A stretch of 64,000 nt of DNA, from the NCBI RefSeq assembly GCF_018913465.1, contig NZ_JABAPM010000003.1:248001-312000 (forward strand), in the 5' to 3' direction. Made by a program: the position numbers and the translations under genes. The DNA comes from Arcanobacterium phocae. GTDB taxonomy: Bacteria > Actinomycetota > Actinomycetes > Actinomycetales > Actinomycetaceae. The number at the start of each line of letters is the position of its first letter. The stretch's first letter is position 1. This document shows, piece by piece, positions 1 through 64,000 of the stretch. Below the pieces are notes generated by a model. It made no database searches, was not told the origin of the DNA, and was given only the letters and a program-made list of their open reading frames with translations.

Positions 1-822
1 TGCAGCGTGATTAACTCTCTCGTTTTCCGGCGGAATTTCCATGTAGGTTCCGTACTGGCGGGTCAGGATTGAATCGTAATCATTTGGAAGCATCACGGTG
101 ATATCTTCAAAGGGTACTCGCGAAGCTGGGAACATCTCATCCATATGAGCAGACCACCGCTTCGGATTTTGTTCAGCAAAACTTCCGAGCCAAGTGGATG
201 AAGAATCGTTGAAGATCTCTGCCGCCTTCAGCCAATTTTTATAGATAGTAAATGGTTTCACCCGGCCCAATCGCAACGACCAGTGGATCGTGTGCAGCGC
301 GGAATCGATGAGGAATCGCTTGGGGCCTTTAATACCTAGGGTTACCTTCGGTGTTCCTAGGAGATAGAAAAGACGTCCCCATATCCATGTCTTTCGCACC
401 TTTTTCTTATATTGCTGTTCACTAGAAGGGATCGAATCAAACGGGAAAACATCGATTCCGAGTGGCATCGGATAGGTGCGATTTTCGGCAATGCCTGGGA
501 TGAAAACACTGTCCTTGAAGCCGAGGACGCCGAACGGCCGTGGGTAATCTGAGGCAAGTGAAGGATCTAAAACGGTAAATTTATCGTCGATAACCGTTCT
601 GGCCTTTTTAAAAAAGAGGTCATAGTCTTCGCGTGGCATGCATACATCTACGTCGTCGTCCCACGGAATGAAACCCTTGTGCCGCACAGCGCCAATCGCA
701 GTACCACTGTAAACAACGTACCGAAGGTTGAGCTCGGTACAAATTCGATCAAACTCTTCTAGCGCAAGGGTCATGCATTTTTGAATTTTACGAAGTTCAT
801 TTTTATCGTAGGCCATTGACAT
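1..822 (-). CDS. LicD family phosphotransferase (3' end outside window)
   Basis: The reading frame is open from an ATG at 822 to the window edge, giving 274 residues without a stop. Near residues 36-56 it carries the LicD signature GTAIGAVRHKGFIPWDDDVD followed by PREDYD, the nucleotidyltransferase-fold motif with paired aspartates. LicD proteins transfer phosphocholine or a related phospho-alcohol from a CDP-activated donor to a cell-surface glycan. The start at 822 is chosen because GGAGAG lies six bases upstream; an in-frame ATG at 816 is less well placed. The gene begins 23 bases after the stop of the LicC/LicA fusion, which would make the donor. The exact acceptor and phospho-group are inferred. 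Only a few C-terminal residues are probably missing, judging from family length. Confidence 0.88.
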   Translation of the reverse strand, partial: MSMAYDKNELRKIQKCMTLALEEFDRICTELNLRYVVYSGTAIGAVRHKGFIPWDDDVDVCMPREDYDLFFKKARTVIDDKFTVLDPSLASDYPRPFGVLGFKDSVFIPGIAENRTYPMPLGIDVFPFDSIPSSEQQYKKKVRKTWIWGRLFYLLGTPKVTLGIKGPKRFLIDSALHTIHWSLRLGRVKPFTIYKNWLKAAEIFNDSSSTWLGSFAEQNPKRWSAHMDEMFPASRVPFEDITVMLPNDYDSILTRQYGTYMEIPPENERVNHAA

Positions 823-845
823 TAATTACTCTCCAATATGCCAGG

Positions 846-2633
846 TTATTTACTGCTGTTTTTATAGTCTTGCAAAAGGCTATCAACATACTTTGTGGCG
901 TATGTGTAATAGGTGAGGAGCCATTCGCCGAGTTCATCGCCTTCGGCTTCTTTGAGTAGTGCCCAAACGTACCAGAACCATCCAGAGAACGTTACATACG
1001 CCCAGAAATGGCGACGTTCTTTAGCGGAAGGCTCACGACCAAAGTAATATGTTAAGGCCTCGTCAGCACGCTCATCGGTCATGTTTTCATCGTGAACAAC
1101 AAGAGTTCCGAAGTCAGCAGCAGCATCGGAAATGCCGGCATACTCCCAGTCGATGAGATTCATACTTCCGTCTTCTTCAATAAGAAAGTTTAGTTGGAAG
1201 AAGTCATTGTGAGATGGCACCGTTGGGTAGCCATCAGCGTCAGCGAACTTTTTCAGCTCGATAATTTTATTCTGTAGCGTGTAATAACCAGGAACTTCAA
1301 TCGGAGCGATTTGTTCATTGAGCTTGCTAAAACGAAGTCCTTCTTCGACATAGTCAAAATGCTTGTCTAACACCATACTTGAGTTGTGAAGTCGGTGAGC
1401 GATCTCCATCGCAGTTTTGAGTTCGTTGTCGTTTGAGGCATCCAAGGTGCGAGCGTTAGGAATGAATCGTGAGATCTTCCAGCCTTTTGCGGCATCACCA
1501 ACAACAAATGTGGAATCAAAACCAAGTTCACGTGCTTGGGCTAGAGCTGTTAATTCGGCATTCCGATCGATTATTTTCTCGGTGCCGATACCGGGATGGC
1601 GATAGACATACTCATTGTTCCCTACGCTAAAGTGGCACGAAAGATTTGTTAAGCCCTGTTTTAGTGGGTAGAAATCGTGAATCTTTGACTTTTCGCAATG
1701 AAGCGCGGAGCTAATGTGGTCGAAAATTTCCGAGTCAACATTTTGCATGAAGTCCGGATCGAATTCACGAAGTTCATCGACTGAGTCAAATTCCAGAATG
1801 GTGTTATCTGGGTATTTCTTGATCCACATATCAAGTTCGTTGATATGATCCAGATAAACAACATCCCACAGCTTTCCAGCGGTATGTGGAAGATGGTAGA
1901 CGCGATGGAGAACATCCCGGAAATTTTGCGCGAACGTGGAATCGAAATAGGCGTGCCCCATCATGATCCAGGAGTCAGCGCCACCCTCAACAGCACCAAC
2001 AATTAAGCCGTCTTCGTCGTAGTCAATACACCATTCATCTGTCTCTCCGTAGGCGTATTGAGCAGCGTAATATGTGTGATATTCGTGAGACCGGAACGGA
2101 TTTTCCGTGAAGTAGTTATCCGACGAACAAATATATGTGTTATCTAGCTTTTCCTTGACGAGCCACAATGAACCATTGTTGTTTCGGGTTGAGTACTCTT
2201 TATTAACAATGATGTCAATATCGTATTTTTCTTTGAGATAGAAATAGTATTCTTTCTTGTATCCCACGATCAACGTAATGTCGGTGATTCCAGCTTCAAG
2301 CAGCTGGTCAATCTGGCGCTCCATAAGGATTTCGCCACGGACAAGTAGAGTGCCTTTCGGGCGTTCATACGAAATTGGGGCGAATCGGGAGGACAGTCCT
2401 GCTGCCATAATGACAGCATTTTTTACTCGGTAAGGTTCCAGCGCTGATATCCCAGCATCGGTGATCATGTTCTCCGAGGTGTAACCGAGCCGTGCTAGTT
2501 CCTGCATCGCTACAGAAACCGTATCGGACGATAATGATGTTACCTTTTCTAGGTCTTCGCATGATAAAGCCGAATCAGCTTTAGATATTTCGTAAAGAAC
2601 CTCGAATTGAGGTAGCGAAAGACTGGATTCCAT
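846..2633 (-). CDS. LicC/LicA fusion: nucleotidyltransferase and choline kinase-like protein
   Basis: This 595-residue protein has three parts. Residues 1-65 look like a small winged helix. Residues 70-300 are a nucleotidyltransferase like LicC (CTP:phosphocholine cytidylyltransferase), with NAVIMAAGLSSRFAP, a downstream PKG, and SSDNYF as a metal-binding aspartate motif. Residues 310-590 are a choline-kinase/APH fold like LicA, with the catalytic loop SHNDFFQLNFL and the magnesium-binding LIDWEYAG. It would therefore phosphorylate an amino-alcohol and activate it to the CDP form for the LicD protein encoded just downstream. A GGACG-type ribosome site precedes the start. The region is more AT-rich than its neighbours, which hints at transfer. 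No LicB choline importer is in view. Choline as substrate is family knowledge, not shown here. Confidence 0.88.
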   Translation of the reverse strand: MESSLSLPQFEVLYEISKADSALSCEDLEKVTSLSSDTVSVAMQELARLGYTSENMITDAGISALEPYRVKNAVIMAAGLSSRFAPISYERPKGTLLVRGEILMERQIDQLLEAGITDITLIVGYKKEYYFYLKEKYDIDIIVNKEYSTRNNNGSLWLVKEKLDNTYICSSDNYFTENPFRSHEYHTYYAAQYAYGETDEWCIDYDEDGLIVGAVEGGADSWIMMGHAYFDSTFAQNFRDVLHRVYHLPHTAGKLWDVVYLDHINELDMWIKKYPDNTILEFDSVDELREFDPDFMQNVDSEIFDHISSALHCEKSKIHDFYPLKQGLTNLSCHFSVGNNEYVYRHPGIGTEKIIDRNAELTALAQARELGFDSTFVVGDAAKGWKISRFIPNARTLDASNDNELKTAMEIAHRLHNSSMVLDKHFDYVEEGLRFSKLNEQIAPIEVPGYYTLQNKIIELKKFADADGYPTVPSHNDFFQLNFLIEEDGSMNLIDWEYAGISDAAADFGTLVVHDENMTDERADEALTYYFGREPSAKERRHFWAYVTFSGWFWYVWALLKEAEGDELGEWLLTYYTYATKYVDSLLQDYKNSSK

Positions 2634-2775
2634 ATTTTCGTCCGTTCAAGATATTTCACTAGGATATTAGATGTCTTGAGCTCTAACCATACGAAGGAAG
2701 AAGACTCATCCAAATATTCTATCGTAAAGATACTAAAGAACAGGCAAAATACAGAACTGTTTAGGAAAGCAGGCA

Positions 2776-3891
2776 TTATTTTTCTCGCATACTGCCACCG
2801 ATAAGATCGATTAGATGGCTAGCGTAGGTCTTGCTTTGCGCCGGCCATGTCAACGAATTGTAAACATCGGGCTGTGCTAGTGTTGGCGGACAAGCCAACA
2901 TCGTACGTAGTGCTCCAATAAGAGCGGCAGTATCTCGTTGATCTGCAATAATTACTGGTGCTTGCTTTTCAGCGAGCATACGTGCGCCAGGAACAGGGAA
3001 TGTCACAACACGTCCACCTTCAGCTATGGCTTCAACAAGGGTTGTTTGAAAGCCTTCAGATAAGACGGTAGGATTGACGAGCGTCGCTCCAGCAAGACGC
3101 TCACGGACTTCATCTGGAGTCACTCGTCCAGGTGCCGTAACGATCCCATCCATTCCGAGAGTAGATATTTTTTCTCGTGCCGCGGCCAGTTGCGCGCCGT
3201 CACCCAACAGTTCGCCGTCGACGTCGTAGCCTTCCTTACGCAACTGGGCAACCACGTCAAGAAACGTATCCCAGCCCTTTCCGGCAACCATTCGCCCAAC
3301 GAAAACTAAATGGTTCGGGCGATTCGGGTGCGCTGAACGAGGCTTAGGTGGAGTAATGGCGTTATAAAACACATCTGCGTGACGGCCACTGAGCTTTTCC
3401 ACAAACGCGGTGACGGCTTCTGATACCCCGAAAAGTTTGGTGGCGTGTCGCAGAATGTAGCGTCCCATCGTTAGATCGACAACTCGGGAGCCTAACCAGA
3501 CGATAGGGTTTTTGGTTGCCACGAAGCCGCTGCCGTGTTCCGTATGAACAACTGGGATGCCGGCTTTTTGGGCGGCTCGTAGCCCGACGAATGACATCGG
3601 GAAGAAACGAGTGTGGATAGAGGCGACGTCGATCCGGTTCTCGATTAAAAACTGTGTGATATCGCGAGTAGTGCCAAAACCGGGAACTGTAATGACGTCA
3701 GCTATCGGCAGGTGGGCTTTACGAGTAATGACTTCAACGCCTTCATCTGACCGGATTCCAGGAGTATTGGAAATATTGAGTACCCAGACCTTGTGTCCCA
3801 GCTGGACTAGTTCATGCGCGAGATTTTGGACGTGGTATTCAACTCCACCGACTTTTGGCGGATAGTTGTTGACGATCATCGCGATGCGCAT
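2776..3891 (-). CDS. Glycosyltransferase family 4
   Basis: This is a GT-B fold glycosyltransferase of about 371 residues. The N-terminus has MRIAMIVNNYPPKVGG followed by VEYHVQNLAHEL, typical of GT4 enzymes. The C-terminal half has HLVFVGRMVAGKGWDTFLD and a nucleotide-sugar site around NPTVLSEGFQTTLVEAIAEG, where the E...E pair is the EX7E-like motif. The likely start is the ATG at 3891, because GGAGAA sits 8 bases upstream. A longer frame from 3945 would run into the rmlD gene. The start is 5 bases after the rmlD stop, so the two are co-transcribed. It probably adds a sugar, perhaps rhamnose, to a surface polysaccharide; donor and acceptor cannot be read from sequence. Confidence 0.86.
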   Translation of the reverse strand: MRIAMIVNNYPPKVGGVEYHVQNLAHELVQLGHKVWVLNISNTPGIRSDEGVEVITRKAHLPIADVITVPGFGTTRDITQFLIENRIDVASIHTRFFPMSFVGLRAAQKAGIPVVHTEHGSGFVATKNPIVWLGSRVVDLTMGRYILRHATKLFGVSEAVTAFVEKLSGRHADVFYNAITPPKPRSAHPNRPNHLVFVGRMVAGKGWDTFLDVVAQLRKEGYDVDGELLGDGAQLAAAREKISTLGMDGIVTAPGRVTPDEVRERLAGATLVNPTVLSEGFQTTLVEAIAEGGRVVTFPVPGARMLAEKQAPVIIADQRDTAALIGALRTMLACPPTLAQPDVYNSLTWPAQSKTYASHLIDLIGGSMREK

Positions 3892-3896
3892 AGTTT

Positions 3897-4745
3897 TTAT
3901 TCTCCAAATACTATTTGCGCGGCTACCGCCCAGCGCTCTTTCCACTCGCCAATAGGTTCAACACCGATAGCGGTTAACGCATCGTGACCGAGAGCCGAGT
4001 AGGAGGGGCGTTTCGCAGGACGGTCGAATGCGGCCGCCGTCGTCTCCAACACCATCTCTGGATCCTTGCCGATCGAACGCATGATTTCTTTGGTGAAAAG
4101 ATTCCACGAGGTTTCGCCTTGCGAGGTCCCGTGATAGATGCCCGACGGCGCCTTCGCGTCCACTAGGCGCACGATCAGATCAGCCAAATCGACAGTCCAG
4201 GTAGGCTGACCGACCTCGTCAGTAACCACTTTCAAAGTGTCGTGTGTCTGGGCGAGTTTCGCCATCGTCTTCGGGAAACAGTTGCCATACTTGCCGTACA
4301 ACCATGCGGTTCGCACAATCAAATAATCATCAGTGTAGGCCTGCACTGCCCATTCGCCGGCAGCCTTTGTGCGCCCGTAGGCAGACATCGGATCAACTGG
4401 ATCATTTTCGTCCCACGGAGTAGAGCCGTCTCCCCGGAACACGTAGTCGGTAGAGATCTGTACTAGCCGGGCACCAATCTTTGCACACTGGCGAGCTAGA
4501 TTTGCCGGCCCAGTAGCATTGACGCGGAATGCTACCCCTTCGTTTTCTTCTGCTGGATCCACGGCAGTGAAGGCAGCGCAGTTGATAACCACGTCGACGT
4601 TGTTAACAACAGTGTTCACTGAATCAACATCGGTGATGTCGATATCGCCAAGGTCAACGGCTCGCACCTCATGACCGTCACGCTTGATCCGTGCCACAAG
4701 GTCAGTTCCAAGCATGCCTTTAGCGCCAACAACCATCCATGTCAT
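3897..4745 (-). CDS. rmlD: dTDP-4-dehydrorhamnose reductase
   Basis: RmlD catalyses the last step of dTDP-L-rhamnose synthesis, reducing dTDP-4-keto-rhamnose with NAD(P)H. The 282-residue protein has an N-terminal Rossmann motif (VVGAKGMLGTDL), the NCAAFTAVDPAEE segment typical of this family, STDYVFRG, and the catalytic YxxxK in SAYGRTKAAGE. Length matches the family. AAGGAG lies 8 bases before the ATG. It is transcribed away from rmlC, with a 129-base divergent promoter region between them, and leads into a glycosyltransferase and perhaps the lic genes. The separate RmlD and RmlC genes are the normal arrangement. Confidence 0.95.
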   Translation of the reverse strand: MTWMVVGAKGMLGTDLVARIKRDGHEVRAVDLGDIDITDVDSVNTVVNNVDVVINCAAFTAVDPAEENEGVAFRVNATGPANLARQCAKIGARLVQISTDYVFRGDGSTPWDENDPVDPMSAYGRTKAAGEWAVQAYTDDYLIVRTAWLYGKYGNCFPKTMAKLAQTHDTLKVVTDEVGQPTWTVDLADLIVRLVDAKAPSGIYHGTSQGETSWNLFTKEIMRSIGKDPEMVLETTAAAFDRPAKRPSYSALGHDALTAIGVEPIGEWKERWAVAAQIVFGE

Positions 4746-4874
4746 GGGGTATCTCCTTCAAATCATTTCATAAGCTCCATTAATTCTACACGCACGGGGA
4801 CTTAACTAACGTGTTCACCACTGTAGGTGGCGTAGACTTCTTTCCAGAAGTATTTATCTTTTTGAGGAGGCTCC

Positions 4875-5492
4875 ATGCTGATTGAACCACTAGCTATCGA
4901 CGGCGCATACCGTATCACTCCGAAGCAATTCCCAGATTCGCGAGGTTTGTTCCTAGAAGCGTTTAAACAACAGACGTTCGTTGAAGCTGTTGGCCGGGAA
5001 CTCGATGTGCAGCAGGTTAATACGTCGGTGTCAAAGGCGGGAACTGTTCGTGGTATTCATTTTGCTGATGTTCCGCCGTCGCAAGCCAAATACGTGATGT
5101 GTCCGCAGGGCGCGTTGCTTGATTTTGTGGTTGATATTCGGGTTGGTTCGCCAACGTTTGGCCAGTATGATTCAGTGTTGCTTGACGACGTCGATCGGCG
5201 GGCAATCTTTATCTCCGAAGGTCTAGGACACGCATTTATTGCGTTGGAGGATAATACTGTGGCTACTTATTTGTGTTCGGCACCGTATGCTCCGGGCCGG
5301 GAACATGGCGTGAATCCAACCTGTTCTACGCTTGGCATCGAATGGCCAACTGTAGATCGTGCCGGGAACCCGATGGAACTGCTGCTATCAGAGAAGGACA
5401 CTGCCGCTCCAGGTCTTATTGAAGCTCAAGAATCGGGGCTATTGCCATCCTATGAGAAAGCTATGGCTTTTGTTCGTTCACTTCAGAAGTAG
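4875..5492 (+). CDS. rmlC: dTDP-4-dehydrorhamnose 3,5-epimerase
   Basis: RmlC epimerises C3 and C5 of dTDP-4-keto-6-deoxyglucose in dTDP-rhamnose synthesis. The 205-residue cupin-fold protein has PKQFPDSRGLFLEAF near the start, VQQVNTSVSKAGTVRGIHF with the catalytic histidine, and the ISEGLGHAFIALED segment. A strong GAGGAGG ribosome site sits six bases before the ATG. The last 32 bases overlap the 3' end of the convergent lipoprotein gene at 5461-6423. The gene is divergent from rmlD. Confidence 0.94.
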   Translation: MLIEPLAIDGAYRITPKQFPDSRGLFLEAFKQQTFVEAVGRELDVQQVNTSVSKAGTVRGIHFADVPPSQAKYVMCPQGALLDFVVDIRVGSPTFGQYDSVLLDDVDRRAIFISEGLGHAFIALEDNTVATYLCSAPYAPGREHGVNPTCSTLGIEWPTVDRAGNPMELLLSEKDTAAPGLIEAQESGLLPSYEKAMAFVRSLQK

Positions 5493-6423
5493 TTTTCTTA
5501 GAAGCTGTTAAATCTTGATGGATCTCATCCATAGTTGCGGTGAGGTCCATCAGTTTTTCTTCCTCGTTGAAAGCCGTAGACATAATTGCGAGGAGATATG
5601 TGCCGTCGTCTGTTTCGATGATTCCGGCATCGTTACGAGCTATCGGATCGATATCTATCCAGCCCGGTTTTGTGTATGTGGTGTATTCGTCGCCCAAAGA
5701 CTGATAAATGAACGAGTTGTAGGGAGATGTGAAGAAGTTGCGGGTTGTGTCAGCTCGACCGTTGGGGTTGAGGAAGAAATAGTCATACATCTCGGCCCAG
5801 AGAGCAGTGAGTTCTTTGGTGGATAGATAAGGATAGTATTCTTCCCGGTCGATATCAGGCGCGTTGGCGTTGTCAGCAAAAAATGAGAACAGATCGTCGC
5901 CGTAATTGGTTCGCAGTGCGATATAGGCTTCGTTATCGGATGCGTCGATGGCGTTGTACATCAGTGTTTCGTCAGCATCGGTGACGTCGTCGGCTAAAAA
6001 TTTGTTAATGGCGACGACGTACGGGCCCTTAATAGTGCTGGCACCATAAAATTGAGTCTCTGCATTGTACGCCAAGCCTTGTCCGGTTTCAGTGTCAATC
6101 ATGAGAATACCGACGTTAGCTCCAGCCTTTTTAATAGCTTTTATCTGCGCGGTGAGCTTGGCTTTTAAAGGTGCCGAAAGTTGAGGAGTGTGCGGCAACA
6201 TAACGAGCTTGTTTGAGTTGATCCTGCCGACACGTCCCAGAAGTCCTTCTAGGGATGGTTCGTAAGCCGGAACCGATTGATCGGCACTTTCCGTAGTTTC
6301 TGAGTAATCTTCGGTTTGCTCATCGCTAGGAGTAACGGAACATGCTGCTGTTACCAAGCTACTAACAACCAGAATGCATACGGTAGCGCACCTCTTGAAA
6401 GATCTAGAGTGTTTAAAAGCCAT
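5461..6423 (-). CDS. Serine hydrolase lipoprotein, class A beta-lactamase-like
   Basis: A secreted protein of 320 residues with a lipoprotein signal peptide: hydrophobic stretch at about 12-27 and lipobox LVTAAC with the lipidated cysteine at 28. The mature part resembles the class A beta-lactamase/transpeptidase fold. It shows SxxK as S129-T-I-K132, an SDN triad at 162-164, and TKPGW at about 251 in place of KTG. These residues support a serine acyl-enzyme, perhaps a D,D-peptidase or inactive relative rather than a true drug-hydrolysing enzyme. The 3' end overlaps rmlC by 32 bases tail to tail. It lies downstream of the glycosyltransferase gene but 44 bases away, so co-transcription is possible. 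Confidence 0.78.
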   Translation of the reverse strand: MAFKHSRSFKRCATVCILVVSSLVTAACSVTPSDEQTEDYSETTESADQSVPAYEPSLEGLLGRVGRINSNKLVMLPHTPQLSAPLKAKLTAQIKAIKKAGANVGILMIDTETGQGLAYNAETQFYGASTIKGPYVVAINKFLADDVTDADETLMYNAIDASDNEAYIALRTNYGDDLFSFFADNANAPDIDREEYYPYLSTKELTALWAEMYDYFFLNPNGRADTTRNFFTSPYNSFIYQSLGDEYTTYTKPGWIDIDPIARNDAGIIETDDGTYLLAIMSTAFNEEEKLMDLTATMDEIHQDLTASKKTTSEVNEQKP

Positions 6424-6467
6424 ATTTCAAGGATAGTTGACTTTAACAGTTGATTCAGCACTGCCGG

Positions 6468-7340
6468 TCACTGTGGCATCTTACCCATACGGCGGCGAAT
6501 ACCGTCATAGAATCCACGGCCAATCATGACCGCGCGTGTTGCTCGATCATTGTTTGTTAGTAGGGTAAACGCCGCAAAGCGAGCAATCCAATATCCATAT
6601 CTGAAACGCCACGTAGCTGGAAGATCCGGATTACGCATCAGCTCTACCGTGTTTCGGGTCAGATAATAGTTACGAATCGGCGAGTGTACGTGAACAGTGC
6701 GTTGACGCCCTTTAATCTTGATTCCGCGGTCACCGAGCGAATGAATCAACTTAACTGTTGGAATCGCAAGAAGCTGGTACCCGTAAGCACGTGCTCGCAT
6801 GGACCATGCCAAATCTACATGATCAATAAAATAATCAGCTGGCATCAACCCAACATGACGGAGTACCTGTGCCGGTATCAAGCATCCGGAAGCCAACAAG
6901 AAGGCGGCCGCAATGGGGTCGTCCCCGATTACCGCGGTGTTAGGGCGTTTCGGCCCCCAGTAGTGATCGGTGTACACCAGCGGTTCATCGCCGTCGTAGG
7001 GAACTGGTCCAACAGCGCCAATACCAGGGCCTAGATGTGCTGCGAGATCGGCAACCATTGTTGGCCCGGGAATAGAATCTTGGTCCGATAAAAGCACCGC
7101 GTCCGCACCGCGATTCAGCGCATAGTCGATGCCTATATTCTGAGCTGCCGCAATGCCAACATTCTGTCCCAAACTAATGAGAGTTGCGCCAGCATCAGTG
7201 CATGCTGAACGAAGTGAGGGGCTATCGACGTCGGAATTATCAACAACAACAACTTCAGCACATTGTGCGACGAAGCGTTCCAGCAGCTGCGAGATGTCGC
7301 CAGGGTTATACGTAACAATAACCGCGAAAATGGTGGACAC
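6468..7340 (-). CDS. Glycosyltransferase family 2, rhamnosyltransferase-like
   Basis: This GT-A glycosyltransferase opens with FAVIVTYNPGDISQLLERF, has DNSDVDSP, the NVGIAAAQNIGIDYAL segment and LLSDQDS as the DxD-type motif. The combination resembles rhamnosyltransferases of the RfbF/WbbL type, which fits its place directly after rmlA. The frame can start with TTG at 7370, inside rmlA, but no ribosome site is seen there. I prefer the GTG at 7340, seven bases after the rmlA stop, which begins VSTIFAVIV; its ribosome site (AAAGGA) is distant, so the start stays uncertain. The product would be about 290 residues. The acceptor glycan is unknown. Confidence 0.85.
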   Translation of the reverse strand: MSTIFAVIVTYNPGDISQLLERFVAQCAEVVVVDNSDVDSPSLRSACTDAGATLISLGQNVGIAAAQNIGIDYALNRGADAVLLSDQDSIPGPTMVADLAAHLGPGIGAVGPVPYDGDEPLVYTDHYWGPKRPNTAVIGDDPIAAAFLLASGCLIPAQVLRHVGLMPADYFIDHVDLAWSMRARAYGYQLLAIPTVKLIHSLGDRGIKIKGRQRTVHVHSPIRNYYLTRNTVELMRNPDLPATWRFRYGYWIARFAAFTLLTNNDRATRAVMIGRGFYDGIRRRMGKMPQ

Positions 7341-7347
7341 GGTAAGT

Positions 7348-8223
7348 TCAGGCGTCCTTTCCGCGGGCAAGAATACGCATCAAATATTCGCCGTACCCAG
7401 ATTTACGCAGTGGCTCAGCTCGTTCGATGAGTTCGTCGTCGGTCAAGAAGCCCATGCGCCAAGCGACTTCTTCCGGGCAGCCGATCTTCAAGCCTTGGCG
7501 GGCCTCAACTGTGCGCACAAAAGAGGTAGCGTCTGCGAGCGAATCGAAGGTGCCCGTATCAAGCCACGCAGTGCCACGCGGCAACACCTCAACAGCTAGC
7601 TTTCCTTCACGCAGGTAATGCTTATTGATGTCAGTGATTTCGTATTCGCCACGTGGTGAAGGTTGAAGATTCTTCGCAATCTCAACAACATCGTTATCGT
7701 AGAAATACAGGCCCGGAACAGCATAGTTTGACTTAGGGTGTGTAGGCTTTTCTTCGATGGAGAGCGCTCGGAATTCGCTATCGAACTCAACCACGCCGTA
7801 CCGTTCGGGATCGTCCACATGGTAGGCAAATACTGCGCCGCCATCAGGATTGACGTGACGGCGCAACCGAGTTCCCATTCCAGGACCGTAGAAAATGTTG
7901 TCACCCAAAACGAGCGACGCTGCTTCGTTTCCGATGAACTCTTCGCCTAAAACGAAGGCTTGGGCTAGTCCGTTTGGTTGCTGTTGCTGAACATAGGAGA
8001 GGTTGACACCAAGCTGAGAGCCGTCCCCAAGAAGACGCTGGAAGCTCTCTGCATCGTGTGGCGTAGTGATAACAAGAATGTCTTGAATCCCGGCCAGCAT
8101 GAGGGTAGTCATTGGATAGTAGACCATTGGTTTGTCATACACTGGCACGAGTTGTTTTGAAATACCGCGGGTAATGGGATGAAGCCGGGTGCCGGATCCA
8201 CCTGCCAAAATAATGCCACGCAT
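7348..8223 (-). CDS. rmlA: Glucose-1-phosphate thymidylyltransferase
   Basis: RmlA makes dTDP-glucose from dTTP and glucose-1-phosphate, the first step of dTDP-rhamnose synthesis. The 291-residue protein begins [18 protein letters not shown], with the GGxGTRLxPxT nucleotide site, then [26 protein letters not shown] with the metal-binding aspartate, and [13 protein letters not shown]. Length and motifs are typical. GAAGGTAGG precedes the ATG. It is the first gene of a minus-strand unit with the GT2 gene. rmlB, needed between RmlA and RmlC, is not in this window. Confidence 0.96.
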
Positions 8224-8305
8224 GATACCTACCTTCTGTTGCGGGTTAATGTATGTCCTCTATTATTCCGTATTTTTTGGGGTAACGGGTGGTAATAGGT
8301 ACACG

Positions 8306-8334
8306 TGTGGGGCAGAACTTTGTTCTGCCCCACA
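8306..8334. terminator. Hairpin terminator after the gene at 8345
   Basis: A perfect 13-base-pair stem (arms 8306-8318 and 8322-8334) closes over a TTT loop. It lies 10 bases beyond the stop of the minus-strand gene at 8345-9211 and upstream of rmlA. No long T tract follows on either strand, so its efficiency is uncertain. Confidence 0.65.
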
Positions 8335-8344
8335 ACAGTGATGA

Positions 8345-9211
8345 TTACTTGTCTTCTAGTTGCTCTGCAACATCAAGGGGAGTTACTTTCTCTGCAACCT
8401 CATCAGCTACTTCAGTGGCAGCTTCCTTGACTTCGTCAGCAACGTCGCTAGCCTTTTCAGCACCGTCTTCTACCTGCTCTTTGACTGAATCAACAGCTTC
8501 TTCAAACGATGTGAAATCGGTGCTGTCCTCAGTTGGAACAGCCAGATCTTCCCAGTAGGCTTCCGCCCACGGGTCCTCAACTGGCTTGGAACGAGCCCAC
8601 GCAACATAAGCTGCTCCCAAAGCAGAGCCAACAAGAAGCGTTAGACCGAAAATCTTCTTTCCGCGTCCCTTCTTTTCCTGCTTCTTCGTTAGCTTCATAG
8701 CCTTCTTTTCGGCTTTTTTAGCAGCCTTCTTAGCCTTCTTCATTTCTTTCTTGGAAAGCTTCGTAATCTTAGTCGCCTGCTCATCCGCACCAGCCTTCAT
8801 CTCTGCAATAGCAGCGTTGGCAGCCTTCTTGGCTCGTGGAAGATAATCGTCTTTCACACGATCCGTGCTTTCAGTTACGAAAGCCTGAGCATCATCAACG
8901 TATGGTTTAGCTTTGGTGACAGCTTCTTCCACGTACGGCTTTGCCTTAGTTACTGCTTCTTCTACGTACGGCATCGTGCGCTCATATGCGTCACGAGCTA
9001 CTGTATTAGCTCGGGTCACGGCTTGCTGTGCTACCGGAACCAGCTTCTCTGCGGCTTCTTCGATCCGTGGCTCTGCCCATGTGCGGGATGTCTGATATGC
9101 ATCTGCTACCTTGGCAAAAAATGTTCCAGTTACATTCGCTGCCTGATCCTTGAACTTCTTAGCTTCATCTGCTGCCTTTTCTGCGGCAGTCTTGCGCTTA
9201 AAGAAAGACAT
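8345..9211 (-). CDS. Membrane-anchored amphipathic-helix protein of unknown function
   Basis: The protein of 288 residues is rich in Ala, Lys, Glu and Val. Residues 1-140 form amphipathic helix with near repeats such as EEAVTKAKPYVEEAVTKAKP, recalling apolipoprotein- or LEA-like helices. A very basic stretch of Lys and Ala follows, then one membrane segment (IFGLTLLVGSALGAAYVAWA) at about 205-225. An acidic tail rich in Asp, Glu, Ala and Val ends the protein. The start at 9211 (MSFFKRKTAAEK) is chosen because GGAGGTGG lies just upstream; a longer frame from 9232 only translates that ribosome site. It could be an envelope or nucleoid-associated structural protein, but no family assignment is safe. 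Confidence 0.72.
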   Translation of the reverse strand: MSFFKRKTAAEKAADEAKKFKDQAANVTGTFFAKVADAYQTSRTWAEPRIEEAAEKLVPVAQQAVTRANTVARDAYERTMPYVEEAVTKAKPYVEEAVTKAKPYVDDAQAFVTESTDRVKDDYLPRAKKAANAAIAEMKAGADEQATKITKLSKKEMKKAKKAAKKAEKKAMKLTKKQEKKGRGKKIFGLTLLVGSALGAAYVAWARSKPVEDPWAEAYWEDLAVPTEDSTDFTSFEEAVDSVKEQVEDGAEKASDVADEVKEAATEVADEVAEKVTPLDVAEQLEDK

Positions 9212-9435
9212 TGCACCACCTCCAGGTTTCATCGCCGTGAATTTTCACAGCGAGCCTTCTTCCATTCCATTCTTTCATGAAAGTGTAATCCTGTGCACAT
9301 AAAAACGCAGTTTTGCTTGGTTTTGTTCGCGCTGAACCGAATTAACGACGACGACGGCGCTGCTATTTCGCTCTCAGCCATTACTTGGAGTGCTGCTAGT
9401 GGTGTGCGGCGAGAAGGTATGGGAAGATTGAGACT

Positions 9436-9957
9436 ATGAAAGCACTAATGACAACATCTGTTGGTAATATTTCCATCGAACTTTTTCCAGAGCATGCCCC
9501 AGTAACAGTTGCTAACTTTACTGAGTTGGCAACCGGTAAGCGCGAGTGGATCGATCCTGCTACCGGTGAAGAAAGCACTGAGCCGCTCTACAACGGCACC
9601 ATTTTCCATCGTGTCATCGATGGTTTCATGATCCAAGGTGGTGACCCACTAGGTACTGGTACCGGCGGTCCTGGATACATGTTTGACGATGAAATCTCGC
9701 CAGAACTAACCTTTAATGAACCTTATCTTCTTGCCATGGCCAACGCCGGTAAGCGTATGGGTAAGGGTACAAACGGATCGCAGTTCTTCATCACGGTTGC
9801 TCCAACACCATGGCTCCACGGTGCACACACCATTTTCGGCAAGGTTATCGACGATGAGTCGAAAGCAGTTGTGGACAAGATCGCTACCACGCCAACTGGC
9901 CCAATGGATCGCCCCATCGATCCGATCATGATCGAGTCCATCACCATTACTGAGTAA
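9436..9957 (+). CDS. Cyclophilin-type peptidylprolyl isomerase
   Basis: A 173-residue cyclophilin that would catalyse cis-trans isomerisation of X-Pro bonds in the cytoplasm. It has the usual succession FHRVIDGFMIQGGDPLGTGT with the catalytic arginine, GSQFFITVAPTPWLHGAHTI and FGKVIDDESKAVVDKI. There is no signal peptide. The start MKALMTTSVGNISIELFPEH is typical. Immediately before the rhomboid gene, as often seen in actinobacteria between the cell-division cluster and DNA gyrase region. A terminator hairpin follows at 9979. Confidence 0.94.
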   Translation: MKALMTTSVGNISIELFPEHAPVTVANFTELATGKREWIDPATGEESTEPLYNGTIFHRVIDGFMIQGGDPLGTGTGGPGYMFDDEISPELTFNEPYLLAMANAGKRMGKGTNGSQFFITVAPTPWLHGAHTIFGKVIDDESKAVVDKIATTPTGPMDRPIDPIMIESITITE

Positions 9958-9978
9958 CTCGTTTCTTGTGTTGATCTT

Positions 9979-10008
9979 TCCTGCCGCGCCGGTTTCGGCG
10001 CGGCAGGA
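9979..10008 (+). terminator. Intrinsic terminator after the cyclophilin gene
   Basis: A GC-rich perfect 13-base-pair stem (9979-9991 with 9996-10008) and a four-base loop, followed by a short T-rich stretch (ACTTTT). It lies 21 bases after the stop at 9957. Confidence 0.8.
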
Positions 10009-10032
10009 ATACTTTTACCAATGTGAGGATTT

Positions 10033-10611
10033 ATGTCTAAGCTCAACATTCCCCCAGTAACAGCGTTTATGAGTGCCGTATGTATTGCAGCTTCCCTGTT
10101 GACGTACGTCTATCCGCAAGCGCTCTACGACTATGCTTTTGTGCCGTTTTTAGCTGAGGCGGAACCGTGGCGCTTCCTTACCGGAGCCTTCCTGCACGCC
10201 GGGATGCTACACATCGGATTTAATGTGCTGTCCTTGATTTTCCTCGGAAACGAATTGGAACCAGCACTCAAATCATCACGTTTCGCTGTTCTCTATATTG
10301 CTAGTGCACTCGGTGGTAACGCCGGTGTATATGCCTGGGCACTCTGGACGAATGAATGGAATATAGCAGCAGTCGGAGCCTCTGGTGCAATCTTTGGCCT
10401 TTTCGGTGCGCTCGTCGTTCTTACCAGGGCATTACGGACTGATCCGCGTGGCATCCTTGCCTTGCTCGTGATCAACGTGCTGATTGTTTTCACAAATCCG
10501 CAGATCTCATGGCAGGCACATCTTGGCGGATTCCTGACCGGGCTAGTGTTGACTGCTATCTGGTGGCCACTGCACCGTCGTCGTCAAAAATCATCTCGTA
10601 GCGGATGGTAA
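10033..10611 (+). CDS. Rhomboid family intramembrane serine protease
   Basis: A 192-residue polytopic membrane protein with about six hydrophobic segments. The catalytic serine lies in VGASGAIFGLFGALV (GxSG) and the catalytic histidine in WQAHLGGFLTG. The LHAGMLHIGFNVLSL segment corresponds to the rhomboid HxxxxHxxxN motif. It would cleave other membrane proteins within the bilayer. Start has GTGAGGA about 6 bases upstream. Its TAA stop forms the first bases of a strong palindromic terminator shared with crgA. Confidence 0.92.
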   Translation: MSKLNIPPVTAFMSAVCIAASLLTYVYPQALYDYAFVPFLAEAEPWRFLTGAFLHAGMLHIGFNVLSLIFLGNELEPALKSSRFAVLYIASALGGNAGVYAWALWTNEWNIAAVGASGAIFGLFGALVVLTRALRTDPRGILALLVINVLIVFTNPQISWQAHLGGFLTGLVLTAIWWPLHRRRQKSSRSGW

Positions 10612-10652
10612 AGCATTGGGGCTCGCGAACGAACGCGAGCCCCAATGCTTTA
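10609..10652. terminator. Bidirectional terminator between rhomboid gene and crgA
   Basis: A perfect 19-base-pair inverted repeat (10609-10627 with 10634-10652) around a six-base loop. It begins within the stop codon of the rhomboid gene and ends 11 bases before the crgA stop, so it can end transcription from both sides. The flanking A and T bases sit inside the stem ends. Confidence 0.85.
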
Positions 10653-10663
10653 ACGTATGGAGG

Positions 10664-10933
10664 TTACTTCCAACCCATCGTCATCAAGAAACCTGCCAGC
10701 ATCAAACCGATACCGATAAATAGGTTTCCGTTGCCGAAGCCGGGAACGGGGGCTTGGCCTTGAGACACGTAGGCAACTACCACAACAAGTAAGCCAATCA
10801 ACGCGAGTGTCACCATGACTGGTGCCCACCAACGTGGGGAGCGTTGAATTTCAGGCGCTGGGCGCTCTTGCTGGTTACGCGAAGCGGCGATACGGCGCTC
10901 CTCAACTTTCTTACGTTTCTTCGATTCAGGCAT
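10664..10933 (-). CDS. crgA: Cell division protein CrgA
   Basis: A small two-pass membrane protein of 89 residues. It has a basic N-terminus (MPESKKRKKVEERR), then the CrgA pattern SPRWWAPVMVTLALIGLLVV, a short outer loop with GFGNGNLFIGIGL, and ends FLMTMGWK. CrgA recruits divisome proteins such as FtsZ, FtsI and PbpA in actinobacteria. Start at 10933 is set by GAGGAAAATAATG; a longer frame to 11134 has no support. Its neighbours, the sortase and the pknB-fha cluster, are the usual company of crgA. Confidence 0.94.
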   Translation of the reverse strand: MPESKKRKKVEERRIAASRNQQERPAPEIQRSPRWWAPVMVTLALIGLLVVVVAYVSQGQAPVPGFGNGNLFIGIGLMLAGFLMTMGWK

Positions 10934-10957
10934 TATTTTCCTCGCTAAAAGTGAAAC

Positions 10958-10979
10958 TACCGATATAAGACTATCGGTA
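10958..10979. promoter_or_regulatory. Palindromic site between crgA and the sortase gene
   Basis: TACCGATA at 10958-10965 and TATCGGTA at 10972-10979 form an 8-base-pair inverted repeat around six bases. It lies in the 106-base divergent region between crgA and the sortase gene, close to a TTGACG hexamer at 10980. It could be an operator; the regulator is unknown. Confidence 0.4.
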
Positions 10980-11039
10980 TTGACGCGTTCGCGGTAGTTT
11001 AGACTCACAAATACCCGTATAGTGGGCAGAGGAAACACT

Positions 11040-11996
11040 GTGAAAGGGAATTCTGTGACACATGAGCAAAACGCGCCAGGCGGCAGTACCCCGGTGCGAC
11101 GACGGTCTGCACTCCCACGTGAAGCTCGAATCATATCTGGCGAAAGAAACGATCTTTTCCACGGATTTCAAACAGAACCGGATCCTGCGCCTACCATGAT
11201 TGCGCCACCGGCGGGTGGCAAGAAGAAGCCTAAAACTCAAAAGCGTAGAAGAAGAAAAACATCTGCGATTATTATTGGAATCATAGGTGAGCTTCTTATC
11301 ACGTTCGGTATTATTGTGGCTGGATTCATTGCTTGGCAGCTTTGGTGGACCACATTTTTAGCGAAACAAGTACAAAATGAGTGGCTTGATGATTTTGCGC
11401 GCTTAGCTGGCAAGTCGCCTGCCGTAGCCGCTGAACCGATGAAAAAAGATCCACCACCGTTTACTCTGTCGCCAAAGCACGGAGAAACATTTGGCGTGAT
11501 TCACCTACCTACGATGGGCAAATTCGCCACTCGTACTATCAGCCAGGGTACATCGAATTGGGACATTCTCGATCATGGTGGCTACGGTCATTATGAAACT
11601 ACTGCGTGGCCAGGCGAGATCGGCAACTTCTCAGTAGCTGCGCATCGTCGCGGTAACGGTGACGCACTGTGGTTTGTTGAGAAGATCAATCCGGGCGATC
11701 CGATTATTATCGAAACTGCGGATGGATATTACATGTATAGAGTGCTTGATCATGAGCTAGTGAATCCAGATCAGACTCGAGTGATAGCACCAGATCCGTA
11801 TAAGGCTAAAGAAGCCGAAGAAAACGGTACTCAAGTAACCGATACACCTACGCGTCGTTTGATTACGCTGACAACGTGCCATCCAGAATACGGCGCAGCA
11901 CAACGGTGGATTGTGCATGGTGAATTCGAATATTGGATTGATCGTTCTGAAGGAATGCCGAAGGAACTGATCGAGATGAACGAAAAGGGCGAGTGA
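11040..11996 (+). CDS. Class E sortase
   Basis: A membrane-anchored transpeptidase that attaches surface proteins or pilins to the cell wall. After a basic cytoplasmic leader of about 75 residues it has one transmembrane helix (IGIIGELLITFGIIVAGFIA). The sortase domain contains AAHRRG with the catalytic His, then TLTTCHPEYGAAQRWIVHG with catalytic Cys and Arg. These motifs and the location beside crgA and pknB are typical of class E sortases. The start is GTG at 11040 (AGAGGA upstream) or GTG at 11055 (AAAGGGA upstream); both are plausible. Confidence 0.9.
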   Translation: MKGNSVTHEQNAPGGSTPVRRRSALPREARIISGERNDLFHGFQTEPDPAPTMIAPPAGGKKKPKTQKRRRRKTSAIIIGIIGELLITFGIIVAGFIAWQLWWTTFLAKQVQNEWLDDFARLAGKSPAVAAEPMKKDPPPFTLSPKHGETFGVIHLPTMGKFATRTISQGTSNWDILDHGGYGHYETTAWPGEIGNFSVAAHRRGNGDALWFVEKINPGDPIIIETADGYYMYRVLDHELVNPDQTRVIAPDPYKAKEAEENGTQVTDTPTRRLITLTTCHPEYGAAQRWIVHGEFEYWIDRSEGMPKELIEMNEKGE

Positions 11997-11998
11997 CA

Positions 11999-12154
11999 AT
12001 GTACGGTGCTTTGTGGCGGATTATCCCGGGACCAAAATGGGTGAAAGCCCTTGTTATGTTGGCGTTGTTTGCAGGCGTAGTTTTTGTTTTAGTTCAGTAT
12101 GTTTACCCGTGGGTGTATTACAACTCCAATTGGTTTGACACTACTGTTGAGTGA
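11999..12154 (+). CDS. Small membrane protein downstream of sortase
   Basis: A 51-residue protein with one membrane helix (VKALVMLALFAGVVFVLVQY) and an aromatic C-terminus (VYPWVYYNSNWFD). It begins two bases after the sortase stop, in an operon, with AAGGGCGAG upstream. Small proteins beginning MYxxxWRxxPGP are common immediately after class E sortase genes in actinobacteria, so it is likely real. Its role is unknown. It is too short to appear in many gene lists. Confidence 0.8.
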   Translation: MYGALWRIIPGPKWVKALVMLALFAGVVFVLVQYVYPWVYYNSNWFDTTVE

Positions 12155-12167
12155 CAGCGATACTAAG

Positions 12168-12199
12168 TGGCCCCGGAGAAGCTTACCTCTCCGGGGCCA
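12168..12199 (+). terminator. Intrinsic terminator after the sortase operon
   Basis: A perfect 12-base-pair stem (12168-12179 with 12188-12199) followed by TTTTTT on the plus strand. It lies 14 bases after the small membrane protein and 17 bases before the pknB stop on the other strand, so it may serve both. Confidence 0.88.
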
Positions 12200-12215
12200 T
12201 TTTTTAGATGTGTTA

Positions 12216-14087
12216 CTACGGCTGGTTGTCTTCTGATCCGGGTTGCGACGGCGCAGCTGGCGAAGTACTTCCACCATTACCAGAACTATTATCGGAACTG
12301 TTGCCATTTCCAGTGCTAGAATCTGGTTTCTTTGGAGTTGGAGCTGGATCAGGCTTTTCCGCAATCCATAGCGTCACTTTGGTATCGTAAGGAACCTTTC
12401 CAGGTTCTAGGCTCATGCCGATAACGGTGCCTTCAACAGCGTTCCCATCTTTTCTGGTTTCGACGGTAATCGAAGAAATTTTGAGGGTTTCATTGAGATA
12501 CTGCTCGGCTTCCGCGCGAGGCCGATCGATGATTTTTGAACTTACCGATTGATCGATAAGGATCTCGCCTGAAGCAATCACAATATTGACCGATGTGCCG
12601 TGTTCGACTTGTTGACCGGGCGCAGGCAGAGTTTCGGTTACAATATCTTTTGCTCGCCCTGGGACGTCTTTAACGTCGACTCGCCCAACTTTGAGACCAA
12701 GTTTTTCCAATTCACGTTTTGCCGCGTCTTGGTTGAAGTTGCCATTAGCTAAATCAGGAATTGTCACTGTTCCGGCGCCGGAAGAGAACGAAACAGTTAC
12801 TGAGGAGCCCTTCTTAACTTCGGTACCAAATACAGGATCGGAAGATACGAATTTTCCTTCTGGAATATTCTTATCTTCTTGTGGCTCACCTAAAACAAAT
12901 ACCAGGCCCACTTCTTCTAAGCGTTGGCGTGCGGTGACTTGGCTTGTTCCTTCGAGATCAGGAACAGTCACGATATTGGCTTTTTCGGTATCGGCGGAGT
13001 CACCGCCGGACAGTAGTGCCCATCCCAAGCCAGTTCCAGCCAAAATAAGAAGAATAATTCCTAGGACAATCAGGAGCGTATTAGTCTTTTTATCTGTTGC
13101 TACCGCGGGAGACACTCCTGTTTCGGTGAGCGTTGGTTGGGTTGCCGGCGCTACATTCTGCGCTACCGGTGCTTGTGCCTGTGGAATAACCTGGGTACGC
13201 CACGTGTTCGATTCTGGCGCATTAACAAATCCACCGCGCAAAGCCAACAGCAAGTCAGCTCGCATATCAACTGCACGTTGATACCGGTCTTCACGCTTCT
13301 TGGCCAGTGATTTCATCACTACGCGGTCAATATTTTCGGGAATATCTGGAGCAAGAACCATCGGTGACTGCGGAATTTCAGATACGTGCTGGTATGCGAC
13401 TGCCACGGCGGAATCGCCACGGAATGGTGGCCGTCCGGTGAGGAGCTCATAGAGTAGGCAACCTGTGGAATACAGATCTGAACGCGAATCAACAACTTCA
13501 CCGCGAGCTTGCTCTGGTGATAAATATTGAGCAGTACCAACCACAGAGTTTGTCTGCGTCATGGTTGCCGATGAATCGGAGAGCGCCCGGGCAATGCCGA
13601 AGTCCATAACCTTGACCTTGCCATCGTTGGTGAGCATGATGTTACCGGGCTTGATATCTCGGTGAACGATGCCTTCGCGGTGGGAGTATTCGAGTGCAGA
13701 TAGAATTCCGACGGCGATCTGGACGGCTTCGTTGATCGGCAGTGCGTCTCCGTTCTTCAATAGCTCTGAGACGGTACGTCCTTTGACGTATTCCATGACG
13801 ATATACGGGATGGAGATTGTCTCTCCGGTTTCAGAAGTCGTATGTTCTTCGCCGGTGTCATAGACGGCGACGATTGACGGATGATTCAGAGCGGCTGCGC
13901 TTTGCGCTTCACGGCGGAACCGGGCGACGAATGTTTGGTCAGCCACATGGTCAGATCGCAAAACTTTGATAGCGACAGTACGTGAGAGCCTCGTATCGTA
14001 TCCCATATGGACTTGTGCCATACCGCCTCGACCGATAAGGTCACCGACTTCGTATCGACCACCCAGCATACGTGGGATGTTTGTCAT
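12216..14087 (-). CDS. pknB: PASTA-domain serine/threonine protein kinase
   Basis: A 623-residue transmembrane kinase that senses muropeptides and phosphorylates cell-wall and division proteins. Kinase domain 10-275 has the glycine loop IGRGGMAQV, Lys41, HRDIKPGN with Asp144, and DFG at 162-164. A transmembrane helix lies at about 345-365. Three PASTA repeats follow (about 375-440, 441-510 and 512-580), then a tail rich in Ser, Asn, Gly and Pro. Other actinobacterial PknB proteins often have four PASTA repeats. AGGAAGGAAG precedes the ATG. It is the last gene of the fhaA-fhaB-pstP-rodA-pbpA-pknB operon. No pknA lies between pbpA and pknB. Confidence 0.95.
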   Translation of the reverse strand: MTNIPRMLGGRYEVGDLIGRGGMAQVHMGYDTRLSRTVAIKVLRSDHVADQTFVARFRREAQSAAALNHPSIVAVYDTGEEHTTSETGETISIPYIVMEYVKGRTVSELLKNGDALPINEAVQIAVGILSALEYSHREGIVHRDIKPGNIMLTNDGKVKVMDFGIARALSDSSATMTQTNSVVGTAQYLSPEQARGEVVDSRSDLYSTGCLLYELLTGRPPFRGDSAVAVAYQHVSEIPQSPMVLAPDIPENIDRVVMKSLAKKREDRYQRAVDMRADLLLALRGGFVNAPESNTWRTQVIPQAQAPVAQNVAPATQPTLTETGVSPAVATDKKTNTLLIVLGIILLILAGTGLGWALLSGGDSADTEKANIVTVPDLEGTSQVTARQRLEEVGLVFVLGEPQEDKNIPEGKFVSSDPVFGTEVKKGSSVTVSFSSGAGTVTIPDLANGNFNQDAAKRELEKLGLKVGRVDVKDVPGRAKDIVTETLPAPGQQVEHGTSVNIVIASGEILIDQSVSSKIIDRPRAEAEQYLNETLKISSITVETRKDGNAVEGTVIGMSLEPGKVPYDTKVTLWIAEKPDPAPTPKKPDSSTGNGNSSDNSSGNGGSTSPAAPSQPGSEDNQP

Positions 14088-14170
14088 TCTGATCTTCCTT
14101 CCTGGATCACACAGCTGAAATCTAGTCTGCCTTATCTCGTAGCCAAAATGTGCGTAGATATGGTTGCGAT

Positions 14171-15616
14171 TCAGTCACGATTGATAACCGCTTCGAATAC
14201 TTTCTTAGCAATGGGCGCTGCAACTTTCCATCCGCTATCGCCTTCTTCGACGAGCACAGCAAGTGCAACTTTGGGCGATTCTTCTGCGTCGAAGCCGATG
14301 AACCACGCATGTGCCGTATCGCCAGAACCGATCTCTGCTGTTCCCGTTTTTCCGGCGATCTGAACATTGCTTAACGCCGCATGGATACCGGTACCCTTGT
14401 TGACGACGTCGATCATCGCAGTGCGTAAGGTATCAGCGGTTTCTTCCTTGATTGGTGTACTAAACTCTGTTGGTTTGGTTTCGGAGAGAATGCCAAGATC
14501 AGCAGTGAGAGTCTTGTCAACCAGATATGGCTTCATCAACGTACCCCGATTAGCAACCGCCGAAGCAACCATCGCCATTGTCAACGGTGAGACATTCACG
14601 TCGCGTTGGCCGAACGAATCCATGGCAAGAGTGGCTGCATCTTCCGGGTAAGGGAATTTCGATGCCGTAACCGGAAGCGGGATAGATAATTCTTGGTTGA
14701 AGCCAAAAGCGGTAGCCATCGAAACCATGTCTTCCGCGCCAACTTTCGTACCACCGATTGCAAAAGGGGTATTACATGACTGTGCTAATGCAACCGCGAG
14801 TGGTACCTGTCCAGACCCGTCACCACACGGTTGCTTGTACGGGTTGAATATCTCGTGCGTGGTTCCAGCTGGAGTGAAAGACAGCGGAGCATCAATAAGA
14901 GAATCTGCCTTCAAATCCGAATGCTCAATCATGGCCGCTGCGGTAACAATTTTGAAAACTGATCCTGGCGGATAGAGGTCCCCACCCAGCGCACGATTGA
15001 TCAGCGGCCGTGACGGATCATTGTTGAGGCTGTTCCACGCATCATTAGCTGCGGTTGCGTCCCGGCTAGCAAGCACATTTGGATCATAGGATGGCTTAGA
15101 CACCAGTGCCAATATTTTTCCAGTTGCTGGTTCGATAGCGACGACGGCGCCTCGTCGGTCGCCCAACGCATCCCAAGCGGCTTGTTGCGCGTGCGGATCA
15201 ATGGTTAGTTCGACTGCTCCACCCTTCGGTTGCCGGCCGGTGATTAACTGTTCGATACGTTGAGTAAAGAGTGCCGAATCAGAACCGCCGAGCACTGGAT
15301 TTTCGCCGCGTTCCAGACCAGTCATCGAGTTGAACGTCGTCGAAAAGTATCCGGTGATACCTGCATACAGTTCACCCTGGTGGTAGGTGCGTAAGAACTT
15401 GTATTCGTCGGGATATGGTTCTGAGGTGACGATCGGTTCCCCGGCGACGATGATTGGTCCACGATCGGTACCGTATTCGCGCCAGAGAGTACGCACATTT
15501 CGGGTATCAGCGTTAAGTTCAGGCGCTTTAAAGAACTGAATATATGTCACAGCAGCCATCAGCGTTACGAACATGACAATAATGATGGCTGTCAGTTTCT
15601 TAATGGCTAGATTCAC
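14171..15616 (-). CDS. pbpA: Peptidoglycan D,D-transpeptidase PbpA
   Basis: A 481-residue class B penicillin-binding protein that cross-links peptidoglycan with RodA. An N-terminal membrane helix at 7-27 is followed by a short dimerisation region and the transpeptidase domain. Catalytic motifs are SxxK at S219-K222 (PGSVFK), SxN at 280-282 (SCN) and KTGT at 423-426. Its start overlaps the rodA stop by four bases (ATGA), as in coupled translation. Confidence 0.96.
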   Translation of the reverse strand: MNLAIKKLTAIIIVMFVTLMAAVTYIQFFKAPELNADTRNVRTLWREYGTDRGPIIVAGEPIVTSEPYPDEYKFLRTYHQGELYAGITGYFSTTFNSMTGLERGENPVLGGSDSALFTQRIEQLITGRQPKGGAVELTIDPHAQQAAWDALGDRRGAVVAIEPATGKILALVSKPSYDPNVLASRDATAANDAWNSLNNDPSRPLINRALGGDLYPPGSVFKIVTAAAMIEHSDLKADSLIDAPLSFTPAGTTHEIFNPYKQPCGDGSGQVPLAVALAQSCNTPFAIGGTKVGAEDMVSMATAFGFNQELSIPLPVTASKFPYPEDAATLAMDSFGQRDVNVSPLTMAMVASAVANRGTLMKPYLVDKTLTADLGILSETKPTEFSTPIKEETADTLRTAMIDVVNKGTGIHAALSNVQIAGKTGTAEIGSGDTAHAWFIGFDAEESPKVALAVLVEEGDSGWKVAAPIAKKVFEAVINRD

Positions 15617-17109
15617 GGCAGATCCTCACTTTCGATGCGAGGGACAGCAGTTGTTGCTAAGTAGTCTTCTTCTGACGACGGCGTTTCGTCGTCGTCAGCT
15701 AGTGCGGTCAAACTGGCTGGAAGCTCACCGGTGGTGATCGTCGAAAGCGGAGTCGAAACTGGGGTGAACGGCCGACGAGCTGAATCGGACATACGAATGA
15801 GGATGCCGATAATAATGAAATTCGTCAGGAGCGCTGAGCCGCCCTTAGCCAGGAATGGCATCGCTAACCCAGTCAACGGGATAACGCGCGTTATTCCGCC
15901 GACAACCACGAAGCACTGCAACGCAATCGCAAAGCCCAAGCCGGCCGCGAAAAGTTTGCCGAATCCGTCGCGTAACGCAATTCCAGTTTTCAAAGCTCGG
16001 GTCACGATCACAACATAGAGGGACAAAATGCCAAGTAAGCCGACTAACCCGAGTTCTTCTCCGAGCGACGCAATAATGAAGTCGGAGTTAGCTGCGAATG
16101 AATTGGCTGGGCTTCCCTCGCCTAATCCGGTACCGAATAATCCGCCAGAAGCCATCCCGAACCAGCCTTGGACAAGCTGATAAGAACCGTATTCGGCGTT
16201 GTAGACGTCGTTATCGAGTGCATGTAGCCAGATTGTGAACCGAGCTTGGATGTGGGGCATTAGCTGGACTATCACATAGACGCCGAGTGAGGAGAGCAAA
16301 CCGCCAATAATAATCCACGAGGTACGTTCGGTCGCCACATAGAGCATCGCGACAAACAGGCCGAAGAAGAGCAGAGCAGTTCCAAAATCGCGCTCCAACG
16401 CAAGAATCCCCATGCAGGTAAGCCAGGCGATGAGGATCGGCAACGAATGCCGTAGCCGCGGAAAATGAATGCCTAAAAATTTCGGGCCAGCTAATGAAAG
16501 ATTGTCACGTTGGGTTACCAGGTAGCCGGCAAAAAACATGGCGAGGAAAATCTTTGACATTTCAGCTGGCTGATAGGAAAATCCGGCAATGTTAATCCAT
16601 AACTGTGCACCGTAAACCTCCACACCTAAACCAGGTACTAGTGGTAAAAGAAGCAATACTAGACCTGCTATGAGGGAGCTGTAAGTGAAACGGCGTAGCC
16701 AACGGTGATCGCGGAGCAAAACCACTGTGGCAACCATTAAAACTACTCCCACCACAGCCAAAAGAAGCTGTCCGCGGGTGTCCGGAGGTGCATTCCGGGC
16801 AACAAGCTGGAAATCGATCCGGTAGATCATTGCCAGTCCCAGACCGGTTAGAACCGTTGCGGCAGGAAATAAGACCGGGTCTGCGTAGGGTGCAAACTTG
16901 CGTATGATGACGTGGCTAGCGAGCAGAAATGCTGCTCCAACACCAGTGATCCATACAAAGTTATCGGGCAATGGGCTTTCTGGATGTGCCCCATGAACCC
17001 CGTAATGGACCAAGATCCAAGATCCGATCACAATGATATAGGCCAGGATAAGCAGACCAAGTTCTTGGTAGCGGCCAGATTTTGCTGGTTGAGTGCTCAC
17101 AACGCTCAT
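15613..17109 (-). CDS. rodA: RodA/FtsW-family peptidoglycan glycosyltransferase
   Basis: A SEDS-family polymerase of 498 residues that extends glycan strands from lipid II. It has about ten to twelve hydrophobic segments, the FQPAEMSKI-like segment SYQPAEMSKIFLAMF, LERDFGTALLFFGLF with the SEDS aspartate, and the C-terminal FxxxGGSALLTNF region. Its partner transpeptidase PbpA is encoded next. The start overlaps the pstP stop by four bases. A longer C-terminal cytoplasmic tail (about 60 residues, acidic) could be a site for kinase phosphorylation, as inference. Confidence 0.95.
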   Translation of the reverse strand: MSVVSTQPAKSGRYQELGLLILAYIIVIGSWILVHYGVHGAHPESPLPDNFVWITGVGAAFLLASHVIIRKFAPYADPVLFPAATVLTGLGLAMIYRIDFQLVARNAPPDTRGQLLLAVVGVVLMVATVVLLRDHRWLRRFTYSSLIAGLVLLLLPLVPGLGVEVYGAQLWINIAGFSYQPAEMSKIFLAMFFAGYLVTQRDNLSLAGPKFLGIHFPRLRHSLPILIAWLTCMGILALERDFGTALLFFGLFVAMLYVATERTSWIIIGGLLSSLGVYVIVQLMPHIQARFTIWLHALDNDVYNAEYGSYQLVQGWFGMASGGLFGTGLGEGSPANSFAANSDFIIASLGEELGLVGLLGILSLYVVIVTRALKTGIALRDGFGKLFAAGLGFAIALQCFVVVGGITRVIPLTGLAMPFLAKGGSALLTNFIIIGILIRMSDSARRPFTPVSTPLSTITTGELPASLTALADDDETPSSEEDYLATTAVPRIESEDLP

Positions 17110-18326
17110 CGAGAACCACCAGAAGAAACTGATTTTTGAGCGGCAAGATCTTTGACAACCTTATGCGCTTCGGCCAGCGAACCGCGGGTAATCGGTAGAT
17201 CTAAACGTTGCTGTGCCACTGGGGTTAAGCTAGTGACCTTAATGCCTGTTTGCTCATAGACGCTTGATAACTCTATCGGTCCAATATTCTGTGGGATTCC
17301 CTTGAATATTGCTACTTTTCCGTGGTCAACTGAGACGTAATAACGGCTCTGGGTCCACATGTAGCCACCAGTTAAACCTCCGGCAACGATGACGAGTGAA
17401 ACAAGAAATGCGACGAGCCGAGCGATCCAGCGCCGTGGCGGTTTGGCGTCGTCGTCATCGTCATTGTCTTCGGCAGGGCGTGCGCTCGCGGTCAGGGCTG
17501 CTAGCTGTCCGGCTGCTGATGAACCGGCTCGGGTAGGTTTCTTGCGATCAACCGCTGCTGAGCCGACGATAATTGGTCCTCGATCATAAGAGGAGCCAGT
17601 GCCTGGATCGTTTACCACATCTGCTAAAACAATGGTTACGTTGTCCGGTGCTCCGGCTGCAAGCGCTAGATCAATCAGTCGTTCGCCACATTCGTCCAAG
17701 TTCGCGTAGGACTGCAACGTAAGTTCAATAGTTTCGTCTGATACTACTCCGAACAAACCATCGGAGGAGAGTAGCCAGCGGTCTCCGGGTAATGCTTCTC
17801 GAATTGAAGCATCAATATTAACGGGATCTTCACTGGCCCCAACGTTGCGCATGATGACATGCCGTTTCGGATGGTTGAGTGCTTCTTCAGGAGTTATTTC
17901 GCCATGATCTACCAGGTACTGGACGAGAGTATGGTCATGCGTGATCTGTGTTAGCTTATTGTCCCGCAGCAGATAGGCGCGTGAGTCTCCCACGTGGACC
18001 ATACCGAGCTTGTTAGCTGTGCGCAATATAGCGGTACATGTTGTGCCCAGTCCAGAAAGTTGCGGTATCTCGTTGACGAGCTCGAGTAATTCGTGCTGTG
18101 ATTTGTTGAGCTGGGCTTTCAAGAGTGCGATAAGGTCTTCAGCTTGGTGAGAATCATCGATATGTGCCATGTTGCCGACAACCACCGATGAAGCCACATC
18201 GCCACCGGCAGCACCGCCCATGCCGTCTGCTAAGACTAACAGATGTGACGAAGCGTAACCGGCGTCTTGGTTGGATTTACGAACCAAACCAACATCGCTC
18301 ACTGCCGCATACTCAAAACGAATCAT
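17106..18326 (-). CDS. pstP: PP2C-type serine/threonine phosphatase
   Basis: This phosphatase reverses PknB phosphorylation. Residues 1-235 form a PPM/PP2C domain with the metal-binding motifs SDVGLVRKSNQDAGY, LVLADGMGGAAGGDVAS, MVHVGDSRAYLL, LLSSDGLFGVV and GAPDNVTIVLAD. A disordered linker with an Asp run follows, then a transmembrane helix at about 303-325 (LVAFLVSLVIVAGGLTGGYM) and an extracellular tail of about 80 residues. The start abuts the fhaB stop (shared base 18326), a sign of coupling. Confidence 0.95.
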   Translation of the reverse strand: MIRFEYAAVSDVGLVRKSNQDAGYASSHLLVLADGMGGAAGGDVASSVVVGNMAHIDDSHQAEDLIALLKAQLNKSQHELLELVNEIPQLSGLGTTCTAILRTANKLGMVHVGDSRAYLLRDNKLTQITHDHTLVQYLVDHGEITPEEALNHPKRHVIMRNVGASEDPVNIDASIREALPGDRWLLSSDGLFGVVSDETIELTLQSYANLDECGERLIDLALAAGAPDNVTIVLADVVNDPGTGSSYDRGPIIVGSAAVDRKKPTRAGSSAAGQLAALTASARPAEDNDDDDDAKPPRRWIARLVAFLVSLVIVAGGLTGGYMWTQSRYYVSVDHGKVAIFKGIPQNIGPIELSSVYEQTGIKVTSLTPVAQQRLDLPITRGSLAEAHKVVKDLAAQKSVSSGGSR

Positions 18327-18781
18327 TAACGCAGCTCCATCGTTGTTTTACCGATCACCACGGGTGTGCCAATATCTAGCCGAACGGGTGACACTATTTT
18401 TTGGGTTCCAACCCAGGTGCCGTTTGTGGAGTTGAGATCTTCGATGATCCAGTCCTCGCCCTCGGCGTAGAAACGAGCATGACGAGACGACGCATAGCCG
18501 TCATCGAGTACCAGTGCGCAGTCTGGTGAGCGTCCCACTGTAATAGCGGATGTGCCTAACGGAATCGCTGTTCCCGTTAGCGGTCCGCGCACAACCACGA
18601 GATGCCGTGGTGTCGACGACGTTTCCGCCCGTTGTGTACGAGCTGTCGGTGCTTTGTGGCGTCGCTCCCGAATTTTCGTTCCGAAGATATCGTTGCGAAT
18701 GGTCACGAGCATGAAAATGATGAGCAACCAGATTGCGGCTAAGAAGCTAAACCGTAATAGAGTGACAACTAATGCGCTCAT
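18326..18781 (-). CDS. fhaB: FHA-domain protein FhaB
   Basis: A 151-residue protein with an N-terminal membrane helix (ALVVTLLRFSFLAAIWLLII) and a C-terminal FHA domain that binds phosphothreonine: ITVGRSPDCALVLDDGYASS, RHARFY and LNSTNGTWVG. It is the usual fourth-from-last gene of the pknB operon and a likely PknB partner at the divisome. Start at 18781 overlaps the fhaA stop by four bases (ATGA) and has GGAG upstream; a longer frame from 18802 is unlikely. Confidence 0.94.
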   Translation of the reverse strand: MSALVVTLLRFSFLAAIWLLIIFMLVTIRNDIFGTKIRERRHKAPTARTQRAETSSTPRHLVVVRGPLTGTAIPLGTSAITVGRSPDCALVLDDGYASSRHARFYAEGEDWIIEDLNSTNGTWVGTQKIVSPVRLDIGTPVVIGKTTMELR

Positions 18782-19476
18782 AGTGGCTCCGGAGACGTCC
18801 AAAACATGATGCGGGTTCGACCGATCGTGATCGTATTGCCGTCGACTAACGTTGCCGCGGTAATCCGGTGGCCTTCCACAAAACTGCCGTTGGTGCTGTT
18901 GAGATCAGTGGCAATGACGCCGTTGGGAGTAACTCGCAGTTCCAGATGCTTGCGCGACACGCCGTCGTCGTCAAGTTGGATGTCGGCAACAGAGCCACGG
19001 CCAATAACCGTGATCGCACCGGTGAGGATGTAGCGTTCGCCGTCGACGTCGATAATCGGGTTTTGTGGTGAAGCGTCTGCAATCGTGGCGGGTGCAACGG
19101 GACCGCGCCGAGTTGCGCAGGTGACGTCAATTTTTCCACGTGGCTGGGTGGCAGTGGAGGTGAACTCAATCGTGACTGGTCCGAGGAAAACGTATGCTTG
19201 TTCGCTTGCATAACGTGCGGCGACTCGCACTAGCTCTTCGCGCAGTGAGTCTTCGCCCCATTCTTTAATTTTTTCAAAGTCGCGAGAAGACAAGGTCAGG
19301 ACAAATTCATTTGGAGAAACGGTGCGATCCCGGGAGACTTCCGCCGCCCGATCATCCATTGCCCGCTTAACTGCAGATGAGAGTTCAATTGGCTTCACGT
19401 CTGACTTGAACGCGCGCGAAAAAACGTTCTCAACGGCGTTCTCCACGCTCTTTTCGAACTTATCCAACGCACCCAT
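18778..19476 (-). CDS. fhaA: FHA-domain protein FhaA with DUF3662 domain
   Basis: A 232-residue protein with the DUF3662 domain at 1-120 (MGALDKFEKSVENAVENVFS, DDRTVSPN-type segment) and a C-terminal FHA domain at about 145-230 (TVIGRGSVADIQLDDDGVSR, KHLELR, LNSTNGSFVEG). FhaA binds phosphorylated partners such as PknB and MviN. It opens the minus-strand operon ending in pknB. Shorter than the mycobacterial FhaA because the Gly/Tyr-rich linker is much reduced. Confidence 0.94.
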   Translation of the reverse strand: MGALDKFEKSVENAVENVFSRAFKSDVKPIELSSAVKRAMDDRAAEVSRDRTVSPNEFVLTLSSRDFEKIKEWGEDSLREELVRVAARYASEQAYVFLGPVTIEFTSTATQPRGKIDVTCATRRGPVAPATIADASPQNPIIDVDGERYILTGAITVIGRGSVADIQLDDDGVSRKHLELRVTPNGVIATDLNSTNGSFVEGHRITAATLVDGNTITIGRTRIMFWTSPEPL

Positions 19477-19639
19477 ACGCCAGCTCCTCGATTCCTTTTA
19501 CATTAACTTAGTTGTACAAAGACAACACACTAATTCAACTTTACGTCCTTTCCCTAGTAGGTATCCACTATGGCAGGTAAATGCGAGCCATCTTGCAGGT
19601 TTCGGTGGTTGGAATCACTGCCGTGGCGTTGGGGAGGGT

Positions 19640-19669
19640 TTGCGCTTGGCGTGTAAAAGATTGTAAACT
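19640..19669 (+). promoter_or_regulatory. Likely promoter of tRNA-Leu
   Basis: TTGCGC at 19640-19645 and TAAACT at 19664-19669 are 18 bases apart and end 12 bases before the tRNA. The match to the housekeeping sigma consensus is partial. Confidence 0.4.
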
Positions 19670-19681
19670 AGCGGACGTCTA

Positions 19682-19765
19682 GCTCGAGTGGCGGAATAGG
19701 CAGACGCGCACGGTTCAGGTCCGTGTGCCCGCAAGGGCGTGGGGGTTCAACTCCCCCCTCGAGCA
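19682..19765 (+). tRNA. tRNA-Leu (CAG)
   Basis: An 84-base cloverleaf folds from GCTCGAG (acceptor) to CTCGAGC plus discriminator A. The anticodon stem CACGG/CCGTG holds the loop TTCAGGT, giving anticodon CAG, which reads the CUG leucine codon. A long variable arm (about 13 bases, GTGCCCGCAAGGGC region) marks it as a class II tRNA. GGGGGTTCAACTCCCCC is the T arm. The 3' CCA is not encoded. Confidence 0.96.
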
Positions 19766-19769
19766 CAAT

Positions 19770-19801
19770 AATCCCCGGTATGAAACATACCGGGGATTTT
19801 C
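19770..19801 (+). terminator. Terminator after tRNA-Leu
   Basis: A 13-base-pair perfect stem (19770-19782 with 19786-19798) with an AAA loop, then TTT. It follows the tRNA by four bases and also lies just beyond the stop of the minus-strand gene at 19823. Confidence 0.85.
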
Positions 19802-19822
19802 ATGTTGCGTTCTTTAATGCGT

Positions 19823-20653
19823 TCACTCTTCCCGCAGATGACGCGGGACATTGCCGACGTCGTCAGGCTTCGTATGCCGAATTTTATGCCGATATTCGCG
19901 CCCAGCTTGGGCGACACCTTTAGTGCTCGCTTCGGCTGCGATATCGCTTTCCTCGCTGTGATGTGTCGGTGTAGCGTCGTCGCGCATATGACGTGGACGC
20001 AACCGCAGTTGGCGTAAACGCGCGGAATACTGGCGTAGATCGTAAGCTGTGCGAGGTAGCTGCCAATTAAACCGGCGCGCCAGCAGGCCGAACACTGCGC
20101 ATAACACAATTGCCGATCCCATCCCCGCATGATACATGCCGTTGTATTGGAAGAACACCATTTGGGTTGCGGCTATCACTGAAAACGTTGCATACAGTGG
20201 ACTGCCGCCGAAAATTGCTGGTGTTCTGTTCACCATGACGTCACGCAAGACGCCACCCATCGTAGCGGTGACAACGCCGAGGAAGATCGACGGTATCCAG
20301 TCTAAACCGGCGCTCAGTCCTTTGGATGCGCCGGTTGCTGACCAGCAGCCCAATGCCAAAACGTCTGCCAAAGAAAGCATCCGTTGTGACCAGCGCCCTT
20401 CGAACGGAAAAAGGTAAGCCAAAATTGACGCCGCAAAAGCGCCACCGAGATACCACGGATCCGTTAACGCCACTGGGAACCCAACCCCGAGCATCACATC
20501 ACGAGTAATACCACCACCGAGGGCTGTTCCGGTGCCAAGAACCAGATATCCAATCAGGTCATAGCCCAAAACTCGTGCTAGGGCAGATCCAATCAGTGCG
20601 TTCGCGATAACACCGAGTACGTCGACTAGACGAAAAAGGCTTTCGGGATCCAT
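19823..20653 (-). CDS. TRIC/UPF0126 family membrane channel
   Basis: A 276-residue polytopic membrane protein with two tandem UPF0126 units. Each contains a glycine-rich helix pair: GTGTALGGGITRDVMLG in the first and TATMGGVLRDVMVNRTPAIF in the second. Bacterial members are trimeric cation channels (TRIC family). The cytoplasmic tail beyond about residue 205 is hydrophilic and extra long. AAAGGCGG lies upstream of the ATG, and the macrodomain gene ends only 18 bases upstream, so they are likely one unit. Confidence 0.87.
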   Translation of the reverse strand: MDPESLFRLVDVLGVIANALIGSALARVLGYDLIGYLVLGTGTALGGGITRDVMLGVGFPVALTDPWYLGGAFAASILAYLFPFEGRWSQRMLSLADVLALGCWSATGASKGLSAGLDWIPSIFLGVVTATMGGVLRDVMVNRTPAIFGGSPLYATFSVIAATQMVFFQYNGMYHAGMGSAIVLCAVFGLLARRFNWQLPRTAYDLRQYSARLRQLRLRPRHMRDDATPTHHSEESDIAAEASTKGVAQAGREYRHKIRHTKPDDVGNVPRHLREE

Positions 20654-20671
20654 AACACCGCCTTTTTAATC

Positions 20672-21580
20672 TCAGTCCTCAATCCAGGTTTCCATCTTTT
20701 TGAGAACTTTTTCAGCATCCGCGTCAGTCCGTAGCGAGAACACAACCAGATCGAGGACTTGGTCATGTTGGTAGGTCCAGCGCTCAACGGCGTCCAATGC
20801 GATTTGGGTTGCTTCGCCCAGTGGGAATCCGCCGTTGCCGGTTGAGATACCGGGGAAAGCGATGGAGCGAATGTCTCCCTTAGCGCGGGCCAATTCCATG
20901 CAGTTCCAGTAGGCCTTGAAGAGAACGTCACGGTCTTTTTGGGTGACTTTTCCGTCTTCGACCCGGGGGCCGGTGGTGTGAATTACGTATTTTGCGGGAA
21001 GGCGGTAGCCGCGAGTGATGATTGCATCGGCTGGTTCTAGGCCTTTACCGCCATTGAGTTCGCGTACCGTGTTGGTGTCGTTACGCATCCATGGCCCGGC
21101 TTGCTCGTGCAAGGTTGAGTCTAAGCAGTCGTGCAGTGGGACTGGGCAGCCGTTGAGGTCTGGCACAGCGGGATCGACGACGGCGTCTACGACGAGTTGG
21201 CGCATATCGCCACGGTAGAGAACAGTGCGTGGCGCTGGACCATAATCGCAGTCTGGAAGCATATCGGATACTCGGCGTAGATTTTCTGCTTCCACCCGAC
21301 CATGTTTGCCAACTTGGCGGAACAGCAGGGTGTTGATTGCGCGCGACGAAATAGGATCGAGTGGCTTAGGCTCACGTACTGCCAATTCGGCTTGTAGCCA
21401 GCGGAAGAGTCCTTCGTCAGTAGAAAGGTGAGCTAATGAGGACGTTCCAGTGTAGTGCTTTTCGTTAATGCCGGCTAGGGCTGTCATAAGGAGGTCATAG
21501 TCTGCCCGGGTGTCATTTTTTGGCTCTGGGAACGGCTCGTCCAGATGAATTTCTTTACGGTAGTCCGATAGTAGAATCAT
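20672..21580 (-). CDS. Zinc-type macrodomain protein, putative ADP-ribosylhydrolase
   Basis: A 302-residue protein whose second half is a macrodomain. It fits the zinc-containing class known from staphylococcal and streptococcal protein-ADP-ribose hydrolases: GCPVPLHDC at 144-152 supplies the Cys-His-Cys zinc ligands (C145, H150, C152). ITRGYRLPAKYVIHTTGP and FPGISTGNGGFPLGEAT are the ligand loops. The N-terminal 110 residues match the helical extension of this family. The normal NAAN motif, expected just before the zinc loop, reads DPAV at 136-139, so catalysis may differ. No sirtuin or lipoyl-transfer genes are adjacent, unlike the classical operons. Confidence 0.82.
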   Translation of the reverse strand: MILLSDYRKEIHLDEPFPEPKNDTRADYDLLMTALAGINEKHYTGTSSLAHLSTDEGLFRWLQAELAVREPKPLDPISSRAINTLLFRQVGKHGRVEAENLRRVSDMLPDCDYGPAPRTVLYRGDMRQLVVDAVVDPAVPDLNGCPVPLHDCLDSTLHEQAGPWMRNDTNTVRELNGGKGLEPADAIITRGYRLPAKYVIHTTGPRVEDGKVTQKDRDVLFKAYWNCMELARAKGDIRSIAFPGISTGNGGFPLGEATQIALDAVERWTYQHDQVLDLVVFSLRTDADAEKVLKKMETWIED

Positions 21581-21650
21581 TATTTACCTTTCTCGCTACT
21601 CTAAGGATACCTATCTTCGCCGGGAAGGTCATGTGAGATAAACTGTCCCT

Positions 21651-22223
21651 ATGACTTTTTCACACCAGCCTTCGCTATTTTCTGATTTCGACGACGACGC
21701 AGCCGCTCCTGAATCGTCAGCAGTTTTTCGACTCCCGGATGGAGCTGAGGAACATAGCTTTGGAAAACCGGTAGGGCGTCCGTCGTCGTCCTATGATCTG
21801 GTAATCGCAACTGACGGAGCGTGTTCGGGAAACCCCGGGCCAGGCGGCTGGGCATTTGTGGACCAAACTAACGGATATGCGGTGTCGGGCGGATCCCACA
21901 AAACGACGAATAATATTATGGAGCTGACCGCGATGCTCCATGCGTTACGTTATGCCGGGCCGGATGTGAAGTTGCTGTTGCGTGTTGATTCAAAATACGT
22001 GATTGATTCGATGACTAAGTGGGCCGTGGGCTGGCGTAAACGTGGCTGGCGAAAAGCTGACGGCAAGCCGGTTTTAAACCGTGAGCTTATCGAAGAAATA
22101 GTAAACCTTTATGAGGGGCGTACCGGGCACGCAGACGTTGAATGGGTACGCGGACACAATGGGGATCCGGGCAATGATATGGCAGATCGGCTCGCCGTCG
22201 AACAGACAAATAAGTATCGGTAA
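21651..22223 (+). CDS. rnhA: Ribonuclease HI
   Basis: The enzyme cuts RNA in RNA-DNA hybrids. In the 190-residue protein the RNase H fold starts at about residue 44 with ATDGACSGNPGPGGWAF (first catalytic Asp), followed by NNIMELTAMLHAL (Glu), LRVDSKYVIDSM (Asp) and HNGDPGNDMADRLA (Asp and His). All four catalytic acids are present. An N-terminal extension of about 45 residues, rich in Ser, Asp and Ala, is not part of the fold. Confidence 0.94.
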   Translation: MTFSHQPSLFSDFDDDAAAPESSAVFRLPDGAEEHSFGKPVGRPSSSYDLVIATDGACSGNPGPGGWAFVDQTNGYAVSGGSHKTTNNIMELTAMLHALRYAGPDVKLLLRVDSKYVIDSMTKWAVGWRKRGWRKADGKPVLNRELIEEIVNLYEGRTGHADVEWVRGHNGDPGNDMADRLAVEQTNKYR

Positions 22224-22274
22224 TTTTGTACGTGACACGAAAATGTGTCGGAGGGTGACGTTAGGGTTAAGAAC

Positions 22275-24386
22275 ATGGACAACAAGATGACGCAGGCGCC
22301 ACGGTTGGCGAAGAAACCGATCACACGCTCATTCCACGGTGATGACGTGGTGGATAATTATGAGTGGGTTCGCAGTGAAACGCCGGAGGTGCGGGCACAT
22401 ATTGAGGCGGAAAATGCGTGGGCTGATGCGCGTACCGCACACTTGAGCGGTTTGCGGGAAACACTGGTGAGTGAATTTGCTAGTCACACCAAGGAAGATG
22501 ACGTCTCGGTTCCAGTGCGTGATGGTGACTACTGGTATTGGCGGCGAACTTTTGCAGGAAAATCCTATGCGGCAACGTATCGGTGTTCGGCTGTAGGCGA
22601 AGGCAGTGGGGCCGCAGATATTCCTGATATTGATAGTGTTCCGGTTCAGCTTTTATATGACGGCAATGTGCTAGCTGAAGGCAAGGACTTCTTTAGTATT
22701 GGGCTAGCATCGGTTTCGCCTGATGGTCAGATGTTGGCGTTGGGCGTAGATACTGCCGGAAACGAAGAATTTAGTGTGCGGATTTCGCGCATCGAAGATG
22801 ATTCTACCATGGACGAATCGCTGGTCGGCGTGGGATACGGCTTAGTGTGGTCACATGATTCCACTCGGGTGTTCTACACCAAGAACGATGAAGCGTGGCG
22901 GTCCTACCAGGTGTGGATGCACACCGTGGGTGGAAATACAGAAGATGATGTTCTGCTGTACCAGGAGGACGATGAACTGTTCTGGGCAGGCATAGATCAA
23001 TCGCGTGACGGCGAGTGGCTCATTGTTCAGTCCGAATCCAAGCTCACTGCCGATGTCCGGTTGTTCTCTACCCGAAATCCGGAAAAGAATTTTCTTGTCT
23101 ATCCGCGGCACACCGGGTTGCATTATACGGTTGAGCCGGCTGGGGATTGCTTGTTGATTATCCATAACAAGGACAACGCTGATTTCGATTTGGCGGTGGC
23201 TCCAGTTGGGGCTAGCACACCAGATTCGTGGGAGCTGATCTATCAGGCGCAACCGGGGCAGCGATTGAGTGAAGTCGTGGCATTCCAAGATTTCGCGGTT
23301 GTTAATATGCGTGATGCTGGCTCGATGCAGTTGCGGGCGTTTGCTCGTTCCTGGGAGGGCGCTACTGCTGATTCTTGGCAAGCTGGCGTTGTTATTCCTA
23401 CCGAAGATCTCGCATCGATTGCTTTTTACGGCAATGACGTGTGGCAGGCACGGGAAGTAGGATTCAGTATCGAATCGGTACTCACCCCAGAAACATTCCA
23501 GCGGTGGAGTTTAGACTCTGGTGCAGTGGTAACGGTGAAACGTACCGAGGTGCCTAACTATCAGCGTGATGACTATGTGCAATATCAAGAATGGGTGCCG
23601 GCATCGGATGGTGTGCTAATTCCGTTAACTGTTGTGCACCGTGCAGATCTCGCTAAAGATGGTTCTCATGCGGGAATCTTGTACGGCTATGGCTCGTATG
23701 AGATCTCCATGGACCCATGGTTTAGTCCGACTTTGTTATCGGCGCTAGATCGTGGTGTCGTCTATGCGGTAGCCCATGTTCGCGGCGGCGGTGAAATGGG
23801 TCGGGCATGGTATGACAACGGCAAGATGCTCACCAAACGTAATACTTTCACTGACTTTGTTTCATGTGCTCGCTGGCTAGTTGATCACGAGCTTGTTGCA
23901 CCTGGACGATTGGCTGCGGAAGGCGGCTCGGCAGGTGGTCTGTTGATGGGAGCGATCACTAACCTGGCTCCGGACGTATTCCGTGTGGTTCACGCAATCG
24001 TGCCATTTGTTGATGCGCTCAACACTATTCTCAAGCCCGAATTGCCGCTGACGGTCGGAGAATGGGAAGAATGGGGAAACCCGATTGAGAGCGCCGAGGT
24101 ATACCACTATATGAAGTCGTATTCGCCGTATGAAAATATTACGGCAGTTGAGTATCCGGCGATTTTGGCTTCTACCTCAGTAAACGATATTCGAGTCAGC
24201 TATATTGAACCGACCAAGTGGATCCAGGCCTTGCGTGATACTGTCACGAACGATCCGATTGAACGACCGATCATTCAGCGTACCGAAATGGTAGCTGGCC
24301 ACGGTGGCGGCTCGGGCCGTTACAAGAAGTGGAATGAGCGGGCAGCTCAATTAGCTTTCATCTTTGACCAGATTGGCGTGAATTAG
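22275..24386 (+). CDS. S9A-family oligopeptidase (oligopeptidase B-like)
   Basis: A serine peptidase of about 703 residues with an N-terminal seven-bladed propeller and a C-terminal alpha/beta hydrolase domain. The N-terminus shows VVDNYEWVRS, typical of oligopeptidase B. The catalytic serine lies in AAEGGSAGGLLMGA, the aspartate in SVNDIRVSY and the histidine in VAGHGGGSGRY. YGSYEISMDPWFSP and VAHVRGGGEMGRAWYDNGKM are family landmarks. It would cleave peptides after basic residues in the cytoplasm. An ATG at 22275 with AGGG upstream is preferred to a GTG at 22245 that has no ribosome site. Confidence 0.92.
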   Translation: MDNKMTQAPRLAKKPITRSFHGDDVVDNYEWVRSETPEVRAHIEAENAWADARTAHLSGLRETLVSEFASHTKEDDVSVPVRDGDYWYWRRTFAGKSYAATYRCSAVGEGSGAADIPDIDSVPVQLLYDGNVLAEGKDFFSIGLASVSPDGQMLALGVDTAGNEEFSVRISRIEDDSTMDESLVGVGYGLVWSHDSTRVFYTKNDEAWRSYQVWMHTVGGNTEDDVLLYQEDDELFWAGIDQSRDGEWLIVQSESKLTADVRLFSTRNPEKNFLVYPRHTGLHYTVEPAGDCLLIIHNKDNADFDLAVAPVGASTPDSWELIYQAQPGQRLSEVVAFQDFAVVNMRDAGSMQLRAFARSWEGATADSWQAGVVIPTEDLASIAFYGNDVWQAREVGFSIESVLTPETFQRWSLDSGAVVTVKRTEVPNYQRDDYVQYQEWVPASDGVLIPLTVVHRADLAKDGSHAGILYGYGSYEISMDPWFSPTLLSALDRGVVYAVAHVRGGGEMGRAWYDNGKMLTKRNTFTDFVSCARWLVDHELVAPGRLAAEGGSAGGLLMGAITNLAPDVFRVVHAIVPFVDALNTILKPELPLTVGEWEEWGNPIESAEVYHYMKSYSPYENITAVEYPAILASTSVNDIRVSYIEPTKWIQALRDTVTNDPIERPIIQRTEMVAGHGGGSGRYKKWNERAAQLAFIFDQIGVN

Positions 24387-24424
24387 TCTGTGGCGTAGCG
24401 GTTTGCTATAGCCAGGATGTAGTT

Positions 24425-24464
24425 GGGGGGAGAAGCCGGCCGGCTTCTCCCCCCCCCCAAAAAA
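24425..24464. terminator. GC-rich hairpin with a ten-C tract
   Basis: Perfect 15-base-pair stem without loop bases (24425-24439 with 24440-24454), lying between the convergent peptidase and nucleosidase genes. The right arm runs into C10 (24449-24458) then A6. No T tract follows on either strand, so it is terminator-like rather than a textbook terminator. The C10 homopolymer may vary in length. Confidence 0.6.
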
Positions 24465-24513
24465 TCATTGGTTCTCAAACCTGTTGGATCTCAAACTCAA
24501 GTGGGTAACAATG

Positions 24514-25854
24514 TTACGCCACCGAATTGAGCGCCTTACTCCACGAACCAAAGTGTTGCCGGATGGCTGCACCAGAAGGCAATGTCTCTCCCTTTGCACC
24601 ATTCTTTGCGAAGTCTGAGTATCCAGCAAAGGACGGGCTGCGCCCCTTACTACGAGCGCAAGCAACATACTTGGCCATAGCTGACTGGTAGTCCTCGGGA
24701 GAATACTTCACCCCGCCACGAACCCGACCTGGGCGTGTAGCTAATCCGATTGCTTTTAGGGCTTCATTCCAGTAACCATCAAAACGTTTAATGATCGTCT
24801 GAGACGTTGGCGGCCAAGCGAACGTCTCAGTTTGTAAATCGTCCGGGATCGAAGCAATGAACTCTGCGCGTAATCGATCGTAATCTTTAGCCGTAAGAAT
24901 CGAATTAGGATTCTCGCGTGCGAAAGCTTTTCCGGCAGCGGCCTGGTCAGTGAGAAGTTCGATGATGTGTGGGCCGTAAGCTTCGATGTCTCGCTGTACA
25001 GATTTTGTAGCGACCGGATCGAGAACAGAACGGTCGCCAGCCGGTAGATCGTACCGCCGAGCTAACATCATGTAGAGAGCGCTCGTGAGCGTTGGCCGAG
25101 AAAAACGTAGTGTCGTACACCGTTCAATTGAAATGTAATCACTATGTTGAAGGGCATAGCAGGCAACTTTAGCTGCGGCGGTGGCAACATCGGAAAGCTC
25201 TGCATGGAAAGAGACAGCCTGATCGTCAGGGTCTCCGCATAGATCCGAGATACCACGGATGGACACAAATGGGATTCCCCAAGCATGGGCAACTTGAGCA
25301 GCCGCGTGGGATTCCATGTCTGCGGACAGAGCTTCTGGGAAATCTTCGCGGGTTGTAGCAACATTAGCTTCAGTCACAAATGCGTCAGATGACAGCATCT
25401 GCCCAATGCGAATAGTAGGGGTGTTGTGATCGCCAGTAGTTGTGTACTGTTCGATTGCGGAAACCATGCGTGCATCGCCCAAGAAAGATGCGGGCTGGCC
25501 AGGTACTTGACCACGGGTATAGCCGAATGCTCGTCCATCAGCGCCACCGTTGAGGTACTCGCGGCCAACGATAACTTGTCCTACTCGTGAATCACGTGCC
25601 AGGCCACCGGCAGAACCGATCGAGACAATGACCTTTGGTTTATAGTTCGCCAACAGCCAACCGAGTGCACTTGCGCATGCGGTCATGCCAACCTTGGTGA
25701 CCATCAAAATCATGCGCATCTGCCCTTTTGAAGCCTGATATGCGGTTCCAACCGGGGATGGTAGTGGCTTAGGGTTACAAGACTGGATGAGGCTCAGAAA
25801 TGGTGCCATTTCTTCGTCCATGGCAGAAATGACGAGTGCATCTATTTGCTTCAC
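24514..25854 (-). CDS. MTA/SAH nucleosidase fused to homing-endonuclease-associated-type repeats
   Basis: The N-terminal 230 residues are a 5'-methylthioadenosine/S-adenosylhomocysteine nucleosidase (Pfs/MTAN): [12 protein letters not shown] with the catalytic glutamate, [20 protein letters not shown], and [20 protein letters not shown] followed by RGISD with the catalytic aspartate. It makes S-ribosylhomocysteine for LuxS. The extra 215 residues are unusual. They include two units shaped like the repeats found beside homing endonucleases, [14 protein letters not shown] and [12 protein letters not shown], suggesting DNA binding. The start is GTG at 25854, overlapping the luxS stop by four bases, with AGAGG upstream; a longer frame to 25947 runs into luxS. 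Confidence 0.88.
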
Positions 25855-26312
25855 GAAATAACCTCTTCCCAGGTATCTCGATGCGCAAGCATATCCCGAA
25901 TAGCTGCCTGGGCCGCCGGAAGGGAGTGGTTTGCTCCCCATCCGCATTGGATCTCATTAGCGGCTGGGACGGAGGTGGCTGCCAAAATATCTTCGAATGT
26001 AGTCTCGATTAGATCGATGGTTCCGGAAACATCTGGCTCGCTAGCACGGATTAAATAGAAACCGGTTTGGCAACCCATCGGAGAGAAATCAACGACGTCG
26101 TCTGCGTGGTTACGGGCATACTCAGCAAATGAATGTTCGATGGAGTGAACAGCTTTCATATCTAAATGTGCTTGATTAGGTTGGGTGAAACGCACATCGT
26201 ATTTTGTGAGTGTGTCACCGTGCGGCAGATGCTTGACATCGGCGATGCGCACGTATGGTGCACTAACCTGACGGTGATCTAGGTTGAACGATTCGACGTT
26301 CATTGTGGGCAT
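25851..26312 (-). CDS. luxS: S-ribosylhomocysteine lyase LuxS
   Basis: LuxS cleaves S-ribosylhomocysteine to homocysteine and DPD, the precursor of autoinducer 2. The 153-residue protein has the metal site HSIEH (H56 and H60, the HxxEH motif) and [11 protein letters not shown] with the catalytic cysteine at 81. Length and start are typical; GGAGGAATACCC precedes the ATG. It sits in an operon with the nucleosidase that makes its substrate and shares a GTGA overlap. Confidence 0.96.
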
Positions 26313-26331
26313 GGGTATTCCTCCGCGTAAT

Positions 26332-26496
26332 CTAAATGATCCTTAAAGTATTGTCCCACATTGGTGGTGATTTTCCGATTCTGACATGATAGCCGTCGAT
26401 GTAGTCAATGCGGAAGGTACGCGGGTGTGGTTCTTTACGCATTGTGGTGGCGCCGTTGGCTTGCTTGGCATTGGGCTGATTGGTGGTGTTGGTCAT
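26332..26496 (-). CDS. Possible small protein upstream of luxS
   Basis: A 54-codon frame ends 19 bases before luxS on the same strand. Its second half reads like real protein ([20 protein letters not shown], then MWDN), with a low-complexity N-terminus rich in Thr, Asn and Ala. No ribosome site is evident before the only ATG, and no other start fits. I recognise no family. It could be a genuine small gene in the luxS operon or a chance frame. Confidence 0.35.
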
Positions 26497-26572
26497 GGCT
26501 GTCTGGGGTGTAAAAGGGACGCTGAGGCGACTAGTATTTTTGTTCTACCGGGAGTGACATAAGTTGCCCTAG

Positions 26573-26619
26573 CCACACCATGTAGTGGTCAAGCATTTTT
26601 TAATCACTAGGTGTAGTGT
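26573..26619 (+). promoter_or_regulatory. Pair of NrdR-box-like sites upstream of nrdHIE
   Basis: Two 16-base sites at 26573-26588 and 26604-26619 share the core GTAGTG and resemble the NrdR consensus ACACTATATATAGTGT at about 10 and 12 of 16 positions. Their spacing of exactly 31 bases, three helical turns, is the spacing known for NrdR box pairs. They lie 40-86 bases upstream of nrdH. The rest of the 346-base gap to luxS holds only the possible small frame at 26332. Confidence 0.65.
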
Positions 26620-26658
26620 TATCTAACGTACTGAAAATTATGTTCATGAGGAGAAAAC

Positions 26659-26910
26659 ATGGCTATCGTTCTCTATTCCAAGCCAGCTTGCGTCCAGTGC
26701 ACTGCAACCAAGCGAGCTCTGCTCAAACATGGACTATCTTTTTCTGAGATTGACCTGACTCAGGATTCTGACGCGCTGGAGACCGTTAAAGCATTGGGTT
26801 ACCAGCAGGCTCCGGTTGTATTTGCCGACGGCGATCACTGGTCGGGCTACCGTCCAGATCTGATTAAGCGGTTGGCTGGCGTTTCAGCACCGGCAGCGAT
26901 GCGCGCCTAA
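26659..26910 (+). CDS. nrdH: Glutaredoxin-like protein NrdH
   Basis: An 83-residue thioredoxin-like electron donor for class Ib ribonucleotide reductase. It opens [20 protein letters not shown] with the redox CVQC pair, and ends with the [12 protein letters not shown] pattern specific to NrdH (usually WSGFRPD). GAGGAG precedes the ATG. First gene of the nrdHIE operon. Confidence 0.95.
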
Positions 26911-26930
26911 CGTCGTCGGGGCTGATCCCT

Positions 26931-27332
26931 GTGGTTTATATCGTCTACTTTTCATCGACGACGGAAAATACGAAACGTTTTGTTGAAAAGTTAGGATTTC
27001 GTGCCGATCGGATTCCGCTCAGAACCAGTGACGAGCCATTAGTCGTCGAAGATGATTACGTGCTTATCGTGCCGACTTATGGCGGTGGAAACGATCGAGG
27101 CGCAGTTCCGAAACAAGTAATTAAGTTTTTGAATAATGAGCAGAACCGCTCACATATCCGTGGTGTGGTTTCCGGTGGAAACACTAATTTTGGGGAAGCA
27201 TATGGTTTAGCAGGGGACATTATCTCTGCCAAGACTCATGTGCCGCACATGTATCGGTTTGAAATGCTGGGTACCCCAGTTGATGTAGAAAAATTGCGTG
27301 AGGGATTAAATCAATGGTGGAACAAGTCATGA
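26931..27332 (+). CDS. nrdI: Flavodoxin-like NrdI
   Basis: A 133-residue flavoprotein that supplies oxidant to assemble the dimanganese-tyrosyl cofactor of NrdF. It has [18 protein letters not shown] for FMN phosphate binding, PTYGGG and [16 protein letters not shown]. It starts with GTG at 26931, with a weak GGGG site. Stop overlaps the nrdE start by four bases. Confidence 0.94.
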
Positions 27333-29449
27333 CGGACAAGGCTGAAGGTATGGATTTTCATGCGCTGAATGCGCAACTCAACCTTTATGACGCGGAAGGC
27401 AAGATCCAATTCGATGCAGATCGTGAGGCGGCCCGTCAGTACTTCCTCCAGCATGTCAATAAGAATACGATCGTATTTGATTCAATCGAAGAAAAGATTT
27501 CCTATCTGATTGACGAAGGCTACTATGAGCCAGAAGTCTTTACCGCTTATGATATGGCGTTTGTTAAGAGTCTTTACAAACGCGCGTATGCCCACGAATT
27601 TCGATTTGCTACATTCTTAGGTGCGTTCAAATATTACACGTCGTACACGCTGAAAACGTTCGACGGTAAACGCTACCTAGAACGTTTTGAGGATCGGGCA
27701 GTCATGGTTGCGCTGACGCTTGCTGCCGGTGATACTACCCTTGCTGAGCAGATTGTCGACGAGATTCTTACCGGCCGATTCCAACCAGCTACCCCAACAT
27801 TCTTGAACGCTGGAAAGAAAGCGCGTGGCGAACTCGTATCATGTTTCTTGTTGCGTGTTGAAGACAATATGGAATCAATTTCGCGCGGTATTAATTCTGC
27901 ACTTCAACTATCGAAGCGTGGTGGCGGGGTAGCGCTGAATCTGTCGAATATCCGCGAGCTGGGTGCTCCGATTAAGCGCATTGAAAACCAGTCTTCTGGT
28001 GTTAATCCGGTTATGAAACTGCTTGAAGATGCATTCTCTTACGCTAACCAATTGGGTGCACGGCAAGGGGCTGGAGCCGTCTATCTACATGCTCATCACC
28101 CGGATATCTTGCGGTTCTTGGATACCAAGCGCGAGAATGCGGACGAAAAGATTCGTATTAAGACGCTCTCGTTAGGCGTTGTTATTCCAGATATTACGTT
28201 TGAACTGGCGAAAAAGAACGCGGATATGTATCTGTTTTCGCCGTACGACGTCGAACGGGTCTACGGGGTGCCGTTCACCGAAATCTCGGTGTCGGAAAAG
28301 TATGATGAACTGGTTGCCGATGAGCGCATCCGTAAGTCCAAGATCAACGCCCGTCAGTTCTTCCAGACCCTAGCGGAAATCCAGTTTGAATCCGGATACC
28401 CGTACATTGTTTACGAAGACACGGTTAATCGAGCCAACCCGATCGATGGCCGCATCACGATGTCGAATCTGTGTTCGGAAATTCTGCAGGTCTCTGAACC
28501 GTCAACGTACAATCCAGACCTGTCCTACGAGCATATCGGCAAGGATATTTCGTGCAACCTAGGATCGCTCAATATTGCCAAGACAATGGATTCGCCGGAC
28601 TTCGGACGCAGCGTCGAAACAGCAATCCGAGCATTAACCGCAGTTTCTGATCAAACCGATATCACCTCGGTACCATCAATTGCACGTGGTAACGATATGT
28701 CGCACGCGATCGGGCTCGGCCAGATGAACCTGCATGGTTATTTAGGGCGTGAACGAATCTTCTATGGTTCCGAAGAAGCTCTGGACTTCACCAACATGTA
28801 TTTTTACACCGTGGCATATCATGCGATCCGTGCGTCGATGACCATTGCCCGTGAGCGTGGACAGCAATTCGAAGGATTTGACCGTTCCGCCTACGCTGAC
28901 GGCTCCTATTTCACGAAATATATTGTGCAGGAGTGGGCGCCGAAAACTCAGCGCGTACGCGAACTGTTCGCTAACACGCATATTCCAACCCAGGCAGACT
29001 GGCAGCAACTACGAGATGACGTGGTTCGCTACGGCATGTACAACCAGAACCTGCAAGCCGTTCCACCAACTGGTTCGATTTCGTATATCAACCATTCGAC
29101 GTCGTCGATCCACCCGATCGTGTCAAAGATCGAAATCCGTAAAGAGGGCAAGCTTGGGCGCGTGTACTATCCGGCCGCTTACCTCACGAACGACAACCTG
29201 GAATACTTCCAAGACGCCTACGAAATCGGGCCGAAGGCCATTATCGATACGTATGCAGAAGCAACCCAGCATGTCGATCAAGGGCTGTCGCTGACCCTGT
29301 TCTATCCAGACACGGTCACTACTCGTGACGTGAACAAGTCCTATATATATGCGTGGCGAAAAGGCATCAAGTCGCTGTACTACATGCGTATTCGGCAAGC
29401 TGCACTGGAAGGAACTGCAGTCGAAGGCTGCGTCTCCTGTATGCTCTAA
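27329..29449 (+). CDS. nrdE: Class Ib ribonucleoside-diphosphate reductase alpha subunit
   Basis: The catalytic subunit that reduces ribonucleoside diphosphates. About 706 residues, with STPTFLNAG-like [20 protein letters not shown] bearing an active-site cysteine, SNLCSEILQ with the Asn-x-Cys-x-Glu radical motif, the second redox cysteine in [11 protein letters not shown], the tyrosine region near the C-terminus and the terminal CVSC pair reached by NrdH. The ATG at 27329 overlaps the nrdI stop as ATGA and has GGTGGA upstream; a start at 27314 is possible but less likely. Confidence 0.96.
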
Positions 29450-29460
29450 ATCTAGCTACC

Positions 29461-29500
29461 CAGCGGGCTGCACGTTTACATCGTAAACAGCAGCCCGCTG
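29461..29500. terminator. Hairpin between nrdE and the convergent acyltransferase gene
   Basis: An 11-base-pair outer stem (29461-29471 with 29490-29500) encloses a second 6-base-pair stem (29474-29479 with 29483-29488). It begins 12 bases after nrdE and overlaps the last codons of the convergent gene. No T tract. Confidence 0.5.
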
Positions 29501-30636
29501 CGCCATGCCAGCCACTCCAACGGGCCACGGGAAAACTTGAGTTTCCATAGCGACGCAACCAACATCGTCGTCGCCGCAATAGTAATAAACGGCAACAACG
29601 TCAATGCTTCTTCAGCGTCCGGGACAACATAGATCACCACAACGTGGGCGCAGTAACTCGTCAGTGGCATCGACCCCATCGCCGCCAACGGATACAACAC
29701 GTGGCGCGCGGTCGAACCAATCAACAAGCAGGCGCCTAAGACTGCGATCGCAAAGCCACCCGAACCAATCGTTTCCAGCAACATTCCACTATGCGGTTCA
29801 GCAGAGAAAAATTCACCAACCGACGGGAACACCCAGCCGATAGACCCCGACAAGGAACGCTCACCACCTTCGCGCGCCAAGAGTGAGTTAATCGGGTCCC
29901 ACGGCATATGCTGTGGGATAGTATTTTCGCCACCAGTAGCTAGATAGGACAACCCGTACCCGCCGATTGCCAACACTAATCCACCTGCCAAGAGCCGTAA
30001 CTGTCGTACCCGATTGAGGAGGTCGCTGCGGCCAATCGCCAGCCCAGCAATCACAAACACGCCGTACTGCAAGCCCGGATAGGTTCCGGAAATCATGACG
30101 GCAAAAAATGCCGAGTTAGGGTCCGCACCAACAAACAATCCACTCGCTGCCATTGCTGACTTAACCACAATCAACAGGAGCGGTCCCGCGACTGCTGCAA
30201 TCCCGGCAGCCCACACCAGCGTGCGGACGGGCAGCGATGTGAGTGGCAACGCCAGCATCAACCAAAAACCGTAAAAGCCAAGAATCACCACCACCGGGGT
30301 ATTCAAAGAACTCAACAAGCTTCCGAGGAAAAACAGAAGCAACGCTCGGCCCACAATCCGCAACCGCGCCGCCTTCATCTGCTCGCCGATATAAGGCTCT
30401 TGCCGGCCCGTCATTAACGCCACCGACACCCCAGCCAATAGCGCAAACAACACCGCAGACCGGCCATCAGGTATTTGGGCTAGCCAACCATCGAAAAAAC
30501 CATAGGGTTCATACGCTGTGGTGTGCGCCCAAAACATGCCTAAAATCGCTAAGCCACGAGCTAAATCCAGTCCACCAATTCGGGAGGATTGGCGAGCTGA
30601 AGCGGAAAATGTAGGGGTGGTGTTCGTCGTCGTCAT
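29476..30636 (-). CDS. Acyltransferase-like polytopic membrane protein (DUF1624/DUF418-type)
   Basis: A 386-residue membrane protein with about ten hydrophobic segments. RIGGLDLARGLAILGMFWAH at about 20-40 is the landmark of the heparan-alpha-glucosaminide acetyltransferase-like and DUF418 families, with the conserved Asp-x-x-R-G. The C-terminal TSYCAHVVVIYV matches the last conserved helix. Such proteins are thought to move acyl groups across the membrane onto sugars; the substrate is unknown here. It lies on the opposite strand and splits nrdHIE from nrdF. Confidence 0.78.
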   Translation of the reverse strand: MTTTNTTPTFSASARQSSRIGGLDLARGLAILGMFWAHTTAYEPYGFFDGWLAQIPDGRSAVLFALLAGVSVALMTGRQEPYIGEQMKAARLRIVGRALLLFFLGSLLSSLNTPVVVILGFYGFWLMLALPLTSLPVRTLVWAAGIAAVAGPLLLIVVKSAMAASGLFVGADPNSAFFAVMISGTYPGLQYGVFVIAGLAIGRSDLLNRVRQLRLLAGGLVLAIGGYGLSYLATGGENTIPQHMPWDPINSLLAREGGERSLSGSIGWVFPSVGEFFSAEPHSGMLLETIGSGGFAIAVLGACLLIGSTARHVLYPLAAMGSMPLTSYCAHVVVIYVVPDAEEALTLLPFITIAATTMLVASLWKLKFSRGPLEWLAWRSGLLFTM

Positions 30637-30694
30637 ACGTCACATAATAAACGCTGAGCGATGCCATTGGAAGTGACATCTGCCCATGAGATGA

Positions 30695-31699
<1,005 letters not shown>

Positions 31700-31714
31700 T
31701 CGCTGTCCGTCCGT

Positions 31715-31782
31715 ACAAAATCTCGGGATCCGGTACGGTAGTGCGCTATAGGGCACTGTTGTTCGGTATCCCGAGATTTTGT
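31715..31782. repeat. Palindromic repeat, copy 1
   Basis: A 68-base element with perfect 15-base-pair terminal arms (31715-31729 with 31768-31782) and an imperfect inner hairpin. It lies between nrdF and the phosphatase gene, so it may also act as a terminator. A diverged copy with the same ends (CAAAATCTCG and CGAGATTTTG) and the same CACTATAGG-type centre lies at 32897. Confidence 0.8.
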
Positions 31783-31823
31783 GTAGGTAAAAGATGGTTG
31801 CTGGCCGTATAAGAAGGAATGAT

Positions 31824-32393
31824 ATGAAGATTTTGGTTGTGTGTACCGGTAATATTTGCCGTTCACCGATGGGTGAGATTGTGTTGCGCCACTATGCGGA
31901 ACAGGCTGGGGTTGCCGGGGAAGTAACGTCCGCCGGGGTGTCTACTGAGGAAACTGGGAATCCGATTGATCGGCGGGCGCAGGCTGTGTTGCGAGAATTC
32001 GGCTATGAGGTCCCGCGCAAGCATTATGCTCACCAAGCCACCGCAGCCGAACTTTCGCAGGCAGATCTAGTTTTGGCGATGACGACGGGGCACGCCCGGG
32101 CATTGCGCCGGATGATGCTTGCTGCTGGGCTAGGAGAGGAGCATATCTCCCGGATTCACCTATGGCGCGAATTTGACGGAACTGTTCCGCCGGCTGACGC
32201 GGGGGCTTTTGGTCCAGGCGGTCCGCTTGAAGGCCAAGAAAAAGTTAAAGCTGGACGAGGTTCGGATTTTTATACGTCTAGCGGCGATTTGGATGTGCTC
32301 GATCCGTGGTTCGGGGATGCGTCAGGGTTTTATGACACGCTGGCAATGATCGAAGCGGGCGCTCGCGGGATTGTGACGTGGGTGAAGGGCTGA
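31824..32393 (+). CDS. Low molecular weight protein-tyrosine phosphatase
   Basis: A 189-residue phosphatase. The N-terminus MKILVVCTGNICRSPMGEIV holds the CX5R active site with the nucleophilic cysteine, and VLDPWFGDASGFYDTLAMI holds the general-acid aspartate. It is longer than most (about 155) because of an insert near 125-155 (Gly-rich, GPGGPLEGQE). It probably removes phosphate from tyrosine-phosphorylated proteins. The start at 31824 has AAGGA upstream; a frame from 31794 is unlikely. It lies between two palindromic repeats with the SprT gene. Confidence 0.9.
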   Translation: MKILVVCTGNICRSPMGEIVLRHYAEQAGVAGEVTSAGVSTEETGNPIDRRAQAVLREFGYEVPRKHYAHQATAAELSQADLVLAMTTGHARALRRMMLAAGLGEEHISRIHLWREFDGTVPPADAGAFGPGGPLEGQEKVKAGRGSDFYTSSGDLDVLDPWFGDASGFYDTLAMIEAGARGIVTWVKG

Positions 32394-32403
32394 GTCTAGC
32401 TGG

Positions 32404-32859
32404 CTAAGCCTCATTGTTTCGGCGGTGCCATACAAATTGGTACTCGGGTGAAAAACTTGGTTTACACCGGGCGCAACTCATGAGCCGGGTTGGCCGGCGG
32501 AAGCGTTCGATTGTGTGCCCAGCTGGGCAGGTTCCAATCCATGCTCCAGGAATATGGGGTGCATTGCTGAGCTGTGCATGTCCCGACCCGCCGATGCGGA
32601 TGCATACCTCACGCCAGTGCCGATCGTGGTGATGCTCTGGTCCGACCAAGGCGTGCGCGATTTCGTGCAATATAGTATCGCGGACAACCTGCTCATCGGC
32701 CGCTTCGGCGATTGCGCGGGACAATGTAATCTTTTTGTCTGCGAAGTGGGCGGCTCCTGCCCTGCGCTTGGCACGATCAAAGGCAAAAGACCAGTCGGTC
32801 AGGCCGTGAGCCGCCAGTAAATCTTGTGCAAGTGCGCGCGCTTTTTCGATATCCACCAT
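32404..32859 (-). CDS. SprT-like zinc metallopeptidase domain protein
   Basis: A 151-residue SprT-like protein. Metal-binding HEIAHALVG (HExxH), followed by H-H-H-D-R-H-W, then a zinc ribbon-like C-terminus with CPAGH and SCARCKP. SprT-like proteins in bacteria are of uncertain role; eukaryotic Spartan cuts DNA-protein crosslinks. Convergent with the phosphatase gene. Confidence 0.88.
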   Translation of the reverse strand: MVDIEKARALAQDLLAAHGLTDWSFAFDRAKRRAGAAHFADKKITLSRAIAEAADEQVVRDTILHEIAHALVGPEHHHDRHWREVCIRIGGSGHAQLSNAPHIPGAWIGTCPAGHTIERFRRPTRLMSCARCKPSFSPEYQFVWHRRNNEA

Positions 32860-32896
32860 CCTATGGTATCGATGTTGCTGGCAGACTGTGCACGTT

Positions 32897-32962
32897 CAAA
32901 ATCTCGAGATCCAGCACGGTAGCACACTATAGGGGACTACCGTCTCGTTGAGCGAGATTTTG
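32897..32962. repeat. Palindromic repeat, copy 2
   Basis: A 66-base element with ten-base-pair terminal arms (32897-32906 with 32953-32962) and an inner 7-base-pair stem (32916-32922 with 32937-32943). It aligns along its length with the element at 31715. Inner arms differ by paired changes, so the fold is conserved better than the sequence. Confidence 0.78.
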
Positions 32963-33056
32963 TGCGAATGAACCTCGACCGGCTCACGGCAAAAGTCCTA
33001 TTGACTCGCAGAACGGTATGGGGAGGTAGTGTCGAGCCGAATGCTAGAGTGTCGGT

Positions 33057-34001
33057 ATGGTTTTTCATATTATTTTGCCTGAAGACTGGAAGCTCGCCGT
33101 AGAAAATGGAACCTATACGCAATCAACACGCGGATGTGACATTAAGTCTGTGGGCTATGTGCATGCCAGCGGTTCGCTCAAGCAAGTCATTGCCGTCGCA
33201 GAACGTTTGTATTCGGACCGTGCGGACGCGTTCGTCATCGACATTGATGATAGTGAACTGCATCAGGCTGGTTACGAGATTCGTTACGAGCCAGGGGATC
33301 CCGACAATCCACAATCCGAAAAATTCCCACACATTTATGGGGGTGAACTTCCGGTAGGCTTTCTGAAACCGGCGGCAGATTTCGCGGGTGATCCGCGGAT
33401 TTTGCGCGAAGATTCGCCAGAGGTTCATCAGCTCAATCAAGCAGGTTGGACGGTTGGTTCGACGTCGTGGGGTGCGCGCCTTTTTCTCGACGACGACGCT
33501 GATTTATCGTCTTATCATCGATATGTTGATGATACTGTCCGGGCTGGATTTCAGATCCGCGAACTGACTGGTGATGATCTCACTGAGCTCTATACGCTTG
33601 ACCGATTAGTTGCTCCGGATTTTCCATCCACTCCGGCGTCTCATCACGAGCCGTTGCCAGACAATTTTGACGTTAACATTGCTGATCACAATGCCCGGGC
33701 ATGGGGTGCGTTTAAGGGTGACCAGCTGGTTGGTTTCAGTATTGTGTTTGATGCTGGGGGACGCTGGGAAGTAGACCGAACAAGTGTTCACCCAGATTAT
33801 CGACGGCGAGGCGTGGCAAAAGCAATGAAATCCGCTTCGGTTCTTGAAACATATGCCAGTGGTGTACGTCAGTGGGGGACTGGTGGGGCGAGCATTAATC
33901 AAGCTTCGCTACGAATGAATAAAGCATTGGGGTTCGTTCTCGAACCATTGTGGCTGACGATGTATCCGCCGCTAACTGTTGGGCAGCTTCTAGCGCAATG
34001 A
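33057..34001 (+). CDS. DUF952 domain fused to GNAT acetyltransferase
   Basis: A 314-residue two-domain protein. Residues 1-105 fit DUF952, with FHIILPEDWKLAV, YVHASGSLKQV and FPHIYGGELPVG. Residues 165-310 are a GNAT N-acetyltransferase with acetyl-CoA loop VHPDYRRRGVAKAMK. Substrates are unknown. The ATG at 33057 lacks a clear ribosome site, so the start is a guess, though the DUF952 domain begins right there. Confidence 0.8.
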   Translation: MVFHIILPEDWKLAVENGTYTQSTRGCDIKSVGYVHASGSLKQVIAVAERLYSDRADAFVIDIDDSELHQAGYEIRYEPGDPDNPQSEKFPHIYGGELPVGFLKPAADFAGDPRILREDSPEVHQLNQAGWTVGSTSWGARLFLDDDADLSSYHRYVDDTVRAGFQIRELTGDDLTELYTLDRLVAPDFPSTPASHHEPLPDNFDVNIADHNARAWGAFKGDQLVGFSIVFDAGGRWEVDRTSVHPDYRRRGVAKAMKSASVLETYASGVRQWGTGGASINQASLRMNKALGFVLEPLWLTMYPPLTVGQLLAQ

Positions 34002-34048
34002 ATAAGCGAGCGTTGAAGTGCGCAGCAAAGGATGTCGGAGTGGGAGGA

Positions 34049-34054
34049 TATAAT
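34049..34054 (+). promoter_or_regulatory. TATAAT -10 box, possibly leaderless promoter
   Basis: An exact TATAAT ends seven bases before the ATG at 34062. Transcription would begin at or next to the start codon, giving a leaderless mRNA, which is common in actinobacteria. No good -35 is at the right distance. The GGAGG at 34043 is 14 bases from the ATG, too far for a normal ribosome site. Confidence 0.45.
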
Positions 34055-34061
34055 AAACACT

Positions 34062-34748
34062 ATGTCTGGAACTGATCTGATTTTGCGAATGAGTCGTGCC
34101 GCCGTGCCGGCAAACCGGCCTATCGATATTGCTCGTCGTATTAGTGCAGCTATTATGATGGGATTTTTGTTTGGTGCAGTAGTTGGAATGCTGTTGTTTA
34201 TTGACGAAGTTCCCTTAGCGCGGATGGTCTACGTGCTTATTCCAACTGCGATACTTGGCGTCATAGTCTACATTTGTTGGCGAATTTGGCAGACGTCACG
34301 TATTGAGCCAACTGCGGTAGTTGCGCGTGTCCTGGGAACAACCGAATCAACCCTGGGGCGTGAAGTCCGTACCGGCGGCCGGCGTGGAATCCTTGTTCCG
34401 GTAGTGGCGATGCCCGTTGATGGTGGGCCATCATTCCGATCGATGGTGACGATTCAGGCGCAGTCGGGGCGGGACGTCGTTGAACCACCCGTTGGAACGC
34501 TATTGCCACTATTCCAACCAGAACCTGGAATCGGCCGCCTAGTGGAAGGCGAAGCTACGGCTGAGCAGCAAGAACTTATGGATAAACTTGCCAAGCGCCC
34601 GCGAATACTCGCTAACAAGGCTGAAATTCTGCCTATCCGGCGCGGCCCACTAGAACGTACCCCGCGCACAGCCGCCATCCAATGGTGGGCCAGTGCCGGC
34701 ACTGCCGCGTTCCTAGCGATGGTGTTCGTCGGCTCGTTGCGCGGGTAG
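34062..34748 (+). CDS. Hypothetical membrane protein with three helices
   Basis: A 228-residue protein with two close membrane helices near the N-terminus (AAIMMGFLFGAVVGMLLFID and VLIPTAILGVIVYICWRIW), a soluble central region of about 120 residues and a C-terminal helix (AGTAAFLAMVFVGSLRG). The middle contains a small-barrel-like stretch (TGGRRGILVPVVAMPV). I recognise no family. Start chosen at 34062, after TATAAT; an earlier ATG at 34032 has a poorly spaced GG. Confidence 0.72.
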   Translation: MSGTDLILRMSRAAVPANRPIDIARRISAAIMMGFLFGAVVGMLLFIDEVPLARMVYVLIPTAILGVIVYICWRIWQTSRIEPTAVVARVLGTTESTLGREVRTGGRRGILVPVVAMPVDGGPSFRSMVTIQAQSGRDVVEPPVGTLLPLFQPEPGIGRLVEGEATAEQQELMDKLAKRPRILANKAEILPIRRGPLERTPRTAAIQWWASAGTAAFLAMVFVGSLRG

Positions 34749-34758
34749 TCACGAGTAA

Positions 34759-35526
34759 TTACACCACGCGGGTGAAGAACTCCTTTGCGCGCGCACTTTG
34801 AGGACGCTCGAAAACATCGTCTGGGGAACCGGATTCGATAATCTTGCCGTCGTCCATGACGATCACCTGGTCAGATACTTCGCGGGCGAACCCCATTTCG
34901 TGCGTGACCACAACCATCGTCATGCCTTCAGCTGCCAAATCCTGCATAACGGAAAGAACTTCGCCCACCAACTCCGGATCCAGTGCCGACGTCGGCTCAT
35001 CGAACAACATCAACTCTGGCTCCATCGCCAACGCGCGCGCAATCGCCACACGCTGCTGCTGACCACCAGAGAGCTCCGCCGGATAATGATCCATGCGGTC
35101 TGCCAACCCAACCCGGTCAAGTAGCTTCTTCGCCTGCTCCCGCGCCTGCTCAACAGATTTGCCAAGAACATGAACCGGCGCTTCCATCACGTTCTCCAAC
35201 GCTGTCTTATGCGGGAACAGATTAAAGCGTTGGAACACCATGCCGATCTTGGCACGCTGCGCGGCCGCCTCTTTCGCCGTCAGCTCATACAGCTTGCCGT
35301 CTTTTTCCCGGAAACCCATCAGCGTTCCATCAACATGAATCGATCCGGCCTGAATAGTCTCCAGCAGATTAATGCACCGTAGCATCGTCGACTTACCAGA
35401 CCCAGACGGGCCCAGAATCGAGGTGACCGTGCCCGGCTGGACAGTAAACGAAACGCCTTTGAGAACATGCAGATCTCCGAAGAACTTATGAACGTCACTA
35501 ACGCTGACTTTGGGGAGTTGACTCAT
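34759..35526 (-). CDS. Polar amino-acid ABC transporter ATPase
   Basis: A 255-residue GlnQ/ArtP-like ATPase. Walker [11 protein letters not shown]-loop [12 protein letters not shown], signature [15 protein letters not shown], Walker [15 protein letters not shown] and H-loop [10 protein letters not shown] are all intact. It powers the permease and binding protein encoded upstream in the same unit. Its start overlaps no gene, and GAAATAATCA... upstream gives only a weak ribosome site. Confidence 0.94.
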
Positions 35527-35583
35527 TGTAATAATCCTGAAATAACAGTTGGCTTATAGAAAAGGACAGAGAAACAGCCCCAA

Positions 35584-36558
35584 TCACGGAGTGTACTCCA
35601 CGAACGGATCGTCCATAGTCGTTTGCGACGCATTGATCGCAGCCTGGCGGCCAGCACGAGTTTTCTTCGCACCGCGGCCATTCGATGCGGCCGAATCGTC
35701 AGCCGAACCGCGCCCGTAGAATTTCTCCACATAATACTGGCCAACCATCAACACCGACGTGATTGACAGATACCAGATCGCTGCCACCAGCAAGAACGGA
35801 ATCGGCTGGAAAGAAGAGAAGCCACTCGCGTTAGTTACATGGGTGAGCTCTAGGGACAGTGGCACCGCCGTCACCAACGACGTCGTCTTCAGCATCGAAA
35901 TCGTCTCATTGCCTGTTGGTGGAACAATCACACGCATCGCCTGCGGCAAAATAATCCGCCGCATAATCATGCCACTGCTCATGCCCAACGCCTTCGCGGC
36001 TTCCTCTTGGCCTGGATCCACCGAGTTCAAACCCGACCGGACGATCTCCGCCAAGTACGCGCCTTCGTTGATGCCAAGCCCAAGCACGGCGAACAAGAAC
36101 ATCGTGTATTGCCGTTCTGCAAAAATGGAATTCGGTGCGAAGGTGAAGAAATCTATCACGTGCGGAATGCCGACCGTGATCGTTGGGAACAGTGTTCCGA
36201 TCAGTCCCCAGAAAATCAGCTGGGTGTAGATCGGGGTGCCACGGAAGAACCAGATGTATCCAGTTGCTACCGACCGCAACACCGGATTATCCGACCGCCG
36301 CATAATTGCCATCGTCACTGCCAGGAGAATACCTAACGCCATCGCGGCCACGGTCAACGCCAGCGTCCACGCCACACCTTTCAGGATCTGCATCTTGAAG
36401 AGGTTATCCCACACCACGCTCCACTGGAATTGTGGATTCGTGATGAGCTGGTTGAGGATCGCGTAGGCGATGACGGCGACGATCGCTGCTGAAATCCAGC
36501 GCCCCCAATGGCGGACGGGGACTGCGTGGATCAATTCCGGAGTGTTCTGTGACGGCAT
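35584..36558 (-). CDS. Polar amino-acid ABC transporter permease
   Basis: A 324-residue inner-membrane permease of the HisM/GlnP type. About six hydrophobic segments; the EAA loop is EEAAKALGMSSGMIMRRIIL (with conserved G). TGYIWFFRGTPIYTQL is the usual segment before. A hydrophilic C-terminal extension of about 50 residues is longer than normal. One permease gene suggests a homodimer. Confidence 0.93.
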   Translation of the reverse strand: MPSQNTPELIHAVPVRHWGRWISAAIVAVIAYAILNQLITNPQFQWSVVWDNLFKMQILKGVAWTLALTVAAMALGILLAVTMAIMRRSDNPVLRSVATGYIWFFRGTPIYTQLIFWGLIGTLFPTITVGIPHVIDFFTFAPNSIFAERQYTMFLFAVLGLGINEGAYLAEIVRSGLNSVDPGQEEAAKALGMSSGMIMRRIILPQAMRVIVPPTGNETISMLKTTSLVTAVPLSLELTHVTNASGFSSFQPIPFLLVAAIWYLSITSVLMVGQYYVEKFYGRGSADDSAASNGRGAKKTRAGRQAAINASQTTMDDPFVEYTP

Positions 36559-36580
36559 GATTCGTCCTGGCTAGTGAATG

Positions 36581-37498
36581 TTATTTGGCTGGGTTGAGGG
36601 TAACAGAGGTGGCAACGCCATCCTTGATTCCCCAGGTTTCGAAGATCTTGGCGAGGTCGCCGGTGTCGATGAGGTGCTGGAGGGCCTTGTCGATAGCTTC
36701 GGTGGTTGGGTCGCCCTTCGGGGTTGCGATTGCGAGGCCGACGACGTCGATTGGTTTGCCGATCTTTTCAATCTGCTTGTTGGTCTGCAAAATAGCGAAG
36801 TCAATAACTGGGGTGTCCGCAAACATGGCGTCGAGCTGGCCTTGGGCTAGTTCGAGGCTGATCCGTGGCTGCTCGGACTGCCGTTGGATCTGAACAGGCT
36901 TGTCTTTGCAGTCGGTGGTGTTTAGTTCGGTTAAGTATTCGTCTTGTGCGGTGCCGGTTTGAACGCCGACTACCTTGCCGCACACGTCTGCCGGATCAAA
37001 CTTCTTTGGGTTGCCAGCTGGGACTGCCCACTGCAAACCCGCTTCATAGTACTGAGTCAAATCAACGGCTTCTTGGCGTTCTGGGTTTACCGAAATTGCA
37101 GCAATACCAGCTTCATAGGTTTTCCCGATGCCTGGGATAACCGCGGCAAACTCAGCGTTTTCCATGGTGACTTCGAGGCCAAGGACCTTACCGAGTGCGT
37201 TGGCTAGGTCAACGTCGAAGCCTTGCATGGTGGTGCCGTCTTCAGCATAGAATTCTGCCGGAGCGTAGAACGCGTTAGTGCCGATGGTGAGTTTTCCATC
37301 CTTGGTGACGGATTCTGGCAGTAGTGCTGCGATGTCATCAACTTTTTCAATGTGGGATACATCGGTTGCGCGAACGTCGCCGGAAGTAGCTGCGGCGTCG
37401 GTGGCATCGGTGGTGGATGACGTTCCGGCGTCGGAGCCACAAGCGCCCAGGGTGAACAGAAGTGCCGCTGCGGCAGCGGTGAATTTCAGGGTTTTCAT
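36581..37498 (-). CDS. Amino-acid ABC transporter substrate-binding lipoprotein
   Basis: A family 3 solute-binding protein of 305 residues with a lipoprotein signal peptide (MKTLKFTAAAAALLFTLGAC, lipidated C20). The mature part has KLTIGTNAFYAPAEF, GFDVDLANALGKVLG, the NPERQEAVDLT motif and VQTGTAQDEYL. It would bind a polar amino acid; which one is unclear. The start at 37498 with AGGAGAAACC is certain; a frame reaching 37645 is spurious. It is the first gene of the ABC operon. Confidence 0.93.
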   Translation of the reverse strand: MKTLKFTAAAAALLFTLGACGSDAGTSSTTDATDAAATSGDVRATDVSHIEKVDDIAALLPESVTKDGKLTIGTNAFYAPAEFYAEDGTTMQGFDVDLANALGKVLGLEVTMENAEFAAVIPGIGKTYEAGIAAISVNPERQEAVDLTQYYEAGLQWAVPAGNPKKFDPADVCGKVVGVQTGTAQDEYLTELNTTDCKDKPVQIQRQSEQPRISLELAQGQLDAMFADTPVIDFAILQTNKQIEKIGKPIDVVGLAIATPKGDPTTEAIDKALQHLIDTGDLAKIFETWGIKDGVATSVTLNPAK

Positions 37499-37634
37499 GG
37501 TTTCTCCTCGCGGATGGATTTTTCGGGTGGCACTACGCCAATAATGAAAGTATATACGGTTGAATGTATAGTTATACAATTTTTGGTGGGTAAGATAGGG
37601 CACAGTTGGAGATTCGGCTATGTAGGCGTCAGGC

Positions 37635-37695
37635 AAACTCGGCAAAAGCGCAAACCTACACGTATATGGCCGAGGTTTGCGCTATTGCCGAGTTT
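37635..37695. repeat. Long inverted repeat downstream of hrpA
   Basis: Arms of 23 bases with one A-A mismatch (37635-37657 with 37673-37695) around a 15-base loop. It lies 18 bases beyond the hrpA stop and may end hrpA transcripts, but no T tract follows. The rest of the 214-base gap holds the promoter of the ABC operon; nothing else was seen. Confidence 0.6.
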
Positions 37696-37712
37696 TACGC
37701 ACAGTGCGGTAA

Positions 37713-40700
37713 TCAGTTCAACAGCTTCCGGATCCGTTGCACGGAAACCTTGCCGCTCGTACCGAGCTGCTGAGCAAACAGCGAAACGCGCAGTTCCTCA
37801 ATCATCCAGCGGGCTTTCACCAAGGCTGCGGCTCGTTGCGGATCATAGCTCCCCATCGCCTGCCGTTCTTTGTCAACCTCATCGCTAATCTCGCCGACCT
37901 GCCACGCCAACGAATCATCAGCCGGATTCGTTGGCGCTTTCTCTACCCGAATCCGTGCAGCATTGAGGTAGCGCGGCAAATGTGCGAGATATTCGCCTGG
38001 GGTGGTTCGAATGAACCCATCGGAAACGAGCCGTGTCACATAGTCGCGAACATCAGTCACGGTATTGATCAGTGCCAGCGAGGACGTTGTGCGCAAGACG
38101 CTATCGACCTCCCCATAGGCTTCCAAAATTCGTACCACGATCTGCGCAATCCGATAGATTTCATCTTCAAACCGGTCACGTAGCCAGGTGCGCAGCGCCT
38201 CATAGTCGCCGCGGTTCCGCAGCGTCCCCAACGGTTTCTTATTCTCCCGAGCCCACTGATCGGCGAGGTTGCGAATAGCGGCAACATGTAGATCAGTGAT
38301 GAGCGCACTCGTGGAAGGGTATGGCGAAGCAGCCATTGCCAAGGATTCACGCCCAGTCCACCGGCTAGTGACGCGGGCTTCGGGCAGGGCAAGCTCGATG
38401 GCAAGGAGTCGGATAACCCCGTTGCGGTGGTCGCGCACTTGTTCTGCCGGTTCTGCTAATACCCGCAGTTCTACCGTGAACCCAGCTTTCCCAGGTGTTT
38501 CGATCAGTGCCGGATAACCACGAATCGTCAGCCCATGAGCACCGGTCGTTTCGATGCTGGCGGGAATGTCGTCTCCGTCGAGCTCGGGCCACGTAGTGAG
38601 GTCGTGGCGGGTAAGTGCCTCAGTCATTCCGGGCTCGGTTGGGTCTGCTTCGAGGGCTTGCGAGACGGCTTTTTTGACAACGTGTTCGACGGCGGTGCGC
38701 GTCTGCGGAGCAAGAGAACGCTGCAGGTAGTGGATAGATGTGCCTTCGTCTAGCACGGCACCGCGTTCGGAGCGGACCCGGAAGTTGATCGTCAAGTGCG
38801 CTGGCAAAACTACATCCGCCCAGGAGTCGGCGTCAATATCGATCCCGCGCAGGTCCCGTGCAGCTGCCGTGAATGCGTCTTGGAAGCTGATAGCGTCAGG
38901 TTGACCGTGTGCCACACTGTCCCAATCTGGGAGTTTGGCGCGAATCTGCCGGGCAGCATCGGGCGCCGGCACAAGGTTGCGGCGAATCCGTTTGGGAAGC
39001 GCACGAATGGTTGCAATGACGAGTTCGTCGAGCATGCCGGGAACGAGCCAGTCGAAGCCGTCATCGCTGAGTTGCGGAAGCAGAGTTACCGGCACGTCAA
39101 TAGTGAGTCCGTCTGCGTGTGAGCCGGGCACAAAGGTGTAGTCGATCGGTAAGGTGATATCGCCTTGGATCCATTCGGTTGGGAAGTCGTCATCCGATGC
39201 GGTTGTTTCGCCAAGTAAAAATTCTTGGGTGAACGTTAGCAGATCGGGATGGTTGTGGCGGTCCTTTTTCCACCAGGTATCAAAGTGCCGGGCGGAGACG
39301 ATGTTGTCCGGGATACGTTCGTCGAAAAACACGTACTGGGCGTCCTCGTCTGCTACCAGCCCGTGGCTACGCAACCGTTCTTCGACCTCGTGCGCCTGTG
39401 CCAACGCATCGTGGTTGTCTTTTACGAACCGGTGATGGGTTCGCCATTGGCCTTCTACCAGTGCGTGGCGAATGAACATCTCGCGAGCAAGTTCGCGTGC
39501 CGACGGCGTACCAACAGAAGACAGCAATACTTGCCGGTCAGCTGTGATGGTTAGTCCATATAGCAGGACTTTTTCGTGGACTTTGGCGGCGCCGTCCCGG
39601 GTGGACCAGAATGGATCTGAATAGGTGCGTTTGATGAGATGTGCCCCGACGCGCTCGATCCAGGCCGGATCGATTTTGGCAATGGTTCGGGCAAAAAGCC
39701 GGGATGTTTCCACCAGCTCGGCGGCCATCACCCAATCTGGGGTGCGCTTGGCAAGCCCAGATCCCGGCCAAGCTACAAAGTGGGTGCCGCGCGCACCTAG
39801 ATAGTCCCGCTTGCGCTGGTCAAACGTTCCGATGTTGGACAGCAGCCCAACAAGGAGCGACCGGTGAATCGCGTCGGCAGCCGGGGCATCGGCCGAAGCT
39901 CCCACCGCTTTGACCGCATGCGTAACATCGCGGTTGTGGCTGACGTCGTTGTGGGTGTCGCGCGCCTGGCGGATCTGCGCCGCGGACGGCAATGCAATAT
40001 TTTTCAACGTAATGCCGAGTGGTTTAGCAAGTTCACGCAGTTGGGCGACGACGTCTTGCCACTCGCGGAACCGCAACCAGTTCAGGTGCTCGGCCCGGCA
40101 TAACCGCCGAAATGCCGAACCAGACAGGTCGCGTTGCTGGGTGCGCAAATACCGCCACAGGTTCAGGTAAGCCAAAAAGTCCGAAGTTGGCTCGGTGAAG
40201 CGGGCGTGGAGCTGATCGGCTTGGGCCTTATATTCGGCTGGGCGCTCGCGGACATCTTGGACTGACATTGCGGCAACTAGCACCAGAACTTCGGTGGCAG
40301 CGCCGTTGTCTACCGCGGCAAGCAGCATACGTCCCAAACGTGGGTCGATTGGCAACCGGGCAAGTTTGTGCCCGATTTTGGTGAGAATCGGGGTGCGGGT
40401 ATCGGGCTCGAGGGCGCCGATTTCTTCCAACAGTTGGATACCTGCCCGAACGGCTTTCAAGTCCGGCGGATCGATGAATGGGAAATCAGCAACTGTGCCT
40501 AGGCCAAGGGACGCCATCTGAAGAATAACCGCAGCGAGCGAGGTGCGTTGAATTTCCGGTTCGGTAAATTCTGGCCGGGAGGCGAAGTCCTCTTCAGAGT
40601 AGAGCCGGATAGCGATACCGTCCGCCACACGCCCCGAGCGTCCCGAACGCTGATTCGCAGAAGCCTGCGAAATCGGCTCGATCGGTAGGCGTTGCACCTT

Positions 40701-41828
40701 GGTTCGTGGCGAATACCGCGAAATACGTGCAGTTCCCGGATCAATCACATAACGGATTCCCGGCACGGTCAGGGACGTTTCAGCAATATTAGTGGCAAGA
40801 ACTATTCGCCGATTTGAATGTGCTTGGAAGATGCGTTGCTGTTCGGCGGAGGACAACCGGGCAAATAGTGGCAGGATTTCGACGGCGCCCGGCACGTTAC
40901 TGTGTTCGCCAGCGGCCAGGAATTTCGGGCCGAGATCGTCCCGGAAAGCCTTGAGGGTTTCGCGGATTTCGCCTTCGCCAGATAAAAAGACGAGGATGTC
41001 TCCGGGGCCTTCGTTCATCAGCTCGTGTGCAGCGTCTACGATTCCAGTAATCGGGTCATCAGCGGACGGGGCTTCGTCGTCGTCAGTATCTATCCCGAGC
41101 GGACGGTACCGAATGTCGACCGGGAACGTGCGCCCAGAAACCTCAATCATCGGTGCGACGACGCCGGGCCCGCCGCCGTGCATATACCGCCCGAAATGTT
41201 CGGCGAAGCGTTGCGAATCGATGGTGGCAGAGGTGATGATGAGTTTGAGGTCGGGGCGTTGGGGTAGGAGCTGGGCGAGGTAGCCGAGCAGGAAGTCGAT
41301 GTTAAGAGAGCGTTCGTGGGCTTCGTCGATAATGATGGTGTCGTAGCGCCGAAGCATCGGATCGGACTGGATCTCGGCCAGCAAAATACCGTCGGTCATG
41401 AGTTTGACCAGCGTGTTGGGGGAGACGTGTTCGGTGAATCGCACATGGAAGCCGATCGCGCCGCCCATTTCGACCCCAAGTTCGTCGCTAATACGGGTAG
41501 CGACGGCGCGTGCCGCAAGCCGGCGGGGCTGCGTGTGGCCGATCATCCCCGTGATTCCACGCCCGAGCTCCAGGCACATTTTAGGAAGCTGAGTGGTTTT
41601 CCCGGAGCCGGTTTCGCCCGCGATAATCACTACCTGGTTAGCGGCGATGGCTGCCATAATATCGGCGCGCCGAGCAGAGACGGGTAGTTGCTCCGGGTAG
41701 GTGATGTCTGGGACGCTGGCTTTGCGGGCGGCGATTTGGTCCGGGGTGAACGGACGTGGCCCGCGCTGGGTGCGAGCCTGGTGGCGGGGACGACGGCGGT
41801 TGGCTGAGTTGCGTTTTTCGGTAGACAT
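37713..41828 (-). CDS. hrpA: ATP-dependent RNA helicase HrpA
   Basis: A 1371-residue DEAH-box helicase. GETGSGKTTQLPKMCLE is motif I, DEAH in TIIIDEAHERSLNIDFLLG motif II, TSATIDSQRF motif III, TNIAETSLTVPGI motif V and QRSGRSGR motif VI. The long C-terminal part is the HrpA-type DUF3418 region. It unwinds RNA, helping to clear stalled ribosomes in E. coli. Length is typical. Confidence 0.96.
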   Translation of the reverse strand: MSTEKRNSANRRRPRHQARTQRGPRPFTPDQIAARKASVPDITYPEQLPVSARRADIMAAIAANQVVIIAGETGSGKTTQLPKMCLELGRGITGMIGHTQPRRLAARAVATRISDELGVEMGGAIGFHVRFTEHVSPNTLVKLMTDGILLAEIQSDPMLRRYDTIIIDEAHERSLNIDFLLGYLAQLLPQRPDLKLIITSATIDSQRFAEHFGRYMHGGGPGVVAPMIEVSGRTFPVDIRYRPLGIDTDDDEAPSADDPITGIVDAAHELMNEGPGDILVFLSGEGEIRETLKAFRDDLGPKFLAAGEHSNVPGAVEILPLFARLSSAEQQRIFQAHSNRRIVLATNIAETSLTVPGIRYVIDPGTARISRYSPRTKVQRLPIEPISQASANQRSGRSGRVADGIAIRLYSEEDFASRPEFTEPEIQRTSLAAVILQMASLGLGTVADFPFIDPPDLKAVRAGIQLLEEIGALEPDTRTPILTKIGHKLARLPIDPRLGRMLLAAVDNGAATEVLVLVAAMSVQDVRERPAEYKAQADQLHARFTEPTSDFLAYLNLWRYLRTQQRDLSGSAFRRLCRAEHLNWLRFREWQDVVAQLRELAKPLGITLKNIALPSAAQIRQARDTHNDVSHNRDVTHAVKAVGASADAPAADAIHRSLLVGLLSNIGTFDQRKRDYLGARGTHFVAWPGSGLAKRTPDWVMAAELVETSRLFARTIAKIDPAWIERVGAHLIKRTYSDPFWSTRDGAAKVHEKVLLYGLTITADRQVLLSSVGTPSARELAREMFIRHALVEGQWRTHHRFVKDNHDALAQAHEVEERLRSHGLVADEDAQYVFFDERIPDNIVSARHFDTWWKKDRHNHPDLLTFTQEFLLGETTASDDDFPTEWIQGDITLPIDYTFVPGSHADGLTIDVPVTLLPQLSDDGFDWLVPGMLDELVIATIRALPKRIRRNLVPAPDAARQIRAKLPDWDSVAHGQPDAISFQDAFTAAARDLRGIDIDADSWADVVLPAHLTINFRVRSERGAVLDEGTSIHYLQRSLAPQTRTAVEHVVKKAVSQALEADPTEPGMTEALTRHDLTTWPELDGDDIPASIETTGAHGLTIRGYPALIETPGKAGFTVELRVLAEPAEQVRDHRNGVIRLLAIELALPEARVTSRWTGRESLAMAASPYPSTSALITDLHVAAIRNLADQWARENKKPLGTLRNRGDYEALRTWLRDRFEDEIYRIAQIVVRILEAYGEVDSVLRTTSSLALINTVTDVRDYVTRLVSDGFIRTTPGEYLAHLPRYLNAARIRVEKAPTNPADDSLAWQVGEISDEVDKERQAMGSYDPQRAAALVKARWMIEELRVSLFAQQLGTSGKVSVQRIRKLLN

Positions 41829-41987
41829 CGTCTTCTATTTTCGCACGTTCCCGGCAACTTGTCAGTGACGCAGGAACTGGCGGTGTGGGCAAGGAGACGT
41901 GCCTCATGGCAGTTCCCCGGTGGGTGATGGAATGATGGCAGCAATGGTTGGTCTAGACTTGTTTTTGCTTGTGTTTTTGGAGGGTTT

Positions 41988-43013
41988 ATGAAATTTGTGT
42001 GGGCACTAGTTTCGCTAGTTATTGCTGGAATTGCGTTGGTGTTGTTCCGCCCGGACCTAGTCCCTTACCTGAGTGACTATGCTTTGACTTTGCCATTCGC
42101 CCAGATCCTATCGATGCGTTTCTGGATCGGTGCCGTACTCCTTTTCGGTGCCGTGATGCTAGCTGTTTTCGCGCTGATACGCTACAAGCTTTTGAACATG
42201 GGTCGGATCGCGGGTAGTTTGGCCGGGGTGTTACTGGTTGCGAGCATTTTGCAGTTTGGGCTGTTGCTAGAACGCGGGGTAGCTAACCCGGCACAGCTTG
42301 GGCCGGATCGCGGTGTAACGATGTCGTCGGCAGGCAACGGCGATATCACCGTGCTGACCTACAACACTCTTGGTGGAAAGACCACGGCAGAGCGGATCTC
42401 CCAGCTCGTTGAAACCAATGGCGTTGATGTGGTTGTGCTACCCGAGACGGGACATAAGCGGGGTCGCGAAGTTGTGGAGCTGTTAGCCGCCCAAGGACTG
42501 AATTTTCAACAGTTTGATACACATACCTCCCAATATGATCCGGAATTTCGCTCAACGATTCTTCTTGTTTCAGCCGCGCTTGGTGAGTATGAACAAAGTG
42601 ATGACGCCCCGGCTGATTCGGCTGCGGTAGCAGCCCGGCCGGTGTCTGGCGAAGGTCCAGAATTTTTCGGTGTCCATCCAATTGCGCCAGTGCCTGCGTT
42701 GATGGACCAATGGTATTCGCAAACTCGTGCAGTGTATGCACTATGCGAGAAAACAAACTTTATTATGGCGGGCGATTTTAATTCCACGATCGATCATCAA
42801 ATGGCGCATGGTTTTTCCTGTGGAGATGGTGCGCGTGACGCCGGTTCAGGTGCGGTTGGTACCTGGCCGGCTACCATGCCGGCGTCACTAGCGGCACCGA
42901 TCGACCGGGTGCTTCACGATGGTCACAGCTATCGGGGAACCGATGCAGCAATCGTGAAAGTCGGCGAATCAGATCACCGAGGACTCTTGGTTCGACTCAC
43001 TCCAACCAAGTAG
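41988..43013 (+). CDS. Endonuclease/exonuclease/phosphatase family membrane protein
   Basis: A 341-residue protein with three N-terminal membrane helices (about 1-20, 40-62, 68-92) and an outward-facing EEP domain. LTYNTLGGKTTAERISQLVE, VVVLPETG (catalytic Glu), IMAGDFNSTIDH (Asp and Asn) and VGESDHRGLLV (Asp-His) mark the metal-dependent active site. GGAGGGTTT lies before the ATG. Membrane-anchored EEP proteins are frequent in actinobacteria with unknown substrates. Confidence 0.9.
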   Translation: MKFVWALVSLVIAGIALVLFRPDLVPYLSDYALTLPFAQILSMRFWIGAVLLFGAVMLAVFALIRYKLLNMGRIAGSLAGVLLVASILQFGLLLERGVANPAQLGPDRGVTMSSAGNGDITVLTYNTLGGKTTAERISQLVETNGVDVVVLPETGHKRGREVVELLAAQGLNFQQFDTHTSQYDPEFRSTILLVSAALGEYEQSDDAPADSAAVAARPVSGEGPEFFGVHPIAPVPALMDQWYSQTRAVYALCEKTNFIMAGDFNSTIDHQMAHGFSCGDGARDAGSGAVGTWPATMPASLAAPIDRVLHDGHSYRGTDAAIVKVGESDHRGLLVRLTPTK

Positions 43014-43080
43014 ACTAGCTAGAACAACGTATTACAGATATGTAGTGGCGTCGAGTACGCCACGGGAAAGAAGGATGATC

Positions 43081-43266
43081 ATGCGGTTAATGCGAACACT
43101 GATTATCGCCGGTGGCGCCTACGTCTTGGGCACTAAGGCAGGACATGAGCGCTATGAACAGATTGTCGATGTGGCGTCGAAGCTGTGGAATGCTTCCCCG
43201 CTTGCTGACTTCACTGCGCCACATCGTGACACGGTTGACGAGATCATCGTTGAGGACGAGATGTGA
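43081..43266 (+). CDS. Small membrane-associated protein with rewritten 3' end
   Basis: A 61-residue protein beginning MRLMRTLIIAGGAYVLGTKA, like the short YtxH-type proteins of actinobacteria. Start at 43081 has AGAAGG six bases upstream. Its last codons have been changed: here it ends EDEM, while the duplicated copy of its tail at 46975-47063 continues in the same frame to EDDPR and a stop. The native end therefore seems to have been displaced by an island that begins directly after 43259. Confidence 0.78.
   Translation: MRLMRTLIIAGGAYVLGTKAGHERYEQIVDVASKLWNASPLADFTAPHRDTVDEIIVEDEM
43181..43259 (+). repeat. Direct repeat A (tail of small gene), left copy
   Basis: These 79 bases are identical to 46975-47053. 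They cover the 3' end of the gene at 43081. Identity starts at AGCTGTGG and ends at GAGGACGA on both sides. Confidence 0.95.
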
Positions 43267-43817
43267 ATTTCGTACCCGCAACGGGGGCTGTAAGGTGCTG
43301 TAACTTGCCAGTTGAACTAGCAAGTTACCGGATGCGTCATGCTGGTGGGGAAAGTGAAAATATTGATTGGTCGCCACTAAATGATGAGCTTCCGGATGAC
43401 TGCTGGGTGATGCTTGACATTTTAGAGTTGGGTTCATTCCTTGAGAATTTTGCCGGAGTGGGTATCCATATCTCTGATGAAGAAATTGATGAGCTGATAA
43501 GTGCGGTGGAGGACCAATTTGAAAGAGCAGCGTTCGGGAAACTGAGTTATGGGCGCCGTGCTGATGTAACGGAAACTCAATCGCAACCGGGGCTCATTGA
43601 AATTCGATTGCGTGAGCCGTATGAACTTGGAGATGGTAAATATCGGATTCGTATCTATGTGGTTGAACCAGAGCAGCCGCCTTTTAATGGAATTGTGACT
43701 TTGCTGATGCATGTTAAACAAGATGGTAACGGCAGGCTTAATAGTATGCAGAACGACTTTATGGCAACAGCAATGGATAGATGTGACTCATGGGCTGAGA
43801 ACTTTCCTATTGTCTAG
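43263..43817 (+). CDS. Putative HigB/RelE-like toxin of a TAC module
   Basis: A 184-residue protein. Residues about 107-181 match the RelE/HigB toxin pattern: LIEIRLREPYELGDGKYRIR, then VVEPEQPP, VTLLMHVKQDG and a C-terminal helix (FMATAMDRCDSWAENF). The N-terminal half is an extension (DELPDDCWVMLDILELGSFL) not expected of short HigB toxins. The GTG start at 43263 overlaps the upstream stop and has GAGG within repeat A, so translation start may be a product of the insertion; a shorter start at 43332 lacks a ribosome site. The XRE and SecB-like genes follow, the order of mycobacterial HigB1-HigA1-Rv1957. Toxin assignment is by pattern and context only. Confidence 0.62.
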   Translation: MNFVPATGAVRCCNLPVELASYRMRHAGGESENIDWSPLNDELPDDCWVMLDILELGSFLENFAGVGIHISDEEIDELISAVEDQFERAAFGKLSYGRRADVTETQSQPGLIEIRLREPYELGDGKYRIRIYVVEPEQPPFNGIVTLLMHVKQDGNGRLNSMQNDFMATAMDRCDSWAENFPIV

Positions 43818-43835
43818 TGAGTAGACATAAGATAT

Positions 43836-43868
43836 ATTCACTATATGCATCAGTTGCATATAGTGAAT
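43836..43868. promoter_or_regulatory. Perfect palindromic operator before the XRE gene
   Basis: Perfect 14-base-pair inverted repeat, ATTCACTATATGCA at 43836-43849 and its reverse complement at 43855-43868, with a five-base centre. It lies between toxin and antitoxin genes, two bases before the antitoxin frame. AT-rich palindromes of this kind are typical autoregulatory sites for HigA/XRE antitoxins. Confidence 0.7.
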
Positions 43869-43870
43869 AG

Positions 43871-44245
43871 GTGAGGGATATGTTGGATCGGGAAAGACGC
43901 GAATCCATCCGGAAACGACGGGAACAAAATAAGCGCGATTGGCAACTTATTTCTGACCTGGTGGAAATACGTAAAAAACTAGGGATTGAGCAAGCAGATA
44001 TTGCGCAGAAAATGTCAGTTAGCCAGTCGACTATTTCACGTTTTGAATCAGGGCAGATTAATCCTACGCAACAAACTATTCGCCGATATGCACGTATCGT
44101 TGGGGTGAGTATCGAATATCAACTGGTTTTAGATACTGAAATACGTCACGTTATCCAAGATGTAACCACGTATCAAGAAATGCCGCCTCTGCAATACGGA
44201 AAAAATAAATATACTGTTCATTACACTGATAAGGTTCCGGCATGA
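43871..44245 (+). CDS. XRE-family antitoxin-like regulator with C-terminal extension
   Basis: A 124-residue protein. The helix-turn-helix spans about 27-78 (IRKKLGIEQADIAQKMSVSQ, STISRFESGQINPTQQ). It resembles HigA antitoxins. A tail of about 45 residues follows, ending PPLQYGKNKYTVHYTDKVPA, aromatic and poorly structured. In known TAC systems such a tail is the chaperone-addiction region that makes the antitoxin depend on SecB. The start could be GTG 43871, ATG 43880 or TTG 43883; GAGGG at 43873 fits TTG best. Overlaps the next gene by four bases. Confidence 0.85.
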   Translation: MRDMLDRERRESIRKRREQNKRDWQLISDLVEIRKKLGIEQADIAQKMSVSQSTISRFESGQINPTQQTIRRYARIVGVSIEYQLVLDTEIRHVIQDVTTYQEMPPLQYGKNKYTVHYTDKVPA

Positions 44246-44661
44246 TGCTTGACAAAATAGCCTTAGAGCATGTCAAAGTAGTGAAATCTGGAGTGGAAAA
44301 TCTCATTCGTTCAGAAAACGTCCAGATTGACCAAGCGGACAAGTTGAACGTGGAAACCAATATCAGTTTCTACGCTCCGCAAGTTATTAATAGCAGGCTA
44401 CTGGTTGATGTTGAGTTTTTGATTAAAACTCAAATCGCCAACGTAAATATACATGTGCGTGGAATTTATCATTCCGAGGATGATCTTAGTGTGTTGCCGA
44501 AGGACTATAACTGGGAGAGTTTTCTTTCGGGGCAAGTAGTTTCTGATGTTTTGCCGTATGTGCGGGTATACGTTTCTCAGTTATGTGGAATGATAGATAT
44601 TCCAGCGATTCCACTTATGTTAAAAGATCGTGAATCCATGCCGGCGGGCGAGGGCGTCTAG
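44242..44661 (+). CDS. SecB-like chaperone of a TAC module
   Basis: A 139-residue SecB-fold protein. Strand-rich segments (NVETNISFYAP, LLVDVEFLIKTQ, ANVNIHVRGIY) are followed by LPYVRVYVSQLCGMIDIPAI, which corresponds to the SecB helix PYxRxxVSxLTxxxGxPP. Actinobacteria normally lack an export SecB, so this protein next to an XRE antitoxin is best read as a TAC chaperone. It starts with ATG ATG overlapping the antitoxin stop, with AAGG upstream. The last ten residues (ESMPAGEGV region) and the stop lie in repeat B', antisense to a copied APP1-gene tail, so the natural C-terminus may be altered. Confidence 0.78.
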   Translation: MMLDKIALEHVKVVKSGVENLIRSENVQIDQADKLNVETNISFYAPQVINSRLLVDVEFLIKTQIANVNIHVRGIYHSEDDLSVLPKDYNWESFLSGQVVSDVLPYVRVYVSQLCGMIDIPAIPLMLKDRESMPAGEGV

Positions 44662-44697
44662 CTCGAATCCATCTTTGCCACGGATAACTGGAACGCC
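44632..44697 (+). repeat. Direct repeat B', displaced copy of the APP1-gene 3' end
   Basis: These 66 bases are identical to 47069-47134, the 3' end of the APP1 gene (read here on the plus strand). Beyond 44697 the similarity continues with several mismatches and a one-base gap to about 44724, then stops. Confidence 0.95.
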
Positions 44698-44724
44698 GTC
44701 GCCTTCGGCCTTTTATTGTCGCAG

Positions 44725-44965
44725 TATGGTTAAGCTAGTGAGCGGATCAATATTTCGTATTCCAATAATATGCAGATAGTTGTGCTGTTTTCTACCATAA
44801 TAAACACCTTATCTTATTATTTTTTGCCATTTTTTCTATTTGTGTAAATATACGCGCATGCGGAAAGTATTCAGTGCTTGGAAATCGTTACTGATATGCC
44901 CAAATAAACGGATGATAGCTATACTGTTCCTTGTATAGTCGTTCCTATTTGCTGGGAGAAGTTCA
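44725..44965. other. AT-rich gap before the AIPR gene
   Basis: About 240 bases, very rich in A and T, between repeat B' and the AIPR gene. It must hold the AIPR promoter. TATACT at 44919-44924 is a possible -10. No gene was seen. Confidence 0.5.
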
Positions 44966-46699
44966 ATGGCAGAGTTGCATTTACAAAAAATTAAAAGGAA
45001 ACTTCAATCTTCATACTCTGATTTCCAAAAAGAGCTCAGGTCCCGTTTGCCTAATGATAGTGAAGCAAGCATTTGGACAAAAACGCTTGCTGCACATGCG
45101 ATTCATTATTATGGTAATGCTCCAGTAGATGAGTTATCGCGTTTTGTAGTTGATGGAAGACAAGATCGCGGTATAGATGCTGTTTATTATGATGATTTAA
45201 ATCATCAGATAACATTTGTACAATCGAAATGGAGTTCTGAAGGTGTTGGAACGTTAATTTCTGAGACAGATGCTGGTAGTTTTGCTAACGGTATTTCTGA
45301 AGCGATGACCGGTACATTTCCAGATGATAGCAATTCTGCATTGTTGAATTTGAAGGGTATGTTCGAGCGCGTTAACGATGATTATGATATTAAAATTCAA
45401 TTGATAGTTATTTCTACCACTACTTCTGACATACATCCAAATGCGAAGAAGAGGATTGAGGATGGACTCGAACGGGTTTTAGGGAAAGACTATGAGTTAA
45501 AAATTGTCAACCAAATCGAAACATACCAGACGTTTACAAATGAGGAACTTGGGGGTGGATCCTCTTTCGATATTGTTTTGCATGAAATTGGTATATTAGC
45601 TACACCTTATAATGCTGTTTACGGATGGGCTAGTGGGCTAGACATTGCCGATCTTGTAATTAAACAGGGAAAAAACATATACTCTCGAAATATTCGAGGA
45701 GCGCTAGGTAATACTGAAGTTAATAGAGATATTATTCAAACTGTTCAGGATGAGCCTGAAAATTTTTGGTATTTTAATAATGGTTTGACTTTTCTCGCCG
45801 ACGATATTCAGACGCCGCCTCTCCGAGATCCGGCTTTTGCAAGACTGAAAGTTACTAAAGGCTCTATTGTAAACGGTGCGCAAACATCATCATCCCTTGC
45901 TAGTTTGAGGGATTCGGGTAGTTTTGATGCTAATTTAGAGAGAGTGCGTGTCCAGGTAAGGCTTATTAGTGCACGAAATGCCAATGAAGACGAAGAATTT
46001 CCACGACAAGTTACTCGATTTACTAATAGTCAGAATGGGGTTGGTGCAAAAGAATTCGTGTCTTTAGACGATTTCCAGAAACGTCTTCAAAAGGAAGTTG
46101 ATGAGCAATTTGCCAGAAACTATTACATTAGGTCTGGCACTGGATCTGCAGGTCAAAATGAAACTGGCGATTTTGATCTGCAAACTGCCACTATTGCACT
46201 GACCTGCGCGAGAAGGGAAACCAGCAATGTGGTCCGTGCAAAATCTGGAATTGGTGCCCTATGGAAAGACATAAATAAACCACCATATACTGAGATATTC
46301 GATATTAAAACAACGACTGCTCTTGCTTTAGTTAAAGCAGTAGATGCGTTTAATAGGATTGAAGAACATCTGCAAGACCAGATCAAATCTTTAGATGTGA
46401 TTGATGAAGGTGGGCAACGGCCACTAAAATATGGACAAGTTGCACGTCATGGGAATCGCTTGTTCCAACATGCAGTTATGCGAGGATTGAGGATATTTGA
46501 CGAAGCTGTCCCAGTTGTTGGTCTCAATAAACAGTTGGATAAGTTAAATTTAGCTTTGTATTTTTCAGTTTTTGCTAGAGTTATATACGATAATTATCCA
46601 GATACGTATTTGGCTTATCTTTTCAAAAATCAAGAGAAATGCCGGACGGTTATAGAGGCATTTGATCGAGAAATTCGAGAAAGAAAACTTGAAAAATAA
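44966..46699 (+). CDS. AIPR family abortive phage infection protein
   Basis: A 577-residue protein of the AIPR family (abortive infection phage resistance). The N-terminal 110 residues have a PD-(D/E)XK nuclease-like pattern: RGIDAVYYDD with Asp71, then ITFVQSKW with Gln86 and Lys88. The AIPR core has ENFWYFNNGLTFLADDI, GSIVNGAQTSSSL and TRFTNSQNGVGAKEFVSLDD. It is expected to act in phage defence, probably as a nuclease after infection. GGGAGAAG precedes the ATG. The gene is markedly more AT-rich than the surrounding chromosome, a sign of transfer, and stands alone with its own promoter region. Confidence 0.9.
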   Translation: MAELHLQKIKRKLQSSYSDFQKELRSRLPNDSEASIWTKTLAAHAIHYYGNAPVDELSRFVVDGRQDRGIDAVYYDDLNHQITFVQSKWSSEGVGTLISETDAGSFANGISEAMTGTFPDDSNSALLNLKGMFERVNDDYDIKIQLIVISTTTSDIHPNAKKRIEDGLERVLGKDYELKIVNQIETYQTFTNEELGGGSSFDIVLHEIGILATPYNAVYGWASGLDIADLVIKQGKNIYSRNIRGALGNTEVNRDIIQTVQDEPENFWYFNNGLTFLADDIQTPPLRDPAFARLKVTKGSIVNGAQTSSSLASLRDSGSFDANLERVRVQVRLISARNANEDEEFPRQVTRFTNSQNGVGAKEFVSLDDFQKRLQKEVDEQFARNYYIRSGTGSAGQNETGDFDLQTATIALTCARRETSNVVRAKSGIGALWKDINKPPYTEIFDIKTTTALALVKAVDAFNRIEEHLQDQIKSLDVIDEGGQRPLKYGQVARHGNRLFQHAVMRGLRIFDEAVPVVGLNKQLDKLNLALYFSVFARVIYDNYPDTYLAYLFKNQEKCRTVIEAFDREIRERKLEK

Positions 46700-46974
46700 A
46701 ATGTGATATCTCTGTAACTGCCTGGGCTTCTCTGAATAAAACGCATGATTGGCGGGAATGGTAGAGCGTATCTATTTTTCTCATCTCAGATAGCTGGCTT
46801 ATTAAAGTAAGTTTCGCGGTTATGATGTAGCGTAGAAAGCGATGAAGTGGCTGTTATTGACAAAATAATCGCGTAATACCGCATCTATTATTGGAGCCTC
46901 CGAGGATAAGCGACGCAAAAAGCTAAGTGAAAGTTCGGGGGCATAAATAAAAATGCCTAGTCGGAATCTATTCT
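46700..46974. other. Non-coding tail of the island
   Basis: About 275 bases between the AIPR stop and repeat A'. No frame of note, no obvious tRNA or terminator with T tract. It may contain remnants of the donor locus. Confidence 0.5.
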
Positions 46975-47053
46975 AGCTGTGGAATGCTTCCCCGCTTGCT
47001 GACTTCACTGCGCCACATCGTGACACGGTTGACGAGATCATCGTTGAGGACGA
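46975..47053 (+). repeat. Direct repeat A', right copy
   Basis: Identical over 79 bases to 43181-43259. It continues into CCTCGTTAA, which gives the in-frame natural end of the small membrane gene; the stop at 47061-47063 overlaps the stop of the convergent APP1 gene. This copy is thus the native junction, and only the gene's tail is present. Confidence 0.95.
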
Positions 47054-47059
47054 TCCTCG

Positions 47060-48172
47060 TTAATCAACGAATCCATGCCGGCGGGCGAGGGCGTCTAGCT
47101 CGAATCCATCTTTGCCACGGATAACTGGAACGCCATCCTCTTCGGCATCTTTATCGTCGCGGTCTTTGCGGTAGGCTTCGGGAGACCCGTGGGATAGCAC
47201 ATGCTCGACGGGGTTGAGCTCACGCAATGCTATTCCGCGTACCCGTGATGGGTGTTCGCGAGCGAGTTCGTCATAGATGTGTGGATCGTTTTGTCCGTCG
47301 TCGCCAACTAAGAACCACTCAATATTGGGGAACATAATCAGCAGGTTACGAAGCTGGCTTTTCTTGTGTTCTTGGCCGGAACGGAACAGGCCGGTGGGGG
47401 TGGGACCCCAGTCGGTCAGGAGCATGGGACCGATTGGCAGGTCGTTGAGTTGGATGAAGTTCAAGAATGTGGAATACGTGTTCCAGGCTCCGGTAGATAG
47501 ATAGAATACTGGTGCTTCTGGGGCGTCAGCAAGGAGTGTCTGATAGAACGTGCTCATGCCTGGCACAGCTTGGCGGGTATTGGTGTGTTTGACGAAAGAG
47601 TTCCAGGCGGCCAACATGGCTCGTGGTAGCCAAGTGACGACGATGGTGTCATCAATATCAGAAATCAGCCCGAGTTTGGCTTGCGGCTCGACGACCATTA
47701 TTGGAGCGTTGACGGGTTCGCCGGCGGCTGGAATGATGAGTGCTTCGTGCCAGCCGGGTTGGAGCCCATGATTTTCGACGACGATATCCAAGTACCCACT
47801 ACGATCTGTCCGAGTGCGGATCGTTTGGTCACCAATGATGACCGTAACAGGTAAGAAGCCCACTTGAGTGGTGAAGAATTGACGCCAGCCGCGTTCGGCT
47901 TCGGCGGCTTTCTCTTGGGCTAGGACGGCAATTTCTTGTACCACGTTACCGGCATATTTATGTGTCAAATTTGGTAAGAACGGCAACGTAAAAGGTTTTT
48001 TCTCCGCCTGTGGATCAGCCATAACTGCGCGAGCAAGCACGCGAACTGCACTGGTTGAGCCGTATCCGCTATAGCCAATGATTTGTGGAAGCCAACCGGC
48101 ATGGCGACGCTTGACGATGCCACGGCGGTTAACCGTGTCTTCGATTGTCCGTGCAATATGTGCCAAGCCCAT
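47060..48172 (-). CDS. APP1-domain (DUF2183) phosphatase
   Basis: A 370-residue protein with the APP1 catalytic domain of phosphatidate phosphatases. LGLISDIDDTIVVTWLPRAM contains DxDxT, with VFYLSTGAWNTYSTFLNFI, GPMLLTDWGPTPTGLFRSG and KKSQLRNLLIMFPNIEWFLV then GDDGQND. In bacteria such proteins may act on lipids or phosphorylated glycans. Its 3' end is the native copy of repeat B (47069-47134). The stop overlaps the native stop of the truncated small gene. Confidence 0.88.
   Translation of the reverse strand: MGLAHIARTIEDTVNRRGIVKRRHAGWLPQIIGYSGYGSTSAVRVLARAVMADPQAEKKPFTLPFLPNLTHKYAGNVVQEIAVLAQEKAAEAERGWRQFFTTQVGFLPVTVIIGDQTIRTRTDRSGYLDIVVENHGLQPGWHEALIIPAAGEPVNAPIMVVEPQAKLGLISDIDDTIVVTWLPRAMLAAWNSFVKHTNTRQAVPGMSTFYQTLLADAPEAPVFYLSTGAWNTYSTFLNFIQLNDLPIGPMLLTDWGPTPTGLFRSGQEHKKSQLRNLLIMFPNIEWFLVGDDGQNDPHIYDELAREHPSRVRGIALRELNPVEHVLSHGSPEAYRKDRDDKDAEEDGVPVIRGKDGFELDALARRHGFVD
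47069..47134 (-). repeat. Direct repeat B, native copy in the APP1 gene
   Basis: The 66 bases at the 3' end of the APP1 gene that are copied at 44632-44697 as B'. Confidence 0.95.
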
Positions 48173-48198
48173 AGGGATAGTCTACCGAAAGTCGGCGC

Positions 48199-49455
48199 TC
48201 AGGTACGTGGTGTAGCGGGTGCGTTTGGGGTCTGGGAGGTACGGGAACTGACTACACCGGCAACAACAACCCATAAAGTAGCCGCGATGAGCAAGGCACT
48301 GAGCGGCGAATTTGGCGTGTTGAGCAGGTAGCCTAACTGCAATCCGCAAATAGTTCCGATTGCGCCGAAGCTATAGGACCAGCTCATGATGCGAGCGAAT
48401 TGGCTTCCGCGGAAGAATACTTGGCGGTGAGTTTCCAGGATAATCACCCGGGCTTTATTGAAGAGCACGTTGCAGAAAATAAATCCGATAGCGGTATAGA
48501 ACGTGGCGTTATTGCTGGCAATGAGGACGACGGCGATCACAATGTTGAGGGTCGAAAGCCCGGCGGTTGCTTGTAAGGCGCGTTTAGTTGGGACGGCTTT
48601 GGAGATGCGTCGTCCAACGAGTGGGCCAACGGTTGCTGCACTACCGAAGGCAATCAGCACCCACCCCATGGCTATCTGTGCCGGGCGCTCGCTCAAATTC
48701 GCTGCCCACAAGAATACGAGTGAGCCGGTCAATGCCCCGATGACCTGTAAGACGAAGGAAAGTAGTGGAGAAGCTGGGCCGGAGCGGAAAAGATCAAAGA
48801 AGAACTGACGTATCGGTAGGCGCGTACCGGTGACGGAGAATTCGTCGTCGTCGGCATCAATTAACGCAGGCATCGCGTAGGTGTGCCGGGCCCACATCCG
48901 GAAACTGGCTCCGGCAAGCGACAAAACTGCGTTGGCAACGAACAGAACCTGTACGGACAGAACAGAGATCCAAGCGCCGGCCGGGCTGGCAACAACCAGA
49001 CCGATAAAGCCGAGCCAAGCATACAAGGCGGCGTTGAACGATAGCGCGTGTTCTTCGGATTGTTGAGCGAAGGCCGCGCCGTAAAACTCTTCAGCAATAT
49101 CGGATACTGGGGCGAGGAAAAGGTCGATCGCAATATACCCAACGAGCAACCACATCTGCGGTATGCCGGTGAACATCAGTGCAATAACTGCAATAACTGA
49201 CAGTATGGTCTCAACGAAGTCAATGGTAATAAGCGTCGTATCGGGCGAATATTTCTTGAGGATATGTGCATATAACGGGAAAGCAAAAACACAGAGCTGT
49301 TCGGCAGACGAAATCAGCACGAATGTGCCCACACTGACCTGTCCGGCAGCAGTAAGCGCGTTCCAGCCACCTTCGATGAGACGATTACCTAAAACTGTGA
49401 GGATCAGGCCAACTACCATGACTCGGCGGACTCGGCGCAACAGTTGGAAAGACAT
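48199..49455 (-). CDS. Major facilitator superfamily transporter
   Basis: A 418-residue membrane protein with about twelve hydrophobic segments in two halves. GRRISKAVPTKRALQATAGL follows the sixth to eighth helices as a cytoplasmic loop. An MFS fold is likely from layout, but no substrate motif is seen. It is the third in a minus-strand series pgm, gntR, MFS, APP1; the 40-base gap to the regulator gene suggests co-transcription, so GntR may control it. Confidence 0.8.
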   Translation of the reverse strand: MSFQLLRRVRRVMVVGLILTVLGNRLIEGGWNALTAAGQVSVGTFVLISSAEQLCVFAFPLYAHILKKYSPDTTLITIDFVETILSVIAVIALMFTGIPQMWLLVGYIAIDLFLAPVSDIAEEFYGAAFAQQSEEHALSFNAALYAWLGFIGLVVASPAGAWISVLSVQVLFVANAVLSLAGASFRMWARHTYAMPALIDADDDEFSVTGTRLPIRQFFFDLFRSGPASPLLSFVLQVIGALTGSLVFLWAANLSERPAQIAMGWVLIAFGSAATVGPLVGRRISKAVPTKRALQATAGLSTLNIVIAVVLIASNNATFYTAIGFIFCNVLFNKARVIILETHRQVFFRGSQFARIMSWSYSFGAIGTICGLQLGYLLNTPNSPLSALLIAATLWVVVAGVVSSRTSQTPNAPATPRT

Positions 49456-49495
49456 GTTACCTCGCGGGTGGATAGGCTAATCGAAATTAAACGGT

Positions 49496-50245
49496 TTACT
49501 CTCCTTGGGCAAAAACCGTCGATTCATAAGTATACAGATCCCCGCGGTAGGTGTGGATTCCCCATTCGATAATGTCACCGTGATCGTCAAATGCGGTGCG
49601 GTTGATCGTCAATACTGGCTGGCGGGTGGGGATAGTGAGGAGTTTTGCGTGCCGGCGGGACGGCTTTTCCGCGGTGACTGCTTGGGTGGTGGAAGCGATA
49701 ATTGTTCCCGATTCGCGCAGTAATTCATACATTCCGCGCTGTTCCAGATCGCCATAGCTGGGTGCAAGGTCGGCACGAATCCAGTTATAAAGCACCGCGA
49801 TCGGCTCTCCGTCACGATACCGTAACCGTTCCAGTTCGAGAATAGGCGTACCTGTGACGCAATCAAGACGCTGCGCCATCCGCGCAGTTGCCGGAACAAC
49901 GTTATAGGTCAAAATATGGGTTGACGGATGCTGGCCTTGCCGGCGTAGCTCCTCATTAAGAGAAGAAAGTTTGAGAAGCCGGTGGCGAGGCTTGGGCGCC
50001 ACAATAGTGCCCTTGCCTCGCCGCCGGATCAGCAGTCCTTGCTCCACCAACGTTTGCATGGCACGCCGGGTGGTTGGTCGGGAGACCTTGAGCCGATGTG
50101 CCATCGAAATCTCGTTCTCGATTACCGTGCCGGCTGTCAATTCGCCGGCAATAATGGCACGCTCGATCGGCTGCGATATTTGCACATGGAGTGGAATATC
50201 TGAGGTCCGATTGAGTTCGATCCGAGGTGCGTATGGGTGGAGCAT
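49496..50245 (-). CDS. GntR/HutC family transcriptional regulator
   Basis: A 249-residue repressor-type regulator. The winged helix at about 12-80 has PLHVQISQPIERAIIAGELT, HRLKVSRPTTRRAMQTLVEQ and LLIRRRGKGTIV. A UTRA ligand domain covers about 95-245 (LELERLRYRDGEPIAVLYNW). The ligand may be a sugar phosphate given its pgm neighbour, only nine bases away, as inference. Confidence 0.92.
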   Translation of the reverse strand: MLHPYAPRIELNRTSDIPLHVQISQPIERAIIAGELTAGTVIENEISMAHRLKVSRPTTRRAMQTLVEQGLLIRRRGKGTIVAPKPRHRLLKLSSLNEELRRQGQHPSTHILTYNVVPATARMAQRLDCVTGTPILELERLRYRDGEPIAVLYNWIRADLAPSYGDLEQRGMYELLRESGTIIASTTQAVTAEKPSRRHAKLLTIPTRQPVLTINRTAFDDHGDIIEWGIHTYRGDLYTYESTVFAQGE

Positions 50246-50254
50246 AATGATTGG

Positions 50255-51937
50255 TTAGGATTCTAGCGCAGCAGCAACAACGGCCTTGGCTTCGTTTTGA
50301 ACCCGAGCCAAGTGTTCGTCACCGTGGAAAGATTCGGCGTAGATCTTGTAGACATCCTCAGTACCCGATGGGCGAGCTGCAAACCACGCGTTCTCCGTGG
50401 TCACTTTCAGTCCGCCAATCTTCGCACCGTTACCCGGTGCTTCAACCAGCCGGGACGTGATCGTTTCGCCAGCAAGCTCGGTAGCAGTCACGTCAGCTGG
50501 GGCAAGAGCTGCCAGCTTCGCCTTTTGTGCTTTCGTTGCGGCCGCATCGATTCGGGCATACGACGACGCACCAAACTCCGCCACCAGCTCACGATGCAAC
50601 TGCGATGGGCTCTTACCCGTCACTGCAGTGATCTCGGCCGCCAACAGATCCATGATCAGACCATCTTTATCTGTGGTCCACACGGTTCCGTCCTTACGCA
50701 GGAAGGAAGCGCCCGCGGATTCTTCACCGCCGAAACCGATCTCTCCCGAAATCAAACCTGGCACGAACCATTTGAAACCAACCGGAACTTCGACGAGCTT
50801 GCGTCCAATATTGCCCACAACCCGATCGATTAACGACGACGATACGAGCGTCTTACCTACGCCAGCACCTGACGGCCACTGTGGGCGATGCGTGAACAAA
50901 TAGCTGATGGCAACAGCCAAATAATGGTTCGGGTTCATCAGCCCAGCATCCGGGGTGACAATACCATGACGATCCGAATCAGCATCGTTACCGGTAGCAA
51001 TATCGAACGGTGAGCGACCGGCGTCGTCCGCCTTCATCCGGTTCAACAACGAAGCCATCGCATACGGAGACGAACAATCCATCCGGATCTTGCCGTCCCA
51101 ATCGAGAGTCATAAAACGCCACGTTGGATCCACGGTGGGGTTCACAACGGTGATGTCTAGGCCGTAACGTTCGCCGATCGCCCCCCAGTATTCGGCCGAT
51201 GCGCCACCCATCGGGTCGGCACCGATACGCACGCCAGCTTCGCGAATCACATCAAGATCAATAATGGACTGCAAATCGTCAACGTAAGCAGAGAGGTAAT
51301 CATGGCCACGGGTAGTTTCAGCTGCCATGGCTACTTCATAGCTGACGCGTGGAACATTGCGCCAGCCCTGACGCAGAATCTCATTCGCGCGTGCTGCAAT
51401 CGCCGCGGTAGCATCCGAGCCAGCCGGACCACCATGTGGCGGATTGTATTTGAACCCACCATCGCGTGGCGGATTATGCGACGGGGTGACGACGATCCCG
51501 TCAGCCAAACCAGGACCAGACGTCCGTACCCCATCAAGCGTATTGGCGCCGTTCGCCGTCAAAATAGCCAACGAAACTGCCGGAGTTGGGGTCCACGAAT
51601 GACGAGCATCAACCCGCACCTCAACATTGTTAGCTGCCAAAACTTCGAGCGCAGTACGCTCTGCTGGTTCGGAAAGTGCGTGCGTGTCACGGCCAATATA
51701 GAGTGGGCCGTCAATACCGTGAGCACGACGGTATTCCACGATTGCTTGAGTGGTTGCTACGATGTGGGCTTCGTTGAAGGCCCCATCGAAAGCAGAACCA
51801 CGGTGGCCTGATGTGCCAAACACAACCTGCTGGGCTGGGTTTGCTGGATCGGGTTCAATGTCATAGTAGGCGCTGATGAGAGCATCGACGTCGATAAGGT
51901 CAGATTGCTGAGCCAGAGTTCCTGCGCGTTCGTTCAT
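50255..51937 (-). CDS. pgm: Phosphoglucomutase (alpha-D-glucose-specific)
   Basis: Interconverts glucose-1- and glucose-6-phosphate; feeds RmlA. The 560-residue protein has [20 protein letters not shown], the catalytic serine in [13 protein letters not shown], the metal loop [13 protein letters not shown], sugar loop [11 protein letters not shown], and phosphate loop [18 protein letters not shown]. Length and motifs match E. coli-type Pgm. Confidence 0.96.
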
Positions 51938-51949
51938 GACTCTAGTCTA

Positions 51950-54580
51950 CTAAATGTAATTGCGTTTGGTGGCAATGCGTAACGCAATCCATCCCAGTGG
52001 CACGCGACCCCAGAACGTAAACAATCGATACAAAACCGCGGTAGACAATGCAACCGAATACGGGATGCCGGCCAAAACCAAACCACCGGTGAGCGCGGCT
52101 TCAACCGGTCCGATACCGCCCGGTGACGGTACGAGCGAGCCAACCGAATTGGAGATGAGATAGGTGACTGCTAACGTCACCAACGGTAACTGGTAGCCGA
52201 ACGCGCCTAACGCGAAACCAAAACACGCCACGAAGGCTACGGTCATGATGACTGAGCCTAAGAATCCGAACGCTAGCCGGCGCGGATGAGTACCCAACCA
52301 CACTAGGCGAGGCCAAATCTGTTCTACGGTCGGCTGAATTTTCGCAAGAATCCAGGCGCGCAACGGGCGAATCAAGAACACTGCTGCAATTGCTACAACA
52401 GCCAGCCCAATACTCATCATCACCGAACTAGACGGCATTGAGAGGGCACCGAGTTCGCCAGTAATCAGCGTCAACGCAATCAGCGATATCACCGTGGTAA
52501 TAAACTGAGCCAACTGCACAACCGTGACTGTTGCAACCGCGGGAGCCGTTCCTACATTCTTCTTTTGCAAGAACCGCAGATTCAGCGCGGCCGGACCAAT
52601 GCCAGCCGGGGCAACGAGAGTGACGAGGGAAGCCGCCACCTGCACTAAAATGGATTGACCCAGTGGCACATGTTCTTGTGTATAAGCCTTGAGCGTTATA
52701 GCTGCCCCCAGATATGTCAACAATCCAGTGAGGAAGGACAAGATCATCCACATCGGGTTCGCAGCCCGAATCGCTTGCGACAATTCAGTAAAGTTCACCG
52801 ATGCGGCGAGCAGGTAGATAGCAACAACACCAATAGATACCGTGATAATAGTTTTCGGTGAAAAACGCTTGATCTCCACCGGTTCCATCGCACTTGCGTC
52901 CGGCAACCGATCTTCTAGTTCTTGCCGAATCTGTTGGAAATCCTTAGCTTTTGGAAAATCCTCCCGGGTGCGTGACGGCATAATTGTCTTTTGAAGCAGT
53001 GGCACGAGTGCCATGATTCGCTCGTATCGTACCGAGCGCGTCAAGGACTCCACCGCCCGATCGATTCCCACAATTCCGGCGAGCATCGCTAAGCCTTGAG
53101 CCAAATCCACAAGACGAACAGTTTCAGATGCCAGCAATGAGCCATCTTGCCAGTTGGCGATGTATAAGCCGTCGTCGTCGACACGCACACAACCAGCGTG
53201 GAGATCACCATGCGACATGCCGCGAACGTGTGCTTTTTGGAGGTTATCCCACAAGGAGTCAATCACGTCGTCAGAAATAGTGCGACCATCGACGTCGTCC
53301 AACAACACTGATTGCGGAACTTGATAGATCAAGCATACTGACGAATCCCCATGGGAACCGCCCACAAATAGCTTATGGGAAATACCGGCCTTCTCTACCG
53401 CGAGCTGCATCAACACATGCTGTTGGGCGGCGTCGCCTAATGTGCGAGCTCCCTCGCGATAGGTGATCTTCAGTCGGAACTGACGCCATAAGTCCGCTAA
53501 TGCGCTAACAATGAGCCGGTCCTCATCGAGAACATGTACCTGGTAGGTGGCACCATCGGCATCAGTGACCACATACATTCGGGACACTGAAGCTGGTCGG
53601 AATGCTGGGAACGCAGCGCGGACATGGGCAGCCATCGCCGGACCATTCATTTCCGGGGCAGCCACCATAGTGGCGGAACGCTCAAGTTTTTGTGCTGTTT
53701 CAGGATCAGGATAATCAGTGACAGCGCCGGATGTACTCCACATCGATGTGATGCGCTGGATAGTTCCGGTGTCTTCGTAACCGATTGCCCCATGTGAAGA
53801 AACCGACCAGGCGACAACATCGTCGCTCACTTCGATATCGTGGCGAATGATTTTTACCGGATCGATACCCGCGCGGCGCACTAAATCAACAAACTCTGCT
53901 CCGGTGATCCGTCGGGGCAATGCGCCGATAACAAATCGAGATAGCAGCGCTATACCAACCCCAAGAAGCGCCGTTGCTACCGCGCTTGGCAAGGTTTGTT
54001 TACCTTGTAAAACCAGTAACAGGGCAACGAAAATTGTTAAAATCCAGCCCCAGCGTACTAAGCGATTCCCACGGAAACCTCCGGCGATCGTCAGTAAGGC
54101 TGCGATCACAGCAAGGTAAGGGGTGGGATCGGTAAACATAAGAAGTGGCGATGTAAATGAGGCTGGAGTGGTCTTGAGAAAGTGATCCACGATGATGTGT
54201 GAAAGCTCAGTAAGCCCCACGGTTGCGATACTTGCCACGAGTGCAGTAACTGCAGTACGCCAACGACGGCGCACAAGCATATCAATAAGCAACGCCAGCG
54301 GAATAAAGAACGAAACAAGACCTTCAAGAATATTGATTGGGATAAAGAAAATCTGTTCCAGCAAACTCGACGTAGCAGCCCGCACGTCGCTTGTTACGCC
54401 CAGCACGGTTAGGCGCCCATACATAGATAAAATAACAACCCCGGCGATTGCCAAGAACGCGACCAGAGCGCCCACCAAATCAGCTGGTTGACGCATCCAG
54501 CGTTGCGGTGCGTCAACCAGAAGCACCTTGCGTGCGGGATCACGAACTCGGTCAGAAGATGGGGGCGTTGCTGTTTTCAC
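51950..54580 (-). CDS. Kinase-like domain fused to UPF0104/LPG-synthase-type membrane region
   Basis: An 876-residue membrane protein. The N-terminus (about 35-220) has six or so membrane helices. Residues about 240-540 look like a protein or aminoglycoside kinase fold: SHGDLHAGCVRVDD with HGDLH at 457-461 as catalytic loop. But where DFG is expected it reads NWQ (476-478), so activity is doubtful. The C-terminal 280 residues form a UPF0104/YbhN domain of lysylphosphatidylglycerol synthase flippase type (PAGIGPAALNLRFLQKKNVG, VPSPGGIGPVEAALTGGLVL). It is likely a lipid flippase regulated by the inner domain; found in other actinobacteria. The role is inferred. Confidence 0.8.
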   Translation of the reverse strand: MKTATPPSSDRVRDPARKVLLVDAPQRWMRQPADLVGALVAFLAIAGVVILSMYGRLTVLGVTSDVRAATSSLLEQIFFIPINILEGLVSFFIPLALLIDMLVRRRWRTAVTALVASIATVGLTELSHIIVDHFLKTTPASFTSPLLMFTDPTPYLAVIAALLTIAGGFRGNRLVRWGWILTIFVALLLVLQGKQTLPSAVATALLGVGIALLSRFVIGALPRRITGAEFVDLVRRAGIDPVKIIRHDIEVSDDVVAWSVSSHGAIGYEDTGTIQRITSMWSTSGAVTDYPDPETAQKLERSATMVAAPEMNGPAMAAHVRAAFPAFRPASVSRMYVVTDADGATYQVHVLDEDRLIVSALADLWRQFRLKITYREGARTLGDAAQQHVLMQLAVEKAGISHKLFVGGSHGDSSVCLIYQVPQSVLLDDVDGRTISDDVIDSLWDNLQKAHVRGMSHGDLHAGCVRVDDDGLYIANWQDGSLLASETVRLVDLAQGLAMLAGIVGIDRAVESLTRSVRYERIMALVPLLQKTIMPSRTREDFPKAKDFQQIRQELEDRLPDASAMEPVEIKRFSPKTIITVSIGVVAIYLLAASVNFTELSQAIRAANPMWMILSFLTGLLTYLGAAITLKAYTQEHVPLGQSILVQVAASLVTLVAPAGIGPAALNLRFLQKKNVGTAPAVATVTVVQLAQFITTVISLIALTLITGELGALSMPSSSVMMSIGLAVVAIAAVFLIRPLRAWILAKIQPTVEQIWPRLVWLGTHPRRLAFGFLGSVIMTVAFVACFGFALGAFGYQLPLVTLAVTYLISNSVGSLVPSPGGIGPVEAALTGGLVLAGIPYSVALSTAVLYRLFTFWGRVPLGWIALRIATKRNYI

Positions 54581-54625
54581 CCTTCAATCCTAACGTGTAT
54601 CGGCAACCTCGTGTTTGTCAGCGGG

Positions 54626-56809
54626 CTATTGAGCGTTGCGTAACCGTAACGAGTTTGCCACAACAATCACTGACGAACTTGCCATGGCGATTGCCGCCAG
54701 CCCGGGAGCAATCACGCCGCACATGGCCAGTGGAATCGCGATCAGGTTATAGCCAAAGGCCCATGCTAAGTTTTCCTTGATAATGCGAAGCGTTTTCTGA
54801 CCAATCCGCAACATAGTAGGAATGACGCCAATACGTGATTGCACGATCGTGACATCGGCGCTTGCTTGGGCGACATCTGTGCCGGATCCCATTGCGATGG
54901 AGAGATCTGCGGCAGCCAACGCGGCCGTATCATTTATTCCATCGCCAACCATCGCGACTTTTTGTCCGGCCTGCTGGAGTTGATGAACAATGGCGAGCTT
55001 ATCGGCCGGCAACACATTGGCATGAACCTGGGATATGCCGAGCTCATCGGCGACGGCGTGCGCGCTGGCCTCATTGTCGCCAGTTATCATGATCGGCTCG
55101 ATCCCTTGGTCACGAAGCCATGTCAAAGTCTCGCGTGCCTCAGGGCGGATCGTGTCAGATAGCAGTGCATATCCGTAAAACTCGGTTGTGCTACCACAAG
55201 CAACTAGCGTTCCGGATGCGGGTAGTCCTGGCAATGGAACATTGTTTTGGCTGAGCCACGTTAGGCTGCCGGCATACACCGTGGTGTCATTCCAGCGTGC
55301 GCTCAAGCCGCGGCCGGCTTCCTCGTGAACGTCGCTGACTGTGGCGAATGGATGACCATGTTCCTGAGCAGCCCGCACAATTGCGCGTGCTAACGGGTGA
55401 TGAGAATGTGATTCGATACCGGCAAGAATCGAAAGAACATCGACGTCGCTTGTCTGCACCGCTTCAACGAGCGCCAAATCTCCAGTGGTGAGCGTACCGG
55501 TTTTATCTAACGCGATTGCGTCAAGCGAGTGGGCATTTTCGAGTGCTTCGGGACCAGAAATCAACACTCCGTGTTGCGATAGCCGTCCGGAACCCACCAA
55601 TAATGCAGTCGGAGTAGCTAGCCCAAGCGCACACGGGCACGCAACAACTAACACCGTAATTGCGGAAGCGAGTGCGATGTCGATTGGGTTACCGATCACG
55701 GTAAGTCGCACAATGAACGTAGCCAATGCAATCAAGATAACTCCCGGCACAAAAACACTGGCGATCCGATCAGCCAACCGCTGCAATGGAGCTTTTTCCA
55801 CCTGGGCTTGCTCAAGTAGTCGGCCCATCTGAGCCAACGTGGTATCCGCGCCGATTCGAGTAGCGCGAATCCGCAACGAACCATTCGTTACCAGTGTTGC
55901 TCCAATAACGGAATCGCCGTCGGCCACATCAATCGGCGTTGATTCGCCGGTAATAAGTGACGCATCAACTGCGCTGGAACCAGCAACAACAACGCCGTCG
56001 GTAGGAATCTTTTGACCAGCGTGAACCACAAAAATATCGCCAACCGCCAGATCGGCAGCCGGGATAGTTTGGTCCGTAACCGTGCCGTCACTGCGTTCCA
56101 CCACATGTGCCGAAGGTGCCCCGGTGGAAAGAAGCAACCGCAACGCATCGCCAGCGCGCCGTCGGGAACGCGATTCCAGCCACCGTCCCAACAGTAAGAA
56201 CGTGACGATCATAGCGGCCGACTCGATATAGATATGGGTGTGCCCATGCGATTCGAGATTGAGCAACCCGCTCATGGACATCGTGTATCCCAGATGCCCG
56301 GCGCCACCAAATATCAGCGCCCACAGCGACCAGCCCATCGAGGCTAGAACACCTAACGATACGAGCGTGTTCATTGTGGATGTGCCGTGGCGCGCCGCAA
56401 CAAACGCAGAGCGGTGGAACGGCCACCCTGCCCAGAAAGCCACCGGACTACCTAAAGCAGTCACTAGCCACTGCCAGCCAGCAAACTGCCACGCCGGGAC
56501 CATCGATAGGGCAATAATAGGAACACTCAAGATTGCGGACACGATAAACCGACGCCGTAAATCATCACTGCGCGCCTGTGAATCTGACGTATCGGGAGTC
56601 TCGTCCTCGATCACGCTTGCCCCATAGCCGGCCTTTTCAACCACTGCAATGAGGTCCGCGTCCGTGAGCTGCGGCGGAAACTCAACATGCGCCCGTTCAG
56701 TAGCCAGATTAACGACGGCGGTAACCCCGTCAACCTTGTTGAGCTTTTTCTCCACCCGAGCTGAACACGACGCACACGTCATGCCCGTAATCTTGAGATC
56801 AATGTTCAC
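54626..56809 (-). CDS. copA: Copper-translocating P-type ATPase
   Basis: A 727-residue P1B ATPase exporting copper(I). One N-terminal HMA domain has GMTCASC (C12, C15). The membrane CPC motif is VVACPCALGLATPTAL, phosphorylation DKTGTLTTGD, HP-locus SHHPLARAI, hinge VGDGINDTAALAAADL. Conserved YN and MxxSS in the last helices fit copper. Start overlaps the copZ stop by four bases. Confidence 0.95.
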   Translation of the reverse strand: MNIDLKITGMTCASCSARVEKKLNKVDGVTAVVNLATERAHVEFPPQLTDADLIAVVEKAGYGASVIEDETPDTSDSQARSDDLRRRFIVSAILSVPIIALSMVPAWQFAGWQWLVTALGSPVAFWAGWPFHRSAFVAARHGTSTMNTLVSLGVLASMGWSLWALIFGGAGHLGYTMSMSGLLNLESHGHTHIYIESAAMIVTFLLLGRWLESRSRRRAGDALRLLLSTGAPSAHVVERSDGTVTDQTIPAADLAVGDIFVVHAGQKIPTDGVVVAGSSAVDASLITGESTPIDVADGDSVIGATLVTNGSLRIRATRIGADTTLAQMGRLLEQAQVEKAPLQRLADRIASVFVPGVILIALATFIVRLTVIGNPIDIALASAITVLVVACPCALGLATPTALLVGSGRLSQHGVLISGPEALENAHSLDAIALDKTGTLTTGDLALVEAVQTSDVDVLSILAGIESHSHHPLARAIVRAAQEHGHPFATVSDVHEEAGRGLSARWNDTTVYAGSLTWLSQNNVPLPGLPASGTLVACGSTTEFYGYALLSDTIRPEARETLTWLRDQGIEPIMITGDNEASAHAVADELGISQVHANVLPADKLAIVHQLQQAGQKVAMVGDGINDTAALAAADLSIAMGSGTDVAQASADVTIVQSRIGVIPTMLRIGQKTLRIIKENLAWAFGYNLIAIPLAMCGVIAPGLAAIAMASSSVIVVANSLRLRNAQ

Positions 56810-57036
56810 TTTGTTTCGATGCTTTCCACCGTGTAGTTGCCAGCTTCTGCAATAGCAGCCCGAACGTCGTCGTCGGACACCGGATTTTGCGAATCGAAGG
56901 TAACAACGGAAACTTCGCTTGGATGGAGGTCTACGTTGATGTTGGCGACGCCGGCGAGTTCGGACAACTCCTCGGTGACGTGCGCAGCGCAGTGCCCGCA
57001 GGTTAAACCAGAAACGTGAAGAGTTGTAGTAGACAT
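56806..57036 (-). CDS. copZ: Copper chaperone CopZ
   Basis: A 76-residue HMA protein (STTTLHVSGLTCGHCAAHV, metal cysteines in TCGHC) that hands copper to CopA. Start at 57036 with AAAGGA upstream; a longer frame from 57051 only reads the ribosome site. First gene of the copZ-copA unit. No clear CsoR or CueR box was recognised in the short leader. Confidence 0.92.
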   Translation of the reverse strand: MSTTTLHVSGLTCGHCAAHVTEELSELAGVANINVDLHPSEVSVVTFDSQNPVSDDDVRAAIAEAGNYTVESIETK

Positions 57037-57062
57037 AGGAAGTCCTTTCATTTTTAATTAAA

Positions 57063-57100
57063 TTGCCCCGCTACCAATCATGACACAAGTAGCGGGGCAA
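57063..57100. terminator. Terminator hairpin after the gene at 57114
   Basis: A perfect 12-base-pair stem (57063-57074 with 57089-57100) with a 14-base loop, followed on the minus strand by TTTAATTAAAAA. It separates the unknown gene upstream from copZ. Confidence 0.7.
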
Positions 57101-57113
57101 GAAAAGAGTGGTT

Positions 57114-58583
57114 TTATTCGTTCTCTGAAGCTGAGGAAATATTGGCGGTCAGATCAGTAGCGGCAGTTTCACGTTGTGACGCGCCAGGGCCAAATGCGCT
57201 GGTCGGAGCAGTAGGTGACAGAACCTTAGCGCTGAGCCATTCCGGCACTTCCTTGCCGCTGCGCTTGACGATCTCGAGTTCCTTGATCCACTCGGATTCT
57301 GGGACCTGATCAGCATATGGAGGCAGAGCTTTAGCGTTGAGCGAAACGGTTCCTTGTCCTTCTTTTACCGCGTGCAAGACAATAGTGAAGAACGGGCCTT
57401 CGCCAGCGGCAATCCGCAACTTCTTCAGCTGCCGCAGATAGTGCAAAATGGCGGTCGGGATGACTTTCAGGCGTGCCCCTTGGTCTTCGCTAAGCTTTGC
57501 ATTGGCTTCGTAAATGACTTGGTCACCAACGATCTGAACCTGTAATGACACTTCGGTCCACGATGGCGGAGTTGTTTGGCCGAGCAGGTTAAATGTCTCC
57601 TGCACGATTGTATTTTGATCGGTGGCATCAAATGGGTCATTACGAATAGCAGTCGCTGCCGGACGATCGGTAACATCCCAAGAAACCGGGGTAGCTTCCT
57701 GCTGATTTTTGTTTTCTAAGTCTTCTGGTAATGCCAAGGCGTTATAGGTAGCACCGGCCCACCGCTGAAAATTGACGGTCGAACAGTAAGGCGCATCAGG
57801 CAACATAGAAACGATATGGAACTTGATCTCATCCTCACCGGTTGCAACCGCTCGCATCACACGAACCGGAATACCAGAAAGCTGGGCGAGTGCCAGCTGA
57901 GTGAACACATGAAGGGAATCATCGTATGCGATCCGCTTGGCCCACAGTTGGCTTTCGAGCTGTTCGAAACCATCTTCGGCTTCTGGCTGGAATGGAGCCA
58001 CCATGGTGAGAGCTACTGGCTTGCCGTCAACTACTTCCACATCGCAAGGAATGTCTCCCCAGTCTCGCTTCACGAGCGCACCCGCATAAGGTGACGGGAC
58101 ACCAGCAGCAAATGTGCCAGTTTCGGTATTTTCCCAACCGAAAGCAATTCCGTGATAGACCCCGCGCAATTCTGGTTCAGATTCGCCAGGGGTGAAGCGC
58201 CAGAGTCGTGTGCCTATCGTGAGCCGGCACGGATCTAGTAGTAGAAGATCGGTGTGAACTCCGCCGCCTTGCGCAATGCCGGAACCATCGTAGGGAGCAA
58301 AATCAATCACGCCACCGCGAAATGCTTGTGGATGGAGTGGACCAACAGCGTGCCGAGCATGGGTGAAAGCATCGGCTGGGATATGAAGAACATCAAGGGG
58401 AGCGTCATCTCTAAACGGAGAATCTGGGTAACGCAACTGCAACAAATCGAGGAGTGCACTCACCTCAGTCACGTCAGCAACATCGGCTGCATCAACAGCG
58501 AAACCGGCAACCAGATCATAGCCATACTTGAGAAATGATTCGGCCTGGCTGTCTGAAACAGCCACTAAATATGTTGTGGTCAC
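57114..58583 (-). CDS. Hypothetical cytoplasmic protein
   Basis: A 489-residue soluble protein with no signal peptide or membrane segment. It is acidic, with mixed alpha/beta predicted from pattern. Notable stretches are GWENTETGTFAAGVPSPYAG, FHIVSMLPDAPYCSTVNFQR and a C-terminal tail low in structure (PTAPTSAFGPGASQRETAAT). I do not recognise a family. A hairpin terminator follows and 82 bases separate it from the DedA gene upstream, so it is probably a single-gene unit. Confidence 0.7.
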   Translation of the reverse strand: MTTTYLVAVSDSQAESFLKYGYDLVAGFAVDAADVADVTEVSALLDLLQLRYPDSPFRDDAPLDVLHIPADAFTHARHAVGPLHPQAFRGGVIDFAPYDGSGIAQGGGVHTDLLLLDPCRLTIGTRLWRFTPGESEPELRGVYHGIAFGWENTETGTFAAGVPSPYAGALVKRDWGDIPCDVEVVDGKPVALTMVAPFQPEAEDGFEQLESQLWAKRIAYDDSLHVFTQLALAQLSGIPVRVMRAVATGEDEIKFHIVSMLPDAPYCSTVNFQRWAGATYNALALPEDLENKNQQEATPVSWDVTDRPAATAIRNDPFDATDQNTIVQETFNLLGQTTPPSWTEVSLQVQIVGDQVIYEANAKLSEDQGARLKVIPTAILHYLRQLKKLRIAAGEGPFFTIVLHAVKEGQGTVSLNAKALPPYADQVPESEWIKELEIVKRSGKEVPEWLSAKVLSPTAPTSAFGPGASQRETAATDLTANISSASENE

Positions 58584-58665
58584 GTTTACCCCTTTGTTGG
58601 AATTCTTCTTCTAAGAATACCGGGAAGGGTAACAAATCGGTAAATCGGCAGAGAAAAACAGGGAG

Positions 58666-59328
58666 CTATCGCTGATTCCGTTTGCGAGCCTGCAGGCGCA
58701 TAATCATCCACACGATTACTGCTATAACGACGAGCCCAGCAACGATCTTCGATGCTAGCCCGACGTATTGCTCCACTAATGCCCAATTCTCGCCAAGCAT
58801 AAAACCAGCACCGATGAGCGCCGTGTTCCAAATCAGCGAGCCGACCGTTGTGAGCGCAATGAACAGTGGAATATTCATTTTGATGACGCCCGCTGGAAGC
58901 GAAATAAGTGACCGGAAGATAGGTAACATTCTGCCGAAGAAAACAGCAGGACGCTCATATTTTTCGAAAAACGCTTCGGTCTTATCGACGTCGGACTCTT
59001 TCGTTAACGGCAACCAAAGCAGAAATGCCCGCGAGCGTTCGCGACCAAAAAGATAGGCGATGCCGTAGAGAATAAGCGCTCCGACGACGGAACCGATTGT
59101 GGACCATACTAGTGCGCTGCCAAATGTCAGCGAGCCCCCCTGAGATGCAGTAAAACCAGCTAACGGGAGAACAACCTCGGAGGGGATCGGTGGGAAAATA
59201 TTTTCGATGGCGATAATCAAGGCAACACCAAGGCCACCCAGCTTGTCCATTAAGTCCACCGTCCAGGCGGCGATTCCGGTTAAGTCTTGAGAATCGCCAG
59301 CTTGAGCGATTAATGCGAGAGTCAACAT
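58666..59328 (-). CDS. DedA family membrane protein
   Basis: A DedA/SNARE-associated family protein of about 220 residues. Landmarks are FPPIPSEVVLPLAGF with the conserved Glu, and FFGRMLPIFRSLISLPAGV with the conserved arginines. DedA proteins are thought to move undecaprenyl phosphate or lipids and support envelope stability. The start is uncertain: ATG at 59328 follows the upstream stop, while ATG at 59370 overlaps it; neither has a clear ribosome site. Confidence 0.9.
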   Translation of the reverse strand: MLTLALIAQAGDSQDLTGIAAWTVDLMDKLGGLGVALIIAIENIFPPIPSEVVLPLAGFTASQGGSLTFGSALVWSTIGSVVGALILYGIAYLFGRERSRAFLLWLPLTKESDVDKTEAFFEKYERPAVFFGRMLPIFRSLISLPAGVIKMNIPLFIALTTVGSLIWNTALIGAGFMLGENWALVEQYVGLASKIVAGLVVIAVIVWMIMRLQARKRNQR

Positions 59329-59344
59329 GGGTTCTAGTATGGCA

Positions 59345-59746
59345 TCAGTGCTTGCCAGGAATGAGAACATCAAGAGCTGTGTTCACCACGGAAATGATGA
59401 TGCCGCCCACGAGTGCCCACGCGAAACTATCAATGATGATTCCTACTCCGAGTTGTCCCGAAATCCAGCTTGTGAGCATCAACATTGCGCCATTGACGAC
59501 GACGAAGAACAATCCGAGCGTCAAAATATATATCGGCAGGGAGAAGAACTTAACGATCGGGCGCACGAATGAATTGACGATGGCCAAGATTGCGCCGGAA
59601 ATAATCAGGGCAATAATTGATTGTACTTGGGGGTCAAGATTGGATAGTTGCGCAATTGTGGGCTGGCGCAAGGCAAAGCCACTGAGCAGTATGGTAACTA
59701 TCCACAACGCCACAGCGTTGCATAAGATTCTCATAAGAAATTTCAT
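59345..59746 (-). CDS. Phage holin family (YvlD-type) membrane protein
   Basis: A 133-residue protein with four membrane helices: AVALWIVTILLSGF, ALIISGAILAIVNSFV, VKFFSLPIYILTLGLFFVVV, and WALVGGIIISVVNTAL. This is the pattern of the family named phage holin 4 superfamily IV, a widespread chromosomal family, not a prophage remnant. Function is unknown. It is 20 bases from the YwiC-like gene, one unit with DedA. Confidence 0.85.
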   Translation of the reverse strand: MKFLMRILCNAVALWIVTILLSGFALRQPTIAQLSNLDPQVQSIIALIISGAILAIVNSFVRPIVKFFSLPIYILTLGLFFVVVNGAMLMLTSWISGQLGVGIIIDSFAWALVGGIIISVVNTALDVLIPGKH

Positions 59747-59766
59747 ACAGACAGCTTATCAGGTCA

Positions 59767-60543
59767 CTATGACACAAGAAGCGTTGCCATAACCGCAGCT
59801 GAAGCAACTATTTCACCAATTCCGAGCATCTTTGCACTTATCCAGCCGTGACGAGCACCCCACCACGGAACTAGATAGGCGCGGATAGTCAACATGATCC
59901 AGATAGCTACATGCCAAGGAGATAGGTGAACGTCGTCGATAAACCAGGTTGCGATCGTAGCCAGCGCACACCAGACTAGGTGCCATCCGACTGACGCGGC
60001 TAGCCAATTTTGATGACCACGTTGGCGAATATTTGTTTTCACGTAGAAAACTGTGCCTAAAAAGTAGCCAAAAACTAATGCAGTGTGGAGCCAGACCTGA
60101 TTCCACGAATCAGTGGGACCGTCGAGGGAACCGAGCTGATAGGCAACTGGAAGGAGCAGTGACGCTGCTATAACCGTCACCGTATCGTTGAGCATTGACC
60201 TATCGGCACGAATCGCCGATTGCCAAAACGTCACTGCGATAAGTGGGAGAAAAATCGGTATCCAGATCAGCAATGCTGGTTTGAGGAGCGCTAAAGCAAG
60301 GCCAAGAATTGCACAGATACCACTGTAAGTAAGGACAGGTGGTAGATAGCGTGGTTTTCGCCGGCTACGGAGCCACAAGCCAATAGCGAAGAAATCAAAA
60401 TATCCCACCCACCATAGGGTCAGTAAAATGATGTGCTGCCAGACGAAACCGCCGGCAATAATACCGAGTATTGGCGGGATAAGGATCATTGCCCAGGCCC
60501 CGTGATAATTTGGGATCCAGCGGGCTTTACGCTGTGGTGCCAT
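59767..60543 (-). CDS. YwiC-like family membrane protein
   Basis: A 258-residue polytopic protein with about eight hydrophobic segments. The N-terminus RWIPNYHGAWAMILIPPILG and VGYFDFFAIGLWLRSRRKPR are landmarks of the YwiC-like family. Function is not known. It begins three bases after the upstream gene's stop, so the two are coupled. Confidence 0.87.
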   Translation of the reverse strand: MAPQRKARWIPNYHGAWAMILIPPILGIIAGGFVWQHIILLTLWWVGYFDFFAIGLWLRSRRKPRYLPPVLTYSGICAILGLALALLKPALLIWIPIFLPLIAVTFWQSAIRADRSMLNDTVTVIAASLLLPVAYQLGSLDGPTDSWNQVWLHTALVFGYFLGTVFYVKTNIRQRGHQNWLAASVGWHLVWCALATIATWFIDDVHLSPWHVAIWIMLTIRAYLVPWWGARHGWISAKMLGIGEIVASAAVMATLLVS

Positions 60544-60546
60544 TAG

Positions 60547-61416
60547 CTAGAACTTCCGTAGCTTTTCACGGCTCAGCTCAAATCCGTGACCGGTAAACTC
60601 TGACCAGCACGAAACCCCGGCCGCTTCGATGCTACATACGTAACCATTGTTAGCGAGCGTCGTTCCATACTCGTATTCAGTTTCGGCAACAACTGGTGAG
60701 GTGCAACCGCCTACTGGTTCCTCCATCGACGCATCTATCCGGAATGTAGCCGGATTCCCGTCACATTTCGCTGGTGCCGGCCATAAATACTTATTGATCG
60801 TGCAAGAAGCTCCACCCGATTCGATCGAGCAGTGAATGTTGCGCAGTCCGGTTGTGAATCGTCCAGTTGGGATCTGAGCATCACTAGGCGCCGGATGTTG
60901 GCGACTTATCCAGTTGGCGTCTTTGACAAGTGAATTTAACTGTGGCGGTGCTTGCGGGTCAACGAGAGCATGTTGAACTGCAAGAAGATGTGGAACGTGT
61001 TGCCGGCAGGTGCGGTTGAGCGTAGCTAGACCATTGGTGACGATTTTTTGGGTATCCTCGTTCCACTGTTTACTTGAGGTTGCTGCCAGAACAAAGTCGA
61101 AAATAGGGGTTGCGTCGGCCATCGCGTCGGCACAGGTCGACGATTCCATTGCTTGCCGTAGAGCGGAGCCATCTAGGGGAGTATTGGACGGTTCTGCTGG
61201 TTCTGCCTCTGTTGATTGTTGACTGACCACTGGCTGTGATGGTGTCTCTGCCAAGTCGCGGCCCCGGCCAATAACAGAAGTAAACAGAATAATAATTGAT
61301 ACGACGACGAGCACACCGAGGCTTGCAATGAAAAAGTAAACCGGCCCTTTTGATTTTGTTGCCGGTGTGGAAGATGGTGCGTCAGCTGGATCGAACTGAT
61401 CGAAGTTGATCGTCAT
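60547..61416 (-). CDS. Hypothetical membrane-anchored protein with cysteine pairs
   Basis: A 289-residue protein with one membrane helix at about 26-48 (VYFFIASLGVLVVVSIIILF) and an external domain. The domain has a central Glu-rich Ser/Pro spacer, a helical part with two cysteines, and a beta-rich end with cysteine pairs in NIHCSIESGGASCTINKYLW and GYVCSIEAAGVSCWSEFTGHG. The two CSIExxGxSC units look like a repeated disulfide fold. Proteins ending in SCWxxxTGHGFELSR occur in other Actinomycetales. Function unknown. Confidence 0.75.
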   Translation of the reverse strand: MTINFDQFDPADAPSSTPATKSKGPVYFFIASLGVLVVVSIIILFTSVIGRGRDLAETPSQPVVSQQSTEAEPAEPSNTPLDGSALRQAMESSTCADAMADATPIFDFVLAATSSKQWNEDTQKIVTNGLATLNRTCRQHVPHLLAVQHALVDPQAPPQLNSLVKDANWISRQHPAPSDAQIPTGRFTTGLRNIHCSIESGGASCTINKYLWPAPAKCDGNPATFRIDASMEEPVGGCTSPVVAETEYEYGTTLANNGYVCSIEAAGVSCWSEFTGHGFELSREKLRKF

Positions 61417-61533
61417 ACGTTCCCCTTTATTAGCTACCAGCTATAAAACTTTCCACGGCACACTCTACCCGATAGGCAAGCGCTACGGTATCGTTGATAG
61501 AGAAGAATACCGTATTGCGTCAAAGGAGCCGGA

Positions 61534-62283
61534 ATGATTTTTTCTCCTCATACCCGAACAGTCATTGTGCCATTGCTCGGAACCACTCCGGCTATGCTCG
61601 TTCAAGAAGCCCGTGAAGCTCAAGATGCTGGGGCAGATGTGGTGGAATGGCGCGTGGATATGTTGTTTGGTGACCACCCAAACTTCTCATTTTCAACACT
61701 CGGATCAGAGATCATCCCACAACTCATCAGTGCCACAACACTACCGATTCTCTTAACGATCCGCACTGCGAAACAGGGTGGCGAGATCAAGGTGAGTGAT
61801 GGCCGATATCGGTTGTTGCTGGCCGAGATGCTTGACACCTTACTACAACTGCAGGTGCCAGCAGAACGAGTTGCGGTCGACATTGAATACTGGCATCGGG
61901 CAGCTCCAGATCTAGCTCGGCGAGCGCAAGAACTAGGATTCACAGTGGTGATTTCGGACCACAACTGGATGATGACCCCGGATTCAGATATTTTGCGCAT
62001 CATGTTCGAAGATATGCTTGCGATCGAAGGAGTAGTGGCTAAGCTAGCGGTGGCTGCTCATAATGATGACGACGTCGATCGGTTACTTGAGGTCACCCGG
62101 AATGTCACTGCCGAAACTGGCCGGATGGTTATTTCGGTTGCGATGGGAGAACCGGGACAACGTGCCCGAATCGAAGGGTGGAAGTACGGTTCGGTAGCAA
62201 CATTTGCGGCGGTATCTCGGCCTTCTGCTCCGGGACAGCCACATATTTCTGAGGTAAAGCCAGCGCTAATTCAAGATGAGTAG
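61534..62283 (+). CDS. aroD: Type I 3-dehydroquinate dehydratase
   Basis: Third step of the shikimate pathway. The 249-residue TIM-barrel has VVEWRVDMLFG, ISDHNWMMTPD with catalytic His and VVAKLAVAAHNDDDV with the Schiff-base Lys. MGEPGQRARIEGWKYGSVAT is also typical. Most actinobacteria use type II (AroQ), so the type I form is a mild feature of this group. AAAGGAGCC precedes the ATG. Confidence 0.95.
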   Translation: MIFSPHTRTVIVPLLGTTPAMLVQEAREAQDAGADVVEWRVDMLFGDHPNFSFSTLGSEIIPQLISATTLPILLTIRTAKQGGEIKVSDGRYRLLLAEMLDTLLQLQVPAERVAVDIEYWHRAAPDLARRAQELGFTVVISDHNWMMTPDSDILRIMFEDMLAIEGVVAKLAVAAHNDDDVDRLLEVTRNVTAETGRMVISVAMGEPGQRARIEGWKYGSVATFAAVSRPSAPGQPHISEVKPALIQDE

Positions 62284-62288
62284 TGTGA

Positions 62289-62323
62289 AACGTGGGTGAG
62301 TGGAAAATCCACTCACCCACGTT
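62289..62323. terminator. Bidirectional terminator after aroD
   Basis: A perfect 16-base-pair stem (62289-62304 with 62308-62323) with an AAA loop, lying between the convergent aroD and phosphoribosyltransferase genes. Confidence 0.85.
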
Positions 62324-62340
62324 AATGAAAGTTTATAGTC

Positions 62341-62844
62341 TTATTTGTTCGGGGTTACCGGTGGTTGGGATGACCACGGGAATACGATCCACTTATCGGT
62401 TGCCTTCCATGAGTAGTCAGGCTCGATAACGGAACGTGGCTTATCGTAAATGACGGCCGATCGCACGTCTGCTCCAAACTCGGTGAGCATGTCGATTGCC
62501 ATTTTCAATGTGCGACCTGAATCAGCTACATCGTCAACTACGAGTAGTTTCTTGCCCTTAATTGATTCGGTATCAAGGAGAGGCTCAAGTAGGACTGGGT
62601 CTGGCAATGTTTGTTCAATATCGGTATAAAATTCGATATTCATTGCATCTGATAGTTTTGTACCCAAGGCGTAGGTTAGTGCGCCTGCTGGGAGGAGCCC
62701 GCCACGAGCAATGGCGATAATGACTTCTGGGCGAAAGCCCGAATCAGCGATGTTTTGAGCCAATTCGCGCATTGCATCGCCAAACTGGTCCCAAAGGAGA
62801 ACTTCTTTTCCGGTCAAATCCGTGGTGTCTGCATGGTATGCCAT
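62341..62844 (-). CDS. Purine-type phosphoribosyltransferase
   Basis: A 167-residue type I phosphoribosyltransferase. PEVIIAIARGGLLPAGALTY and the PRPP loop KLLVVDDVADSGRTLKMAID mark it. The order and length resemble xanthine-guanine phosphoribosyltransferases or ComF-like salvage enzymes; substrate is likely a purine base. No neighbours of the pathway are visible. Confidence 0.85.
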   Translation of the reverse strand: MAYHADTTDLTGKEVLLWDQFGDAMRELAQNIADSGFRPEVIIAIARGGLLPAGALTYALGTKLSDAMNIEFYTDIEQTLPDPVLLEPLLDTESIKGKKLLVVDDVADSGRTLKMAIDMLTEFGADVRSAVIYDKPRSVIEPDYSWKATDKWIVFPWSSQPPVTPNK

Positions 62845-63029
62845 GAAACGATGTTACCGCCTGACCAGCTTTTCAAAGAAATGAGTTCAGATAATGAGAG
62901 ATGTTTCCCGAATTTTGGATGCAGATTTTAAAAGTGACTCAGATTATTCCGATAGCAAGTGCTTGTAATGCAGGCTTTTTGGGAAAAATATGTGTGGTTT
63001 ACGGAACAAGCGGACGTATGTCCTTGAAT

Positions 63030-63048
63030 TAAGGTTAGCCTAAGCTGT
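63030..63048 (+). promoter_or_regulatory. DtxR/MntR-type metal-responsive box
   Basis: The 19 bases match the DtxR consensus TTAGGTTAGSCTAACCTAA at 15 of 19 positions, with an intact GGTTAGCCTAA core. It lies 85 bases upstream of a metal-binding ABC lipoprotein gene. A 63064-63080 palindrome follows. Control by a DtxR-family regulator with Fe or Mn is inferred. Confidence 0.7.
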
Positions 63049-63063
63049 AGTTTAGCTAACGTA

Positions 63064-63080
63064 TAAGCGACTGTCGCTTA
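63064..63080. promoter_or_regulatory. Second palindrome in the metal-transport promoter
   Basis: TAAGCGA at 63064-63070 and TCGCTTA at 63074-63080 form a 7-base-pair inverted repeat around CTG. It may be a second regulator site. About 286 bases separate the two genes here; nothing else was seen except the AT-rich tract at 62880-63000. Confidence 0.45.
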
Positions 63081-63132
63081 CCTTAGGTTTCATTGCAAGC
63101 CAAAGATATTCACAATAACGAAAGAGTTTTCT

Positions 63133-64000
63133 ATGAAGATTCGCTCCGCGATTAAAGCTGGTTTTACCGCTATTATTGCCAGTGCACTGCTTCTTTCTGG
63201 CTGTTCCTCAGCTTCGGAAGAAAAAGCCGAAAAGTCAGATAAGCAGCTGACAGTATTTGCGACAACTGGTTACATTGCAGATGCTGTCGCTAACATTGCG
63301 CCAGATGCAAAGGTCATCACCATGGTTGGTCCAGGTGGAGACCCGCACACCTACCAGCCAACTACTAAGGACATCGAAGATCTCCAAAACGCTGACGTTG
63401 TTATTTGGAGCGGTTTGCACCTCGAAGCACAAATGCTCGACAAGCTTGAATCGCTCGGCGACAAGCAGATCGCCGTTGGCAATACTCTTGATGAGAAGTA
63501 CCTCTTGCCATGGCCAGAGACTGACGAAGAAGGCAACGAACTACACGATCCGCACATCTGGAACAACCCAGAGGGCTGGTCACTAGCAGTACAAGCTGCA
63601 GCAGACAAGATCTCGGAAATCGATCCAGACAATGCTGACATGTACCAAAAGAACGTGGCCAAGTACCGCGAAGAAATCAAGACCACCGTTGCTGAAGCAA
63701 AGAAACTGCTCGATAAGGTCGCAGAACCTCGCATTCTTATCTCCGGCCACGATGCATTCAACTACTTCGGTCAGACCTTCAACCTTGAAGTTCACGCAAC
63801 CGACTTTGTCTCCTCCGAAGCAAAGCTTTCCACCCAAGAAATCTCTGAGCTAGCCAAGCTCATTGCAGACAAGAAGGTTCCGGTCATCTTCCTTGACAAC
63901 CTTGCCAACCCACAGGCAATCAAGGCTCTCCAAGAAGCAGTTCATGCCAATGGCTGGGACGTGAAGATTTCTGACGAAGAACTCTTCGCCGACTCCCTTG
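63133..64000 (+). CDS. Metal ABC transporter substrate-binding lipoprotein (3' end outside window)
   Basis: The frame runs from ATG 63133 past the window end, giving 289 residues. A lipoprotein signal peptide ends in LLLSGC (lipidated cysteine at about 23). This is a cluster A-I protein like TroA/ZnuA/MntC: GPGGDPHTYQPTTKDI (first His), DPHIWNNP (second), ILISGHDAFNYFG (third) and IFLDNLANPQ with an Asp ligand where Glu is more usual. It binds zinc, manganese or iron. The DtxR-like box upstream makes Mn or Fe more likely than Zn. The ATPase and permease genes presumably follow. Confidence 0.93.
   Translation, partial: MKIRSAIKAGFTAIIASALLLSGCSSASEEKAEKSDKQLTVFATTGYIADAVANIAPDAKVITMVGPGGDPHTYQPTTKDIEDLQNADVVIWSGLHLEAQMLDKLESLGDKQIAVGNTLDEKYLLPWPETDEEGNELHDPHIWNNPEGWSLAVQAAADKISEIDPDNADMYQKNVAKYREEIKTTVAEAKKLLDKVAEPRILISGHDAFNYFGQTFNLEVHATDFVSSEAKLSTQEISELAKLIADKKVPVIFLDNLANPQAIKALQEAVHANGWDVKISDEELFADSL

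Follow-up and report, generated by a model that had tools for sequence, protein, structure and literature searches.

How small defence modules that lack a recombinase move between chromosomes is poorly resolved. A locus of Arcanobacterium phocae raises this question directly: two sets of defence-like genes lie there between duplicated ends of the same two neighbouring genes, and we asked how this arrangement came about. For this we analysed a 64,000-nucleotide stretch of the genome, referred to below as the window, and compared it with 8 other genomes of the genus; the window species itself is represented by one draft genome. Genomes and loci used for comparison are given as G and L numbers.

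Layout of the locus

The left flank of the locus is a membrane endonuclease/exonuclease/phosphatase-family gene (41988–43013, + strand; PF03372, E = 2e-15) that is syntenic in relatives. It is followed by gene A (43081–43266, +), a conserved small gene of 61 codons that tblastn placed next to the APP1 gene in most loci tested across the family. The right flank is the intact, convergent APP1-domain gene (47060–48172, –; PF09949, E = 2e-48), which is phosphatidate phosphatase-like. The 3' ends of both genes are duplicated. Repeat A, the 3' end of gene A, occurs at 43181–43259 and again, as an isolated gene end that we call A', at 46975–47053 (both +), and the two copies are identical at 79 of 79 positions. 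Repeat B, the 3' end of the APP1 gene, is found in the intact gene at 47069–47134 and as a truncated copy, B', at 44632–44697, with identity at 66 of 66 positions; over a longer span (44632–44714 against 47069–47151, both –) identity is 94% across 83 bp. Alignment thus bore out the positions and lengths that a first-pass annotation had given for both repeats. In decayed form B' reaches about 44735, in a local alignment that was equalled by 50 of 5000 shuffles. Repeat A has two copies in the entire 1.86-Mb genome. Because A/A' and B/B' are the sole direct repeats in the 64-kb window that have a 20-mer in common, a chance origin is excluded.

Between A and B' lie three genes, X1, X2, and X3, collectively X. 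Between B' and A' lies a single AIPR gene, Y (44966–46699, +; 577 aa), set in about 500 bp of unrelated, AT-rich DNA that is unique to the window (44736–44965 on its left and 46700–46974 on its right). The layout is therefore A-X-B', Y, and A'-B, head to tail. The left A copy ends in GACGAGATGTGA; the GTG start of X1 and the stop of gene A overlap there, and the stop codon of X3 falls within B'. The right A copy ends in GACGATCCTCGTTAATCAACGAATCC and, as had been noted earlier, the convergent genes have overlapping stop codons at this pair.

Relatives carry two states of the same junction

Identity of the APP1 gene to that of the window is 97% in G004 (the sister species), 92% in G001, 84% in G003, about 80% in G005 and G006, and lower in the rest. 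Two states of the junction between gene A and the APP1 gene were seen among these relatives. In G004, G005, and G006 the three X genes sit flush between the gene ends (A-X-B), with the APP1 stop inside X3 and the X3 stop in the antisense strand of the APP1 gene. By contrast, G001 (locus L036) has a plain junction consisting of the A tail, a short spacer, and the APP1 end, with no X. The first-pass annotation had predicted such a plain junction and had called for a search for genomes with X alone; both exist. About 15 bp of the plain junction are replaced in the X allele. Gene A has been lost from G003, and G002, G007, and G008 have no X at this site.

When the window is set against these two states, its left half (A-X-B') corresponds to the G004 allele and its right half (A'-B) to the plain allele of G001. 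The two copies of the APP1 end differ accordingly. B' departs from the B of the sister species at one position in about 85 bp and shares the GCCGTCGCC haplotype with it, whereas B has the other haplotype. Position 44698 is G in 4 of 4 X alleles, B' included, and A in 3 of 3 compared plain junctions, B included; as a marker linked to X it supports the two-allele reading. Decay in B' is confined to its last ~25 bp. The divergent tail of B' had earlier been put down either to a foreign allele or to decay. Decay does account for these last ~25 bp, and the idea of a foreign allele is rejected by the haplotype common to the sister species. It had also been proposed that the right pair is the native one. 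The plain junction of G001 agrees with this, but the left half is equally native, the sister species having A-X-B.

The complete A-X-B'-Y-A'-B layout, rather than being common to all relatives, was found in none of the 8 other genomes of the genus, and a second A tail was absent from X-bearing and plain relatives alike. Together, these data make it likely that two alleles of one junction, one X-bearing and one plain, lie in tandem at the locus, with the AIPR gene captured at the seam. That both alleles occur as a polymorphism within the species, and that loss products arise from the tandem, we infer from the one draft genome of the species.

The surroundings of this junction also vary elsewhere. 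In the Trueperella loci L005, L006, and L007 and the Flaviflexus locus L024 the junction is occupied by a different gene, of about 320 aa, which lies between gene A (or its place) and the APP1 gene and which, judged by eye, resembles an ADP-ribosylglycohydrolase. In G002 and G008 (L041 and L042) about 8 kb of extra DNA lies upstream of the junction, between the endonuclease/phosphatase-family gene and gene A.

X resembles a toxin-antitoxin-chaperone operon

X1 (43263–43817, +; 184 aa), X2 (43871–44245, +; likely ATG start at 43880), and X3 (44242–44661, +; 139 aa, with its stop codon supplied by B') are adjacent on one strand, and the same order of three genes is kept at the A|B junction in 4 species. 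It recurs elsewhere: in G068, where the first gene is truncated, and in a second operon in each of G001 and G004. X is probably an operon of the toxin-antitoxin-chaperone (TAC) type, judging from its gene order and domain matches, in which X1 would be the toxin, X2 an HTH antitoxin and repressor, and X3 a SecB-like chaperone of X2. This agrees with the first-pass annotation, which had called X TAC-like and Y an AIPR gene.

The chaperone gave the most direct match. With a profile built from X3 and its relatives, the best solved relative was Rv1957, the TAC chaperone of Mycobacterium tuberculosis (E = 7.7e-5); this match was seen because the profile was more diverse. X3 alone had no Pfam match and a weak match to the PADLOC model PD-T4-9_C (E = 0.005), and the chaperone of the second operon in G004 matched the same model at E = 0.0005. 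We take the PD-T4-9_C models to represent CmdTAC. A profile alignment of X3 with Escherichia coli SecB was not significant. At the level of profile comparison, these results show X3 to be SecB-like.

X2 has an HTH_3 domain (E = 8e-15) followed by a tail of ~36 residues, and HigA antitoxins are among its relatives in the PDB. On the 5' side of X2 lies a perfect dyad (43835–43869) with 15-bp arms and a 5-bp loop, TATTCACTATATGCA-TCAGT-TGCATATAGTGAATA. The dyad is kept in 4 species, in G006 with a compensatory change on both sides, and its inner core is also found 5' of the X2 relative in G068. This conservation points to the dyad as the probable operator of X2.

X1, the presumed toxin, has orthologues at the same site in three species and no match in Pfam, PADLOC, NCBIfam, or the PDB. 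Its structure model was of low confidence (pLDDT 54) and gave no fold above Z 4.4; the lists from fold searches with the weak single-sequence models of X1 and X3 held no known toxin fold, a result that is not evidence of absence. X1 is about 26% identical overall to the toxin-like protein of the second operon in G001, and the two have in common an R-x-R-x-Y-x-x-E-P core and a C-terminal A-x-x-R-x-x-x-W motif. Read by eye, the C-terminal half of X1 looks like a RelE/HigB toxin, a resemblance that offers a lead but does not amount to a test. X is extremely rare: four genomes, all of one genus, have it, as does one further relative. Searches across the class and the phylum (~400 genomes each) found no X1 or X3 relatives beyond the window genome, and scans of IMG/VR found none.

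Second operons occupy another tight junction

Scanning the genus with the PD-T4-9_C model led to an independent operon with the same order in G001, encoding a toxin-like protein of 188 aa, an HTH protein of 148 aa, and a SecB-like protein of 141 aa. It lies flush between two genes that we call rmlD and glycosyltransferase, names that, like L17 below, come from reading the proteins and not from a family search. Such a second operon is present at this junction in G001 (L092, 1091–4472) and G004 (L093, 6549–9968). In the window the rmlD/glycosyltransferase pair is adjacent and empty (3897–4745 and 2776–3945), as it is in G006, and G005 and G003 have other genes there. The second operon, like X, is thus present or absent at a tight junction. 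In G068, apparently the genome of Arcanobacterium bovis to judge from agreeing APP1 coordinates, the operon (L079, 6999–8020) directly follows a ribosomal L17-like gene and the terminator-like hairpin of that gene; the X2 and X3 relatives in this operon are intact and its X1 is cut to the C-terminal part.

Comparison of the second operons of G001 (L092, 2208–3672) and G004 (L093, 7349–8819) showed that the DNA for the toxin and the HTH part of the antitoxin is 94–100% identical, but that identity falls to ~42–67% in the antitoxin tail and the SecB-like chaperone. As read from this alignment, the two operons differ by a natural swap of the chaperone along with the antitoxin tail. This matches laboratory work in which tail and chaperone could be transferred as a unit (PMC5105189).

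Y is found only in the window among genomes of the genus

Y has a PF10592 AIPR domain (E = 9e-37) and matches an AbiU model (E = 4e-31) and, over its full length, the Abi-alpha family phrog_1841 (E = 7e-67). It probably acts as an abortive-infection effector and is a candidate anti-phage gene, a function and defence role that we infer from these family matches. Neither Y nor its noncoding flanks occur in any of the other 8 genomes of the genus. Among 213 family genomes the only close AIPR relative, at 70% identity, is in G191, of the Trueperella group. It lies elsewhere in that genome (L077, C1:2080000-2099000), with type I restriction genes and fragments of broken transposases next to it, and has the coding region alone in common with the window, with no common flanks. 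The AIPR relatives encoded by phages, plasmids, and viral contigs reach 32% identity at best and give no clue to where Y came from.

X is resident in the lineage and the duplication appears young

The X genes are 92–94% identical to those of G004 and the flanks 90–95%. X has therefore diverged from the sister species about as much as its surroundings and is taken to be resident in this lineage. The A tail differs from that of G004 by 10%, yet A and A' are the same. For a duplication dating back to the split from G004, the chance of 0 differences in 79 positions between A and A' would be 2e-4. The duplication thus seems to postdate the species split, unless gene conversion between A and A' has made it look young.

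X has also been exchanged between species. In G006, X is 91–98% like that of G004, while most of the flanking segments are 62–78% like G004 and resemble G005 instead. The edges of this tract, at ~43180 and 44620–44632, are the gene-end positions where the repeats of the window begin. Its high identity and sharp edges show horizontal exchange of X between species as a homologous tract bounded at gene ends.

How the tandem may have formed

The tandem most likely arose when DNA arrived from a conspecific with the other allele and joined by homologous recombination on one side and by an illegitimate joint on the other. A circle carrying the A tail, X, B', and Y, integrated via one crossover in A, would be another route. 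Any history has to link an X allele to a plain allele through Y, and at the least this takes two illegitimate joints (B'/Y and Y/A') and a single homologous crossover. Either a plain recipient took up A-X-B'-Y or an A-X-B recipient took up Y-A'-B; the two variants are equally costly, and cost does not distinguish the direction of transfer. The second is slightly favoured because the sister species has A-X-B. The first-pass annotation had proposed one crossover between A-B and A-X-B-Y. The layout does fit recombination between an X-bearing and a plain allele, but the proposed crossover is one of these two equally costly histories.

The decayed or rejoined last ~25 bp of B' fit an illegitimate seam. 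One finding runs against the tandem-allele model, namely that changes cluster in these last ~25 bp of B' and none occur in the 79 bp of A'. The B'/Y and Y/A' joints may thus differ in age or in the way they formed. The tandem should also be open to resolution. Recombination between A and A' would leave a plain junction with X and Y lost, and recombination between B' and B would leave A-X-B with Y and A' lost; both predicted products are allele states present in relatives. Losing X through recombination of A with A' would carry a penalty if X1 is a toxin, and this could stabilise Y.

We weighed several explanations for the layout. In a Campbell-type single crossover, a plain A-B recipient would have received the circle described above by exchange within the A tail. 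One homologous event then yields the exact layout, complete identity of A and A' follows naturally, and the plain junction ends up on the right. We nonetheless find this doubtful, since X has diverged from the sister species like the rest of the locus and need not be an arrival, the circle itself requires two illegitimate joints (B'/Y and Y/A), and no close plasmid relative of Y was found. That an A-X-B recipient took up linear Y-A'-B-APP1 DNA, by homology-facilitated illegitimate recombination that was homologous on the APP1 side and illegitimate inside B', is quite possible, if short of probable. It starts from the state of the sister species and explains why B' has a sister-like haplotype with a ragged, decayed seam, and the mechanism is known from transformable bacteria and has been proposed for the effector-immunity arrays of Vibrio (PMC3240628, PMC5361080). 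It requires, on the other hand, that gene A had already been truncated by Y in the donor, and no such donor was found.

A small site-specific integrative element seems very unlikely. It would have used the 3' end of gene A as its attachment site, restored that end, and displaced the 79-bp end to the far side, with the integrase acting in trans. A duplicated gene 3' end around cargo is the classic look of such elements, and three integrase-family matches lie elsewhere in the genome. Against this, the insert holds no recombinase, X is at the same place in three species without A' or Y, a single att site leaves the second duplicated gene end, B', unexplained, and the X exchange seen in G006 takes the form of a homologous tract. 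As had been claimed at first pass, there is no integrase or transposase between 43181 and 47151. We rejected an integrase/att reading on this lack of a recombinase and of any att-like duplication in X-bearing or plain relatives. A transposon or IS was rejected too; the insert ends have no inverted repeats, and the repeats on either side are stretches of gene sequence 79 and 66 bp long. Least probable of all is an assembly artefact that joined alleles of a mixed culture. Repeats of 66–79 bp can confuse short-read assemblers and the genome is a draft of 11 contigs, but estimated contamination is 0.15%, collapse of the repeats alone cannot create the B'/Y and Y/A' joints, which are in unique sequence, and the seam copies differ as real alleles would. 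A tandem of the two junction alleles, with Y at the seam, is thus the reading that we carry into the discussion.

Discussion

X is like known TAC systems (HigB1-HigA1-Rv1957 of M. tuberculosis and CmdTAC) in having three same-strand genes in the order toxin-antitoxin-chaperone, an HTH antitoxin with a C-terminal tail, and a SecB-like chaperone for which Rv1957 is the best solved match. It differs in that X1, at 184 aa, is longer than a typical HigB and is without a match to a known toxin family, and in its tight fit between two core genes, one of which has the stop codon of the operon in its antisense strand. Y resembles AIPR, Abi-alpha, and AbiU proteins in its Pfam domain and its full-length PHROG match. 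It stands alone, without a restriction or MZA partner, whereas its G191 relative is beside a type I restriction system.

In the type VI secretion effector-immunity arrays of Vibrio cholerae and the displaced 3' ends of Rhs genes, modules are proposed to enter by one-sided homology and illegitimate joining, with older gene ends pushed downstream and left as short remnants (PMC5361080). The locus studied here is similar both in the one-sided homology proposed for it and in its short gene-end remnants. It is unlike those arrays in that an unrelated core junction keeps its two allele states whole and in that the cargo is a TAC operon and an AIPR gene and not effectors. Defence hotspots between core genes are described in Pseudomonas aeruginosa (PMC10250203) and E. 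coli (PMC10121019). As in these hotspots, defence-like cargo lies between conserved core genes and is present or absent depending on the genome; in contrast to them, there is one small operon per site, no spacer region, and the edges of swaps lie inside gene ends.

Tight junctions between core genes may serve as docking sites for recombinase-less TAC operons, which would be exchanged by homologous recombination via the ends of the neighbouring genes, with addiction stabilising a passenger AIPR gene between duplicated ends. Deletion between A and A' would then be selected against because the antitoxin would go with it. We put this forward tentatively, as a rather unlikely generalisation.

The spot looks like a snapshot of defence-gene swapping by ordinary recombination, and not by a transposon or an integrase. 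Both end states of a single exchange can be seen there, along with a state that resembles an intermediate, and the boundaries are precise. This makes two ideas testable: that neighbouring gene ends may supply the homology on which modules travel, and that a TAC operon may protect linked defence genes from deletion between short repeats.
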